From the NCBI RefSeq assembly GCF_944325745.1, contig NZ_CALVBG010000003.1:1-41711 (forward strand): a stretch of DNA of 41,711 nucleotides. Direction: 5' to 3'. This document shows, in pieces, positions 1 to 41,711 of this stretch. This DNA comes from an uncultured Faecalicoccus sp. (lineage in GTDB: Bacteria > Bacillota_I > Bacilli_A > Erysipelotrichales > Erysipelotrichaceae). The first letter of the stretch is position 1. Every line of letters starts with the position of its first letter. The position numbers were made by a program, and so were the translations under genes. Under the pieces are notes generated by a model. That model was not told where the DNA came from, did not search any database, and saw nothing but the letters and a program-made list of their open reading frames with translations.

Positions 1-324
1 CCCCCAACTACTAATCTTAGATAAATAACCTTCACTTTCCTGTCTTGTTTTTCTTAACGAAGAAACAAATCTGGAAATTTCTTTTCCATCTTTAAAGCTG
101 ACAAAACTAGGAATACCCATGATTTCCAGTTCTTGAGCAAGATCCATCATTTCATCACGATCGATTTCGTAAAAATTAAAGTCTTCAAACTCTTTTTCTA
201 CTTCCGGCATAAAAGGTTTGATGAACATACAATCTCCACACCATTTCGTAGTGAACAACATAACACTAACGGCAGAAGACTGGATTGCTTGATCAAATTC
301 TTCTCTTGTATGAATCGTCATCAT
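1..324 (-). CDS. Thioredoxin-like protein, YtpP type (3' end cut by window edge)
   Basis: A small thiol-disulfide oxidoreductase of the thioredoxin fold, read from ATG at 324 and still open at base 1, so about 108 residues are visible and the C-terminus is missing. The active-site motif is WCGDC, with Asp in place of the thioredoxin Pro, and is followed by the cis-Pro segment GIPSF. The sequence through KDGKE and a charged helix resembles Bacillus YtpP more than classical TrxA. The start codon overlaps the trmB stop by four bases (ATGA), so it is translationally coupled as the last visible gene of pepV-trmB-thioredoxin. A cytoplasmic redox or stress role follows from the family; the substrate is unknown. 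Confidence 0.85.
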   Translation of the reverse strand, partial: MMTIHTREEFDQAIQSSAVSVMLFTTKWCGDCMFIKPFMPEVEKEFEDFNFYEIDRDEMMDLAQELEIMGIPSFVSFKDGKEISRFVSSLRKTRQESEGYLSKISSWG

Positions 325-959
325 TTTGCACCATCTCCTCTTTTAAATACACAACGATAAATCGGTTGACCCAAACGGATAAATTTTTCTTCATACTCTG
401 TAACAGCATCTTCGGGATGCGGATCCCGTCGATAATCAACATAGAATTCAGATAAAATAAATCCGGCATTCAAGAATTCGATGACAGAAAACTCAAAAAG
501 CGGTCCATTATCTGTTTTCATTTGAATTTCGCCATTTTTGCTTAAAAGCGATTGATAAACTTCTAAAAATCCTGCACTGCTCAATCGGCGTTTGGCATAA
601 CGCTTTTTGGGCCACGGATCACTAAAATTCAAATGCAGAACATCAATTTCCTGTTCGGCGAACCAGAGATTAAGATCCGCTGCATCTCCATGAATCAGAA
701 TCAAATTTTCACATTCTGATTCATCAAATTTTTTGGCAGCGATTCCGGCAGCGCTTTCATTTTTTTCTACCGCAATGAATAAATCATCCGGATAAAGTTT
801 GGCCATCTCTAAAGAGTAATTCCCTTTTCCGCATCCCAGCTCAACATGAAGTTTTGTATTCCCCGAACGCCAAGCCCCTCGATTTTCTTCAGGATGAGCT
901 GCTTTTTTTTGACTTTGTTCCAAATACTCAACAGCCCATTTTACTTTTCTCATTCGCAT
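321..959 (-). CDS. trmB: tRNA (guanine-N7-)-methyltransferase TrmB
   Basis: SAM-dependent methyltransferase making m7G46 in the tRNA variable loop. The start MRMRK at 959 matches the family N-terminus; a longer reading from 1001 would run into the end of pepV and was rejected. The SAM-binding loop ELGCGKGNY is near residues 40-48, and the family signature NFSDPWPKKRYAKRR is near residues 110-125. KTDN and TEYEEKF follow towards the C-terminus. At 212 residues it is of normal length. It begins one base after the pepV stop and ends overlapping the thioredoxin-like gene, so the three form one operon. Confidence 0.95.
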   Translation of the reverse strand: MRMRKVKWAVEYLEQSQKKAAHPEENRGAWRSGNTKLHVELGCGKGNYSLEMAKLYPDDLFIAVEKNESAAGIAAKKFDESECENLILIHGDAADLNLWFAEQEIDVLHLNFSDPWPKKRYAKRRLSSAGFLEVYQSLLSKNGEIQMKTDNGPLFEFSVIEFLNAGFILSEFYVDYRRDPHPEDAVTEYEEKFIRLGQPIYRCVFKRGDGAK

Positions 960-960
960 A

Positions 961-2337
961 CTAGCTACACAGCGAGACAATGGCCTCGGCATAGATGGCA
1001 ATCGAAAGAATCAAGCTATCCAATTTGATCCCTTCATCTCTTTGATGGCAGCTTCCTACAAATTGATCCGTCGTCTTTTCATCATTAGGAAATTCTGGCC
1101 CAAAAGAGACAAAGTTTTCAAATTTACGCGCATATGTACCTCCGCCTAACGTATAAGCACAAGAGAAAGTGTCATTTGTGTATTTTTGATATACACGCAT
1201 CAATTCTTTCACAAGCGTAGACTGAGGATCCACAAACAATGGAACGGAATCACTTTCCATTTCCGGAACAATGTGACTGTCTAATGCAGCACAATGTGTA
1301 TCAAATTGTTCCATAATCTCTTTTGCGTTCATATCATTTGGATAACGAATATCGATCAAGATCTTCGTTTCATTGTTTTCAATATCAACAATTCCGGTAT
1401 TCATTGTAAGGAAACCCATATATAACCCTTGTTTATAAATGCCTAACGGTTTTCCTTGCCAATCCTTTAGAATCTTGTACAAATCTTGAGCTAAACGATC
1501 ATTATAAGAAGTTCCCACAAAGTTTAACAGATGTAAAGCAGCATTTTCACCTAACCACGGAGTAGCAGCATGCGCAAAAACACCATCAATATGGAACGTT
1601 GTATCCTGGATAGAACCAGTCACTCCGTGTGATTTACAATAATAAGCAAACTCTTCTTTCTGTTGATCCGAGATTGCATCCATCGTACAGTCCGCTTTTC
1701 CAATCACGATGTTTGGCCGACTGCCGGCATGTAAGGATCGAATTGCCGTTTGATCCGATGATTTCAAAACGACGTGGAGTCCCCCTTTTTCCCCGTAAAT
1801 GACAGGAAAATCAGCATCCGGAACAAATCCAATATTAGGAATTTCTGCATGTTTCTTATAGTAGTCCATGCATTCCATTCCACTCTCTTCATCACAGCCT
1901 GTGATTAACATCACTCTTCGTTTTAAAGGAATGTTTTGTTCTTTGATGATTTTCAAAGCGTAATATGCCGCAAGTGCCGGTCCTTTATCATCCACAACTC
2001 CACGGCCAAATACATAACCATCATTGACGGTAACAGCTAACGGATCTTTGGTCCAGTCTTCTCCCACAGGAACGATATCCAAATGGCCCAAGATTCCTAA
2101 TGTTTCTTCTTGTTCACCATACTCGATGACTCCTGCATATCCATCCACATCTTTTGTACGAAAACCATCTCTTTCTCCGATAGCAAGCATAGTATCCAGT
2201 GCTTTACGACAGTTTTGCCCAAAAGGTGCGTTATCCGTCTTAGTAGAAAGATCTCGAGTCGATTCAATTGATACCAGTGATTCAAGATCTTTTAAGTATT
2301 CATTTGTCTTTTCTTTTGCAAGATTAATAAAGTCCAT
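961..2337 (-). CDS. pepV: Dipeptidase PepV-like (M20 metallopeptidase)
   Basis: Zinc-dependent dipeptidase of peptidase family M20, 458 residues, which would release amino acids from dipeptides in the cytosol. Metal-site motifs are visible in order: GHLDIVPVG (His85, Asp87), VVDDKGP (Asp116/117), CDEESGME (catalytic Glu and metal Glu around 150-151), a later PDADFP segment, and a C-terminal GSCHQRDE with the last metal His. The internal insertion corresponds to the lid domain of PepV. The start at 2337 has an AAGGGG ribosome-binding site eight bases upstream. It is the first gene of pepV-trmB-thioredoxin and is separated from pnp by a terminator. PepV rather than another M20A dipeptidase is the best reading; exact specificity cannot be read from sequence. 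Confidence 0.9.
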   Translation of the reverse strand: MDFINLAKEKTNEYLKDLESLVSIESTRDLSTKTDNAPFGQNCRKALDTMLAIGERDGFRTKDVDGYAGVIEYGEQEETLGILGHLDIVPVGEDWTKDPLAVTVNDGYVFGRGVVDDKGPALAAYYALKIIKEQNIPLKRRVMLITGCDEESGMECMDYYKKHAEIPNIGFVPDADFPVIYGEKGGLHVVLKSSDQTAIRSLHAGSRPNIVIGKADCTMDAISDQQKEEFAYYCKSHGVTGSIQDTTFHIDGVFAHAATPWLGENAALHLLNFVGTSYNDRLAQDLYKILKDWQGKPLGIYKQGLYMGFLTMNTGIVDIENNETKILIDIRYPNDMNAKEIMEQFDTHCAALDSHIVPEMESDSVPLFVDPQSTLVKELMRVYQKYTNDTFSCAYTLGGGTYARKFENFVSFGPEFPNDEKTTDQFVGSCHQRDEGIKLDSLILSIAIYAEAIVSLCS

Positions 2338-2358
2338 TTCGTCAACCCCTTCTCCGGT

Positions 2359-2367
2359 ATTTTATCA
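2359..2367 (-). promoter_or_regulatory. Candidate extended -10 promoter for pepV-trmB
   Basis: On the minus strand TGATAAAAT reads as an extended -10 (TG, one base, TAAAAT) about 20 bases before the pepV ATG. No good -35 is visible at 16-18 bases. It sits between the pnp terminator and pepV, where a promoter is expected. Confidence 0.35.
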
Positions 2368-2397
2368 TATTTGACTAGCACAAGAAATATAAGAGTT

Positions 2398-2426
2398 CAA
2401 AAAAAGGAGATCAAAATGACCTCCTT
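2398..2426 (-). terminator. Intrinsic terminator after pnp
   Basis: Minus-strand hairpin with AAGGAG paired to CTCCTT (arms at 2421-2426 and 2404-2409), extendable by TC/GA around a short loop, followed by seven Us. It lies directly downstream of the pnp stop and separates pnp from pepV. Confidence 0.8.
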
Positions 2427-2433
2427 ATCCATT

Positions 2434-4563
2434 TTATTCTTCTTCCTTTTTTGGCTTTGGCAACAACGCTTTGGCGCTGACATTAATTCTGCCTTTGTTA
2501 TCGATCTCGGTTACCTTAACATCGATAGTATCGCCAAGTTTCAAGACATCTTCAACCTTTTCTACACGGTGATGAGATATCTTTGAGATGTGTAATAAAC
2601 CATCTGTATTGCCAAACAAGTTGACAAATGCGCCAAACTTTTCAATACGTACAACTTTAGCGGTGTAAACATCACCCACTTTAGCTTCACGAACGATTTC
2701 AGAAATCATTTCTTTTGCTTTGTTGATGACATCATAATCGTGATGATAAATCACAACTTTTCCATCATCATCAATGTCGATCTTCACGTTATCGCATTGA
2801 GCAATGATCTCATTGATCATCTTTCCGCCAGGACCAATCACATCTTTGATCTTGTCCGGATCAATTTCCATCATAGCGATTTTTGGAGCATATGGGCTTA
2901 ATTCTTTACGAGGTTCAGGAATGCATGCCAGCATGTTCTCTAAGATCTCGAAACGAGCTTTATGAGCTTGTGCCAAGGCTTCTTCAAAGATCTCTTTTGT
3001 AATGCCGGTCACTTTGATATCCATTTGTAAAGCCGTGATTCCATTTTTTGTTCCTGCGACTTTGAAATCCATGTCCCCGAAATGGTCTTCCATACCTTGA
3101 ATATCCGTTAACACAGTATATTTTCCAGAATCATCATCCATGATCAATCCCATCGCAATACCAGCAACAGGCGCTTTGATCGGCACACCCGCTGCCATCA
3201 AAGACATCGTTCCGGCACAGATGCTTGCCTGAGAACTAGAACCATTGCTTTCCATTACATCCGCAACAGTACGGATCGTGTATGGGAATTCTTCTAAAGA
3301 AGGAAGAACTTGTAATAAAGCTCTTTCCCCTAAAGCGCCATGTCCAATTTCACGGCGTCCCGGACTTCCCATTCGACCAGTTTCCCCTACACAATAAGGA
3401 GGGAAGTTATAATGATGCATAAATCGTTTTGTTTCCACTTCCGTTAAATCATCAATGATCTGATTTTCATTGATAGCACCTAACGTAGTCGTTGAAAGGA
3501 CTTGTGTCTCTCCTCGCGTAAACAGTGCAGAACCATGAACGCGCGGCAAAAGATCCACTTGTGAATTCAACGGACGAATTTCGTCAATAGCTCGACCATC
3601 TGGACGTACTTTATCTTCAATGATCAAACGGCGTACTTCATCCGCTTCAATCGAACGACAAATCTCTTTGGTTTCTTTAACTGCTTTATTTTTATCCGCT
3701 TCAGACGCATATTCTTTCGCTTCGATCATCTGAACGGCTTCTTCTGTCAATTCATCGATCTTTCCGTATCTTTCCAACTTTTCTTTAATGGATACCGCTT
3801 CACGGATCTTAGTTTCAAAGGCATTACGAACTTCTTGATCCAATTCTTCATCCACTTTATACAAAGGAACTTCGCGTTTTGCCTTTCCGCAAGCAGCGAC
3901 GATTTCTTCTTGGAAAGCACATAATTTTTTGATTTGTTCATGCCCGAACATCAACGCAGCCAACATATCTTCTTCGCTGACTTCTTTGGCACCGGCTTCC
4001 ACCATGTTCAATGCTTGTTTTGTACCAGCTACTGTCAAATCAATATCACTCAATGCCGCTTGTTCAACACTTGGATTACAAATAAGTTCCCCATTAACAC
4101 GGCCCACTTTAACGCCTGCAATCGGTCCGTTGAATGGGATGTCACTGATACATAACGCTAAACTAGCACCAAACATAGCCGACATTTCAGCCGAACAATC
4201 CTGATCGACACTTAAAACCGTGTTCACAACCTGGACTTCATTCCGGAAGCCTTCTGCGAACAAAGGACGGATTGGACGGTCGATCATACGAGCTGTCAAT
4301 GTCGCATGCTCGCTAGGACGTCCTTCACGACGCAAGAACCCGCCCGGGATCTTACCCACGGAATACAATTTTTCTTCAAAACTTACTGTTAATGGAAAGA
4401 AATCAATTCCTTCCTTAGGCTGGTTTGCTGCACAAGCTGTGGATAATGTCACCGTATCTCCATAACGAACGATCACGGCCCCATCTGCCTGTTTCGCGAT
4501 TTCGCCAGTCTCTACTGTGATCCCCCGACCACAGAAATCTAAATGAAACTCTTGTTTCGCCAT
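2434..4563 (-). CDS. pnp: Polyribonucleotide nucleotidyltransferase (PNPase)
   Basis: Phosphorolytic 3'-5' exoribonuclease of mRNA decay, 709 residues, normal length. Two RNase PH-like domains are visible: the first from the N-terminus, the second after the all-alpha linker with FTRGETQVL and the [15 protein letters not shown] segment. The catalytic acidic patch is near [23 protein letters not shown] domain ([20 protein letters not shown]) and an S1 domain ([19 protein letters not shown]) end the protein. The start at 4563 has GAGAGG upstream. It follows rpsO, a widely conserved order, and is separated from it by a terminator that readthrough or a weak local promoter must overcome. Confidence 0.98.
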
Positions 4564-4591
4564 ACTTTACCTCTCTTTTTTTACCTTTGTA

Positions 4592-4620
4592 AGTGTACCA
4601 TAAGAAATACACAAAAAAAA
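4592..4620 (-). promoter_or_regulatory. Weak candidate promoter for pnp
   Basis: Minus strand: TGG-TACACT extended -10 (TACACT at 4592-4597) with a T-run 17 bases upstream as a poor -35. The T-run is also the U-tail of the rpsO terminator, so this may be chance. Confidence 0.25.
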
Positions 4621-4638
4621 GTAATCTTTCGATTACTT
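4613..4638 (-). terminator. Intrinsic terminator after rpsO
   Basis: Minus-strand hairpin AAGTAATC-GAAA-GATTACTT followed by eight Us. The stem includes the rpsO stop codon (TAA, 4633-4635), and the loop is a GNRA tetraloop. It partly separates rpsO from pnp. Confidence 0.9.
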
Positions 4639-4899
4639 TCTCAGACCTAATTTAGAAATCAAAGTCTTATAACGTTCCAAATCTTTGTTCTTAAGGTAAG
4701 CCAACATGTTTTTACGGCGTCCAACCATTTTCATCAAACCTCTTTGAGAATGATAATCATGTTTGTGTTCCTTAAAATGCTCTGTTAAACGGTTGATTTG
4801 GGCAGTTAATACCGCGATCTGTACTTCTGGAGAACCTGTATCTCCTTCATGGATCGCATACTCTTTCATGATTGCTTGCTTTTCAGCTTTCAATAACAT
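4633..4899 (-). CDS. rpsO: 30S ribosomal protein S15
   Basis: Binds the central domain of 16S rRNA and helps nucleate 30S platform assembly. The 88 residues start at MLLKAEKQ (4899), with AGGAGG seven bases upstream; a longer reading from 4956 has no family support. The conserved [29 protein letters not shown] and [10 protein letters not shown] segments are all present. It precedes pnp as in many bacteria. It appears to be transcribed from a promoter inside the hemW 3' end, and its leader can fold against the start region (see the leader entry). Confidence 0.98.
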
Positions 4900-4973
4900 A
4901 ATTCTTCCTCCTCTATTGTGCACTAATGATCCAGGAGAAAGGTCGGAAGAATCCAAACTCTTAGATCAAAAGC
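4900..4973 (-). promoter_or_regulatory. rpsO 5' leader with SD-pairing element
   Basis: The leader between the predicted start of transcription and the rpsO ATG contains ATTCTTCC (minus strand, 4945-4952). This is exactly complementary to GGAAGAAT next to the ATG (4901-4908), which overlaps the last two bases of the AGGAGG ribosome-binding site. Such a helix could hide the start site. S15 is autogenously regulated in several bacteria, but no S15-binding motif was proven here. Confidence 0.4.
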
Positions 4974-4979
4974 TCATAA

Positions 4980-5008
4980 ATAATATCAATTTTCATCTAA
5001 AAAATCAA
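4980..5008 (-). promoter_or_regulatory. Promoter for rpsO inside the hemW 3' end
   Basis: Minus strand: -35 TTGATT (5003-5008), 17-base spacer, -10 TATTAT (4980-4985). It overlaps the hemW stop codon and leaves a leader of roughly 75 bases before rpsO. Near-consensus boxes and ideal spacing support it. Confidence 0.6.
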
Positions 5009-6077
5009 CTAAAATCGTATTTAGAATCTCCATCCCCTTTTCGGTAGGAGCCAGTCGTTTGTTTTCCCATCGCAGATAAGTTCCTAAATAGTGATTTAAA
5101 ACTTTTTGATAGCGCTCAAAAAAGTTGATCCCGTAACGTTTTTCCCAGGCAGAAACATCCAATCCAAATTGGGTGCGCAACGACATCATGATCGCATCAA
5201 AAGCTCTTTCATCCTTAGTTTCAGATAAAAAGGAAGGCATCGGACCACGGATACAATAAGCGTTGATATCTTTCGTATTCTCATAAAGAATCCCCTTTTC
5301 TCTTCCTGTCGCTCCACAACCAATTCCATAAAAATCCTGGTCTGTCCAGTAAACGAGATTGTGCTTGGAATATCGATGATTTCTAGTAAAAGAACTAATT
5401 TCATAATGCTCGAAACCGTGTTCCTTGCATAGCTTCACGATTTCTTCAAACATATCTGCTTCTAAATCTTCATCGCAAGGAAGAATTCCTTGTTTTCCAA
5501 ATATCGAGTTTTCTTCGATCTGCAGCGAATAGATCGATAGATGATCGACCCCAAGGGAAAAGAATATTTTCAGATCTTGTATAACATCATCAAGAGATTG
5601 GTCCGGCAGTCCATACATCAGATCAATGGATAAATTATCAAAGCCCAACTTCTGGCACAGATCAATAGCTTCCAACGCTTGTTTGGCATTATGGGGTCTA
5701 CCTATTTTTTTTAAAAGCCGATCTTGAAAACTTTGAACTCCGATGCTCAAACGATTGACTCCCCATTCGTGAAACATTTGCAGTTGATCTTTTGTGATAT
5801 ATTCTGGATTACATTCCACGGTCCATTCATGATCCTCGGTTAATGATCCGGAAAAAGAAAGCGCTAAATCAGCAAACATTTCTTTGGATAAAAGATTCGG
5901 TGTACCTCCGCCAAAATATAACGTATCCAATTTTGAGATCGTCTTATTTTGAATCTCTTTTTTTATTTGATCCAGCCACTTCGTCTTTAGATCATCCGTC
6001 GCAAGCCTTTTACAAAATCCGCAATAGTAACAAATACTTCCACAAAACGGAATATGGACATAACACGATCTTGGCAT
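4986..6077 (-). CDS. hemW: Radical SAM heme chaperone HemW (HemN-like)
   Basis: A 363-residue radical SAM protein of the HemN/HemW family. The 4Fe-4S cluster motif is CGSICYYC (Cys12, Cys16, Cys19), with an extra Cys two residues later, followed by GGGTPNLL and the family segments RLSIGVQSFQ and DLMYGLPDQS. The short N-terminus beginning PRSCYVHIPF, without the extra N-terminal region of true HemN, fits HemW, which delivers heme to respiratory enzymes rather than oxidising coproporphyrinogen. Older annotation would call it an oxygen-independent coproporphyrinogen oxidase. Its ATG overlaps the lepA stop by one base (TAATG), so the pair is coupled. Confidence 0.88.
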   Translation of the reverse strand: MPRSCYVHIPFCGSICYYCGFCKRLATDDLKTKWLDQIKKEIQNKTISKLDTLYFGGGTPNLLSKEMFADLALSFSGSLTEDHEWTVECNPEYITKDQLQMFHEWGVNRLSIGVQSFQDRLLKKIGRPHNAKQALEAIDLCQKLGFDNLSIDLMYGLPDQSLDDVIQDLKIFFSLGVDHLSIYSLQIEENSIFGKQGILPCDEDLEADMFEEIVKLCKEHGFEHYEISSFTRNHRYSKHNLVYWTDQDFYGIGCGATGREKGILYENTKDINAYCIRGPMPSFLSETKDERAFDAIMMSLRTQFGLDVSAWEKRYGINFFERYQKVLNHYLGTYLRWENKRLAPTEKGMEILNTILVDFLDEN

Positions 6078-7879
6078 TATTCATCATCCATCGAAAGAAC
6101 TGCCATAAAAGCTTCCTGAGGAATTTCAACCGAACCAACTTTTTTCATTCGTTTCTTTCCTTCTTTCTGCTTTTCTAACAGCTTTTTCTTTCGCGAGATA
6201 TCTCCGCCATAACATTTGGCCAAGACATTTTTTCGAAGGGCTTTAATATTGGTACGAGCGATGATCTTTCCTCCGATGGCCGCCTGAACCGGAATCTCAA
6301 ACTGCTGTTTGGGGATTATCTTTTTAAGTTTGATGGTCATCGCATTCCCGCGATTATAGGCAAAATCTTTAAAGACGATCGTACTCAAAGCATCAATAAC
6401 TTGTCCGTTCAGTAAAATATCCATTTTCACCAACGCACTCGGTTTATAGCGGCTGAAATGATAATCCAGACTTGCATATCCTTTTGTGTATGATTTCATC
6501 TTGTCAAAAAAGTCATAAATGATTTCGCTTAACGGAAGTTCATAGACCATATTCATTCGGAGATCATCGATCACCTGCATATCAATATATTCGCCGCGTT
6601 TGGCCTGACATAACTCCATCATAGCTCCTACATAATCTTTAGGAACCATGATCTCAGCACGTACATAAGGTTCTTCGATATGATCGATATTTTGAGCCGG
6701 CGGCAAAGCGCTCGGATTGTCAATGGCAATCATGGTCTTGTCTGTTTTATAGACATGATAGATAACAGAGGGCGAAGTTGCGATCAGATCCAAGTTGTAT
6801 TCTCTTTCCAGTCTTTCTTCCACGACATCCATATGCAGCAAGCCTAAAAAGCCGCAACGAAAGCCAAAACCTAAAGCTTGCGATGTTTCCGGCTCAAAGG
6901 TTAAAGAAGCATCGTTCAGTTTTAGTTTAGAAAGCGCTTCTTTTAAATCCTCATATCGGGCATTGTCAACTGGGTAAAGCCCGCAGTACACCATGGGATT
7001 CATTTCGCGATATCCATGTAAAGGGGCATCACAAGGATCCCCGGCACATGTGATCGTGTCCCCCACACGAACATCTTCAATATTTTTGATGGCCGCACTG
7101 ATCCAGCCGACTTCCCCCGTTTGAAGAGAATCTTTGACAATTTCTTTCGGTGTCCGGACACCAACATCGATGACTTCGTATTCTGCTCCAGTTGCCATGA
7201 AGCGGATTTTATCTTTTGGTTTGATCGAGCCGTTTTTCACACTGACAAAAGCAATAACCCCCCGATAAGAATCATAAAGGCTGTCAAAGACCAAAGCTTG
7301 CAACGGCGCTTGCGGATCTCCGGAAGGAGCCGGAAGTTTTTCAACGATCTGTTCAAGAACCTGATCGACATTCAATCCCGATTTGGCGCTGATCTCTACG
7401 GCATCGCTGCAATCCAATCCAATCAAATTTTCAATTTCCTCTTTGACAACGTCCGGCTGTGCACTTGGTAAATCTACTTTATTTAGAACAGGAAGGATCT
7501 CCAAATCATTCTCTAAAGCTAAATATACATTGGCGAGCGTCTGCGCCTGCACTCCTTGGGCAGCATCCACGACAAGAACCGCCCCGTCACAGGCTGCCAA
7601 AGAACGTGAAACTTCGTAGCTAAAATCCACATGCCCAGGTGTATCAATCAAATGAAAAATATAATCTTCTCCATTTTTAGCGTGGTAGATCAATTGTACG
7701 GCATTAAGTTTGATCGTGATCCCGCGCTCGCGTTCTAAATCCATAGAATCTAAGATTTGATCGCGCATTTCACGTTTTTCTACCGTATCAGTCAGCTCCA
7801 AGATTCGATCCGCCAACGTAGATTTACCGTGATCGATATGTGCGATTATCGAAAAATTACGTATATGTTTCTGATCCAT
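6077..7879 (-). CDS. lepA: Elongation factor 4 (LepA)
   Basis: Ribosome-associated translational GTPase that back-translocates or remodels stalled ribosomes. The start chosen is [10 protein letters not shown] at 7879 because GAGGTGA lies seven bases upstream. An ATG 18 bases earlier overlaps fmt and lacks a site. G1 AHIDHGKST is at residues 13-21, RGITIK near 53, [14 protein letters not shown] for G3 and NKVDLPSA for G4. The C-terminal LepA-specific domain includes [26 protein letters not shown]-type residues ([12 protein letters not shown] visible). About 600 residues, normal length. It lies between fmt and hemW in one operon. Confidence 0.98.
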
Positions 7880-7889
7880 ATCATCACCT

Positions 7890-8822
7890 CTATTCACAAG
7901 TTGTGTTGATCAAAGAGCGACCTTGTCCGTTGGCAAAATCAGCTCCTGATACAACCGGTTTCCCTTCCATTTGGCAACGAATAATTTCAAGAACACCATG
8001 ATGTAAGGAAAGACCATAACCATTTTTGTATTTCCCAATAAAACAGAAAGGTTTATCAATAGTTTCGACATGATAATGTGCTTCTAAAATTTTGAATTTT
8101 CGTTGATTCACAATCACATATCCTCCGGGTTCCAAGGAAAGAGCGCGAATTTGCGCAAAAATCTCAGAATCGGATCTTGACAAATCAATTTTTTCGTCTT
8201 CCTTTGAAATTTTCTGAGCATACGTGACCAAAGCTTCATCTTGTTCGGTATAACAAGCATCGTCTCTACAGATCTTATCAAAATCACGAATCAGTAGACG
8301 ACTGGCGGCATCTGCCATTTTTTCGAACAGAGAAGTCGTAGTCTCTTCTTCATCCAGGATAATTTTTTCCGTAGAAAATACCGGTCCTGCATCCATTTTA
8401 GACACCATTTTCATCAAACTCATGCCCGATTCTTGGTCTTGATTCCAAACAGCCCTTTGAATCGGCGCTGCTCCTCGATATTTGGGCAAAAGAGATCCAT
8501 GAAGATTGACACAGCCAAATCGCGGTGCCTTCAAAATTTCTTCAGGAACTAACTGTCCATAAGCACAAGTTATGATCAAATCCGATTTTAGTTGTAATAT
8601 CGGATCAAAATCCTCTTTAATTCTCTGCGGTTGAAAAACGGGGATCTCATGCTCCAGGGCACACTCTTTCACAGGTGAATAAACGATCTGTTGTTTTCGG
8701 CCGACTTTGCGATCAGGCTGGGTCACAACAAGGTCAATTGAAATTCCCGCATGTAATATATTTTCCAGTAAAGTTTTGGCAATCATGGGTGTTCCCATGA
8801 AAACAGTACGAACATGTTTCAT
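7890..8822 (-). CDS. fmt: Methionyl-tRNA formyltransferase
   Basis: Formylates initiator Met-tRNA using 10-formyl-tetrahydrofolate. The start [12 protein letters not shown] at 8822 has GGAGG eight bases upstream; an open stretch continues upstream but runs into the promoter. Formyltransferase fold markers are [15 protein letters not shown], the Asn/His/Asp catalytic set around that loop, and SKMDAGPV. The C-terminal tRNA-binding domain contains SLEPGGYV. At 310 residues it is normal. It is first in fmt-lepA-hemW and divergent from rpsT. Confidence 0.96.
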
Positions 8823-8846
8823 TCCCATTTCCTCCAGTCCTGAGCT

Positions 8847-8852
8847 ATTATA
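8847..8852 (-). promoter_or_regulatory. Candidate -10 box for fmt-lepA-hemW
   Basis: Minus strand TATAAT at 8847-8852, about 25 bases before the fmt ATG. The hexamer 17 bases upstream (AACACA) is a poor -35. It lies back-to-back with the rpsT promoter. Confidence 0.4.
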
Positions 8853-8873
8853 CCCTATTTTTTCGAACTTGTG

Positions 8874-8902
8874 TTGCATTGGAAAAGATATTTTGTTATA
8901 AT
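8874..8902 (+). promoter_or_regulatory. Promoter for rpsT
   Basis: TTGCAT (8874-8879), 17-base spacer, TATAAT (8897-8902), with transcription expected near 8909. The consensus -10 and ideal spacing make this one of the clearest promoters in the window. Confidence 0.8.
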
Positions 8903-8934
8903 TCAAAAGCAATTTAAGTCAGGAGGTGCAAGCC

Positions 8935-9198
8935 ATGCCACAAATTAAATCGCAAAAGAAACGTGTTAAAACCAATAACAAAGCGCACAAATTAGTTGTA
9001 TCCAAGAAAAGTGCACTGAAAACTTCGATCAAGAAAGTTTTAGCTGCCGTTGATGCCAACGATAAAGAAGCTGCGATCGCAGCTTATAACGAATGCTCTT
9101 CAAAATTGGATAAAGCTGTCGCTAAAGGAGTTCATCATAAGAACTATGCAAGCCGACAGAAATCACGTCTTGCTGCAGCTATTAATAATATGAAATAA
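8935..9198 (+). CDS. rpsT: 30S ribosomal protein S20
   Basis: Primary-binding small ribosomal subunit protein, 87 residues. The start MPQIKSQKKRVKTNNKAH at 8935 has AGGAGG eight bases upstream; an in-frame GTG inside that site at 8926 was rejected. The conserved lysine-rich helices SALKTSIKKVL and KGVHHKNYASRQKSRL are present. It stands alone on the plus strand between fmt and holA, with its own promoter and terminator. Confidence 0.98.
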   Translation: MPQIKSQKKRVKTNNKAHKLVVSKKSALKTSIKKVLAAVDANDKEAAIAAYNECSSKLDKAVAKGVHHKNYASRQKSRLAAAINNMK

Positions 9199-9226
9199 AA
9201 AGTTTCCAGTTCGGAAACTTTTTTTA
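9197..9226. terminator. Bidirectional terminator between rpsT and holA
   Basis: Stem AAGTTTCC (9200-9207) with GGAAACTT (9213-9220) and a five-base loop. A T-run follows on the plus strand, and an A-run precedes it, giving Us on the minus strand. The holA stop lies in the T-run, so the hairpin can serve both convergent genes. Confidence 0.88.
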
Positions 9227-10153
9227 TATCTGATTTAGAATAAAATTTTCGAATCCTTGATCTTTATCAATCTTTCCCATCTTCATATCTTGATCAAGAT
9301 TTGCTAATAGATTCAATTTCTCCAGAAGTTCTTCACTTTGGAAAGAACGCGCCTTTTCCATATTTAACTTGACTCGATAAGGATGCGCTTTTAAATGACC
9401 GGCAATTTGATCTTGATCCATTCCCTCATCCATACATACTCGAACTTGAAACAAAAATCGAACTTGTGATGCCAAAAGGCCAAGAATTGCCAGCGGTTCC
9501 ATATTTTGGTCACGAAAATTGCGATAAAACGCAAGAAATCGAATGGCGCTGCGCTGAAACAAAGCATCGACCATTTTGAATACGTCGTCGATCGGCTCTG
9601 GTTTGATCAATGCTCGTACATCCTCTAAATTAACATGATCGGCGTACGTTTTTAATTTATGGATCTCCGACTCAATTCGTAATGCATCCATTCCAATATG
9701 GGAACTAAACCATGAGATTGCTTGCGGTTCCATGACTAAATTCTCTTTTTTTAAGAATTCATGGATCAAAGTTCTTTGACTCTGCTGATCCAGTGTAATA
9801 CAGGCATAGACCTCGCTTTTTTGAATCAGTTGTTTCACTAGCTTTTTTCGCTGATCCAGTTTGGCCCCATGGTAAACCAAGACAAGAATTGTTGAGGGAT
9901 CATCCGCCCTTTCTAAAAAAGGAACGATGTCATAAGAAGTTGAATTTTTGGAGGATAAAAAACTGCATTGTTCAACAATGATCATTTTTCTTTCATCAAA
10001 TATCGAAAACGAATCCATTTCCATCAGGACCTCATTTTGAGGATCGTGCAAAGCATCATATTGAACAACCGTATCGATATGATGTTTCTTTTTTAACGCA
10101 TTGATTTTTTGTTGGATACGACTCGTATCTTCACCATATATAAGACAAATCAT
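9224..10153 (-). CDS. holA: DNA polymerase III subunit delta
   Basis: Clamp-loader wrench that opens the beta clamp, 309 residues. The N-terminus MICLIYGEDTSRIQQKI is the expected YGED-type start of the AAA-like domain. Later segments LVLVYHGAKLDQRKKLVKQL, RIESEIHKL and IDDVFKMVDAL match the family. No Walker A is expected in delta. It follows comEC and precedes rpsT, a common Bacillota order. A strong internal promoter lies upstream in the comEC 3' end, so it is probably expressed independently of competence genes. Confidence 0.93.
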   Translation of the reverse strand: MICLIYGEDTSRIQQKINALKKKHHIDTVVQYDALHDPQNEVLMEMDSFSIFDERKMIIVEQCSFLSSKNSTSYDIVPFLERADDPSTILVLVYHGAKLDQRKKLVKQLIQKSEVYACITLDQQSQRTLIHEFLKKENLVMEPQAISWFSSHIGMDALRIESEIHKLKTYADHVNLEDVRALIKPEPIDDVFKMVDALFQRSAIRFLAFYRNFRDQNMEPLAILGLLASQVRFLFQVRVCMDEGMDQDQIAGHLKAHPYRVKLNMEKARSFQSEELLEKLNLLANLDQDMKMGKIDKDQGFENFILNQI

Positions 10154-10166
10154 TCTTTCCTCTTTT

Positions 10167-12083
10167 CTACTTTTGTATTATACCAAAGATATTTCTCCCT
10201 GTCTGAAAAATACATAGTCCGTGAAACGATTGGATCTGTATCATTCCCACTTCACTCGTTTTTAAATTAGAAATCCCCAAAATTTTCATCGTTTCCAAGA
10301 CCTCTATATCAGGATGCCCGTAGCGATTCTCAAAACCAACGGATATCAAAGCAATTTTAGGTTCGATATGATCTAAAAAAGAGAATGAACTGCTGGTACG
10401 CGATCCATGATGACCCGCTTTTAAGATCGTACATTTCAAATTAGGATAAGATTGAATCAATTGTTCTTCGACATCCGCCGAAGCATCCCCCATCCATAAA
10501 TAATCAACACCATCGTATGAAAAATAGTTAATGATGCTTTGATCATTTTCATCCTTTGCCTTACGATCGGCTAACAAAGAATAAAACGGATATTCAACAG
10601 GAATTTTTTCTTCATTCAAGCGGATGACTTTATCAATTTGAATATTCTTTTCCAGAGATTCCAATCCGCCACTATGGTCAAAATCCTCATGGGTAATGAT
10701 GAGACAATCGAGGTGATCGATATGCTTCAATCTAAGATAAGGCAAAACAATATCTTCCATATTATCACGATATAAATTTTGACCACAATCAATCATTACA
10801 GCGCTTTGATGGAATGGTTCTGTAATTAACGTACAATCCCCTTGTCCAATATCAAAAACGGTGACGCGAAAACAAAGATCCGAATAAGGCAATGCGAAAG
10901 GGATACCCGCTAACAAAAAAGAATATAAGATCTTTTTCAACGGTTTCTTACTTCTATAGATTGCAACAAGAATAAAAATTGATATCAAAATATAGAGCAA
11001 TCCGGCATCATATGTCCAACTCAATTTGGGGATCGAAGCAAGAAAAGGCTCCCAAATAGCAAACAAATCCAGATCAAAGCATAGTAGGATCCATGAAATC
11101 AAGAAAAACATCCCTGCCCCTTTTCTCAAAACACCAAAAAGAATCAAAATCATAAAATCTACTTCTTGGAAATATAAATATTGAAGGCCACATAAAACGC
11201 TCTTTTCCATCAAAAACCGACAATAAGAATCAGGACATAGATGATAGATCAAATTCATCAGATTCGGAAGTACAAAGGCAAAGGAAGTTGCTTTTTCCGG
11301 CATTAAGATAAAGAAGATGAAACAGCTAAAAATAAATTGAGCCTGCCAATCGGTAAATAAGATCTTCGAAAAGCGATGACAAGCCATGCGCAATATTGAA
11401 GTGGTAAAAACAAACAAAGTTCCCCATACAATCAACAGTAAAAAACTGATACCGTAAATCAAATGTCTATGATGAAGCCATCTTCGAAGGCGTTTTTCAA
11501 GAATCATGACCAAGCCCAGAATCGGCAACGATAAACGGCTCATCAATTCTGGCAATGAATCGTTATAAATTCCATAAAGCACCATTTTCCAATACGGATC
11601 TTTTGTTGAAAAATAATGATAAATTGTACCTTTCCATGTGCTTTGTCTTTGTACCAGCGATGTCGCGTCGGCATTTGCCTGATAATATATATTTTCTTCT
11701 TTTAGATAATCTTCAAAGGAAAATAAAGATATATTCTGTAAAGAATGTACTTTTTCAAATTCTGAAAGATGAATAATATCATAAAATTGAGCATCCGATA
11801 GGCCATAGACTACCACTTTGACAGATCGATCGTGTGCAAATACATAATTTTCTTTGATCTGATAAATTGTATAATCTCCCTCTTTAGGTGGTGATGGAGT
11901 TTGACCATCAAGAACCGCTAAAAACAGGCAGATCCCTGCCCATATTAAGAACCATACGAATTTTTTAGAATAACGATAGAGTACGGTCCCATACAGAAAG
12001 ATCCATCCCATAACAAAGATCAAATCATCTACAAGCAAAGAAAACCAGCAGCCTAAGACGATCAAGAAACAAATTTTTTTCAT
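10167..12083 (-). CDS. comEC: ComEC/Rec2-family DNA uptake channel
   Basis: Polytopic membrane protein that carries single-stranded DNA across the membrane during transformation. It is 638 residues, shorter than the roughly 750 typical. The N-terminal third has membrane helices and a soluble segment, the middle is a run of hydrophobic helices, and residues from about 410 form a metallo-beta-lactamase domain (VFDIGQGDCTLI, THEDFDHSGG, MGDASADVEEQL, KAGHHGSRTSS). The usual SGLH-type signature of the competence domain is not recognisable; SLPELMSRLSLPILGL is found where it would be expected. Its ATG overlaps the comEA stop by four bases. Function is inferred from family and synteny. Confidence 0.88.
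   Translation of the reverse strand: MKKICFLIVLGCWFSLLVDDLIFVMGWIFLYGTVLYRYSKKFVWFLIWAGICLFLAVLDGQTPSPPKEGDYTIYQIKENYVFAHDRSVKVVVYGLSDAQFYDIIHLSEFEKVHSLQNISLFSFEDYLKEENIYYQANADATSLVQRQSTWKGTIYHYFSTKDPYWKMVLYGIYNDSLPELMSRLSLPILGLVMILEKRLRRWLHHRHLIYGISFLLLIVWGTLFVFTTSILRMACHRFSKILFTDWQAQFIFSCFIFFILMPEKATSFAFVLPNLMNLIYHLCPDSYCRFLMEKSVLCGLQYLYFQEVDFMILILFGVLRKGAGMFFLISWILLCFDLDLFAIWEPFLASIPKLSWTYDAGLLYILISIFILVAIYRSKKPLKKILYSFLLAGIPFALPYSDLCFRVTVFDIGQGDCTLITEPFHQSAVMIDCGQNLYRDNMEDIVLPYLRLKHIDHLDCLIITHEDFDHSGGLESLEKNIQIDKVIRLNEEKIPVEYPFYSLLADRKAKDENDQSIINYFSYDGVDYLWMGDASADVEEQLIQSYPNLKCTILKAGHHGSRTSSSFSFLDHIEPKIALISVGFENRYGHPDIEVLETMKILGISNLKTSEVGMIQIQSFHGLCIFQTGRNIFGIIQK
10177..10205 (-). promoter_or_regulatory. 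Promoter for holA at the comEC 3' end
   Basis: Minus strand: CAGACA (10200-10205), 17-base spacer ending in TGG, then TATAAT (10177-10182), which makes an extended -10. It lies across the last codons of comEC and gives a leader of about 15-20 bases before holA. Confidence 0.65.
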
Positions 12084-12562
12084 AAAGAAATCTGTTCTTT
12101 CATTTTCTCAAAAGTTTTATCGCCAATTCCTTTGACATTTTTCAAGTCATCCAAAGAAGTAAATGGCTGTTCTTTTCGATACTCTATGATCCTCTGCGCT
12201 ATGGAAGGTCCTACGCCCGGCAAGGTATCTAATTCCTCCAAACTCGCATTATTGATGGAAACAAGATCTTTTGTTTCTTGAATAGAAGGAATAACCAGTA
12301 CCGTATCGGGGGATACTTGTTCCAGCAAGGAAATGGATTGCGTATCTGCTGTCTCAGTTAGTCCTCCTGCCTTCTCGATCGCATCCTGAGCAGTACCTTC
12401 CCATTTCAAAGTTACGACACCCGGATTGTTTACTTCTCCTTTTACTTCAACTTGCTTAGTAGAAGGTTTGATCAAATCCAAAGAGACAGGCTGATAGCGA
12501 CCATAATACGCAAAACAAATCAAAGAGATCCCCATAATAAAAAGAAGAGCTCGCTTAAACAT
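12080..12562 (-). CDS. comEA: ComEA-like DNA receptor
   Basis: Membrane-anchored DNA-binding protein of the competence machinery. The 160 residues begin at 12562; an ATG and a GTG just upstream are too close to the AAGAAGG site. Residues about 4-20 are a membrane anchor. An SLBB-like domain (VEVKGEVNNPGVVTL) covers roughly 38-95. The C-terminal tandem helix-hairpin-helix DNA-binding module has INNASLEELDTLPGVGPSIAQRI and LKNVKGIGDKTFEKM. It overlaps comEC by four bases and lies 33 bases after greA with no terminator between. Confidence 0.93.
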   Translation of the reverse strand: MFKRALLFIMGISLICFAYYGRYQPVSLDLIKPSTKQVEVKGEVNNPGVVTLKWEGTAQDAIEKAGGLTETADTQSISLLEQVSPDTVLVIPSIQETKDLVSINNASLEELDTLPGVGPSIAQRIIEYRKEQPFTSLDDLKNVKGIGDKTFEKMKEQISL

Positions 12563-12595
12563 AAACATCACCCTTCTTAAATACGATATATTTTT

Positions 12596-13084
12596 CTATT
12601 TGATCATTAAAATTTTAACTTTGTAAGGTTCTTCGACACGTGTGACCGTTACGATCTCATCGACCTTATGATCCATAATAGCTTCCGCTAATGGTGTATT
12701 ATTTGATAATTTTCCATTTAACGGATCGGCTTCAATCGAACCCACAATCGAAAATGTGTTCTCTGTATGATCCGAGAGATCTTCTAAAGTAACGATAGAA
12801 CCTAGTTTCACAACCGCATTTTTGCTTTTCTTTCGTTTTCCATCGGATTCTTCAATGATCTCGGCATTTTTGATCATGGCTTCCAATTCACGAATACGGG
12901 CTTCCACCTGGGCTTGATGTTCACGAGCCGCATCATAATCCGCATTTTCAGAAAGGTCCCCTTGTGCACGAGCTTCCTGCAACTCAGCAATCACTTGCTG
13001 ACGTACATTCTGCACTAAATCTTCATGCTCTTTGACCAGATCATTATATCCATCCTGTGTGACATAAAATTTATCGTTTTCCAT
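12596..13084 (-). CDS. greA: Transcription elongation factor GreA
   Basis: Binds the RNA polymerase secondary channel and stimulates cleavage of backtracked transcripts. It has 162 residues with the N-terminal coiled-coil, whose tip carries the catalytic acidic pair in GDLSENADYDAARE, and the C-terminal FKBP-like domain (LGSIVTLEDL, ADPLNGKLSNNTPLAEAI). GreA in most Bacillota is 157-160 residues, so length is normal. It heads greA-comEA-comEC, an uncommon placement that may give the uptake genes a constitutive baseline. Confidence 0.96.
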   Translation of the reverse strand: MENDKFYVTQDGYNDLVKEHEDLVQNVRQQVIAELQEARAQGDLSENADYDAAREHQAQVEARIRELEAMIKNAEIIEESDGKRKKSKNAVVKLGSIVTLEDLSDHTENTFSIVGSIEADPLNGKLSNNTPLAEAIMDHKVDEIVTVTRVEEPYKVKILMIK

Positions 13085-13114
13085 ATACTCACCTTCTTAT
13101 TTTATTGCATTGTG

Positions 13115-13142
13115 ATTATAGCATACACGTTGATTTTTTCAA
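13115..13142 (-). promoter_or_regulatory. Promoter for greA-comEA-comEC
   Basis: Minus strand: TTGAAA (13137-13142), 16-base spacer, TATAAT (13115-13120), just after the mltG stop and about 30 bases before greA. Confidence 0.7.
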
Positions 13143-13145
13143 TGT

Positions 13146-14231
13146 TTAATTCAGGATCAGACCGAGTTCCTCACAAATCGCCATATGCTCTTCATAAGTT
13201 TTTGAATAGTGAACGGAGCCATCTCCATTGATGTCCGCTGCAAAGAAATAATAGTCAGAGTCTTCCGGTTCTAAAACCGCTACCAGCGCATCCTCTCCCG
13301 GATTTAAAATAGGTCCGATAGGAAGGCCCGGATTCAAATACGTATTATACGGTGATTCAACATCGGTTTCTGTCTCACAGTCTTGCGGATCATCGAATTC
13401 ATCGTATAAGGCATAGCAGACCGTAACACTCGATTCCAGATTCATATGATCCGCCAATCGATTATAGAAAACTCCCGCAATCATCGGCATCTCTTTGGTC
13501 GATCCAGATTCAAACTGAACGATACTGGCAAGGGTTACCAGTTCATGCACCGAGTATTCACTCGATTCAAATTCACTTTGATGTTTATTGTAGATACGAG
13601 CAAATTGATCAAGGAAAGTTCGTGTGATCGTATCTATATCACTATCCAGATCTAAAAAATAAGTCTCTGGGAATAAGTAACCTTCTAAAGCAACGTTATA
13701 TTCCGAATGATTTAAATCATCGATGTTCAAAAACGAATAATCGGCTGCCAATTCAGTTAAATAATCTAAATCGTTCCATTGCGCTAAAATCTCATCCTCT
13801 GAATACTGCGGAAACAGCTCAGATATCGACGCGGCGACTTCTTTTGCCCAAGTCCCTTCAGGAATCGTCAAAGACACAGATTCATGCAGGATCTTAGACT
13901 CATCCGCAATCGTCTCTAAAAGTTCTGAAGCACTCATTCCATCGTTTAACGCAAACAAACCGGCATAATACTGATCATGCGAGGTTAGTTTCGCATAGAG
14001 ATCCACAACTTGAACGGAAGATATCAAGCCTTCCTCTTTTAAATTTGTTAAAACAGAATCAAAGGTTTCCCCTTCGTCAATCTCAAAATCAACCGATGTA
14101 GACCCGTCTCCTGTGGGTCCTAAGTTCTTCCAGGCAAAGAGTCCCAATCCTGCAATTCCTAAAATCAAGATTGCGATCATAAAAACGGCAATCTTTTTTC
14201 CTCGTGAGCGTTTTTTGATCCGCTTAGGCAT
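13146..14231 (-). CDS. mltG: Endolytic murein transglycosylase MltG (YceG-like)
   Basis: Membrane-anchored lytic transglycosylase thought to end nascent glycan strands near cell-wall synthases. The start MPKRIKKRS at 14231 has AGAGG nine bases upstream; an ATG at 14240 touches that site. A basic tail and one membrane helix (residues about 14-35) precede the LysM-like and YceG domains. Signatures are LASIVQFESGS, GVFYNRL, PYNTYLNPGLPIGPILNPG and YYFFAADINGDGSVHYS. The usual ExE of the active-site segment reads QFE here, so the first acidic residue is Gln. It overlaps the DUF1292 gene by eight bases at the end of ireB-ruvX-DUF1292-mltG. Confidence 0.93.
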   Translation of the reverse strand: MPKRIKKRSRGKKIAVFMIAILILGIAGLGLFAWKNLGPTGDGSTSVDFEIDEGETFDSVLTNLKEEGLISSVQVVDLYAKLTSHDQYYAGLFALNDGMSASELLETIADESKILHESVSLTIPEGTWAKEVAASISELFPQYSEDEILAQWNDLDYLTELAADYSFLNIDDLNHSEYNVALEGYLFPETYFLDLDSDIDTITRTFLDQFARIYNKHQSEFESSEYSVHELVTLASIVQFESGSTKEMPMIAGVFYNRLADHMNLESSVTVCYALYDEFDDPQDCETETDVESPYNTYLNPGLPIGPILNPGEDALVAVLEPEDSDYYFFAADINGDGSVHYSKTYEEHMAICEELGLILN

Positions 14232-14478
14232 TTTCTTCATCCTCTACAAATGTATTGATCACTTCTTCAACCATATTCCATTCATCTTCTGATTCAATCG
14301 GAAAAAGGTTTCCTTTGTCATCGTAACAAGATGCATAAACTTCTTCTGAATCATGATCCGCATCTTGGAATACCACATATTGTTTCTGATATTCATCACT
14401 GTCAAAAGTAAAAAGAATGGTCATCTTTTTTTCATTTCCGTTTTCATCTTGTACATAAAGGCAATTTGAATCTAACAT
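14224..14478 (-). CDS. DUF1292 family protein (YrzB-like)
   Basis: A small acidic protein of 84 residues with no known biochemical role. The start at MLDSNCLYVQDENG (14478) has AAGAAAGGAA upstream; an earlier in-frame ATG lies inside ruvX. DENGNE, FDSDEYQKQYVVFQ, EVYASCYDDKGNLFPIESEDEW and the C-terminal VEEVINTFVEDEE match the DUF1292/YrzB family. It sits in its usual place after ireB and ruvX. Confidence 0.9.
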   Translation of the reverse strand: MLDSNCLYVQDENGNEKKMTILFTFDSDEYQKQYVVFQDADHDSEEVYASCYDDKGNLFPIESEDEWNMVEEVINTFVEDEENA

Positions 14479-14516
14479 AATTTTGGTTCCTTTCTTGGCA
14501 AAAAAAATAGGGATAA

Positions 14517-14942
14517 TCAAAAACCCCCATTTTCCCGATCTAAAAATCCTTGTAAAATCTCAACTGCTGCGAGTTGATCAATTACTTTCTTGCGCTTCTT
14601 TCTCGAAACATCCCCTTCTAATAAGATTCGAGTCGCACTTACGGTCGTTAACCGTTCATCCCAAAGCGTAACATCATAACCTTCTTTTTTTAATTCTTCC
14701 GCAAACTGAATTGAAATCTGAGCACGTTCCCCAATATCACCATTCATATGTTTAGGAAGGCCCAGAACAACTTTCTTTACCTGATGCTCTTCCAATAATT
14801 CTAATACTTGATCAAAGCAGAGGTCATAATCATCATGCGGGAAACGAATCGTTTTTAAAGTTCGCGCAACCATCCCGGTGCCATCACTAATCGCTACCCC
14901 ACACGTTACACTTCCAAGGTCTAAGCCAATAACACGAGCCAT
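14517..14942 (-). CDS. ruvX: RuvX/YqgF family putative pre-16S rRNA nuclease
   Basis: RNase H-fold nuclease proposed to process the 5' end of 16S rRNA, formerly called a Holliday junction resolvase. It has 141 residues with the acidic motif IGLDLGSVTCGVAISD, VVLGLPKHMNGDIGERA, and WDERLTTVSATRILLEGDVSRKKRKKVIDQLAAVEILQGFLD. The ATG overlaps the ireB stop (TAATG), so translation is coupled. Confidence 0.95.
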   Translation of the reverse strand: MARVIGLDLGSVTCGVAISDGTGMVARTLKTIRFPHDDYDLCFDQVLELLEEHQVKKVVLGLPKHMNGDIGERAQISIQFAEELKKEGYDVTLWDERLTTVSATRILLEGDVSRKKRKKVIDQLAAVEILQGFLDRENGGF

Positions 14943-15193
14943 TATTTTTCCAAATAGGCACGGACAAGTTCTTCAATGATCTCGTACCGTTCAATACGCT
15001 GAATCAAATTTCTCGCATTTTTATGAGAAGAAATATACGCTGGATCATTGCTGATCAAATAACCGGCAATCTGGTTGACCGAATTATATCCTCTTTCTTC
15101 CAACGCTTCGCTTACTTCACGTAAAATGGATTTAATATTCTCACGGCGTATCTCTTCCGTGGTAAATGTCATAGTTTCTGTAATGTCTTTCAT
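14942..15193 (-). CDS. ireB: IreB family regulatory phosphoprotein (UPF0297)
   Basis: A protein of 83 residues, homologous to IreB of Enterococcus, which is phosphorylated by the PASTA kinase IreK and modulates cephalosporin tolerance. The start MKDITETMTFTTEE at 15193 has AAGGAG nine bases upstream. The body ILREVSEALEERGYNSVNQIAGYLISNDPAYISSHKNARNLI is characteristic. Threonines near the N-terminus could be phosphorylation sites, by analogy only. It is first in a four-gene operon ending in mltG. Confidence 0.93.
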   Translation of the reverse strand: MKDITETMTFTTEEIRRENIKSILREVSEALEERGYNSVNQIAGYLISNDPAYISSHKNARNLIQRIERYEIIEELVRAYLEK

Positions 15194-15218
15194 ACTATCA
15201 CACTCCTTGGCTATAGGT

Positions 15219-15224
15219 ATTATA
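15219..15224 (-). promoter_or_regulatory. -10 box for ireB-ruvX-DUF1292-mltG
   Basis: Minus strand TATAAT within TCATGTATAATAC, about 25 bases before the ireB start. The -35 at 17 bases (TTTCTT) is weak. The surrounding 19 bases closely match the rny promoter. Confidence 0.6.
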
Positions 15225-15263
15225 CATGAAACGAAATAAAAAAGAAACACTTTACATCAAACT

Positions 15264-15300
15264 AAAAAAAGCGAGGATTTGAATAGAAATCCCCACTTTT
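15264..15300 (-). terminator. Intrinsic terminator after alaS
   Basis: Minus-strand 12-bp stem (15287-15298 with 15269-15280, two G-U pairs) and a six-base loop, followed by seven Us. It directly follows the alaS stop. Confidence 0.9.
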
Positions 15301-15303
15301 CAA

Positions 15304-17925
15304 TTAATTTAGACTGTTTTTAATAGTTTCCAGCGCCTCTTCCAGCTTAGAAACATCTTTTCCACCGGCTTGTGCCAAATCAGGTTTACCACCGCCATTG
15401 CCTTGGCAGATCTGAGATGCCGTTTTGACTAGATTGCCTGAATGGATCCCTTTAGCGATTGCATTTTTACCAGCACCGCAAACAAAAATCAGTTTATCCT
15501 CATTCACGCTGGCAAAGAAACAAATCAGATCCGGATCTTGACTCTTAAGATTGGATACGATTTCTTTCAAAGATTTTCCATCCATGTTAGAAACCTTGCG
15601 GATCAGTACTTTATAATCATTGACCTCTTTGGCATCCTGCAGCCATTCTTTCGATTTTAAGGCAAGAATTTGATTCTTTAAATTTTCGTTTTCTTTTTGT
15701 AAGGCTTTATTTTGTTCAAAGAAAGACTCCATTTTATGATCTAATTCTTTAATACTCTTTTGTTTGGCGCTTGCCGCAATATTTTCAAGCATCTTATGTT
15801 CGAAAACAAAGTCTTTATAGGCTTCCATTCTTGTCTTCGCGGTAATACGACGGACATCCGATCCAATGCTTTCTTCACTGATGATCTTGCATAAGCCGAT
15901 CTGAGCCGTATTATCTACGTGGCAGCCACCGCAGAATTCTTTGGAAACCGATCCCATCGTAACAACACGTACGCGATCACCATACTTTTCATTAAATAAG
16001 GCCGTCGCTCCCGATTGACGGGCCTTTTCAATATCCATGACTTCTTTTTGGACAGGATAGGCTGCCTGAATATATTCATTGACCAAACGTTCTACTTCTT
16101 CCAGCTGACTCGGTGTTACTTTTTCGTAATGGTTAAAATCAAAGCGCAGATATTCGTCACAAACATAAGATCCTGCCTGTGAAATATGATCGCCAACTAC
16201 CTGTTTTAAAGCACTTTGCAGCAAATGTGTACAAGAGTGATTCGCGGTAATGGCTTCACGACGTTGACGATCCACCGTTTGGGATAGAAGCATTCCGTCC
16301 TGAACAGTTCCATTTTCCAAAACGATATGAACCAAAGATTGGCCATTCGGAGCTTTTTGCACATCGACAACGCGCGCTTTAAAGCCTTCCGATTCTACCG
16401 CACCCGTATCTGCAACTTGTCCTCCGCTTTCTGCATAGAAACATGTTTGATCGAAGATGATATCGCCTTCATCGCTCAGAGAATCGACACGGTTTCCCTC
16501 TTTAAAGACACCAATCACTTTCCCCTCACAAGAAAGATGATCATAGCCGATATAAGCGCTTGGATCTGTAAAGTTCATCAGATCTTGATGTTGAGAAGAG
16601 AAAGATTCTTTTGCGTTTCGGGCATTTCTTGCTCTTTCTTTTTGTTTTTCCATCTGTTCATCGAATGCTTCACGTGAAACCGTCAATCCACTTTCTTCAG
16701 CGATTTCTTGGGTAAGTTCAAATGGGAATCCATAAGTATCATAAAGCCGGAAAACAACTTCTCCGGATAACGTGCCATCCGTTGCCTTGGCAATCTCATC
16801 ATCCAGCAAGGCTTGTCCGTTCTTCAAAGTTTTCTTAAACGTATCCTCTTCAATGCGGATCAGTTTTTGGTTCAATTCAACATGTTCTTGTAAGTAAGGA
16901 TAGAAATCTTTCATCGCATCCGCTACAACCGGTACTAAACGATATAAGAAAGAGTCTTCCAAACCAAGCTTTAAACCATAGCGGACAGCACGGCGCAATA
17001 CACGACGCAAAACATAACCGCGGCCGCTGTTCGAAAAGTTTGCTCCGTCACTCAACGCAAAAGTAACGGTACGGATATGGTCGGCAATGACACGATATGC
17101 CATTTTATATTCTCCTTCATAAGGATGTTTGGCCATTTTTTCGGTCGCACGGATAATCGGCAAAAACAGATCTGTATCAAAGTTTGTTTCACCATCCTGG
17201 ATCAAAGCGACCAAACGTTCCAATCCCATACCAGTATCGATATTTTTCTGTGGAAGTTCTTTATAATCTTTTCGATCGATCGAAGGATCGCAGTCAAACT
17301 GAGAGAAGACAATATTCCATACCTCGACATATCGATCGTTTTCTAATTCTTCAAAAAACAAGCGTTCTCCCAATCCATCGGGATCATACTTAGGACCTCT
17401 GTCAAAAAAGATCTCAGAATCCGGTCCTCCAGGACCTTTTCCAATCTCCCAAAAATTATCCATCGTTCTTAAAATATGCTTCGGATCTACTCCACATTTT
17501 TCCGTCCAAATGCGGTAAGCATCATCATCGTCGGTATACACGGAAATATAGAGACGATCTTTATCGATGCCCATCCATTCTTCGCTCGTTAAAAATTCCC
17601 AGGCGAAGGGAATGGCTTCCTCTTTAAAATAGTCTCCGATACTGAAGTTACCCAACATTTCAAAAAAGGTATGATGTCGAGCCGTTTTCCCAACATTTTC
17701 GATATCGTTGGTACGAATGCTTTTCTGTGCATTGGCAATTCGATTGCTTCTAGGTTTTTCACTTCCGTCAAAATATTTTTTCAAAGCAGCCACACCGGCA
17801 TTGATCCACAGCAAAGTGGGATCGTTGTTTGGGATCAGACTTGCTCCTGGTTCAATCATATGTCCTTTACTTTTAAAGAAATCCAAAAACATTTGACGAA
17901 CTTGATTCCCGGTTAATTCACGCAT
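15304..17925 (-). CDS. alaS: Alanyl-tRNA synthetase
   Basis: Charges tRNA-Ala and hydrolyses mischarged Ser/Gly-tRNA. It has 873 residues. The start MRELTGNQVRQMFLDFF at 17925 has AGGAGG seven bases upstream; an ATG six bases earlier touches the site. The class II core includes ARHHTFFEMLGNFSIGDYF and GMGLERL. Editing-domain zinc ligands appear in NHSCTHLL and CGGCHVD. The C-Ala domain with GNGGGKPDLAQAGG closes the protein. Expression is controlled by an upstream T-box. Confidence 0.98.
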   Translation of the reverse strand: MRELTGNQVRQMFLDFFKSKGHMIEPGASLIPNNDPTLLWINAGVAALKKYFDGSEKPRSNRIANAQKSIRTNDIENVGKTARHHTFFEMLGNFSIGDYFKEEAIPFAWEFLTSEEWMGIDKDRLYISVYTDDDDAYRIWTEKCGVDPKHILRTMDNFWEIGKGPGGPDSEIFFDRGPKYDPDGLGERLFFEELENDRYVEVWNIVFSQFDCDPSIDRKDYKELPQKNIDTGMGLERLVALIQDGETNFDTDLFLPIIRATEKMAKHPYEGEYKMAYRVIADHIRTVTFALSDGANFSNSGRGYVLRRVLRRAVRYGLKLGLEDSFLYRLVPVVADAMKDFYPYLQEHVELNQKLIRIEEDTFKKTLKNGQALLDDEIAKATDGTLSGEVVFRLYDTYGFPFELTQEIAEESGLTVSREAFDEQMEKQKERARNARNAKESFSSQHQDLMNFTDPSAYIGYDHLSCEGKVIGVFKEGNRVDSLSDEGDIIFDQTCFYAESGGQVADTGAVESEGFKARVVDVQKAPNGQSLVHIVLENGTVQDGMLLSQTVDRQRREAITANHSCTHLLQSALKQVVGDHISQAGSYVCDEYLRFDFNHYEKVTPSQLEEVERLVNEYIQAAYPVQKEVMDIEKARQSGATALFNEKYGDRVRVVTMGSVSKEFCGGCHVDNTAQIGLCKIISEESIGSDVRRITAKTRMEAYKDFVFEHKMLENIAASAKQKSIKELDHKMESFFEQNKALQKENENLKNQILALKSKEWLQDAKEVNDYKVLIRKVSNMDGKSLKEIVSNLKSQDPDLICFFASVNEDKLIFVCGAGKNAIAKGIHSGNLVKTASQICQGNGGGKPDLAQAGGKDVSKLEEALETIKNSLN

Positions 17926-17944
17926 GTTCATTCCTCCTAGTAAA

Positions 17945-18150
17945 ATAAAAAAAACGTTCCTGCTTCTAGGAACGTAAAATTACGCGGTACCATCCTAGTT
18001 CGTTTTCATTGAAAACGCACTTAATTGATCGTTAACGCTGAGCGCGGCCTAACTCCAAAGGAGCTTCAAAGATTCTCACTGCAAGGCTTGCACCTTCCGC
18101 CTTGTCTCTCAATGTCCCGATCTTCTTCTACTTATCTTTTTCAATGTTAG
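17945..18150 (-). promoter_or_regulatory. T-box riboswitch, alanine type
   Basis: A tRNA-sensing leader before alaS. The antiterminator core AGGATGGTACCGCG (17983-17996) has the UGGU bulge that pairs with the ACCA end of uncharged tRNA-Ala. Stem I carries the AGUA element (18129-18132) opposite GAA (18065-18067), directly followed by GCU (18062-18064), an Ala codon that acts as the specifier. The competing terminator is ACGTTCC/GGAACGT (arms 17969-17975 and 17954-17960), followed by eight Us. All expected parts are present. Confidence 0.95.
17947..17975 (-). terminator. T-box regulated terminator before alaS
   Basis: Hairpin ACGTTCC-(8 bases)-GGAACGT with a U-run at 17954-17947, about 20 bases before the alaS ATG. 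It is the off-state of the T-box. Confidence 0.93.
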
Positions 18151-18161
18151 ACGAATGAATG

Positions 18162-19463
18162 TTAACATCTTTTCAATATTTTTACAAGTAGTCTAAGACC
18201 TTCAATCAATTCATTTTGCCCCATATAAGCAAAAGATAGCGATAAAGTATGATCGACCAGAGGATCTAATGCGATTCCCTGTTGAAAACTGGCTTCCATC
18301 AATTGGTTTGGATCGATGTGCGGTAGATCAATGCAGTAACAAAAATAAACCTCTTTAAAAATCAAATTCGGAAAATGATCTTCTAGTATGGTTCGAGTAA
18401 TTTGATCTTTTATGGCATACTCTTTTTTTAATTTCCGCAAGTGCTTCTCCATATGACCATCTTCCATATAACGAGCTAGCGCAAGCTGTTCAAACTTCGA
18501 TGAAGTGGGTCCAAACTTGTCTTTATGATTCAGATATCTTTGCAGATACTCTGGATTCAAGACCATATAACTTAAACGCAATGAAGGCAAAAGCAAGCGC
18601 GAAAAAGATCCAAAATAAATAACGTTATCATATGGACTGGCACCTTGTAAGGAGTGTCTTGGCTTCGATCGATAATTCAATTCTCCATTATAATCATCTT
18701 CTAGGATCAAGAAATGGTTACGATGAGAAACATCAATCAGCGCATCTCGAGTCTTTCGATCAAGATACCTGAAATCCGATCCGAAACAAGAGCTGTTGAT
18801 ATAGAATATATCGATCGAGCTAGAATCCAAATCTTTGATCAAAGTTTCAGAATCAAATTGAACACACGAAAAGCCAAAGGAGCGTAAAACATAGAGAACC
18901 TGGCTGTCGACATGTTTTTCCATACCAAACGTATATGTTTTCGGACATAACGAACAAAATTGATACAGAAGAGTTTGAAAACTGGAACCCACTAAAATAG
19001 ATTTCTCTGTTGTGAGCACCCCGCGATGGTGATAAGCATATTCACTTAAGGCCAAGCGCAATCTTTTTTCACCTTGTGCATCTCCATAAGTAGCCATGGC
19101 TTTTGAATCCTGGAACACTTCTTTCATATATCGTTTCCAGATTTTAAGATCAAAAGCTTCCAAACTGACAGAATTTAAACGGAAATCATACCGGATCCAA
19201 GAGTCTTCTTTCTGGTTTGTCGCCGTCTGCACTTGATGATGTTTAAGATGCTGCGGCAAAATATCGACTACATAGCCTTTCTGCGGCAAGCTCTTGATAT
19301 ACCCATCTAAGATAAGACGATCATAGGCATGTTCAATTGTCGTCTTCGACACCCCGAATAAAAGCGTCGATTGCCGAATGCTGGGCAAAGTCTCTCCTCG
19401 TTTCAGATGTCCTTCCAAAATATCTTGTTTCAATTTTTCACTGACGATTTCATACTTCTTCAT
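18162..19463 (-). CDS. MocR/PdxR-like regulator (GntR HTH + aminotransferase fold), probably PLP-blind
   Basis: A 433-residue fusion of an N-terminal GntR winged helix (residues 1-68, LPSIRQSTLLFGVSKTTIEHAYDRL) with a fold-type I aminotransferase-like domain. MocR proteins sense pyridoxal phosphate through a lysine in an FSK motif; here that segment reads FGSFSRLLLPSLRLSY, so Arg289 replaces the lysine. The usual PSHQ.P.G motif is also replaced (NSSCFGSDFRYL). EDDYNGEL is kept. Loss of the Schiff-base lysine argues against covalent PLP binding. It is divergent from an ECF S component across 87 bases with direct repeats, so control of that transporter is likely. Confidence 0.88.
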   Translation of the reverse strand: MKKYEIVSEKLKQDILEGHLKRGETLPSIRQSTLLFGVSKTTIEHAYDRLILDGYIKSLPQKGYVVDILPQHLKHHQVQTATNQKEDSWIRYDFRLNSVSLEAFDLKIWKRYMKEVFQDSKAMATYGDAQGEKRLRLALSEYAYHHRGVLTTEKSILVGSSFQTLLYQFCSLCPKTYTFGMEKHVDSQVLYVLRSFGFSCVQFDSETLIKDLDSSSIDIFYINSSCFGSDFRYLDRKTRDALIDVSHRNHFLILEDDYNGELNYRSKPRHSLQGASPYDNVIYFGSFSRLLLPSLRLSYMVLNPEYLQRYLNHKDKFGPTSSKFEQLALARYMEDGHMEKHLRKLKKEYAIKDQITRTILEDHFPNLIFKEVYFCYCIDLPHIDPNQLMEASFQQGIALDPLVDHTLSLSFAYMGQNELIEGLRLLVKILKRC

Positions 19464-19489
19464 AATCTGTCCTCTTAAAAAATATCATA

Positions 19490-19524
19490 ATTGTATATTT
19501 TATTAAAGACACTTATTGTTTATT
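19490..19524. promoter_or_regulatory. Direct-repeat operator candidate for the MocR protein
   Basis: ATTGTATATT (19490-19499) and ATTGTTTATT (19515-19524) match at nine of ten positions and start 25 bases apart. They lie between the divergent MocR and ECF genes. MocR regulators such as GabR and PdxR bind spaced direct repeats, so this is the best operator candidate. A weak plus-strand promoter, TTGTAT-17-TATTGT (19491-19519), overlaps it. Confidence 0.45.
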
Positions 19525-19550
19525 CTAATGACAAGGAACGAGGAATGTCT

Positions 19551-20051
19551 ATGAATGAACAACAAAAACTTAAGCAGCTAGTTTTTTCCAGTCTGGGAAT
19601 TGCGATTGTCTTTGTCGCAACCATCTTTATACGAATTCCCAATACGATCCATGGATACATCGATCTTGGGGACGGCTTTATTTTATTGTTTGCAAGTATC
19701 TTAAATCCGGTCTTTGCGTTTTTAGTCGGAGGATTAGGCAGTGGTCTGGCTGACATCGCCGGGGGCTATGGATTTTACTTTTTCTTCACACTTTTGATCA
19801 AAGGAATGGAAGGCTTTATGGTTTCATATCTCGTCAGCAAAAGTAAAAAGAACAAAACTCGATTCTTAGCCTATATCCTAGGATCAATCATCATGATCAT
19901 TGGATATCTGATCGCTGATTCCTTCATCAATCAAAGTTTCTGGCTTGGACTGGTTGGTGTGTCCGGCAATCTGTTTCAAGCAGGCGCCGGATTATTGATT
20001 GCCTTGTTTGGTTTTCCCCTTCTGAAAAAGATTCCTTATTTAGATCAATAG
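19551..20051 (+). CDS. ECF transporter S component (riboflavin-type family)
   Basis: Substrate-binding membrane subunit of an energy-coupling factor vitamin transporter, 166 residues with five to six hydrophobic segments. GYIDLGDGFILLFASILNP, GGLGSGLADIAGGYGFYF and LIKGMEGFM match the ECF-ribofla_trS type family. The ATPase and EcfT subunits are not nearby, which is normal for group II systems with a shared energising module. Start 19551 has GAGGA six bases upstream; ATG 19545 with AAGGA is an alternative. Its substrate is unknown; the divergent MocR gene suggests a vitamin B6 compound, by analogy with PdxR-linked S components. No clear terminator follows. Confidence 0.85.
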   Translation: MNEQQKLKQLVFSSLGIAIVFVATIFIRIPNTIHGYIDLGDGFILLFASILNPVFAFLVGGLGSGLADIAGGYGFYFFFTLLIKGMEGFMVSYLVSKSKKNKTRFLAYILGSIIMIIGYLIADSFINQSFWLGLVGVSGNLFQAGAGLLIALFGFPLLKKIPYLDQ

Positions 20052-20102
20052 AAACGATCCCTGCGTTTTTTTCAAAGTTTGATTAGGTTTTCAAAAAAGG
20101 TG

Positions 20103-20131
20103 TTGATTTCTAATTTTGAATTCGCTATAAT
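20103..20131 (+). promoter_or_regulatory. Promoter for tRNA-Leu
   Basis: TTGATT (20103-20108), 17-base spacer, TATAAT (20126-20131), placing transcription start a few bases before the tRNA at 20142. Confidence 0.8.
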
Positions 20132-20141
20132 AACAAAGCAT

Positions 20142-20228
20142 CCCCGGGTGGTGAAATTGGTAGACGCAGTGGACTCAAAATCCACCGGTAGCGATACCGT
20201 GCCAGTTCGAGTCTGGCCTCGGGGACCA
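20142..20228 (+). tRNA. tRNA-Leu (anticodon CAA)
   Basis: An 87-base class II tRNA. The acceptor stem is CCCCGGG/CTCGGGG. The anticodon stem GTGGA/TCCAC encloses the loop CTCAAAA, giving anticodon CAA for UUG codons. There is a long variable arm (CGGTAGCGATACCG) and a T-arm GCCAG-TTCGAGT-CTGGC. CCA is encoded (20226-20228). It has its own promoter and terminator. Confidence 0.97.
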
Positions 20229-20238
20229 TTGATTATTC

Positions 20239-20262
20239 CCACAGCATGGCTGTGGTTTTTTT
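20239..20262 (+). terminator. Intrinsic terminator after tRNA-Leu
   Basis: CCACAGC-ATG-GCTGTGG followed by seven Ts, ten bases after the tRNA 3' end. Confidence 0.9.
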
Positions 20263-20310
20263 ATATCAGCGTGAATGAGAAAGGAACTAGGAATTCATTT
20301 TGGATTCGAC

Positions 20311-20316
20311 TATAAT
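20311..20316 (+). promoter_or_regulatory. -10 box abutting the mnmA start
   Basis: TATAAT ends six bases before the mnmA ATG, which places the expected transcription start at or next to the initiation codon. No convincing -35 and no Shine-Dalgarno sequence is visible, so a leaderless mRNA is possible. Confidence 0.4.
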
Positions 20317-20322
20317 GAAAAT

Positions 20323-21492
20323 ATGAAAAAAGTGCTTGTAGGACTCAGCGGCGGAGTCGATTCGGCAGTAGCCGCCTATTTATTAAAAGAACAAGGATAT
20401 GATGTCACCTGTTGTTTTATGAGAAACTGGGATTCCTTTGCGAATAACGATATCGAAGGAAATCCAACGATCCAAGATGACATCTGTCCGCAAGAACAAG
20501 ATTATCTCGATGCCAAAGCGGTAGCGGATCATTTGGGACTCGAATTACAAAGAGTGGATTTCATTCAAGAGTATTGGAATGACGTTTTTATGACCTTTTT
20601 AAATGAATATGAAAAAGGTAGAACTCCAAACCCTGATATTTTGTGCAACAAATATATTAAATTTGATGCCTTTTTTGAATATGCCATGAAAAATGGTTTT
20701 GATTATGTTGCGACCGGACATTATTGTTCCAATCAAGAAATTGACGGTTTTATGTATTTGACAAAAGCTGCCGATCAGAACAAGGATCAAACTTATTTCC
20801 TCTGTCAAATCAATGAAAGAGCGCTCAAAAAAACTCTTTTCCCGCTAGGAACACTCACAAAACCAGAAGTCAGAGAGATTGCGCAAAAACTTCATTTAGA
20901 CAGTGTTTCATCTAAAAAGGATAGTACGGGGATCTGTTTTATTGGTGAGCGAAATTTTCGTCAATTCTTATCCAATTATCTTCCCAGTCAAGAGGGCGAT
21001 ATCGTCGATATTGATACCGGAAAAAAGATTGCCCGACATGTCGGAGTCCTTTATTATACAATCGGACAGCGAAAAGGCTTAAATATCGATCACGAAAAAG
21101 GACCTTGGTTTGTTTGCGGCAAAGATGTAAAAAAGAATATCTTGTTTGTTTGCCGCGTCGATCACAAGGAATGGCTTTATTCAAATTCTTGTTTGGTAAA
21201 AGGAATCAACTGGCTCGTACCAGATCCTGATCAAATCGCAACATCCTTAGGATGTAAATTTCGATATCGACAGCCCGATCAGCCTGTCCAGATCCAGTTG
21301 GTTTCAAAAGACAGCGTCTTAGTGACTTATCCTCAAAAAATCGCCTCTGTTACAGTAGGTCAAGAAGCGGTTTTCTATGACCATCAAATCTGTCTGGGGG
21401 GCGGTGTCATTGAAGAAGTTTACATCGATGACGAAGATTTAAACTCGAAGATCTTGAAAACCTATCAGGAGAAACAATTTGGAAACGATTAA
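20323..21492 (+). CDS. mnmA: tRNA-specific 2-thiouridylase MnmA
   Basis: Thiolates U34 of tRNA-Lys, -Glu and -Gln, using sulfur relayed from a cysteine desulfurase. It has 389 residues. The start MKKVLVGLSGGVDS at 20323 fits the family, with the PP-loop SGGVDS at residues 9-14. The first catalytic Cys is in NPDILCNKYIKF and the second in STGICFIGERNFRQFL. YTIGQRKGLNI and the C-terminal barrel follow. There is no Shine-Dalgarno sequence before this ATG. The last 14 bases overlap recD2. Confidence 0.96.
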   Translation: MKKVLVGLSGGVDSAVAAYLLKEQGYDVTCCFMRNWDSFANNDIEGNPTIQDDICPQEQDYLDAKAVADHLGLELQRVDFIQEYWNDVFMTFLNEYEKGRTPNPDILCNKYIKFDAFFEYAMKNGFDYVATGHYCSNQEIDGFMYLTKAADQNKDQTYFLCQINERALKKTLFPLGTLTKPEVREIAQKLHLDSVSSKKDSTGICFIGERNFRQFLSNYLPSQEGDIVDIDTGKKIARHVGVLYYTIGQRKGLNIDHEKGPWFVCGKDVKKNILFVCRVDHKEWLYSNSCLVKGINWLVPDPDQIATSLGCKFRYRQPDQPVQIQLVSKDSVLVTYPQKIASVTVGQEAVFYDHQICLGGGVIEEVYIDDEDLNSKILKTYQEKQFGND

Positions 21493-23611
21493 GATCAAAG
21501 CATTATTAGAACACATCATTTTTCAAAACGAACAAACTCACTATGTGGTGGGTTCTTTTTCTGAGACCGAAACCTACCACTATTTTGTAGCTGCCGGGAC
21601 TTTAATGGACCCTTTAGAAGATCAAGAATATGAACTTGCTGGACAATATACAAACCATCCAAAATACGGACTACAATTTCAAATTCAAAATGCGATCAAA
21701 ATGCTTCCCAAATTTAAAGATTCAATCATTCGGTTTTTAAGCAGCGCTGATTTTCCGACCATAGGAACAAAAACCGCCCAGCTGATCTACGATACTTTGG
21801 GTGAAGATTGTCTGGATATCATCAAAGAAAGTCCGGAAAGGCTCGACGAAGTACCGGGATTAAACAAGAAGAAGAAACAAATCTTAAGAGATGGAATCCA
21901 AGCCTTTGATCAACATAGCGACTTTTTTTATCAATGCATGGAATACGGTCTTGACCAAAATAAGATCCTCTTATTGGAACAAAACTATGCAGATCCGCAA
22001 AAAGTCCTACAAGAGGATTGTTTCAGACCTTACTATGAGATCTATGGATTTGGTTACCGATCTGCTTTAAAATTGGCAAACGGTCTCCAGCTGCAGCCAA
22101 CCGACCGTCGCCGATTTGATGCGTTTATTTACGAAACGTTACGTCAATTGACCATGGCTAGCGGAAACACTTTTATCCATTTTGTTACTTTGGCCAACCA
22201 ATGTTCGGCTTATTCGACGCAAGTTCTAGAAGAAAGTTTGGAACGTTTGAAAAATATCTCTAATTTTGAACTTGTAGAAGATCGAATCTATGTATTTGGT
22301 CTATATCAGGAAGAAAAAGAAATTGCTCGTCTCTTAAAAGAACATCAATTCCCTGTAGAAACCATCCAGGAACAGGATTTGTCCCATGAGCTCGATCAAG
22401 TAGAATTTCGCTTTGGAATCACTTATGATACCCAGCAGAAAAATGCGATCGAAACATTTTTTAAGTCCAGCATCAGTCTTCTCAACGGCGGACCAGGAAC
22501 CGGGAAAACGACAACCGTAAAAGCAATCTTGGAACTGATTCGAACCTTCTATGCGAATGCAAATATCCAGCTTTGTGCCCCGACTGGCCGTGCCAGCAAA
22601 CGATTGAGCGACCTGTCCTATGGTGACAGTAAGACAATTCATTCTTTGCTGAAATGGAATAAAGAAGATAATACATTTGGAAAAAATGAAGACGAACTTC
22701 TCGATATCGATTTCTTGATCGTCGATGAGTTTAGTATGGTCGATACCCATCTGTTCTGCAGTTTATTAAAAGCTTTACCTTGTAAAACACGAATTTTACT
22801 GATTGGCGATGAGGACCAGCTGGAAAGCGTTGGCCCGGGAAAAGTATTTCAAGACTTGATTGAAACAAAGATCTTCCCGATCACACATCTGGAAAAAATC
22901 TTCCGCCAAAAGAATGGTTCCGGAATCGTCACACTCGCAAGAGAGATCCGTAAAGAAGAAGCGTGTCATTATCAGGATGGTGTGTCTTTCGTAGAAAAAG
23001 AAACCATAGATATTCTTCCTGAATTACAGAAGATCACGGCCGATCTCGATGTTGATCGTTTTCAAGTTCTCTCTTGTATGTATAAGGGTTCCATCGGGAT
23101 CGATGCGATCAATCAAACTTTACAGGAACAGTTCAATCCCTTTGATTCCGAAAAACATGAGATCAAAGTAGGAACAACGATCTTTCGTGAAGAAGATAAA
23201 GTGATGTTGTTGAAAAACCTTCCGGAAGAAGATGTCTATAATGGCGATATAGGGAGCATCATCGAAATCAAATCAGGAAAAAATGAGAAGTGCATCTCCG
23301 TCGATTTCGGAAATCGAATTGTTGATTTTACCACCGACTTTTTGTATTACTTAAAACATGCGTATTGTATTAGCGTACATAAATCACAAGGAAGTGAATA
23401 CGATACTGTCATCGTTGTGGTCGATCGTACAAATATCCATATGTTGAATAAACGCTTATTATATACCGCTATTTCTCGAGCAAAAAAATGTCTTTACATC
23501 CTCGGACAAAAATTTGTTTTCGAAAAACAGATCCGTTTAAAAGAAAGACGTATACGACAAACGACCTTGCAGGCACAGATCCTGGATATCCAAAAGACAA
23601 AGAACTCTTGA
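21479..23611 (+). CDS. recD2: RecD2-type ATP-dependent DNA helicase
   Basis: A 5'-3' superfamily 1B helicase acting in DNA repair and replication-fork maintenance without RecBC, 710 residues. It begins at TTG (21479) with AGGAG seven bases upstream. The N-terminal OB-like region and helix-hairpin-helix repeats (ADFPTIGTKTAQLI, LDEVPGLNKKKKQIL) mark RecD2 rather than RecD. The helicase core shows Walker A GGPGTGKTTT, DEFSMVD, IGDEDQLESVGPGKVF, and C-terminal AYCISVHKSQGSEYDTV and LYTAISRAKK. The overlap with mnmA suggests translational coupling. Confidence 0.96.
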   Translation: METIKIKALLEHIIFQNEQTHYVVGSFSETETYHYFVAAGTLMDPLEDQEYELAGQYTNHPKYGLQFQIQNAIKMLPKFKDSIIRFLSSADFPTIGTKTAQLIYDTLGEDCLDIIKESPERLDEVPGLNKKKKQILRDGIQAFDQHSDFFYQCMEYGLDQNKILLLEQNYADPQKVLQEDCFRPYYEIYGFGYRSALKLANGLQLQPTDRRRFDAFIYETLRQLTMASGNTFIHFVTLANQCSAYSTQVLEESLERLKNISNFELVEDRIYVFGLYQEEKEIARLLKEHQFPVETIQEQDLSHELDQVEFRFGITYDTQQKNAIETFFKSSISLLNGGPGTGKTTTVKAILELIRTFYANANIQLCAPTGRASKRLSDLSYGDSKTIHSLLKWNKEDNTFGKNEDELLDIDFLIVDEFSMVDTHLFCSLLKALPCKTRILLIGDEDQLESVGPGKVFQDLIETKIFPITHLEKIFRQKNGSGIVTLAREIRKEEACHYQDGVSFVEKETIDILPELQKITADLDVDRFQVLSCMYKGSIGIDAINQTLQEQFNPFDSEKHEIKVGTTIFREEDKVMLLKNLPEEDVYNGDIGSIIEIKSGKNEKCISVDFGNRIVDFTTDFLYYLKHAYCISVHKSQGSEYDTVIVVVDRTNIHMLNKRLLYTAISRAKKCLYILGQKFVFEKQIRLKERRIRQTTLQAQILDIQKTKNS

Positions 23612-23634
23612 TTTATGATCAAGAGCTCTTTTTT
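23605..23634. terminator. Convergent terminator between recD2 and DUF956 gene
   Basis: Stem CTCTTGAT (23605-23612) with ATCAAGAG (23618-23625), extended by an imperfect GAgCTC pairing, then six Ts on the plus strand. The recD2 stop is in the left arm and the DUF956 stop in the right arm. The minus-strand U-run is weaker. Confidence 0.8.
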
Positions 23635-24002
23635 CGCTTGAAAAGATTTAAGATTCCACGTTTTAAGACTGCAAAAAAACCTAAAGATCGAAGCATCTTT
23701 TCAGGAGAGATATATTTCTGGATTGTCCGTAACAGTTCTTTATTTCGTTTGCCGGCAGAAAAAGAAAAGTGTCCAGATTCATAGGTAAATATGGCAAAAC
23801 GGTTGATCCACCGATTAAAATATACGGAGGCTGCAATATAATCGATTTGATTCCAAGGGATTTGTATAAAATCCTCCACTTTACGATCATTGTAGTACTC
23901 AAATGCCTGATCACCAATCATAATTTTCCCGGTACTGGTTAAACCTAGATAAGAAGTCCCTTTTACTGTGAGATCCACTTTTGTATTCATCGATTGAACC
24001 AT
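23619..24002 (-). CDS. manO: DUF956 family protein (ManO-like)
   Basis: A 127-residue soluble protein of the DUF956/ManO family, which is found almost only beside mannose-class PTS operons and is thought to adjust their expression or activity. The start at 24002 has AGGAGG six bases upstream. VDLTVKGTSYLGLTSTGKIMIGDQAFEYY and the Ser/Gly segment ESGHFSFSAGKRNKEL are family-like, and the C-terminus is basic. It is separated from the IID gene by an intrinsic terminator, so it is probably made by partial readthrough. The biochemical role is not known. Confidence 0.88.
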   Translation of the reverse strand: MVQSMNTKVDLTVKGTSYLGLTSTGKIMIGDQAFEYYNDRKVEDFIQIPWNQIDYIAASVYFNRWINRFAIFTYESGHFSFSAGKRNKELLRTIQKYISPEKMLRSLGFFAVLKRGILNLFKRKKSS

Positions 24003-24016
24003 ACAAATCCTCCTTT

Positions 24017-24046
24017 AAAAAAGGAACCTGTATGTCCACAGGTTCC
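24017..24046 (-). terminator. Terminator/attenuator between PTS IID and DUF956 gene
   Basis: Minus-strand perfect 9-bp stem GGAACCTGT/ACAGGTTCC with a six-base loop, followed by six Us and then directly by the AAAGGAGG of the next gene. It would set a lower dose of the DUF956 protein relative to the permease. Confidence 0.9.
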
Positions 24047-24057
24047 GATGATCGATC

Positions 24058-24969
24058 TTACATAATGTTCAATAAAACACCAACGATACCTACGATAAAC
24101 AATCCGATAATGATAACAATTGGCGAAACATTCTTCTTGAGTAACCAGCAAATAAATAAAGTCAAACATACCGCAAGAAGACCCGGAATCAAAGAATCCA
24201 AGTTTGCCTGTAAGGAAGTGCTCGTTGTGTCATAAAGGAACATTCCGCTATCGTATTGTTGTAAAATGGATTTCAAGGCTTCCCCTGTTCCGTCAAACTT
24301 ACTAAAATCGATAATGTTTACAGCATCATTTTCAACGGTAGATACAATCGGTGTCAAACTGATGCTCACCCAACGCTGGACCAAAGCACCGATGATGAAC
24401 ATCCCTAAGATGCTGGCACCTTGAGTGATTTTTCCTAGTAAACCGCCAGAAAGGTCGTTTGTAATAGAAGTTCCCACTTTATATCCAAATTCTTGTGTGT
24501 ACCACATAAACGCATAACGGATCACATTCCACAACACAAAGAACAAAATAGGTCCCAAGATATTTCCGCTCATCGCAAACGAAGCACCTAAAGCTCCTAA
24601 GATTGGACGCATCGTAAACCAGAATGCAGGGTCACCGACACCAGCCAAAGGCCCCATCATACCAACCTTAACACCTTGAATTGCGACATCATCGATCTGG
24701 GCTCCGTTAGCACGTTCCTCTTCCATAGCAAGAGTAACACCCATAACGGGAGAAGAAACATAAGGATGTGTATTATAGAACTCCATATGACGTTTTAATG
24801 CGGCGATTTGATCCTCTTTATTCGAATAAAGCTTTTTAATAGCCGGAATGATGGAATAGCACCAGCCTCCATTCTGCATACGTTCATAGTTCCAAGATCC
24901 TTGAAGGAACTGATGACGCCAACAAACTTTCATACGATCTTTTTTAGATAATGTGATTTTTTCAGCCAT
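24058..24969 (-). CDS. manZ: PTS mannose-family IID component
   Basis: One of the two membrane subunits of a mannose-class phosphotransferase permease, 303 residues. The N-terminal KITLSKKDRMKVCWRHQFLQGSWNYERMQNGGWCYSIIPAI is the typical IID start. MGVTLAMEEERANG, KVGMMGPLAGVGDPAFW and a C-terminal hydrophobic helix follow. It has AGGAGG upstream and lies 20 bases after the IIC gene. The sugar could be mannose, glucose, fructose or an amino sugar; sequence alone cannot decide. Confidence 0.95.
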   Translation of the reverse strand: MAEKITLSKKDRMKVCWRHQFLQGSWNYERMQNGGWCYSIIPAIKKLYSNKEDQIAALKRHMEFYNTHPYVSSPVMGVTLAMEEERANGAQIDDVAIQGVKVGMMGPLAGVGDPAFWFTMRPILGALGASFAMSGNILGPILFFVLWNVIRYAFMWYTQEFGYKVGTSITNDLSGGLLGKITQGASILGMFIIGALVQRWVSISLTPIVSTVENDAVNIIDFSKFDGTGEALKSILQQYDSGMFLYDTTSTSLQANLDSLIPGLLAVCLTLFICWLLKKNVSPIVIIIGLFIVGIVGVLLNIM

Positions 24970-24989
24970 ATTCTTTCCTCCTTTAGATC

Positions 24990-25802
24990 CTAATAATCAT
25001 TTAAGATATCTCCTAATGGGTCTCCAGTATTGGATGAACCGCCAGAAGAAGATCCTCCGCTTTCTTTTAAAGTCAGATAGATCAAAGCCAAGGCTACCCC
25101 AATGACACCAAGTCCAATCAAAGTTAATTCATTGATACAAGCCAGCACAAAACCTAAAGCGAAGAATGGCCAAGTTTCTTTTGTTGCCATCATATTGATA
25201 ACCATGGCATAACCAACGGCAGCAACCATACCGCCACCTACGGTCATACCATCTGACAACCACGCAGGCATGGCCTGCAAAGCAGTCGTAACAGCACTGG
25301 AAGGAACAAAACATAAAATAGCTGCCGGGATCGCAATACGAAGTCCTTGCATGGCAATCGCGATGTATTGCCAAATTTCAATCGTTTTAAAGCTTCCCTT
25401 TTCCGCTCCTCCATCCATGATATGAACGATAGGGATTGCCAAAGTACGGCAGATCATCGTTAAGAACAAACCAGCTACAGACAAGGGAACAGCAACTGCG
25501 ATAGAAGTAGAAATCACGCTGTCAACCGCGGTTGATCCATCTAGACCTAATACCATGATGATTGCAGATGCAACTGACGCTAAAGCAGCATCCGGTGCAA
25601 CGGCAGCACCAACGTTGGCCCAACCTAAAGCCATTAACTGTAAACTGCCTGCCAGCATGACACCTTCCGTTAAATGACCGCTGACCAAACCAATCAATGT
25701 ACACGCAACCAGTGGCTGATGGAATTGGAATTCATCCAAAACACCTTCCATACCAGCTAAAAAGGCTACGATCACAATCAATAATACTGTAATAAAACTC
25801 AT
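24990..25802 (-). CDS. manY: PTS mannose/sorbose-family IIC component
   Basis: The sugar-translocating membrane subunit, 270 residues with about seven to eight hydrophobic segments. The start MSFITVLLIVIVAFLAGMEG at 25802 has GGAGG upstream; an open stretch before it overlaps the IIAB gene and lacks a site. MLAGSLQLMALGWANVGAAVAPD and DGMTVGGGMVAAVGYAMV are typical of IIC-man. The C-terminus ends in a Ser/Gly-rich tail (SGGSSSGGSS) followed by an acidic end. It is the second gene of the IIAB-IIC-IID operon. Confidence 0.95.
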   Translation of the reverse strand: MSFITVLLIVIVAFLAGMEGVLDEFQFHQPLVACTLIGLVSGHLTEGVMLAGSLQLMALGWANVGAAVAPDAALASVASAIIMVLGLDGSTAVDSVISTSIAVAVPLSVAGLFLTMICRTLAIPIVHIMDGGAEKGSFKTIEIWQYIAIAMQGLRIAIPAAILCFVPSSAVTTALQAMPAWLSDGMTVGGGMVAAVGYAMVINMMATKETWPFFALGFVLACINELTLIGLGVIGVALALIYLTLKESGGSSSGGSSNTGDPLGDILNDY

Positions 25803-25821
25803 AGTGATCCTCCAAACCCTA

Positions 25822-26805
25822 TTACTCAAGCTCTGCTTCGGCTTTCTTAATGATAGAATCCATATCTTCTGGACTGTCTGCCGGAACTTTACGAACATCA
25901 AATTCTACACCAAGATCTTTCAAGTCTTTGATGGTCTGAACATCGTCTTTATCAAAAGCCAACGCTTTTGTAACAGCCACTTTTCCTTGTGAATGAGCCA
26001 TGGAACCAATGTTCAACTTTTTGATCTCTACCCCACCTTGAATCGCTCGTAAAGCATCTTGTGGTGTTTCAAACAACAGTAAAGCTTTTGTTGCCCCAAA
26101 ACGCGGGTCTTTATCCACGGCGATCATCTTGTCGATAGGAACGACGTGCGCTTTAACGCCTGGAGGTGCCGCCTGAATGATCATATTTTTTCTCAAATCA
26201 TCATGAGCAACACTGTCAGAAACGACAATGATACGATCTGGCGAAGTAGATTTCGTCCAAGTCGTAGCCACTTGTCCATGTAACAAGCGGGTATCCACAC
26301 GAGCAAGAACATATTTAATATGGCCATCTCCTAGAACAGTTCCTTCAGGAATTGCCTGCTGTGGAGCTGAATTTTCTTGAGCCGACGTTTCTGATTCTTT
26401 CTGCGGTTCAAGATCTTCTGGCAATGAACGTACCCCTTCACGAGCCGTAGTAACAATATGAGTTGCAATCGCGTGAGCCGTATCCATACTCATTCGAGAC
26501 GCATAAGCTTCAATCAACATCGGCAAATTCAGACCGGTTACGATTGCCCATTTGTCATGCCCTTCTTTTAAGGCACTGGCTTGATTGAAAGGAGTTCCTC
26601 CCCAAAGGTCAACCAGGAATAAGACTTCTTCCTGATCCGTGAAAGAAGCGATGGCTTCTTCCATTTTGCTGCGAATGTCTTCAGGTCCTTCGCTAGGCTT
26701 CAATATGCATGGTTTGACATTGGCTTGTTCACCAAAGATCATAGAACCAGAATGATAGATGCCTTCGGCAAAGTCTCCGTGACTCGCAAGAATAATTCCT
26801 ACCAT
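25822..26805 (-). CDS. manX: PTS mannose-family IIAB component
   Basis: Soluble phosphotransfer subunit of 327 residues. The IIA domain begins GIILASHGDFAEGIYHSG, with phospho-His9. A Ser/Glu/Gln/Pro-rich linker (residues about 130-155) joins it to the IIB domain with YVLARVDTRLLHGQVATTW, whose His is the second phosphorylation site. Phosphate passes from HPr to IIA, IIB and the sugar. The start at 26805 has AGGAGG upstream. It is first in the operon, behind a 180-base regulatory region with repeated TCACAT elements. Confidence 0.96.
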   Translation of the reverse strand: MVGIILASHGDFAEGIYHSGSMIFGEQANVKPCILKPSEGPEDIRSKMEEAIASFTDQEEVLFLVDLWGGTPFNQASALKEGHDKWAIVTGLNLPMLIEAYASRMSMDTAHAIATHIVTTAREGVRSLPEDLEPQKESETSAQENSAPQQAIPEGTVLGDGHIKYVLARVDTRLLHGQVATTWTKSTSPDRIIVVSDSVAHDDLRKNMIIQAAPPGVKAHVVPIDKMIAVDKDPRFGATKALLLFETPQDALRAIQGGVEIKKLNIGSMAHSQGKVAVTKALAFDKDDVQTIKDLKDLGVEFDVRKVPADSPEDMDSIIKKAEAELE

Positions 26806-26961
26806 ATATACCTCCTAAACTAATGTGCGGGCTTATCAAGTATAAAGTTCTTCATAAGCTTACTTATACATGGTTACACCTAACTTTATTAAATCACATA
26901 CCCGTTGAAATTCAATGCTTTTCACAATAAATTCACATAATATTACATAATGTGAAAATGA
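26806..26961 (-). promoter_or_regulatory. PTS operon control region with repeated TTCACA/TGTGAA elements
   Basis: The region before IIAB holds TTCACA at 26921-26926 and 26932-26937 (11 bases apart), TGTGAA at 26951-26956, and TCACAT at 26894-26899. TTTTCACA (26919-26926) is an exact inverted match to TGTGAAAA (26951-26958). No -24/-12 sigma-54 promoter and no good cre site was found. A TATAAG or TATACT could serve as -10, but neither has a good -35. The repeats look like binding sites for an unknown regulator. Confidence 0.45.
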
Positions 26962-26989
26962 CAAAATAAAAGCGGAATTTTATTCCGCT
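26962..26989 (-). terminator. Intrinsic terminator after yneF
   Basis: Minus-strand AGCGGAAT-AAA-ATTCCGCT stem-loop (26971-26989), followed by TTTATTTT. It overlaps the stop end of the yneF-like gene. Confidence 0.88.
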
Positions 26990-27203
26990 AACGACTCTGA
27001 TTAATGGATTTCATGATTTGGCGAATCTGTGCTTCGCTCGGTTTACGTCCCATCTGAAGGAACATGGCCCGAATCATTTTCTCATTGATTGGTGGATTTT
27101 CCTTTAATTCTTTTTCAAATTTTTTCTTAGTGAAGTAAAATCCCAAGCCTCCACCGATAGCAACGCCAATCAACGTGTAAATTATTGAAGTTAACCATTC
27201 CAT
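26988..27203 (-). CDS. yneF: YneF family membrane protein (UPF0154)
   Basis: A 71-residue protein with one N-terminal membrane helix (residues about 5-25, IIYTLIGVAIGGGLGFYF), then a charged stretch KKKFEKELKENPPINEKMIRAMFLQMGRKPSEAQI that defines UPF0154. Its function is unknown. GAGGATG lies upstream of the start. It is probably transcribed from a promoter in the 3' end of the DMT transporter gene and ends at its own terminator. Confidence 0.93.
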   Translation of the reverse strand: MEWLTSIIYTLIGVAIGGGLGFYFTKKKFEKELKENPPINEKMIRAMFLQMGRKPSEAQIRQIMKSINQSR

Positions 27204-27236
27204 AAAAAATCATCCTCACTGTTATCACTATTAGAT

Positions 27237-27265
27237 ATATTACTATTTTTTTATTCTTTTGACAA
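27237..27265 (-). promoter_or_regulatory. Promoter for the yneF-like gene
   Basis: Minus strand: TTGTCA (27260-27265), 17-base spacer, TAATAT (27237-27242), overlapping the 3' end of the transporter gene. Confidence 0.65.
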
Positions 27266-28141
27266 CCGTTTGAAAATCCGATTTGTTTGAAAGAAATCCG
27301 ATCCCTCGACCAGCAAGACAGAAGAAAAGATCAACAATCCTCCGACGATCATCACAAAAGATTTTTGTTCATGTAAAAGCAAAAAACCAAAAACATTCGC
27401 AAAAAGAGACTCGGTGCACAACAGTACGCTGGCACTGGCGGCATCTGTATATTTTTGTGCAAATGTCTGAAGTTGAAAAGCCAGCCATGTGGCCACTAAG
27501 ATCATATAAAGGCAACTGAAGATCGCCTGCAATGAAATATGAGCCGGCCAAGTTTCCAACAAGAAACACCCCGGTATTGAAAGAAGAGCGGCTACGCTCA
27601 TCTGGATCGCATTGATCACCGTCACATCCTGATCTTTTGAAGAATATTCCAAAGACAAAATATGGCATGCGAAAAACAATGCACAGATCAAAGACAATAA
27701 ATCGCCAAAAGACAAGAAGATCGATCCTTGCGATAAAGACAAACAACCAATCCCGCACAAACAAACCACGCTCGCCAAAACTTGAATACGCAGCGGTCGT
27801 CTGCGAAATACGATCCAGGCTATATAAGGCACCAAGACAACATTAACAGCCGTCAAAAAAGCATTCTGTCCCGTATTCGTCAAATCCAAGCCAAATGTTT
27901 GAAACGCAAAAGCTAGGTATAAAAAGACACCGGATATTGCACCTTTTTTTAAAGCGTCGCGATTGATAGAACATCCTTTGACTTTGACAACACACCAACT
28001 TACGATGCCGGCTCCCAGAAAACGTATCCATAAGACAGTAAATGGATCAAAGGTAGAAAGGGCGGCATCGGTTGCGATGAATCCTCCGCCCCAAATTGCT
28101 GCAACGAGCAAGCACACGAAATTAGCTTTGTTTTTCGTCAT
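27251..28141 (-). CDS. DMT-superfamily (EamA) transporter
   Basis: A 296-residue integral membrane protein with about ten hydrophobic segments in two EamA repeats. The first opens [21 protein letters not shown] and contains [23 protein letters not shown]; the second contains [27 protein letters not shown]. These are drug/metabolite transporter signatures; the substrate, possibly an amino acid or metabolite efflux compound, cannot be inferred. The start overlaps the last 20 bases of parC, with GAGGT before the ATG. It appears to be transcribed at the end of parE-parC. Confidence 0.92.
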
Positions 28142-30626
28142 GGCCTACCTCAAATAAAGTCAGCTGCTGCGTTTCCTTTTCATGGATCCAGTCGCCATCT
28201 ATGATCGTTTCAATGCCCTTAGAAATTACAAAGTTTTCAATCTGACCATAAGGCGAAGAGAAAGTAGATTCTGGACTCATCAAAGGTACCGAAGCAGGAA
28301 GAACCGAAATTCTTTCGCTAGCCTCGACCATAACAGGAACCTGAATATCCTCTAACGGCTGGATATACTGCACTTGACTTGGGTTGGATTTTACCAACTT
28401 ACAGATTCGGTTTCCTTTGGCCGGACGTCTAAATTCTGGAATCTGGGCAAGCTTTAAACGTTTCATCTGTCCTTTTTGTGTGATAAACAAGACTTGTCCG
28501 TGTTCTTTACTTAAGACACATACAGAACAAATGGAATCTTTGGCCTCCAGATTCATAGCTTTAACACCCTTAGAACGCAAGGAAATCACCGGAACCTGAT
28601 CCGCTGCATAAGAGAGCGCAAACCCATTGGTCGATGCCAGCAAGATCTTATCATCTTGATGGAAAGACGGGAGCGCCGCAATCATTTCGTCGGCTTCTCC
28701 GATCTTCATGCAGCAAATTGTTTTATTAGCCCGCGAAACCTTTAATTCCTGAAAGGCAGTTCGTTTGATCATTCCATAACGAGAAGCATAGATCATATCT
28801 ACATTCTTATCAAAATCATCAACGATCAATGCCTGGATGATCTTCTCGTTCGAATCAATCTTTAAATAATTGTTTAAATGTTTTCCAAGATCCTTCCATT
28901 TTGCTTCTTCTATGGAGTAAACCGGTAAATATCCATATGTTCCCCGACTCGTAAAGAATAGAAGTGTAGTGCGTGTGCTGCATTGTCCGGAGAATAAAAT
29001 AGGATCTCCTTCTTTATGCCCGCTCATGCTTTCTCCAGATGCATTATAAGAACGCAGGCTCACTCTTTTTACATAGCCGTCCCGACTCATCGTGACCATC
29101 ACTTGTTCGTCTGCGATCATGGCCATAGGATCGATCACCAGTTCTTCGATTTCATCTTGGATCACCGATCGACGCGGTGACTGGAAAATCGTGTTCACTT
29201 CTTTTAACTCTTTGATCAAAAGAGAATGCAACTTTTTGCGGCTGGTAAGAATCCCCTCCAATAAGTGAATTTCTTTCTGTAAAGAATCATATTCATCCCT
29301 AAGTTCCTGGATGTCGGTATGCGTCAATCGATATAATCGCATCGTTACGATTGCCTCGGCTTGAGCTTCTGAAAAAAAGAATCGTTCGATTAAATGATTC
29401 TTCGCGTCTTGTTTGTCTTTAGAAGAACGAATCAAGGCAATGATTTCATCCATCACCGATACAGCTTTGATCAACCCTTCTAAGATATGAGCACGTGCAC
29501 TTTTCGCATTTAAATCAAATCGACTGCGACGTAAAACGACCTCTTCCCTATGATTGATAAAAGAATCCAGTGCCATCGCTAAAGACATCTGTACTGGCGC
29601 CTTGTTTACGATTGCGATCATATTGTAATTATAAGAAATCTGTAAATCAGTATTCTTATATAAATAGTTTAGAATAGACTCATCGTTTGCCTCTTTCTTA
29701 AGATCCACAACGATACGCAAGCCATTTCGATCACTCTCATCACGAACGTCGAGAATTCCATCGACTCCTTTATTCAATCGGATATCATCGATCTTTTTGA
29801 CCAATTGACTCTTGATCACTTCATAAGGAATCTCCGTAACAACGAGCTGTTTGATCGTTCGCGTTTCTTCCACATGGACTTTGGAACGAATCAAGATCTT
29901 TCCTCTTCCCGAGGAAAAAGCTTCTTTGATGCCCTGGATCCCCATAACAATACCGCCGGTCGGAAAATCCGGACCCTTCACAAACTGCATCAAATCCTCT
30001 AAGGAACAGTTTGGATTTTCAATGCGGTAGATGGCTGCCTGAATCACTTCATTCAGATTATGCGGCGGAATATTGGTCGCATAACCGGCTGCAATCCCGG
30101 AAATCCCATGAGTCAGTAAATTAGGGTATCGGGCCGGCAGAACCGTAGGCTCCATTTTTTCATCGGAGAAATTGGGAGCCCATTGCACTGTATCCTTTTG
30201 TATATCTTGTAATAAAAAATCGCTGATTTTAGAAAGCCTGGCTTCGGTATAACGCATGGCCGCTGCCGGATCGTCATCAATCGATCCATTGTTTCCTTGC
30301 ATATCCACCAAAGGATGCGTGATCTTCCAAGGTTGAGACAAACGAACCATAGCATCATAAACCGAACTATCTCCATGCGGATGATAGTTCCCAATGACAT
30401 TACCAACGGTTTTTGCACTTTTTCGATACGGTTTCTGAAATGTGTTACCATCTTCATACATTGCGTATAAGATCCTGCGCTGTACTGGTTTAAGACCGTC
30501 ACGCGCATCCGGCAAAGCGCGCTCTTGAATGATGTATTTTGAATATCGCGCAAAACGATCCGCCATGATATCTTCTAACGAATTTTTTAAAATTTGTTCT
30601 TGATGAGCGTTGTTATTCTTTTTCAT
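28122..30626 (-). CDS. parC: DNA topoisomerase IV subunit A
   Basis: DNA-cleaving subunit of topoisomerase IV, which decatenates daughter chromosomes. The start [11 protein letters not shown] at 30626 has AGGAGG six bases upstream, giving 834 residues. The catalytic Tyr lies in [11 protein letters not shown]. The quinolone-contact region [12 protein letters not shown] has the susceptible-type Ser and Asp. Beta-pinwheel repeats fill the C-terminus. Gyrase would carry a GyrA box, which is not seen, and the ParE partner is adjacent. It overlaps parE by 14 bases. Confidence 0.96.
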
Positions 30627-32550
30627 GGCGCACCTCCTTTGCATAATCATCTTCTAAGGTAAAGACGACATTATCCTCAATCCAGTTCCGACGAAGTTCG
30701 GCTTTATCACCCATCAGTTCATGCACACGGCGTTCAGCCATGACTGCATTTTCAATCGTCACACAAAGCAAGGTTCTGGTCTGTGGATTCATTGTCGTAT
30801 CCCATAACTGCGATGCGTTCATTTCCCCAAGACCCTTATAACGAGTGATCGTATACCCTTTTTTGAGTTCCTGTTTTTTCTCTTCCAGCTCTTCATCGGT
30901 ATACAGATAATACTCCTCTTTTCCTTTTGCGATGCGGTATAAAGGCGGCAAGGCGATATATAACATTTCATGATCGATCAGATCGCGCATATATCGGTAA
31001 AAGAATGTCAATAAAAGATTTTGTATATGCGCACCATCATCATCCGCATCGGTCATGATGATCACTTTGTAATAATTAGAATCCTCGGCATTAAAGTCTT
31101 TGCCGACACCAGCACCTAAAGCGTGGATGATCGTATTCAATTCTTCGTTTTTTTCAATGTTTTCTAAACTTGCTTTTTCGGTGTTCAAAACCTTCCCACG
31201 CAACGGCAAGATCGCCTGATATTTTGAATCTCGTCCTTGTTTGGCACTGCCCCCGGCAGAATCCCCTTCGACCAGATACAATTCTTTACGGCGTGCATCT
31301 TTACTTTGAGCACTGGCGAGTTTGCCCGACAACACTCTTTCTGATTTTTTATTCCCTTTTCCTTTTCTGGCATCTTCGCGGGCTTTTCGAGCAGCCATAC
31401 GAGCACTGGCGGCTTTTAACATCTTACGAACCAGTGTATTGGCAATCTCTTTATTTTCTTCTAAAAAATATCGTAGATTTTCGCTTACAATCGATTCTGT
31501 AGCCGCTTTAGCTTCCGGCGTTCCTAACTTTTCCTTCGTCTGTCCTTCAAACTGAAGAAGATTTTCAGGTACAGTCAGGTTGATCACCAGGGTCAATCCT
31601 TCGCGAATATCGTTTCCTTCAAATCCTTTATCTTTTTCTTTTAAAAAGCCATTCTTTCTCGCATATTCGTTGAAGACTTTGGTAAATGCCTGCTTGGCCC
31701 CCGTTTCATGACTTCCTCCGTCACGTGTTCGCACCATATTGGTGAAACTAAAGACATTTTCTTGGTAATCATCTGTATATTGAAAACATCCACGAATTCG
31801 AATTCCATTAGACAAGCCTTCAAAGCTGACAGGCTCGTGCATCGGAACATGATCTTGATCAATTTCTTGAATAAACGCCTGCAGTCCATTTTCATATTGA
31901 TAAGAAGTTTCTCTTTTCTTATTCCTTAGATCGGTAACGACCATTTCCAGTCCTTCAAGCAAGAACGCATCTTCTTGTGCTCTTTCACAGATTTTTGAAT
32001 AAGAAAAATGATTTTGTTTAAATATGTTTGGATTCGGCAAAAATTGTACAGTACTTCCTGTGCGATTGGTCTTACCGACTTTTTCGAGTTTACCGACTTT
32101 TTTACCGCCGTCTTCAAATAAAAGACTCCATACATCTTTTCCATCATGTACCGTCACTCTACACCAGCTACTCAACGCATTCACAACGCTGGCACCGACA
32201 CCATGCAACCCTCCGGCACTTTGATAACCGCCAGAACTTGTAAATTTACCGCCGGCATGAAGGACCGTAAAAATAACTTCAAGCGTGCTGACGCCGGATT
32301 TATGTTTTCCCACCGGCATACCGCGGCCATGATCTTCAACAGTGACACTATTATCTTTATTCAAAGTAATTTGGATCTTATTTCCATAACCGTTCAACGC
32401 TTCATCGATCGCATTATCGACGATCTCCCAAACCAGATGATGGAGTCCTCGAGTATCCGTTGAACCGATATACATGCCTGGACGCTTTCGTACTGCTTCC
32501 AAGCCTTCCAAAATCACTATACTGTTTTCATCATAAGAACTTTTAGGCAT
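30613..32550 (-). CDS. parE: DNA topoisomerase IV subunit B
   Basis: ATPase subunit of topoisomerase IV, 645 residues. The GHKL ATP site shows [20 protein letters not shown] and [15 protein letters not shown]. The Toprim domain shows [16 protein letters not shown] and DADDDGAHI. The length and its pairing with parC and plsY support ParE over GyrB. It is transcribed from a strong promoter that is divergent from plsY. Confidence 0.96.
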
Positions 32551-32575
32551 CTGATCATCCTTTCAACAACCATTG

Positions 32576-32604
32576 ATTATAAGGGAAAAATCAGTATTTT
32601 TCAA
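32576..32604 (-). promoter_or_regulatory. Promoter for parE-parC
   Basis: Minus strand: TTGAAA (32599-32604), 17-base spacer, TATAAT (32576-32581), about 25 bases before the parE ATG. Confidence 0.82.
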
Positions 32605-32633
32605 AAACATTCTTCAAATGATGAAGCCCTGGA

Positions 32634-32662
32634 TTTTCATTTGGAACAAAAACTGATAAAAT
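32634..32662 (+). promoter_or_regulatory. Promoter for plsY
   Basis: TTTTCA (32634-32639), 17-base spacer ending in TGA, then TAAAAT (32657-32662), giving an extended -10. It lies about 27 bases before the plsY ATG. Confidence 0.55.
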
Positions 32663-32689
32663 AAGGAAGAAATGAAAAGGTGATGGATC

Positions 32690-33313
32690 ATGAGTTTTCT
32701 AATTTTAGTGATTTGTATCGTAATGGGATATCTTTTAGGTTCAATTCCTTTTGCCCTGGTCATCGGAAAAGTATTTTATAAAACCGATGTCAGACAATAT
32801 GGTTCGGGGAATCTGGGTGGAACCAATGCCGGAAGAGTCTTGGGGCGAAATGCCGGGATTGCCGTCATTGCCTGTGATATCTTAAAAGTAGTCCTGGCCA
32901 TGGGACTAGCCAGCTTACAAAGCGAGACTTGCAGTATATGGTGCGGGGTCGCTTGTTGTTTGGGACATTGTTATCCGGTCTTTGCGCATTTTAAAGGCGG
33001 AAAAGCTGTCAGCACAATGTTTGGTTTTTTGGTTTCTCTATGGATATTTACTTTCCATGATATCAGCTATGCACTCGTTCCTTTAGGAATGTTTCTCGTG
33101 ATGTTGTATCTGTTTAAATATGTCTCTTTGGCAAGTATCGCCAGCTCGATTGCCAGCTGTATGTATATCACGGCACGGATCCTATCGCTTGATTTGAATC
33201 ATTTAATGATTATTTTAGCCAGCTGGCTGATGATGATCCTCGTTGTCTATCGCCATCGTTCCAACATTCATAAGATCATGAATGCCACTGAAAATAAAAT
33301 TTCCTGGATGTAA
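32690..33313 (+). CDS. plsY: Acyl-phosphate glycerol-3-phosphate acyltransferase PlsY
   Basis: Integral membrane enzyme that acylates glycerol-3-phosphate from acyl-phosphate, the first step of phospholipid synthesis. It has 207 residues with about five membrane helices. The three family motifs are visible: GSIPFALVIG, then YGSGNLGGTNAGRVLGRNAG, then GHCYPVFAHFKGGKAVSTMFG. AAGGTG lies upstream of the start. It is divergent from parE, a common Bacillota arrangement, and ends at a hairpin that also covers the comK ribosome-binding site. Confidence 0.96.
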   Translation: MSFLILVICIVMGYLLGSIPFALVIGKVFYKTDVRQYGSGNLGGTNAGRVLGRNAGIAVIACDILKVVLAMGLASLQSETCSIWCGVACCLGHCYPVFAHFKGGKAVSTMFGFLVSLWIFTFHDISYALVPLGMFLVMLYLFKYVSLASIASSIASCMYITARILSLDLNHLMIILASWLMMILVVYRHRSNIHKIMNATENKISWM

Positions 33314-33325
33314 CAAAACCGTAAG

Positions 33326-33365
33326 AACACCTCTTTAAAATAATGATGAAAGAGGTGTTTTTTTT
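33326..33365 (+). terminator. Terminator hairpin overlapping the comK ribosome-binding site
   Basis: Perfect 11-bp stem AACACCTCTTT (33326-33336) with AAAGAGGTGTT (33349-33359), a 12-base loop, and eight Ts ending at 33365. The right arm contains GAGGTG, the only Shine-Dalgarno candidate for the gene starting at 33366. The structure can both terminate plsY mRNA and block comK translation. Confidence 0.85.
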
Positions 33366-33782
33366 ATGTCTGATAACTATTTGTATTACGATTATGCGAC
33401 AAGTTCTGTCTGTAAAGTTAAAGAAGCAAGTCACGAATATGTTCCCGATTCCAGTATGCATCACTTTTTGGACCATCTTTGTATTCTTCATGGTTCTACA
33501 TTGGAAGGACGACGCGATGCGTTTCGCGCATTAATGAAAAAATCGCGATTTATTCCTATCGTAGTCAACCAAAATCCTCACGAAATCTATTTTCCCATCA
33601 AATCTTTAAAAGATCCGACCAATAAATGGATCTGTTATGAAAATATAGAAACAGTGATCGATCATAAAAAAACATGTACGATCGTGTTTAAAGACCATAC
33701 ATGTTTAGAATGTGAATATCCGCAACGAATCAAAGAAAATATTCGCGCGATTCGAAGATATATCAAAACTTTAAATCTCTAA
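33366..33782 (+). CDS. ComK-family competence transcription factor (short form)
   Basis: A 138-residue protein matching the central part of ComK, the activator of late competence genes in Bacillus. HLCILHGSTLEGRRDAF aligns with the CRFFGSSYAGRK segment of B. subtilis ComK, IPIVVNQNPHEIYFPIKSLKDPTNKWI with PPIMV..IFLFPTLSSTRPQCGWI, and FKDHTCLECEYPQRIKENIRAI with the following TFSNGKTMELPISYNSFENQV. It lacks the roughly 50-residue C-terminal extension of B. subtilis ComK. The ATG directly follows a terminator U-run, with its ribosome-binding site in the stem. Its 3' end overlaps the ridA stop on the other strand. With comEA/comEC in the same window, regulation of DNA uptake is a reasonable inference. 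Confidence 0.8.
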   Translation: MSDNYLYYDYATSSVCKVKEASHEYVPDSSMHHFLDHLCILHGSTLEGRRDAFRALMKKSRFIPIVVNQNPHEIYFPIKSLKDPTNKWICYENIETVIDHKKTCTIVFKDHTCLECEYPQRIKENIRAIRRYIKTLNL

Positions 33783-34210
33783 TTGTGGCAGTCTCCATCG
33801 CAATGCGAACAGCCGCCCGAACAGCTGTGTTCACTTTGTGCTTTCTCATAACGCAACGTATTTACACCTAAGGCCTCTACACAAACCAAGGCATCGTTTT
33901 CTAAACGATCCGCTTGAATAAATGTGCAAGATGGAAACGGTGGTTCAATAAATTTAGAGAAAACATTCAAAAACTCTGATTTATCATCCAAATTTCTTAA
34001 GTAGACAGTATATTTAACCAGATGATGCATTTTTAAACCAAAAGGCTCGATTGCATCCATTAAGGTATTGCAGCAAGATACAGTTTGTTCAGTGATCGTA
34101 TTTCCTTTTCCAATCTGCCCGCTGACATAGACAAAATCACCTAAACTTACCGCTTTAGAAACACAAGATCCTTCCTCTTGGATTCCGCTTGAATTCAAAA
34201 AAATATTCAT
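33779..34210 (-). CDS. RidA/YjgF-family protein with Cys-rich tail, Arg-deficient site
   Basis: A 143-residue Rid-family protein. The fold is recognisable from SKAVSLGDFVYVSGQIGKGN, KYTVYLRNLDDKSEFLNVF and ALVCVEALGV. In RidA the catalytic Arg lies in FPARSC; here the segment is PPFPSC, with the Arg missing, so imine deaminase activity is doubtful. The Glu of IEIEA is kept (VCVEA). A C-terminal tail EHSCSGGCSHCDGDCHN (C-x3-C-x2-C-x3-C-H) is not part of the normal family and looks metal-binding. It is last in the miaB-rnj-ftsK operon, 12 bases after ftsK. Confidence 0.85.
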   Translation of the reverse strand: MNIFLNSSGIQEEGSCVSKAVSLGDFVYVSGQIGKGNTITEQTVSCCNTLMDAIEPFGLKMHHLVKYTVYLRNLDDKSEFLNVFSKFIEPPFPSCTFIQADRLENDALVCVEALGVNTLRYEKAQSEHSCSGGCSHCDGDCHN

Positions 34211-34222
34211 AAAATCGATCTC

Positions 34223-36514
34223 CTATTCTTCTTCTGGTTCTTCTAAAGTGTTTTTCACAAGAATCGCTCTCGGTTTTGATCCATTGGCAGGTCCAATAAT
34301 TCCCTGCTCTTCCAATGCATCGATCAGACGAGCAGCGCGAGAATATCCCACCGAAAATTTTCTTTGGATCAAAGAAGTGCTGGCTCTGCGTGACTGGATC
34401 ACAAAGTTCTTCACTTGATCATAAAGCGGATCTAGACATTCCCCTGCAACTTCATTGCCCTGACCTTGTAAATCTTTCAGTTGAATGAACGCATCGTCAT
34501 AATGTGGACACGCCTGGGATTTAACATATTGAGCAATTCGATTCACTTCTTCATCATGGACAAATACCCCTTGAATTCGTTTCGGCGTACTTTCTCCGTT
34601 TGGAAGATATAACATATCTCCATAGCCCAGCAAGCGTTCGGCTCCTGCTTGGTCCAAAATCGTCCTTGAATCCGTAGCCGAGCTGACCGCAAAGGCAATA
34701 CGCGAAGGTATATTCGCTTTGATCACACCGGTAATAACATCCACGCTTGGACGCTGGGTTGCAACGATCAGATGAATACCGGCTGCTCTGGCCAATTGCG
34801 TGATTCTTTGTATACTGGATTCGACCTCTTTCGCGGCAACCAACATCAGATCCGCTAATTCATCAATGATGATCACAATTCGCGGTAAAGGTTTGAGACT
34901 TTCACCAGGATGATTGAGTACTTGTTCATTATAGGATTGAATGTTGCGAACACCTAACCGGCCAAACAGATCGTATCGATGTTCCATGATATTCACGATG
35001 ACTTTCAAAGCTTTGTTTGCCAGATCCCCATCCGTGATGACAGGGGCCAGCAAATGAGGCACATCATTGTATGGTGTAAACTCGACCTTTTTAGGATCGA
35101 TCAAAACCAGTTTGACTTCATCCGGACGCGTACGCATCAAAAAGGAAGAGATGATCGAATTGACACATACCGATTTACCAGAACCGGTTGCTCCGGCAAT
35201 CAGAAGATGCGGCATCTTATCCAATTCTCCATAGACAGAATTTCCCATCAGATCTTTCCCTAAGCAAAATAGAAGTTTCTTTTCACTCATAGATTTGGGA
35301 ATATTACATAACAATTCCTTGATCTGCACTTCGGTTTTTTCAACATTTGGAATCTCGATCCCAACTGCATTTTTGCCGGGAATAGGTGCTTCAATACGGA
35401 TATCTTTGGCCGCAAGAGCCATCTTGATATCATACTGTAGATTACTAATCTTATTCACGCGAACGCCCGTCTCAGGACGAACTTCAAATTTAGTGACACT
35501 TGGTCCGATGTGAACTTGGATCAATGTCGCTTCGACTCCAAATTCATGAAGGATAGAGATCAGTTTCTGTCCTTGCACCTTAGCCGTTTGCGAGTTTACA
35601 TTGTTCTTGCGAGAACGTTTGGCAACTTCATTGAGAATCGTTAGGCGCGGCAACCGATAATTCGCATAGGCTTCTTCTTCATTCGCAATATACTCGGCAG
35701 GTTCCATTCGCGGTTCTGCTGGAATATCCACAACTTCTTCTTTTTCCTCGTTTTCAATTGTATGATAGGCAGGTTCCAAAACTTCCGGTTCTGGTTCTGG
35801 CATGATCACTTCCGGTTCCACATCGATGAATAAGGATGATCGGTCGATTGCATCCGATTGAGATTGTTTATACGTCTTGCGCTTTGGAGAAGCGGAAGGT
35901 TGTTTTGTTTTTGGTTTTGGTTTCGATCTCTGTTCGCGGATCGCTTGAACGATAAAATCATAACAAAACAAGAAAACTGCGATCACAAACAAAAAAGCCA
36001 AGATCACATAACATCCGGTGGAATCAAATAAACTATGGAAAATCCCGGTCAACAAAGCCCCGAGCAAGCCACAGGAAGTGGTATTGATCCCGCGTATATA
36101 GGCAAACAGATCCCCGAAAATAGACTGAAGAGCACTCCAACTCTGCCCTTGCGTCAATTCATGTAATCCCTGCAACAACAACCAGCCAATCATTGCCAAT
36201 AAAACAGCAATCCCGTAACGGCTGTTGATCTTTCTAAAATCAAAATGAAAGAGATCAAGCACGCAGAAAAGGGCCGCCATCAGCAAAAACAGAATCGTAA
36301 GATTTCCAATAAAGACCGAAATCAAATGGAAAATAATATCGCCTACGATTCCAAACTGAAACAACGCTATGATACTCAAGGCAACACAACAAAGGAGAAG
36401 ACACACGCGGACAAGATTTGTATCATTCCTGGCTGCCTGTGTCTTAGACTTTGTATTTCTTCTTGTTGATTTTGAGCGGGTGTTTGATTTTCTTTTTGAT
36501 TTGGCTGCTGCCAT
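34223..36514 (-). CDS. ftsK: DNA translocase FtsK/SpoIIIE
   Basis: Septal DNA pump that clears chromosomes from the division plane, 763 residues. A basic N-terminus is followed by about four to five membrane helices (residues about 30-190), a charged linker, and a RecA-like motor with GATGSGKSVCVNSII, LIDPKKVEF and IIIDELADLM. The C-terminal gamma winged helix (SLIQRKFSVGYSRAARLIDALEEQGIIGP) reads polar sequences. AAGGAG lies upstream. It is 14 bases after the RNase J-like gene. FtsK versus SpoIIIE naming cannot be settled here; no sporulation gene is nearby. Confidence 0.95.
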   Translation of the reverse strand: MAAAKSKRKSNTRSKSTRRNTKSKTQAARNDTNLVRVCLLLCCVALSIIALFQFGIVGDIIFHLISVFIGNLTILFLLMAALFCVLDLFHFDFRKINSRYGIAVLLAMIGWLLLQGLHELTQGQSWSALQSIFGDLFAYIRGINTTSCGLLGALLTGIFHSLFDSTGCYVILAFLFVIAVFLFCYDFIVQAIREQRSKPKPKTKQPSASPKRKTYKQSQSDAIDRSSLFIDVEPEVIMPEPEPEVLEPAYHTIENEEKEEVVDIPAEPRMEPAEYIANEEEAYANYRLPRLTILNEVAKRSRKNNVNSQTAKVQGQKLISILHEFGVEATLIQVHIGPSVTKFEVRPETGVRVNKISNLQYDIKMALAAKDIRIEAPIPGKNAVGIEIPNVEKTEVQIKELLCNIPKSMSEKKLLFCLGKDLMGNSVYGELDKMPHLLIAGATGSGKSVCVNSIISSFLMRTRPDEVKLVLIDPKKVEFTPYNDVPHLLAPVITDGDLANKALKVIVNIMEHRYDLFGRLGVRNIQSYNEQVLNHPGESLKPLPRIVIIIDELADLMLVAAKEVESSIQRITQLARAAGIHLIVATQRPSVDVITGVIKANIPSRIAFAVSSATDSRTILDQAGAERLLGYGDMLYLPNGESTPKRIQGVFVHDEEVNRIAQYVKSQACPHYDDAFIQLKDLQGQGNEVAGECLDPLYDQVKNFVIQSRRASTSLIQRKFSVGYSRAARLIDALEEQGIIGPANGSKPRAILVKNTLEEPEEE

Positions 36515-36528
36515 TTCACCAACTCCTT

Positions 36529-38217
36529 TTATTGATTAATTTCTAAAATAACCGGCAAGACCATCGGTCTTTTTGCGGTCTGTTTGAATAAATACTTAGA
36601 AATTTTATCACGAATCTCATTTCGTGTTTGCATATTTTCATACGTTTTATTCTTTACAGCTTCCTGAATGGTCTCTTCCATGATCTTTGCGACATCAGTC
36701 GTGATGTACTCAGCATCTTTGACATAGATCAAGCCGCGCGTTTGCACATCAGGACCATTGATGATCTTTTTGGTCTTGGCATCTAGACCGATGGCCAAAA
36801 TCATCACACCGTCTGTCGATAAAATCTCGCGATCTTTCAAAACGACACCGGCCATATCCCAATTTTCTTTTCCATCGATCATCACATCATGTAATTCTAA
36901 TTCCATAGAACAAGAACGCAATTTCTGATTTTCGAATGTCGCAACTTGGCCATTATCCAACAAAATGATCTGAGAAGGACTATAGCCCATTTCCATCGCA
37001 ATTTGCGAATTCATATAGAGATGACGATATTCTCCTTTGACCGGGATATAATACTTAGGCTTAGTCAAAAAGATCATCATCTTTAAATCTTCTTTCGATG
37101 GATGCATGCTTAGAACATTCTTATCCAAAACAATGATCTGGCCTTCTTCTTTATAGATGTCGTTTTCCATGGATTTAAAGACTTTTTCAACCCCTGGGAT
37201 CACTGGTGAAGCGATCACGACCACATCATTTTGATCAAAGTCAATATCTTCCACTTCATCATTGGCAATGTTCGATAACGTCTTAAACAAAGATTTTCCC
37301 TGCCCGCTGATGATCACGACCACATCGGTTTTCTGTGTTTTGATCATGGAAGGATCCAAGATCAGCTCATGCGGAATAGAGAATCCCATCTCTTCCAGGT
37401 GTCCGATCAGTTCTCGCAGTTCCTTTGTATAAAAAATCATGGGACGTCGATACCGAATGCAGGCGTCGATGATCTCCTGGATCCGGTAAACACTTTGTGT
37501 ATACACGCTGATAAATACGCGATTGTGCTCATTTTGTTCCAAGACGCGGGCAAACCGATCTTCCACACGATGATTGGGCGAAGTATGTCCGGTTCTTTCT
37601 GCTCCTTTACTTTCTTGTAAAAGAACGAGCACTCCTTCGTTCCCCAGTTTTGTACAAGTGGTAAAATCACCGCGGTAGCTGTCATGAAGATCATCATAAT
37701 CTTCAATAAACTCACCGGAATAGACAATATACCCTTGCATCGAAGAGATCGCCACACCAAAGGTTCCTGGATAAGCGTGTGTCACTGGGAAGAAAACGAC
37801 CTTGTGATTCCCGATTTTACGACTGTCATGTCTTTTGATCGTATAAACTTTCGCACCCGTAATTCTTTCTTTGCGGAAAGCTTTATGGATGGCTTTGCTG
37901 GCAAGGGGTGAAGTGTAAATATTCGCTTTGATATTTTTCATCAAATAAGGCAGAGCTCCCATCACATCATCATGACCATGTGTGATAAAGATCCCGGCAA
38001 TGCGATCTTTATTCTCAATTAAATAAGAAAAGTCTTGAACAATGAATTCAATTCCTAAGGACTCTTTCTCGTCCGGGAATTTGATCCCCGCTTCAATGAT
38101 GTAAATGTCTTGGTCCACTTCAACGACCAACATGTTTTTTCCGTCTTCGTCCAATCCGCCTAACGCAAAGATCCGAATTGTTTCTTTGAGGTTTTGTTTT
38201 TTGTTGTTTGTTTTCAT
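36529..38217 (-). CDS. RNase J-family beta-CASP protein with degenerate metal site (J2-like)
   Basis: A 562-residue metallo-beta-lactamase/beta-CASP protein related to RNase J. The metal motif HxHxDH reads HGHDDV (His80, His82, Asp84, Val85), so the last His is lost. The IDAG and GDF acids are changed to IEAG (residue 42) and GEF (169). His147 and MHPS in the beta-CASP motif remain. B. subtilis RNase J2 also lacks an intact motif (HGHDEN) and acts with J1. This protein looks even more degenerate, so a structural or partner role is likely. It lies between miaB and ftsK. Confidence 0.9.
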   Translation of the reverse strand: MKTNNKKQNLKETIRIFALGGLDEDGKNMLVVEVDQDIYIIEAGIKFPDEKESLGIEFIVQDFSYLIENKDRIAGIFITHGHDDVMGALPYLMKNIKANIYTSPLASKAIHKAFRKERITGAKVYTIKRHDSRKIGNHKVVFFPVTHAYPGTFGVAISSMQGYIVYSGEFIEDYDDLHDSYRGDFTTCTKLGNEGVLVLLQESKGAERTGHTSPNHRVEDRFARVLEQNEHNRVFISVYTQSVYRIQEIIDACIRYRRPMIFYTKELRELIGHLEEMGFSIPHELILDPSMIKTQKTDVVVIISGQGKSLFKTLSNIANDEVEDIDFDQNDVVVIASPVIPGVEKVFKSMENDIYKEEGQIIVLDKNVLSMHPSKEDLKMMIFLTKPKYYIPVKGEYRHLYMNSQIAMEMGYSPSQIILLDNGQVATFENQKLRSCSMELELHDVMIDGKENWDMAGVVLKDREILSTDGVMILAIGLDAKTKKIINGPDVQTRGLIYVKDAEYITTDVAKIMEETIQEAVKNKTYENMQTRNEIRDKISKYLFKQTAKRPMVLPVILEINQ

Positions 38218-38243
38218 ATTTCCTCGTTTCTTAGACTATTATA

Positions 38244-39677
38244 TCATATGGCTTCCCCATCGAGAGAGAATGTTTTTCCCTTTGTGATACGAACTTGCAC
38301 GAAAGTTCCCGGCTCAATATTGTGACCCGTAAAATTGACTAGTTTATTTGTATCCGTATAACCGGAATAAACGTGTTTATCCTTTTTACTGAACCCATCT
38401 ACCAGCACGGTTACGATTCTTCCTTCATAGGCTTTATTTTTTTCAAGCGCATACTGATTCCATATTTTATTTAAACGTGCCAGACGTTTTGACTTTGTAT
38501 CCATATCGATAGGGTCTTCCATTTTGCTGGCAGGGGTTCCAGGACGAGCCGAAAAGATAAATGTATAACAGTTATCAAATTGACACTCTTCAACTAAAGA
38601 GATCGTATTTTCAAACTGCTCATCACTTTCATCCGGAAAGCCTACGATGATATCAGTACTGATGGCAACATTAGGAATGCGTTCTTTGATCTTATAAAAG
38701 AGTTCCAGATAAGATTCTCTTGTATAGCGTCTTCCCATTCTTCGCAAGATCTCAGAGTCGCCAGACTGCAATGGCAAATGCACAAACGGCATTACATTAT
38801 CATATTGCGCAATCACATCAATCATATCATCTGTAAAATCCCATGGATGGGATGTTGTAAAACGAATTCGAGGGATCTCGGTTTTTGCACAAGCTTCTAA
38901 CAAATCCGCAAAATTTAAATGTGGATCAATATCCTTTCCATAGGCATTTACGTTCTGTCCCAGTAAAGTGATCTCCTTGTATCCTTGTTCTTTAAGTTCC
39001 TGGACTTCATCAAGGATCTCCTGCATTTGACGAGAACGTTGTTTGCCACGTGTATAAGGGACGATGCAATAGGTACAGAACTTATCACAGCCGTACATGA
39101 TATTGACCCAAGCTTTTGTTTTTCCAAAGCGATGAACCGGTAAATTCTCATAAACTTCTCCTTCTTTGGAGTAGATTTTCACGACGCGTTTACCTTCGTG
39201 CATGACTTCATACAACATTGTAGGAAGATCTTGAATGTTATGGGTCCCAAAGATCAGACGCACTTGAGGATATTTGGATAAAAGATTCTCCACAAATCCC
39301 TCTTCCTGGGACATGCAGCCGCAAACACCAATCACTAGATCTTCATTTTCTCGATATAATCGTTTAAAATTTCCAATCTCTCCTAGAACTTTCTCCGTTG
39401 CATTCTGACGAATTGCACAAGTGTTGATCAAAATTACATCAACATGTTCAGGAGACTCGCTTTTTGTAAATCCGAGGGCATCTAAAATCCCTGCCATCGT
39501 CTCGCTGTCTCGTTCATTGGCTTGACAGCCATATGTAGAAATATAATACGTTTTATTTTGACCCATCCATTTTGCTTCTTCCGGGATCACAAAATGATCG
39601 ATCCTTGGTACGGGACTATTTGTTCGTTTTCTCGCTTCATTCAAATCAGGCAAGATCCAATCCGGTCTTAGTTTCAT
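38244..39677 (-). CDS. miaB: tRNA-2-methylthio-N6-dimethylallyladenosine synthase MiaB
   Basis: Radical SAM methylthiotransferase that modifies A37 of tRNAs reading UNN codons, 477 residues. The N-terminal UPF0004 domain has YISTYGCQANERDSETMAG, CAIRQNAT and GCMSQEE cluster ligands. The radical SAM core has YGCDKFCTYCIVPYTRGKQRSR. A TRAM domain ends the protein. AGGAGG lies upstream. It begins an operon running into rnj, ftsK and ridA. The nearby ferredoxin could supply electrons, but it is separated by a terminator. Confidence 0.97.
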   Translation of the reverse strand: MKLRPDWILPDLNEARKRTNSPVPRIDHFVIPEEAKWMGQNKTYYISTYGCQANERDSETMAGILDALGFTKSESPEHVDVILINTCAIRQNATEKVLGEIGNFKRLYRENEDLVIGVCGCMSQEEGFVENLLSKYPQVRLIFGTHNIQDLPTMLYEVMHEGKRVVKIYSKEGEVYENLPVHRFGKTKAWVNIMYGCDKFCTYCIVPYTRGKQRSRQMQEILDEVQELKEQGYKEITLLGQNVNAYGKDIDPHLNFADLLEACAKTEIPRIRFTTSHPWDFTDDMIDVIAQYDNVMPFVHLPLQSGDSEILRRMGRRYTRESYLELFYKIKERIPNVAISTDIIVGFPDESDEQFENTISLVEECQFDNCYTFIFSARPGTPASKMEDPIDMDTKSKRLARLNKIWNQYALEKNKAYEGRIVTVLVDGFSKKDKHVYSGYTDTNKLVNFTGHNIEPGTFVQVRITKGKTFSLDGEAI

Positions 39678-39716
39678 GATAACCTCCTATGATATTGAAA
39701 GTATTCCATCTTATTC

Positions 39717-39747
39717 AAAAAAAAAGCCAAGCACTCGGCCTGGCCTT
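39717..39747 (-). terminator. Intrinsic terminator after the ferredoxin gene
   Basis: Minus-strand GCCAGGC-(5 bases)-GCTTGGC stem (39738-39744 with 39726-39732, one G-U pair), followed by nine Us. Confidence 0.85.
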
Positions 39748-39759
39748 ACCTATCGATAA

Positions 39760-39933
39760 TTACTGAGAAATAGCTCCTACTGGGCAAGTTCCTACGCAAG
39801 AACCGCAGTCGATGCAAGTTCCTTCGTCACAAGTAGACTTTCCTTCATCATCCATAGAAAGTGCCCCAACAGGACATCCACCAACGCAAGCAGCGCATCC
39901 GATGCAAGCATCTTTATCAATAGTTACAGCCAT
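39760..39933 (-). CDS. 2[4Fe-4S] ferredoxin (57 residues)
   Basis: A clostridial-type small electron carrier. Eight cysteines form two clusters: CIGCAACVGGCP (Cys10, 13, 16, 20) and CIDCGSCVGTCP (Cys40, 43, 46, 50), plus an extra Cys35. The start MAVTIDKDAC at 39933 has GGAGGAG upstream. Its own promoter and terminator make it monocistronic. Partners could include radical SAM or anaerobic oxidoreductases. The gene is below usual length cut-offs but unambiguous. Confidence 0.97.
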   Translation of the reverse strand: MAVTIDKDACIGCAACVGGCPVGALSMDDEGKSTCDEGTCIDCGSCVGTCPVGAISQ

Positions 39934-39965
39934 ATTTATGCTCCTCCTTATTTAACTTTATTTAT

Positions 39966-39994
39966 AGTATAGACGTTAAATTTAGGGGATTCAA
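39966..39994 (-). promoter_or_regulatory. Promoter for the ferredoxin gene
   Basis: Minus strand: TTGAAT (39989-39994), 17-base spacer, TATACT (39966-39971), leaving a leader of about 25-30 bases. Confidence 0.75.
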
Positions 39995-40002
39995 GCCAAA
40001 GT

Positions 40003-40020
40003 AGTAAGTGAACACTTACT
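40003..40020. promoter_or_regulatory. Perfect palindromic operator candidate upstream of the ferredoxin promoter
   Basis: AGTAAGTG-AA-CACTTACT is an 8-2-8 perfect inverted repeat, eight bases upstream of the ferredoxin -35 box. Its form resembles TetR/AcrR-family operators, although its position upstream of the promoter could also suit an activator. No TetR gene is in the window. Confidence 0.5.
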
Positions 40021-40023
40021 GTA

Positions 40024-40058
40024 AATAAAATGGAAGACGGACGTTAATAACGTCCGTC
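40024..40058 (-). terminator. Terminator-like hairpin after rny
   Basis: GACGGACGTTA (40036-40046) is an exact inverted repeat of TAACGTCCGTC (40048-40058), separated by one base. The minus-strand tail CCATTTTATTT is T-rich but not a pure U-run. It lies 10 bases after the rny stop. Confidence 0.75.
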
Positions 40059-40068
40059 GATCTTTGTC

Positions 40069-41622
40069 TTATTTTGCCAGCTCTTGAGCTCGGACTTCGC
40101 GAATCACATTGACTTTGATCTGACCTGGATAAGTCAATTCTTCTTCAATTTGTTCACGAATCTGACGTGCCAATTTCACACAAGTTTGGTCATTGACGGA
40201 TTCTGGATTGACCATGACACGAATCTCGCGGCCTGCCTGGATCGCATAGGCACTTTGTACCCCTTCATAAGATGTTGCGATCTTTTCAAGGTTTTCCAGA
40301 CGATCAATATATGCTTGTGCACTTTCTTTTCTGGCACCTGGTCTGGCAGCGCTGATCGTATCGGCTGCAATAACCAAATGACTCGTTAAGAACTTAGGTT
40401 CTGCATCCCCATGATGAGAAAGGATGGCATTAAGGACGATCTCTTTTTCACCGTGTTTTTTACAGAACTTGTATCCCAGTTCAACATGGGATCCGTCTTG
40501 CTGTTCGATATTCAGGGCTTTCCCGATATCGTGTAAAAGTCCGGCACGTTTTGCCATCTGTTGATTCAGACCTAGCTCAGCAGCCATGGCACCCGCTAAA
40601 TAAGCAACTTCCATAGAATGCTGCAAAGCATTTTGTCCATAAGAATAGCGATATTTCAATGTACCGATCAATTTAACGATTTCACGATCGATCTTGCCAA
40701 TTCCTAATTTAAAGATGGCATCTTCCCCAGCTTTAACAATTTCCTGGTTGATCTCTGTCTGATATTTCTTAACAACTTCTTCGATACGGCCAGGTTGGAT
40801 CCTTCCGTCACGAATCAAGTGTTCGAGAGCTAAACGAGCTACTTCTCGACGAATCGGATTAAAGCAAGTAATCGTGATCAAATCTGGTGTATCATCGATA
40901 TTCAACTCCACACCAGTAGCTTGTTCAAAAGAACGTATGTTTCGACCTTCACGACCGATAATGCGTCCTTTCATCTCTTCTCCAGGAATGCTGACAACAC
41001 TCACAGTGCGTTCCTGTGTTTCCTGTTGCGACATTCTTTCAATCGCTAAAGCAATGATATTCTGGGCTTTTTCTTTAGCAGTAGCTTTAGCTTCTTCTTC
41101 TTTGTCCTTGATATATGCGATTGTCTCATGCTCCATCTTCTTTTCTACAACGGAGAACAATTCTGACTTCGCATCCTGCTGCGACATCTTCGCAACACCT
41201 TCCAGAATAACGATCTGTTGATCAATTTGATCCTGAAGTTTTTTCTCTTTAGTCTCTAAGGATGATAGTTTATCAGTAACTTTTTGCATTTTTTCGGTAA
41301 TCTGACGCTCTTTTTGATTTAAAGCTTCATCACGAAAATTCAAATTATCTTCTCGACGAAGTAATTTGTTCTCAAGATTTTGGATTTCTTGACGTCTTTC
41401 CTTGATGTCTTTTTCGGCTTCGATCTTTAAATCATGAGCCTGTGTCTTACCGTCTAAAACCGCCTGTTTCAATTTTGCTTGCGCTTCTGATTCGGCGTCT
41501 TTTAAAATTCTTTCTGCTTCTTGCTGATTTTTATTGAATCCGGCTTTGTTGTAAACGACCATACCGCCGCCACCAATAGCCAGTCCTATGATCCCTGAGA
41601 TAAGAGCAGTAATTGGATCCAT
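40069..41622 (-). CDS. rny: Ribonuclease Y
   Basis: Membrane-anchored endoribonuclease that starts mRNA decay in Bacillota, 517 residues. The start MDPITALISGIIGL at 41622 has AGGAGG seven bases upstream; ATG 41628 touches the site. Order of parts: membrane helix (residues about 3-24), long coiled coil (about 30-190), KH domain with EEMKGRIIGREGRNIRSFE, and HD domain with HSMEVAYLAG and LLHDIGKAL. Its length and domains are typical. It is monocistronic, followed by a hairpin. Confidence 0.98.
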   Translation of the reverse strand: MDPITALISGIIGLAIGGGGMVVYNKAGFNKNQQEAERILKDAESEAQAKLKQAVLDGKTQAHDLKIEAEKDIKERRQEIQNLENKLLRREDNLNFRDEALNQKERQITEKMQKVTDKLSSLETKEKKLQDQIDQQIVILEGVAKMSQQDAKSELFSVVEKKMEHETIAYIKDKEEEAKATAKEKAQNIIALAIERMSQQETQERTVSVVSIPGEEMKGRIIGREGRNIRSFEQATGVELNIDDTPDLITITCFNPIRREVARLALEHLIRDGRIQPGRIEEVVKKYQTEINQEIVKAGEDAIFKLGIGKIDREIVKLIGTLKYRYSYGQNALQHSMEVAYLAGAMAAELGLNQQMAKRAGLLHDIGKALNIEQQDGSHVELGYKFCKKHGEKEIVLNAILSHHGDAEPKFLTSHLVIAADTISAARPGARKESAQAYIDRLENLEKIATSYEGVQSAYAIQAGREIRVMVNPESVNDQTCVKLARQIREQIEEELTYPGQIKVNVIREVRAQELAK

Positions 41623-41667
41623 ACTCATACCTCCTAATCTTAGTTTTTTCAAACAAAAACTATTAGT

Positions 41668-41696
41668 ATTATACATGATAGATTTCTTAAAGTCTA
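41668..41696 (-). promoter_or_regulatory. Promoter for rny
   Basis: Minus strand: TAGACT (41691-41696), 17-base spacer, TATAAT (41668-41673), about 45 bases before the rny ATG. The sequence around the -10 closely matches that of ireB. Confidence 0.6.
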
Positions 41697-41711
41697 TTGT
41701 TAAATAGAGTT

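Follow-up and report, generated by a model that had tools for sequence, protein, structure and literature searches.

How does a MocR-type regulator read its signal when the lysine that forms the internal aldimine with PLP is missing? MocR signalling is taken to hinge on that lysine, and the excerpts of the MocR literature consulted here, with most subscription journals outside the search, report no natural member without it. A first-pass annotation of the window analysed here, a 41,711-nucleotide stretch of a Faecalicoccus assembly (79.66% complete, 109 contigs), had proposed that one gene encodes such a protein, and that its domain may bind a different ligand or hold PLP non-covalently. Such a protein does exist: it belongs to a conserved offshoot of the PdxR kind that has no such lysine, and it has a likely target gene and operator (Table 1). 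Because it adjoins a gene that is probably for vitamin B6 uptake and a DNA control site that is conserved, this regulator may read vitamin B6 without the usual covalent bond.

Table 1. Features of the regulator/S-component locus, in window coordinates.
Feature	Position	Strand	Basis
MocR/PdxR-type regulator without PLP lysine, 433 aa	18162..19463	-	ATG start, exact ORF limits
GntR winged helix-turn-helix, residues 4-66	19266..19454	-	PF00392, 47.1 bits
Aminotransferase-fold domain, residues ~85-433	18165..19211	-	PF00155 at 107-375 and structural match to GabR/PdxR over 88-433
Asp186 where GabR has Tyr205; ring stacking lost	18906..18908	-	PDB alignment; PMC6917764 (excerpted text)
Asp256, equivalent to GabR Asp279 (pyridine nitrogen)	18696..18698	-	PDB alignment; GabR role from PMC6917764 (excerpted text); invariant in 20/20 Arg rows
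CGC codon of Arg289, in the place of the PLP lysine	18597..18599	-	PDB alignment
Arg296, equivalent to GabR Arg319 (phosphate)	18576..18578	-	PDB alignment; GabR role from PMC6917764 (excerpted text); invariant in 20/20 Arg rows
Putative three-box operator CTGTCC-N18-TTGTATATTTT-N7-ACA	19467..19511	+	1 match in window, 0 in 100 shuffles
ECF transporter S component, HmpT-like, 166 aa	19551..20051	+	PF07155, 110.8 bits (cut-off 26.7); ATG start

The regulator has the winged helix and the fold-type-I aminotransferase domain of the MocR/GabR subfamily, both above the Pfam cut-offs (GntR HTH and Aminotran_1_2), but carries Arg289 in place of the subfamily's aldimine-forming lysine. An AlphaFold2 model built from a 48-row alignment (mean pLDDT 92.3) superimposes on GabR (5t4j; Z 39.9, rmsd 2.5, 344 residues) and on Bacillus clausii PdxR (7pq9; Z 38.9, rmsd 2.5, 345 residues, the match spanning residues 88–433). 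Its best NCBIfam model is PdxR (NF052282) at 287 bits, below the cut-off of 320, and this shortfall counts against our main reading. Since a check for the lysine showed it to be absent and the profile score does not reach its cut-off, we did not file the protein as PdxR. It resembles PdxR, both the B. clausii protein and the streptococcal one at pdxKU, in its fold over residues 88–433, its helix-turn-helix and its divergent placement, but differs in the arginine, the missing PSHQ.P.G motif, the missing stacking tyrosine and the sub-threshold score. On its other side, a T-box leader (RF00230, 111.2 bits; 17965–18153, minus strand) separates the regulator from a downstream gene read as alanyl-tRNA synthetase (15304–17931, minus strand), and an IreB family gene (PF06135, 118.5 bits) lies at 14942–15250 on the minus strand.

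The annotation's central observation, that FSK has become FSR, is borne out by phmmer against the PDB, which pairs residues 287–289 with the FSK of B. clausii PdxR (7pq9) and GabR (4n0b). There are no gaps between EDDY and FSR in this alignment, and Arg289 therefore occupies the aldimine-lysine position. EDDYNGE (255–261) and LRLSY (295–299) are retained, as had been read, and PSHQ.P.G is indeed absent, the regulator having NSSCFGSD where GabR has PSHQFP. On this alignment it follows that an internal aldimine would be impossible at its usual place.

To see how widespread the substitution is we assembled 133 loci (30 from first searches, 80 kept of 259 relatives in genome contigs and 23 from a set of 315 genomes of the order); 105 non-redundant proteins remained once 28 rows were dropped. 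The scan patterns were conserved peptides of the regulator itself, so that the sample is biased towards its relatives. Residue 289 is Lys in 82, Arg in 22 and Ser in one; before redundancy removal Arg stood in 39 of the 133 loci, several being one gene fetched twice. The arginine is written with all six codons (AGA 9, CGA 4, CGT 3, CGC 2, CGG 2, AGG 2). Its presence in 22 of 105 relatives, together with this codon spread, rules out an isolated oddity or a sequencing error. A quick tree calculated without column 289 needs at least five state changes and places 20 Arg rows in one part, with L064 and L098 as separate Arg tips, the position of L098 being unsure because of its long branch. If Lys is ancestral, Arg289 would have arisen at least three times. 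L009, which has Lys, falls among the Arg rows and may or may not be a reversal, a tree that keeps the 20 main Arg rows together in a single clade not being rejected (AU p 0.255). The serine protein (L021; G046:C44), a MocR-type sequence, is a single one on a long branch and lies beside a different S component. Among viral contigs searched with a single-protein query, six stretches fit a pattern and none encodes a relative.

Loss of a canonical cofactor residue is also what a decaying pseudogene might show. The gene is, however, under purifying selection (dN/dS about 0.055 against an 81%-identical orthologue, a rough value at dS 2.3), nine aligned rows contain no internal stop, and operator and S gene are conserved. 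We reject decay, to which we attach a negligible probability.

We then transferred the GabR pocket sites tabulated in the excerpted text of PMC6917764 to the regulator through the PDB alignment, which ends short of GabR Arg430. Asp279, Tyr281 and Arg319 of Bacillus subtilis GabR are kept as Asp256, Tyr258 and Arg296, whereas Lys312, Tyr205 and Arg207 are replaced by Arg289, Asp186 and Gln188; the proposed target differs as well, being an S component rather than GABA genes. Across the 20 main Arg rows fifty columns do not vary, 36 of them within residues 85–433, and these include Glu255, Asp256, Asp257, Ser286, Phe287, Ser288, Arg289 and Arg296. Residue 186, the Tyr205 position, is Phe or Tyr in all 65 Lys-keeping Asn259 sisters and Tyr or His in all 17 canonical rows, against Phe or Tyr in eight, His in two and another residue in ten of the 20 main Arg rows. 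The window's regulator is among these ten, which counts against an ordinary PLP site and against our main reading. The C-terminal stretch 395–412 has a median length of 18 residues in the 20 Arg rows, 19 in the 65 Lys sisters and 25 in the 17 canonical rows. The idea that PSHQ.P.G was lost along with the lysine is ruled out by the 65 Lys-keeping sisters (of 105 proteins), which are also without the motif; position 226 is His in 17 of 17 canonical rows against four of the 65 sisters.

Could PLP still be bound covalently, through another lysine? A conserved lysine elsewhere that reaches the cofactor was what the annotation had named as speaking against its reading, and there is a candidate in Lys323 (18495–18497, minus strand). 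It is kept in 19 of the 20 Arg rows, and by our placement its segment may reach the neighbouring active site in aminotransferases. But Lys323 is just as well kept in the EDDxNG regulators that have Lys289 (64 of 65 sisters) and is absent from all 17 canonical rows, so that it did not come about as a replacement for Lys289. An aldimine at Lys323 or a similar residue is very unlikely.

PLP can be held without the usual lysine, as it is in the K258R mutant of aspartate aminotransferase and in the His-bearing enzyme ColD. The pocket might also be blind. In that case the regulator would be locked in its apo form and constitutively drive an uptake gene that an auxotroph always needs, its aminotransferase domain serving only as a dimer scaffold. 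The loss of the ring-stacking residue in half of the Arg rows fits this, and so does the Lys302His mutant of EnuR, another MocR protein without its aldimine lysine, which according to the excerpted text of PMC8739950 loses PLP and the inducer response, still dimerises and acts constitutively. The EnuR substitution is man-made and to His, whereas the arginine here is natural and conserved. Against a blind pocket, Asp256, Arg289 and Arg296 are invariant in 20 of 20 main Arg rows, many of the 36 invariant columns lie in the segments around them, and the arginine is maintained through all six of its codons, although structural constraint could explain part of this conservation. We consider a ligand-blind regulator unlikely, and lean towards one to which a B6 vitamer binds with no Schiff base formed.

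The regulator and S-component genes are divergent and back to back, and the putative operator lies in the gap between them. Each of four Faecalicoccus genomes (G000–G003) has one such site, always in this gap, with no reversed matches. A relaxed pattern is present at 16 of the 22 Arg loci (simple letter shuffles: mean 0.02, maximum 1) and at 22 of the 82 Lys loci (mean 0.03, maximum 1). The six Arg loci with no match (L007, L040, L042, L043, L064 and L127) count against the main reading. Operator-bearing Lys loci include some beside pdxST (L081), pdxK (L095) or S components of another type. The operator is also present at L098, an Arg regulator that points away from pdxST; the names pdxST and pdxK are our reading of the sequences. 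L009 combines a Lys regulator with the window's type of S component and the operator.

The strict pattern occurs in 15 of 17 genomes, at 22 sites against four for the reversed pattern. Thirteen of the 22 lie before the window's S type; the other nine include intragenic sites that resemble chance matches. Two genomes in which regulator and S gene are not adjacent show with which gene the operator stays. In G208 the regulator is on a different contig from the S gene, and it is the S gene that the operator precedes. The S gene of G209 is 200 kb from one regulator copy; upstream of this S gene the boxes are the same except that the last ACA(G) reads GCAG, so that the strict pattern fails. No comparable site was seen beside the G208 regulator or beside one of the two regulator copies of G209. 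The regulator, which would bind as a dimer, very probably controls the S gene.

The S gene is read from its ATG, as a mechanically called reading frame (TTG at 19491) begins inside the operator. The model of the S component (pLDDT 89.1) has 4hzu_S as its nearest solved fold (TM 0.84, rmsd 1.9, E 1.3e-5), followed by RibU (E 1.3e-3). We take 4hzu_S for HmpT because the residue numbers in PMC4860826 fit that chain; the excerpted text of that paper gives pyridoxamine as the preferred substrate of HmpT and Glu41, His84, Gln87, Tyr120, Asn140 and Gln143 as pocket residues. Besides sharing the fold of HmpT/PdxU2, the window's protein keeps Tyr120, Asn140 and Gln143, but has Asp for Glu41, Lys for His84 and Glu for Gln87. 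Since three of the six named residues differ, its substrate may differ from that of HmpT, a point against the main reading. All 18 S components of the window's type have D41, K84, E87, Y120, N140 and Q143 (HmpT numbering), and no other S component in the same alignment has the full set. We judge that the protein probably carries a B6 vitamer. Another Faecalicoccus S component (L153, in G001) was considered as RibU, which NCBIfam does not support, its best model being a folate family at 33.6 bits, below the cut-off of 60; we therefore do not claim B6 by elimination of other vitamins. A tRNA-Leu (caa) lies at 20142–20228 on the plus strand, between the S component and a mnmA-like gene (20275–21492).

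This S type (profile score of at least 190) accompanies 17 of the 22 Arg regulators against one of the 82 Lys regulators, L009. The five Arg loci that have none (L007, L042, L043, L064 and L098) again count against the main reading. Four independent pairs were available, in which the S type changed the same way in 1.0 on average; with so few events we do not claim repeated evolution of the link, which is essentially that of one clade, a further point against the main reading. Among 18 genomes with an Arg regulator in the fetched loci, 17 have the S type, the exception, which also speaks against the main reading, being G017, in which it is absent at E 1e-25; five have a pyridoxal kinase.

The hosts have the make-up of B6 auxotrophs. 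PdxS is over its cut-off in none of 14 genomes (a match in G044 reaches 20.7 bits, below cut-off) and was found in 16 of the 315 genomes of the order; PdxJ is in none of 19. A search of G000–G003 with a kinase alignment returned no pyridoxal kinase at E 1e-20, and PF08543 matches there (18.8 to 28.6 bits, one reaching 30 with its neighbours, in frames of 305–308 aa) are read as sugar kinases. PdxS, PdxJ and a recognisable pyridoxal kinase are absent from all four Faecalicoccus genomes, three of which are 99–100% complete, and this makes the S component a candidate for PLP import. In some bacteria pyridoxal can be phosphorylated by kinases of the ThiD type. Across the 315 genomes the window's S type is found in 33 when the threshold is E 1e-38, which was set after a gap in the scores was seen, and in 71 at 1e-25. 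The 33 share just one genome, G025 (6% contaminated), with the 126 that have the other S type of PdxR-like loci (Fisher p 6.6e-7, kinship not corrected). A pyridoxal kinase is present in 11 of the 33 against 153 of the 282 others (p 0.027, kinship not corrected), a weak link between the S type and kinase absence. The excerpted text of PMC9997740 names Erysipelotrichia among the groups lacking both PLP pathways, and states that organisms without PLP synthesis and salvage must import PLP by mechanisms that are unknown.

These data bear on the annotation's two options, a different ligand or non-covalent PLP. Pocket and S component could have moved together to another small molecule, imported by the one and sensed by the other; the window's S type has Lys and Glu where HmpT has His84 and Gln87, and the stacking position is remodelled. 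The phosphate and pyridine-nitrogen anchors are invariant, however, the identical operator form occurs at pdxST and pdxK loci, one Arg regulator stands at pdxST itself, and the hosts are without PdxS, PdxJ and, bar one in 33 genomes, the other S type of PdxR-like loci. An unrelated ligand thus fits less well, and we hold it to be improbable. The better fit is PLP bound non-covalently, or some other B6 vitamer: both anchors are unchanged in the 20 main Arg rows, the operator is of a form common to Lys relatives at pdxST, pdxK and S-component genes and to the Arg regulator at pdxST, and the adjoining gene encodes an HmpT-like S component, its host having neither PdxS nor PdxJ.

We can outline how non-covalent sensing of B6 might work. 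PdxR targets B6 genes including pdxU (PMC5320631, PMC11619246; excerpted texts). By reporter assay the PdxR of group A Streptococcus activates pdxKU in the absence of B6, the transcript change being less clear; for B. clausii PdxR, PLP is described as a direct anti-activator (PMC11619246, excerpted text). In Faecalicoccus the regulator would bind the three-box operator and control the divergent S gene, whose product would bring a B6 vitamer into a cell unable to make PLP. Whether derived from that vitamer or taken up ready-made, PLP would then fill the old cofactor site non-covalently, with Arg296 on the phosphate, Asp256 on the pyridine nitrogen and Arg289 near the aldehyde. By analogy with PdxR, the apo regulator would keep the S gene on when B6 is low, and occupancy by PLP would turn it down. 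That a lysine-less PdxR offshoot controls B6 uptake and senses PLP non-covalently is, taken whole, about as probable as its opposite, and PLP as ligand and activation as sign are its presumptive parts.

A natural lineage that has exchanged Lys for Arg while keeping its operator, together with L009, which has Lys and the same kind of target, offers a direct way to test whether signalling of the PdxR type needs a Schiff base. For uptake of B6, perhaps of PLP, the adjacent S component provides a concrete candidate where no PLP synthesis gene or pyridoxal kinase is recognised, the gap named in the excerpted text of PMC9997740. A bolder version, in which the S component (D41, K84, E87) imports PLP itself and a private lysine-less PdxR reads free PLP reversibly and non-covalently in bacteria without PLP synthesis or known pyridoxal kinases, is a long shot. 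If true, it would supply a candidate for the missing PLP importer of that paper, and MocR signalling would need no Schiff base.

Relatives of the regulator also stand beside other genes. Twenty-three EDDxNG regulators (22 with Lys and one, L064, with Arg; among them L052, L060, L063–L070 and L074) are divergent from a gene read as murD-like, and none has the operator pattern. Four Lys relatives (L010, L011, L012 and L131) are divergent from a gene read as cysteine-synthase-like, likewise without the pattern. In G024 an extra operator match lies before a second S component (L192, L198; G024:C40:132966-133534), which is followed by an amidohydrolase-like gene.
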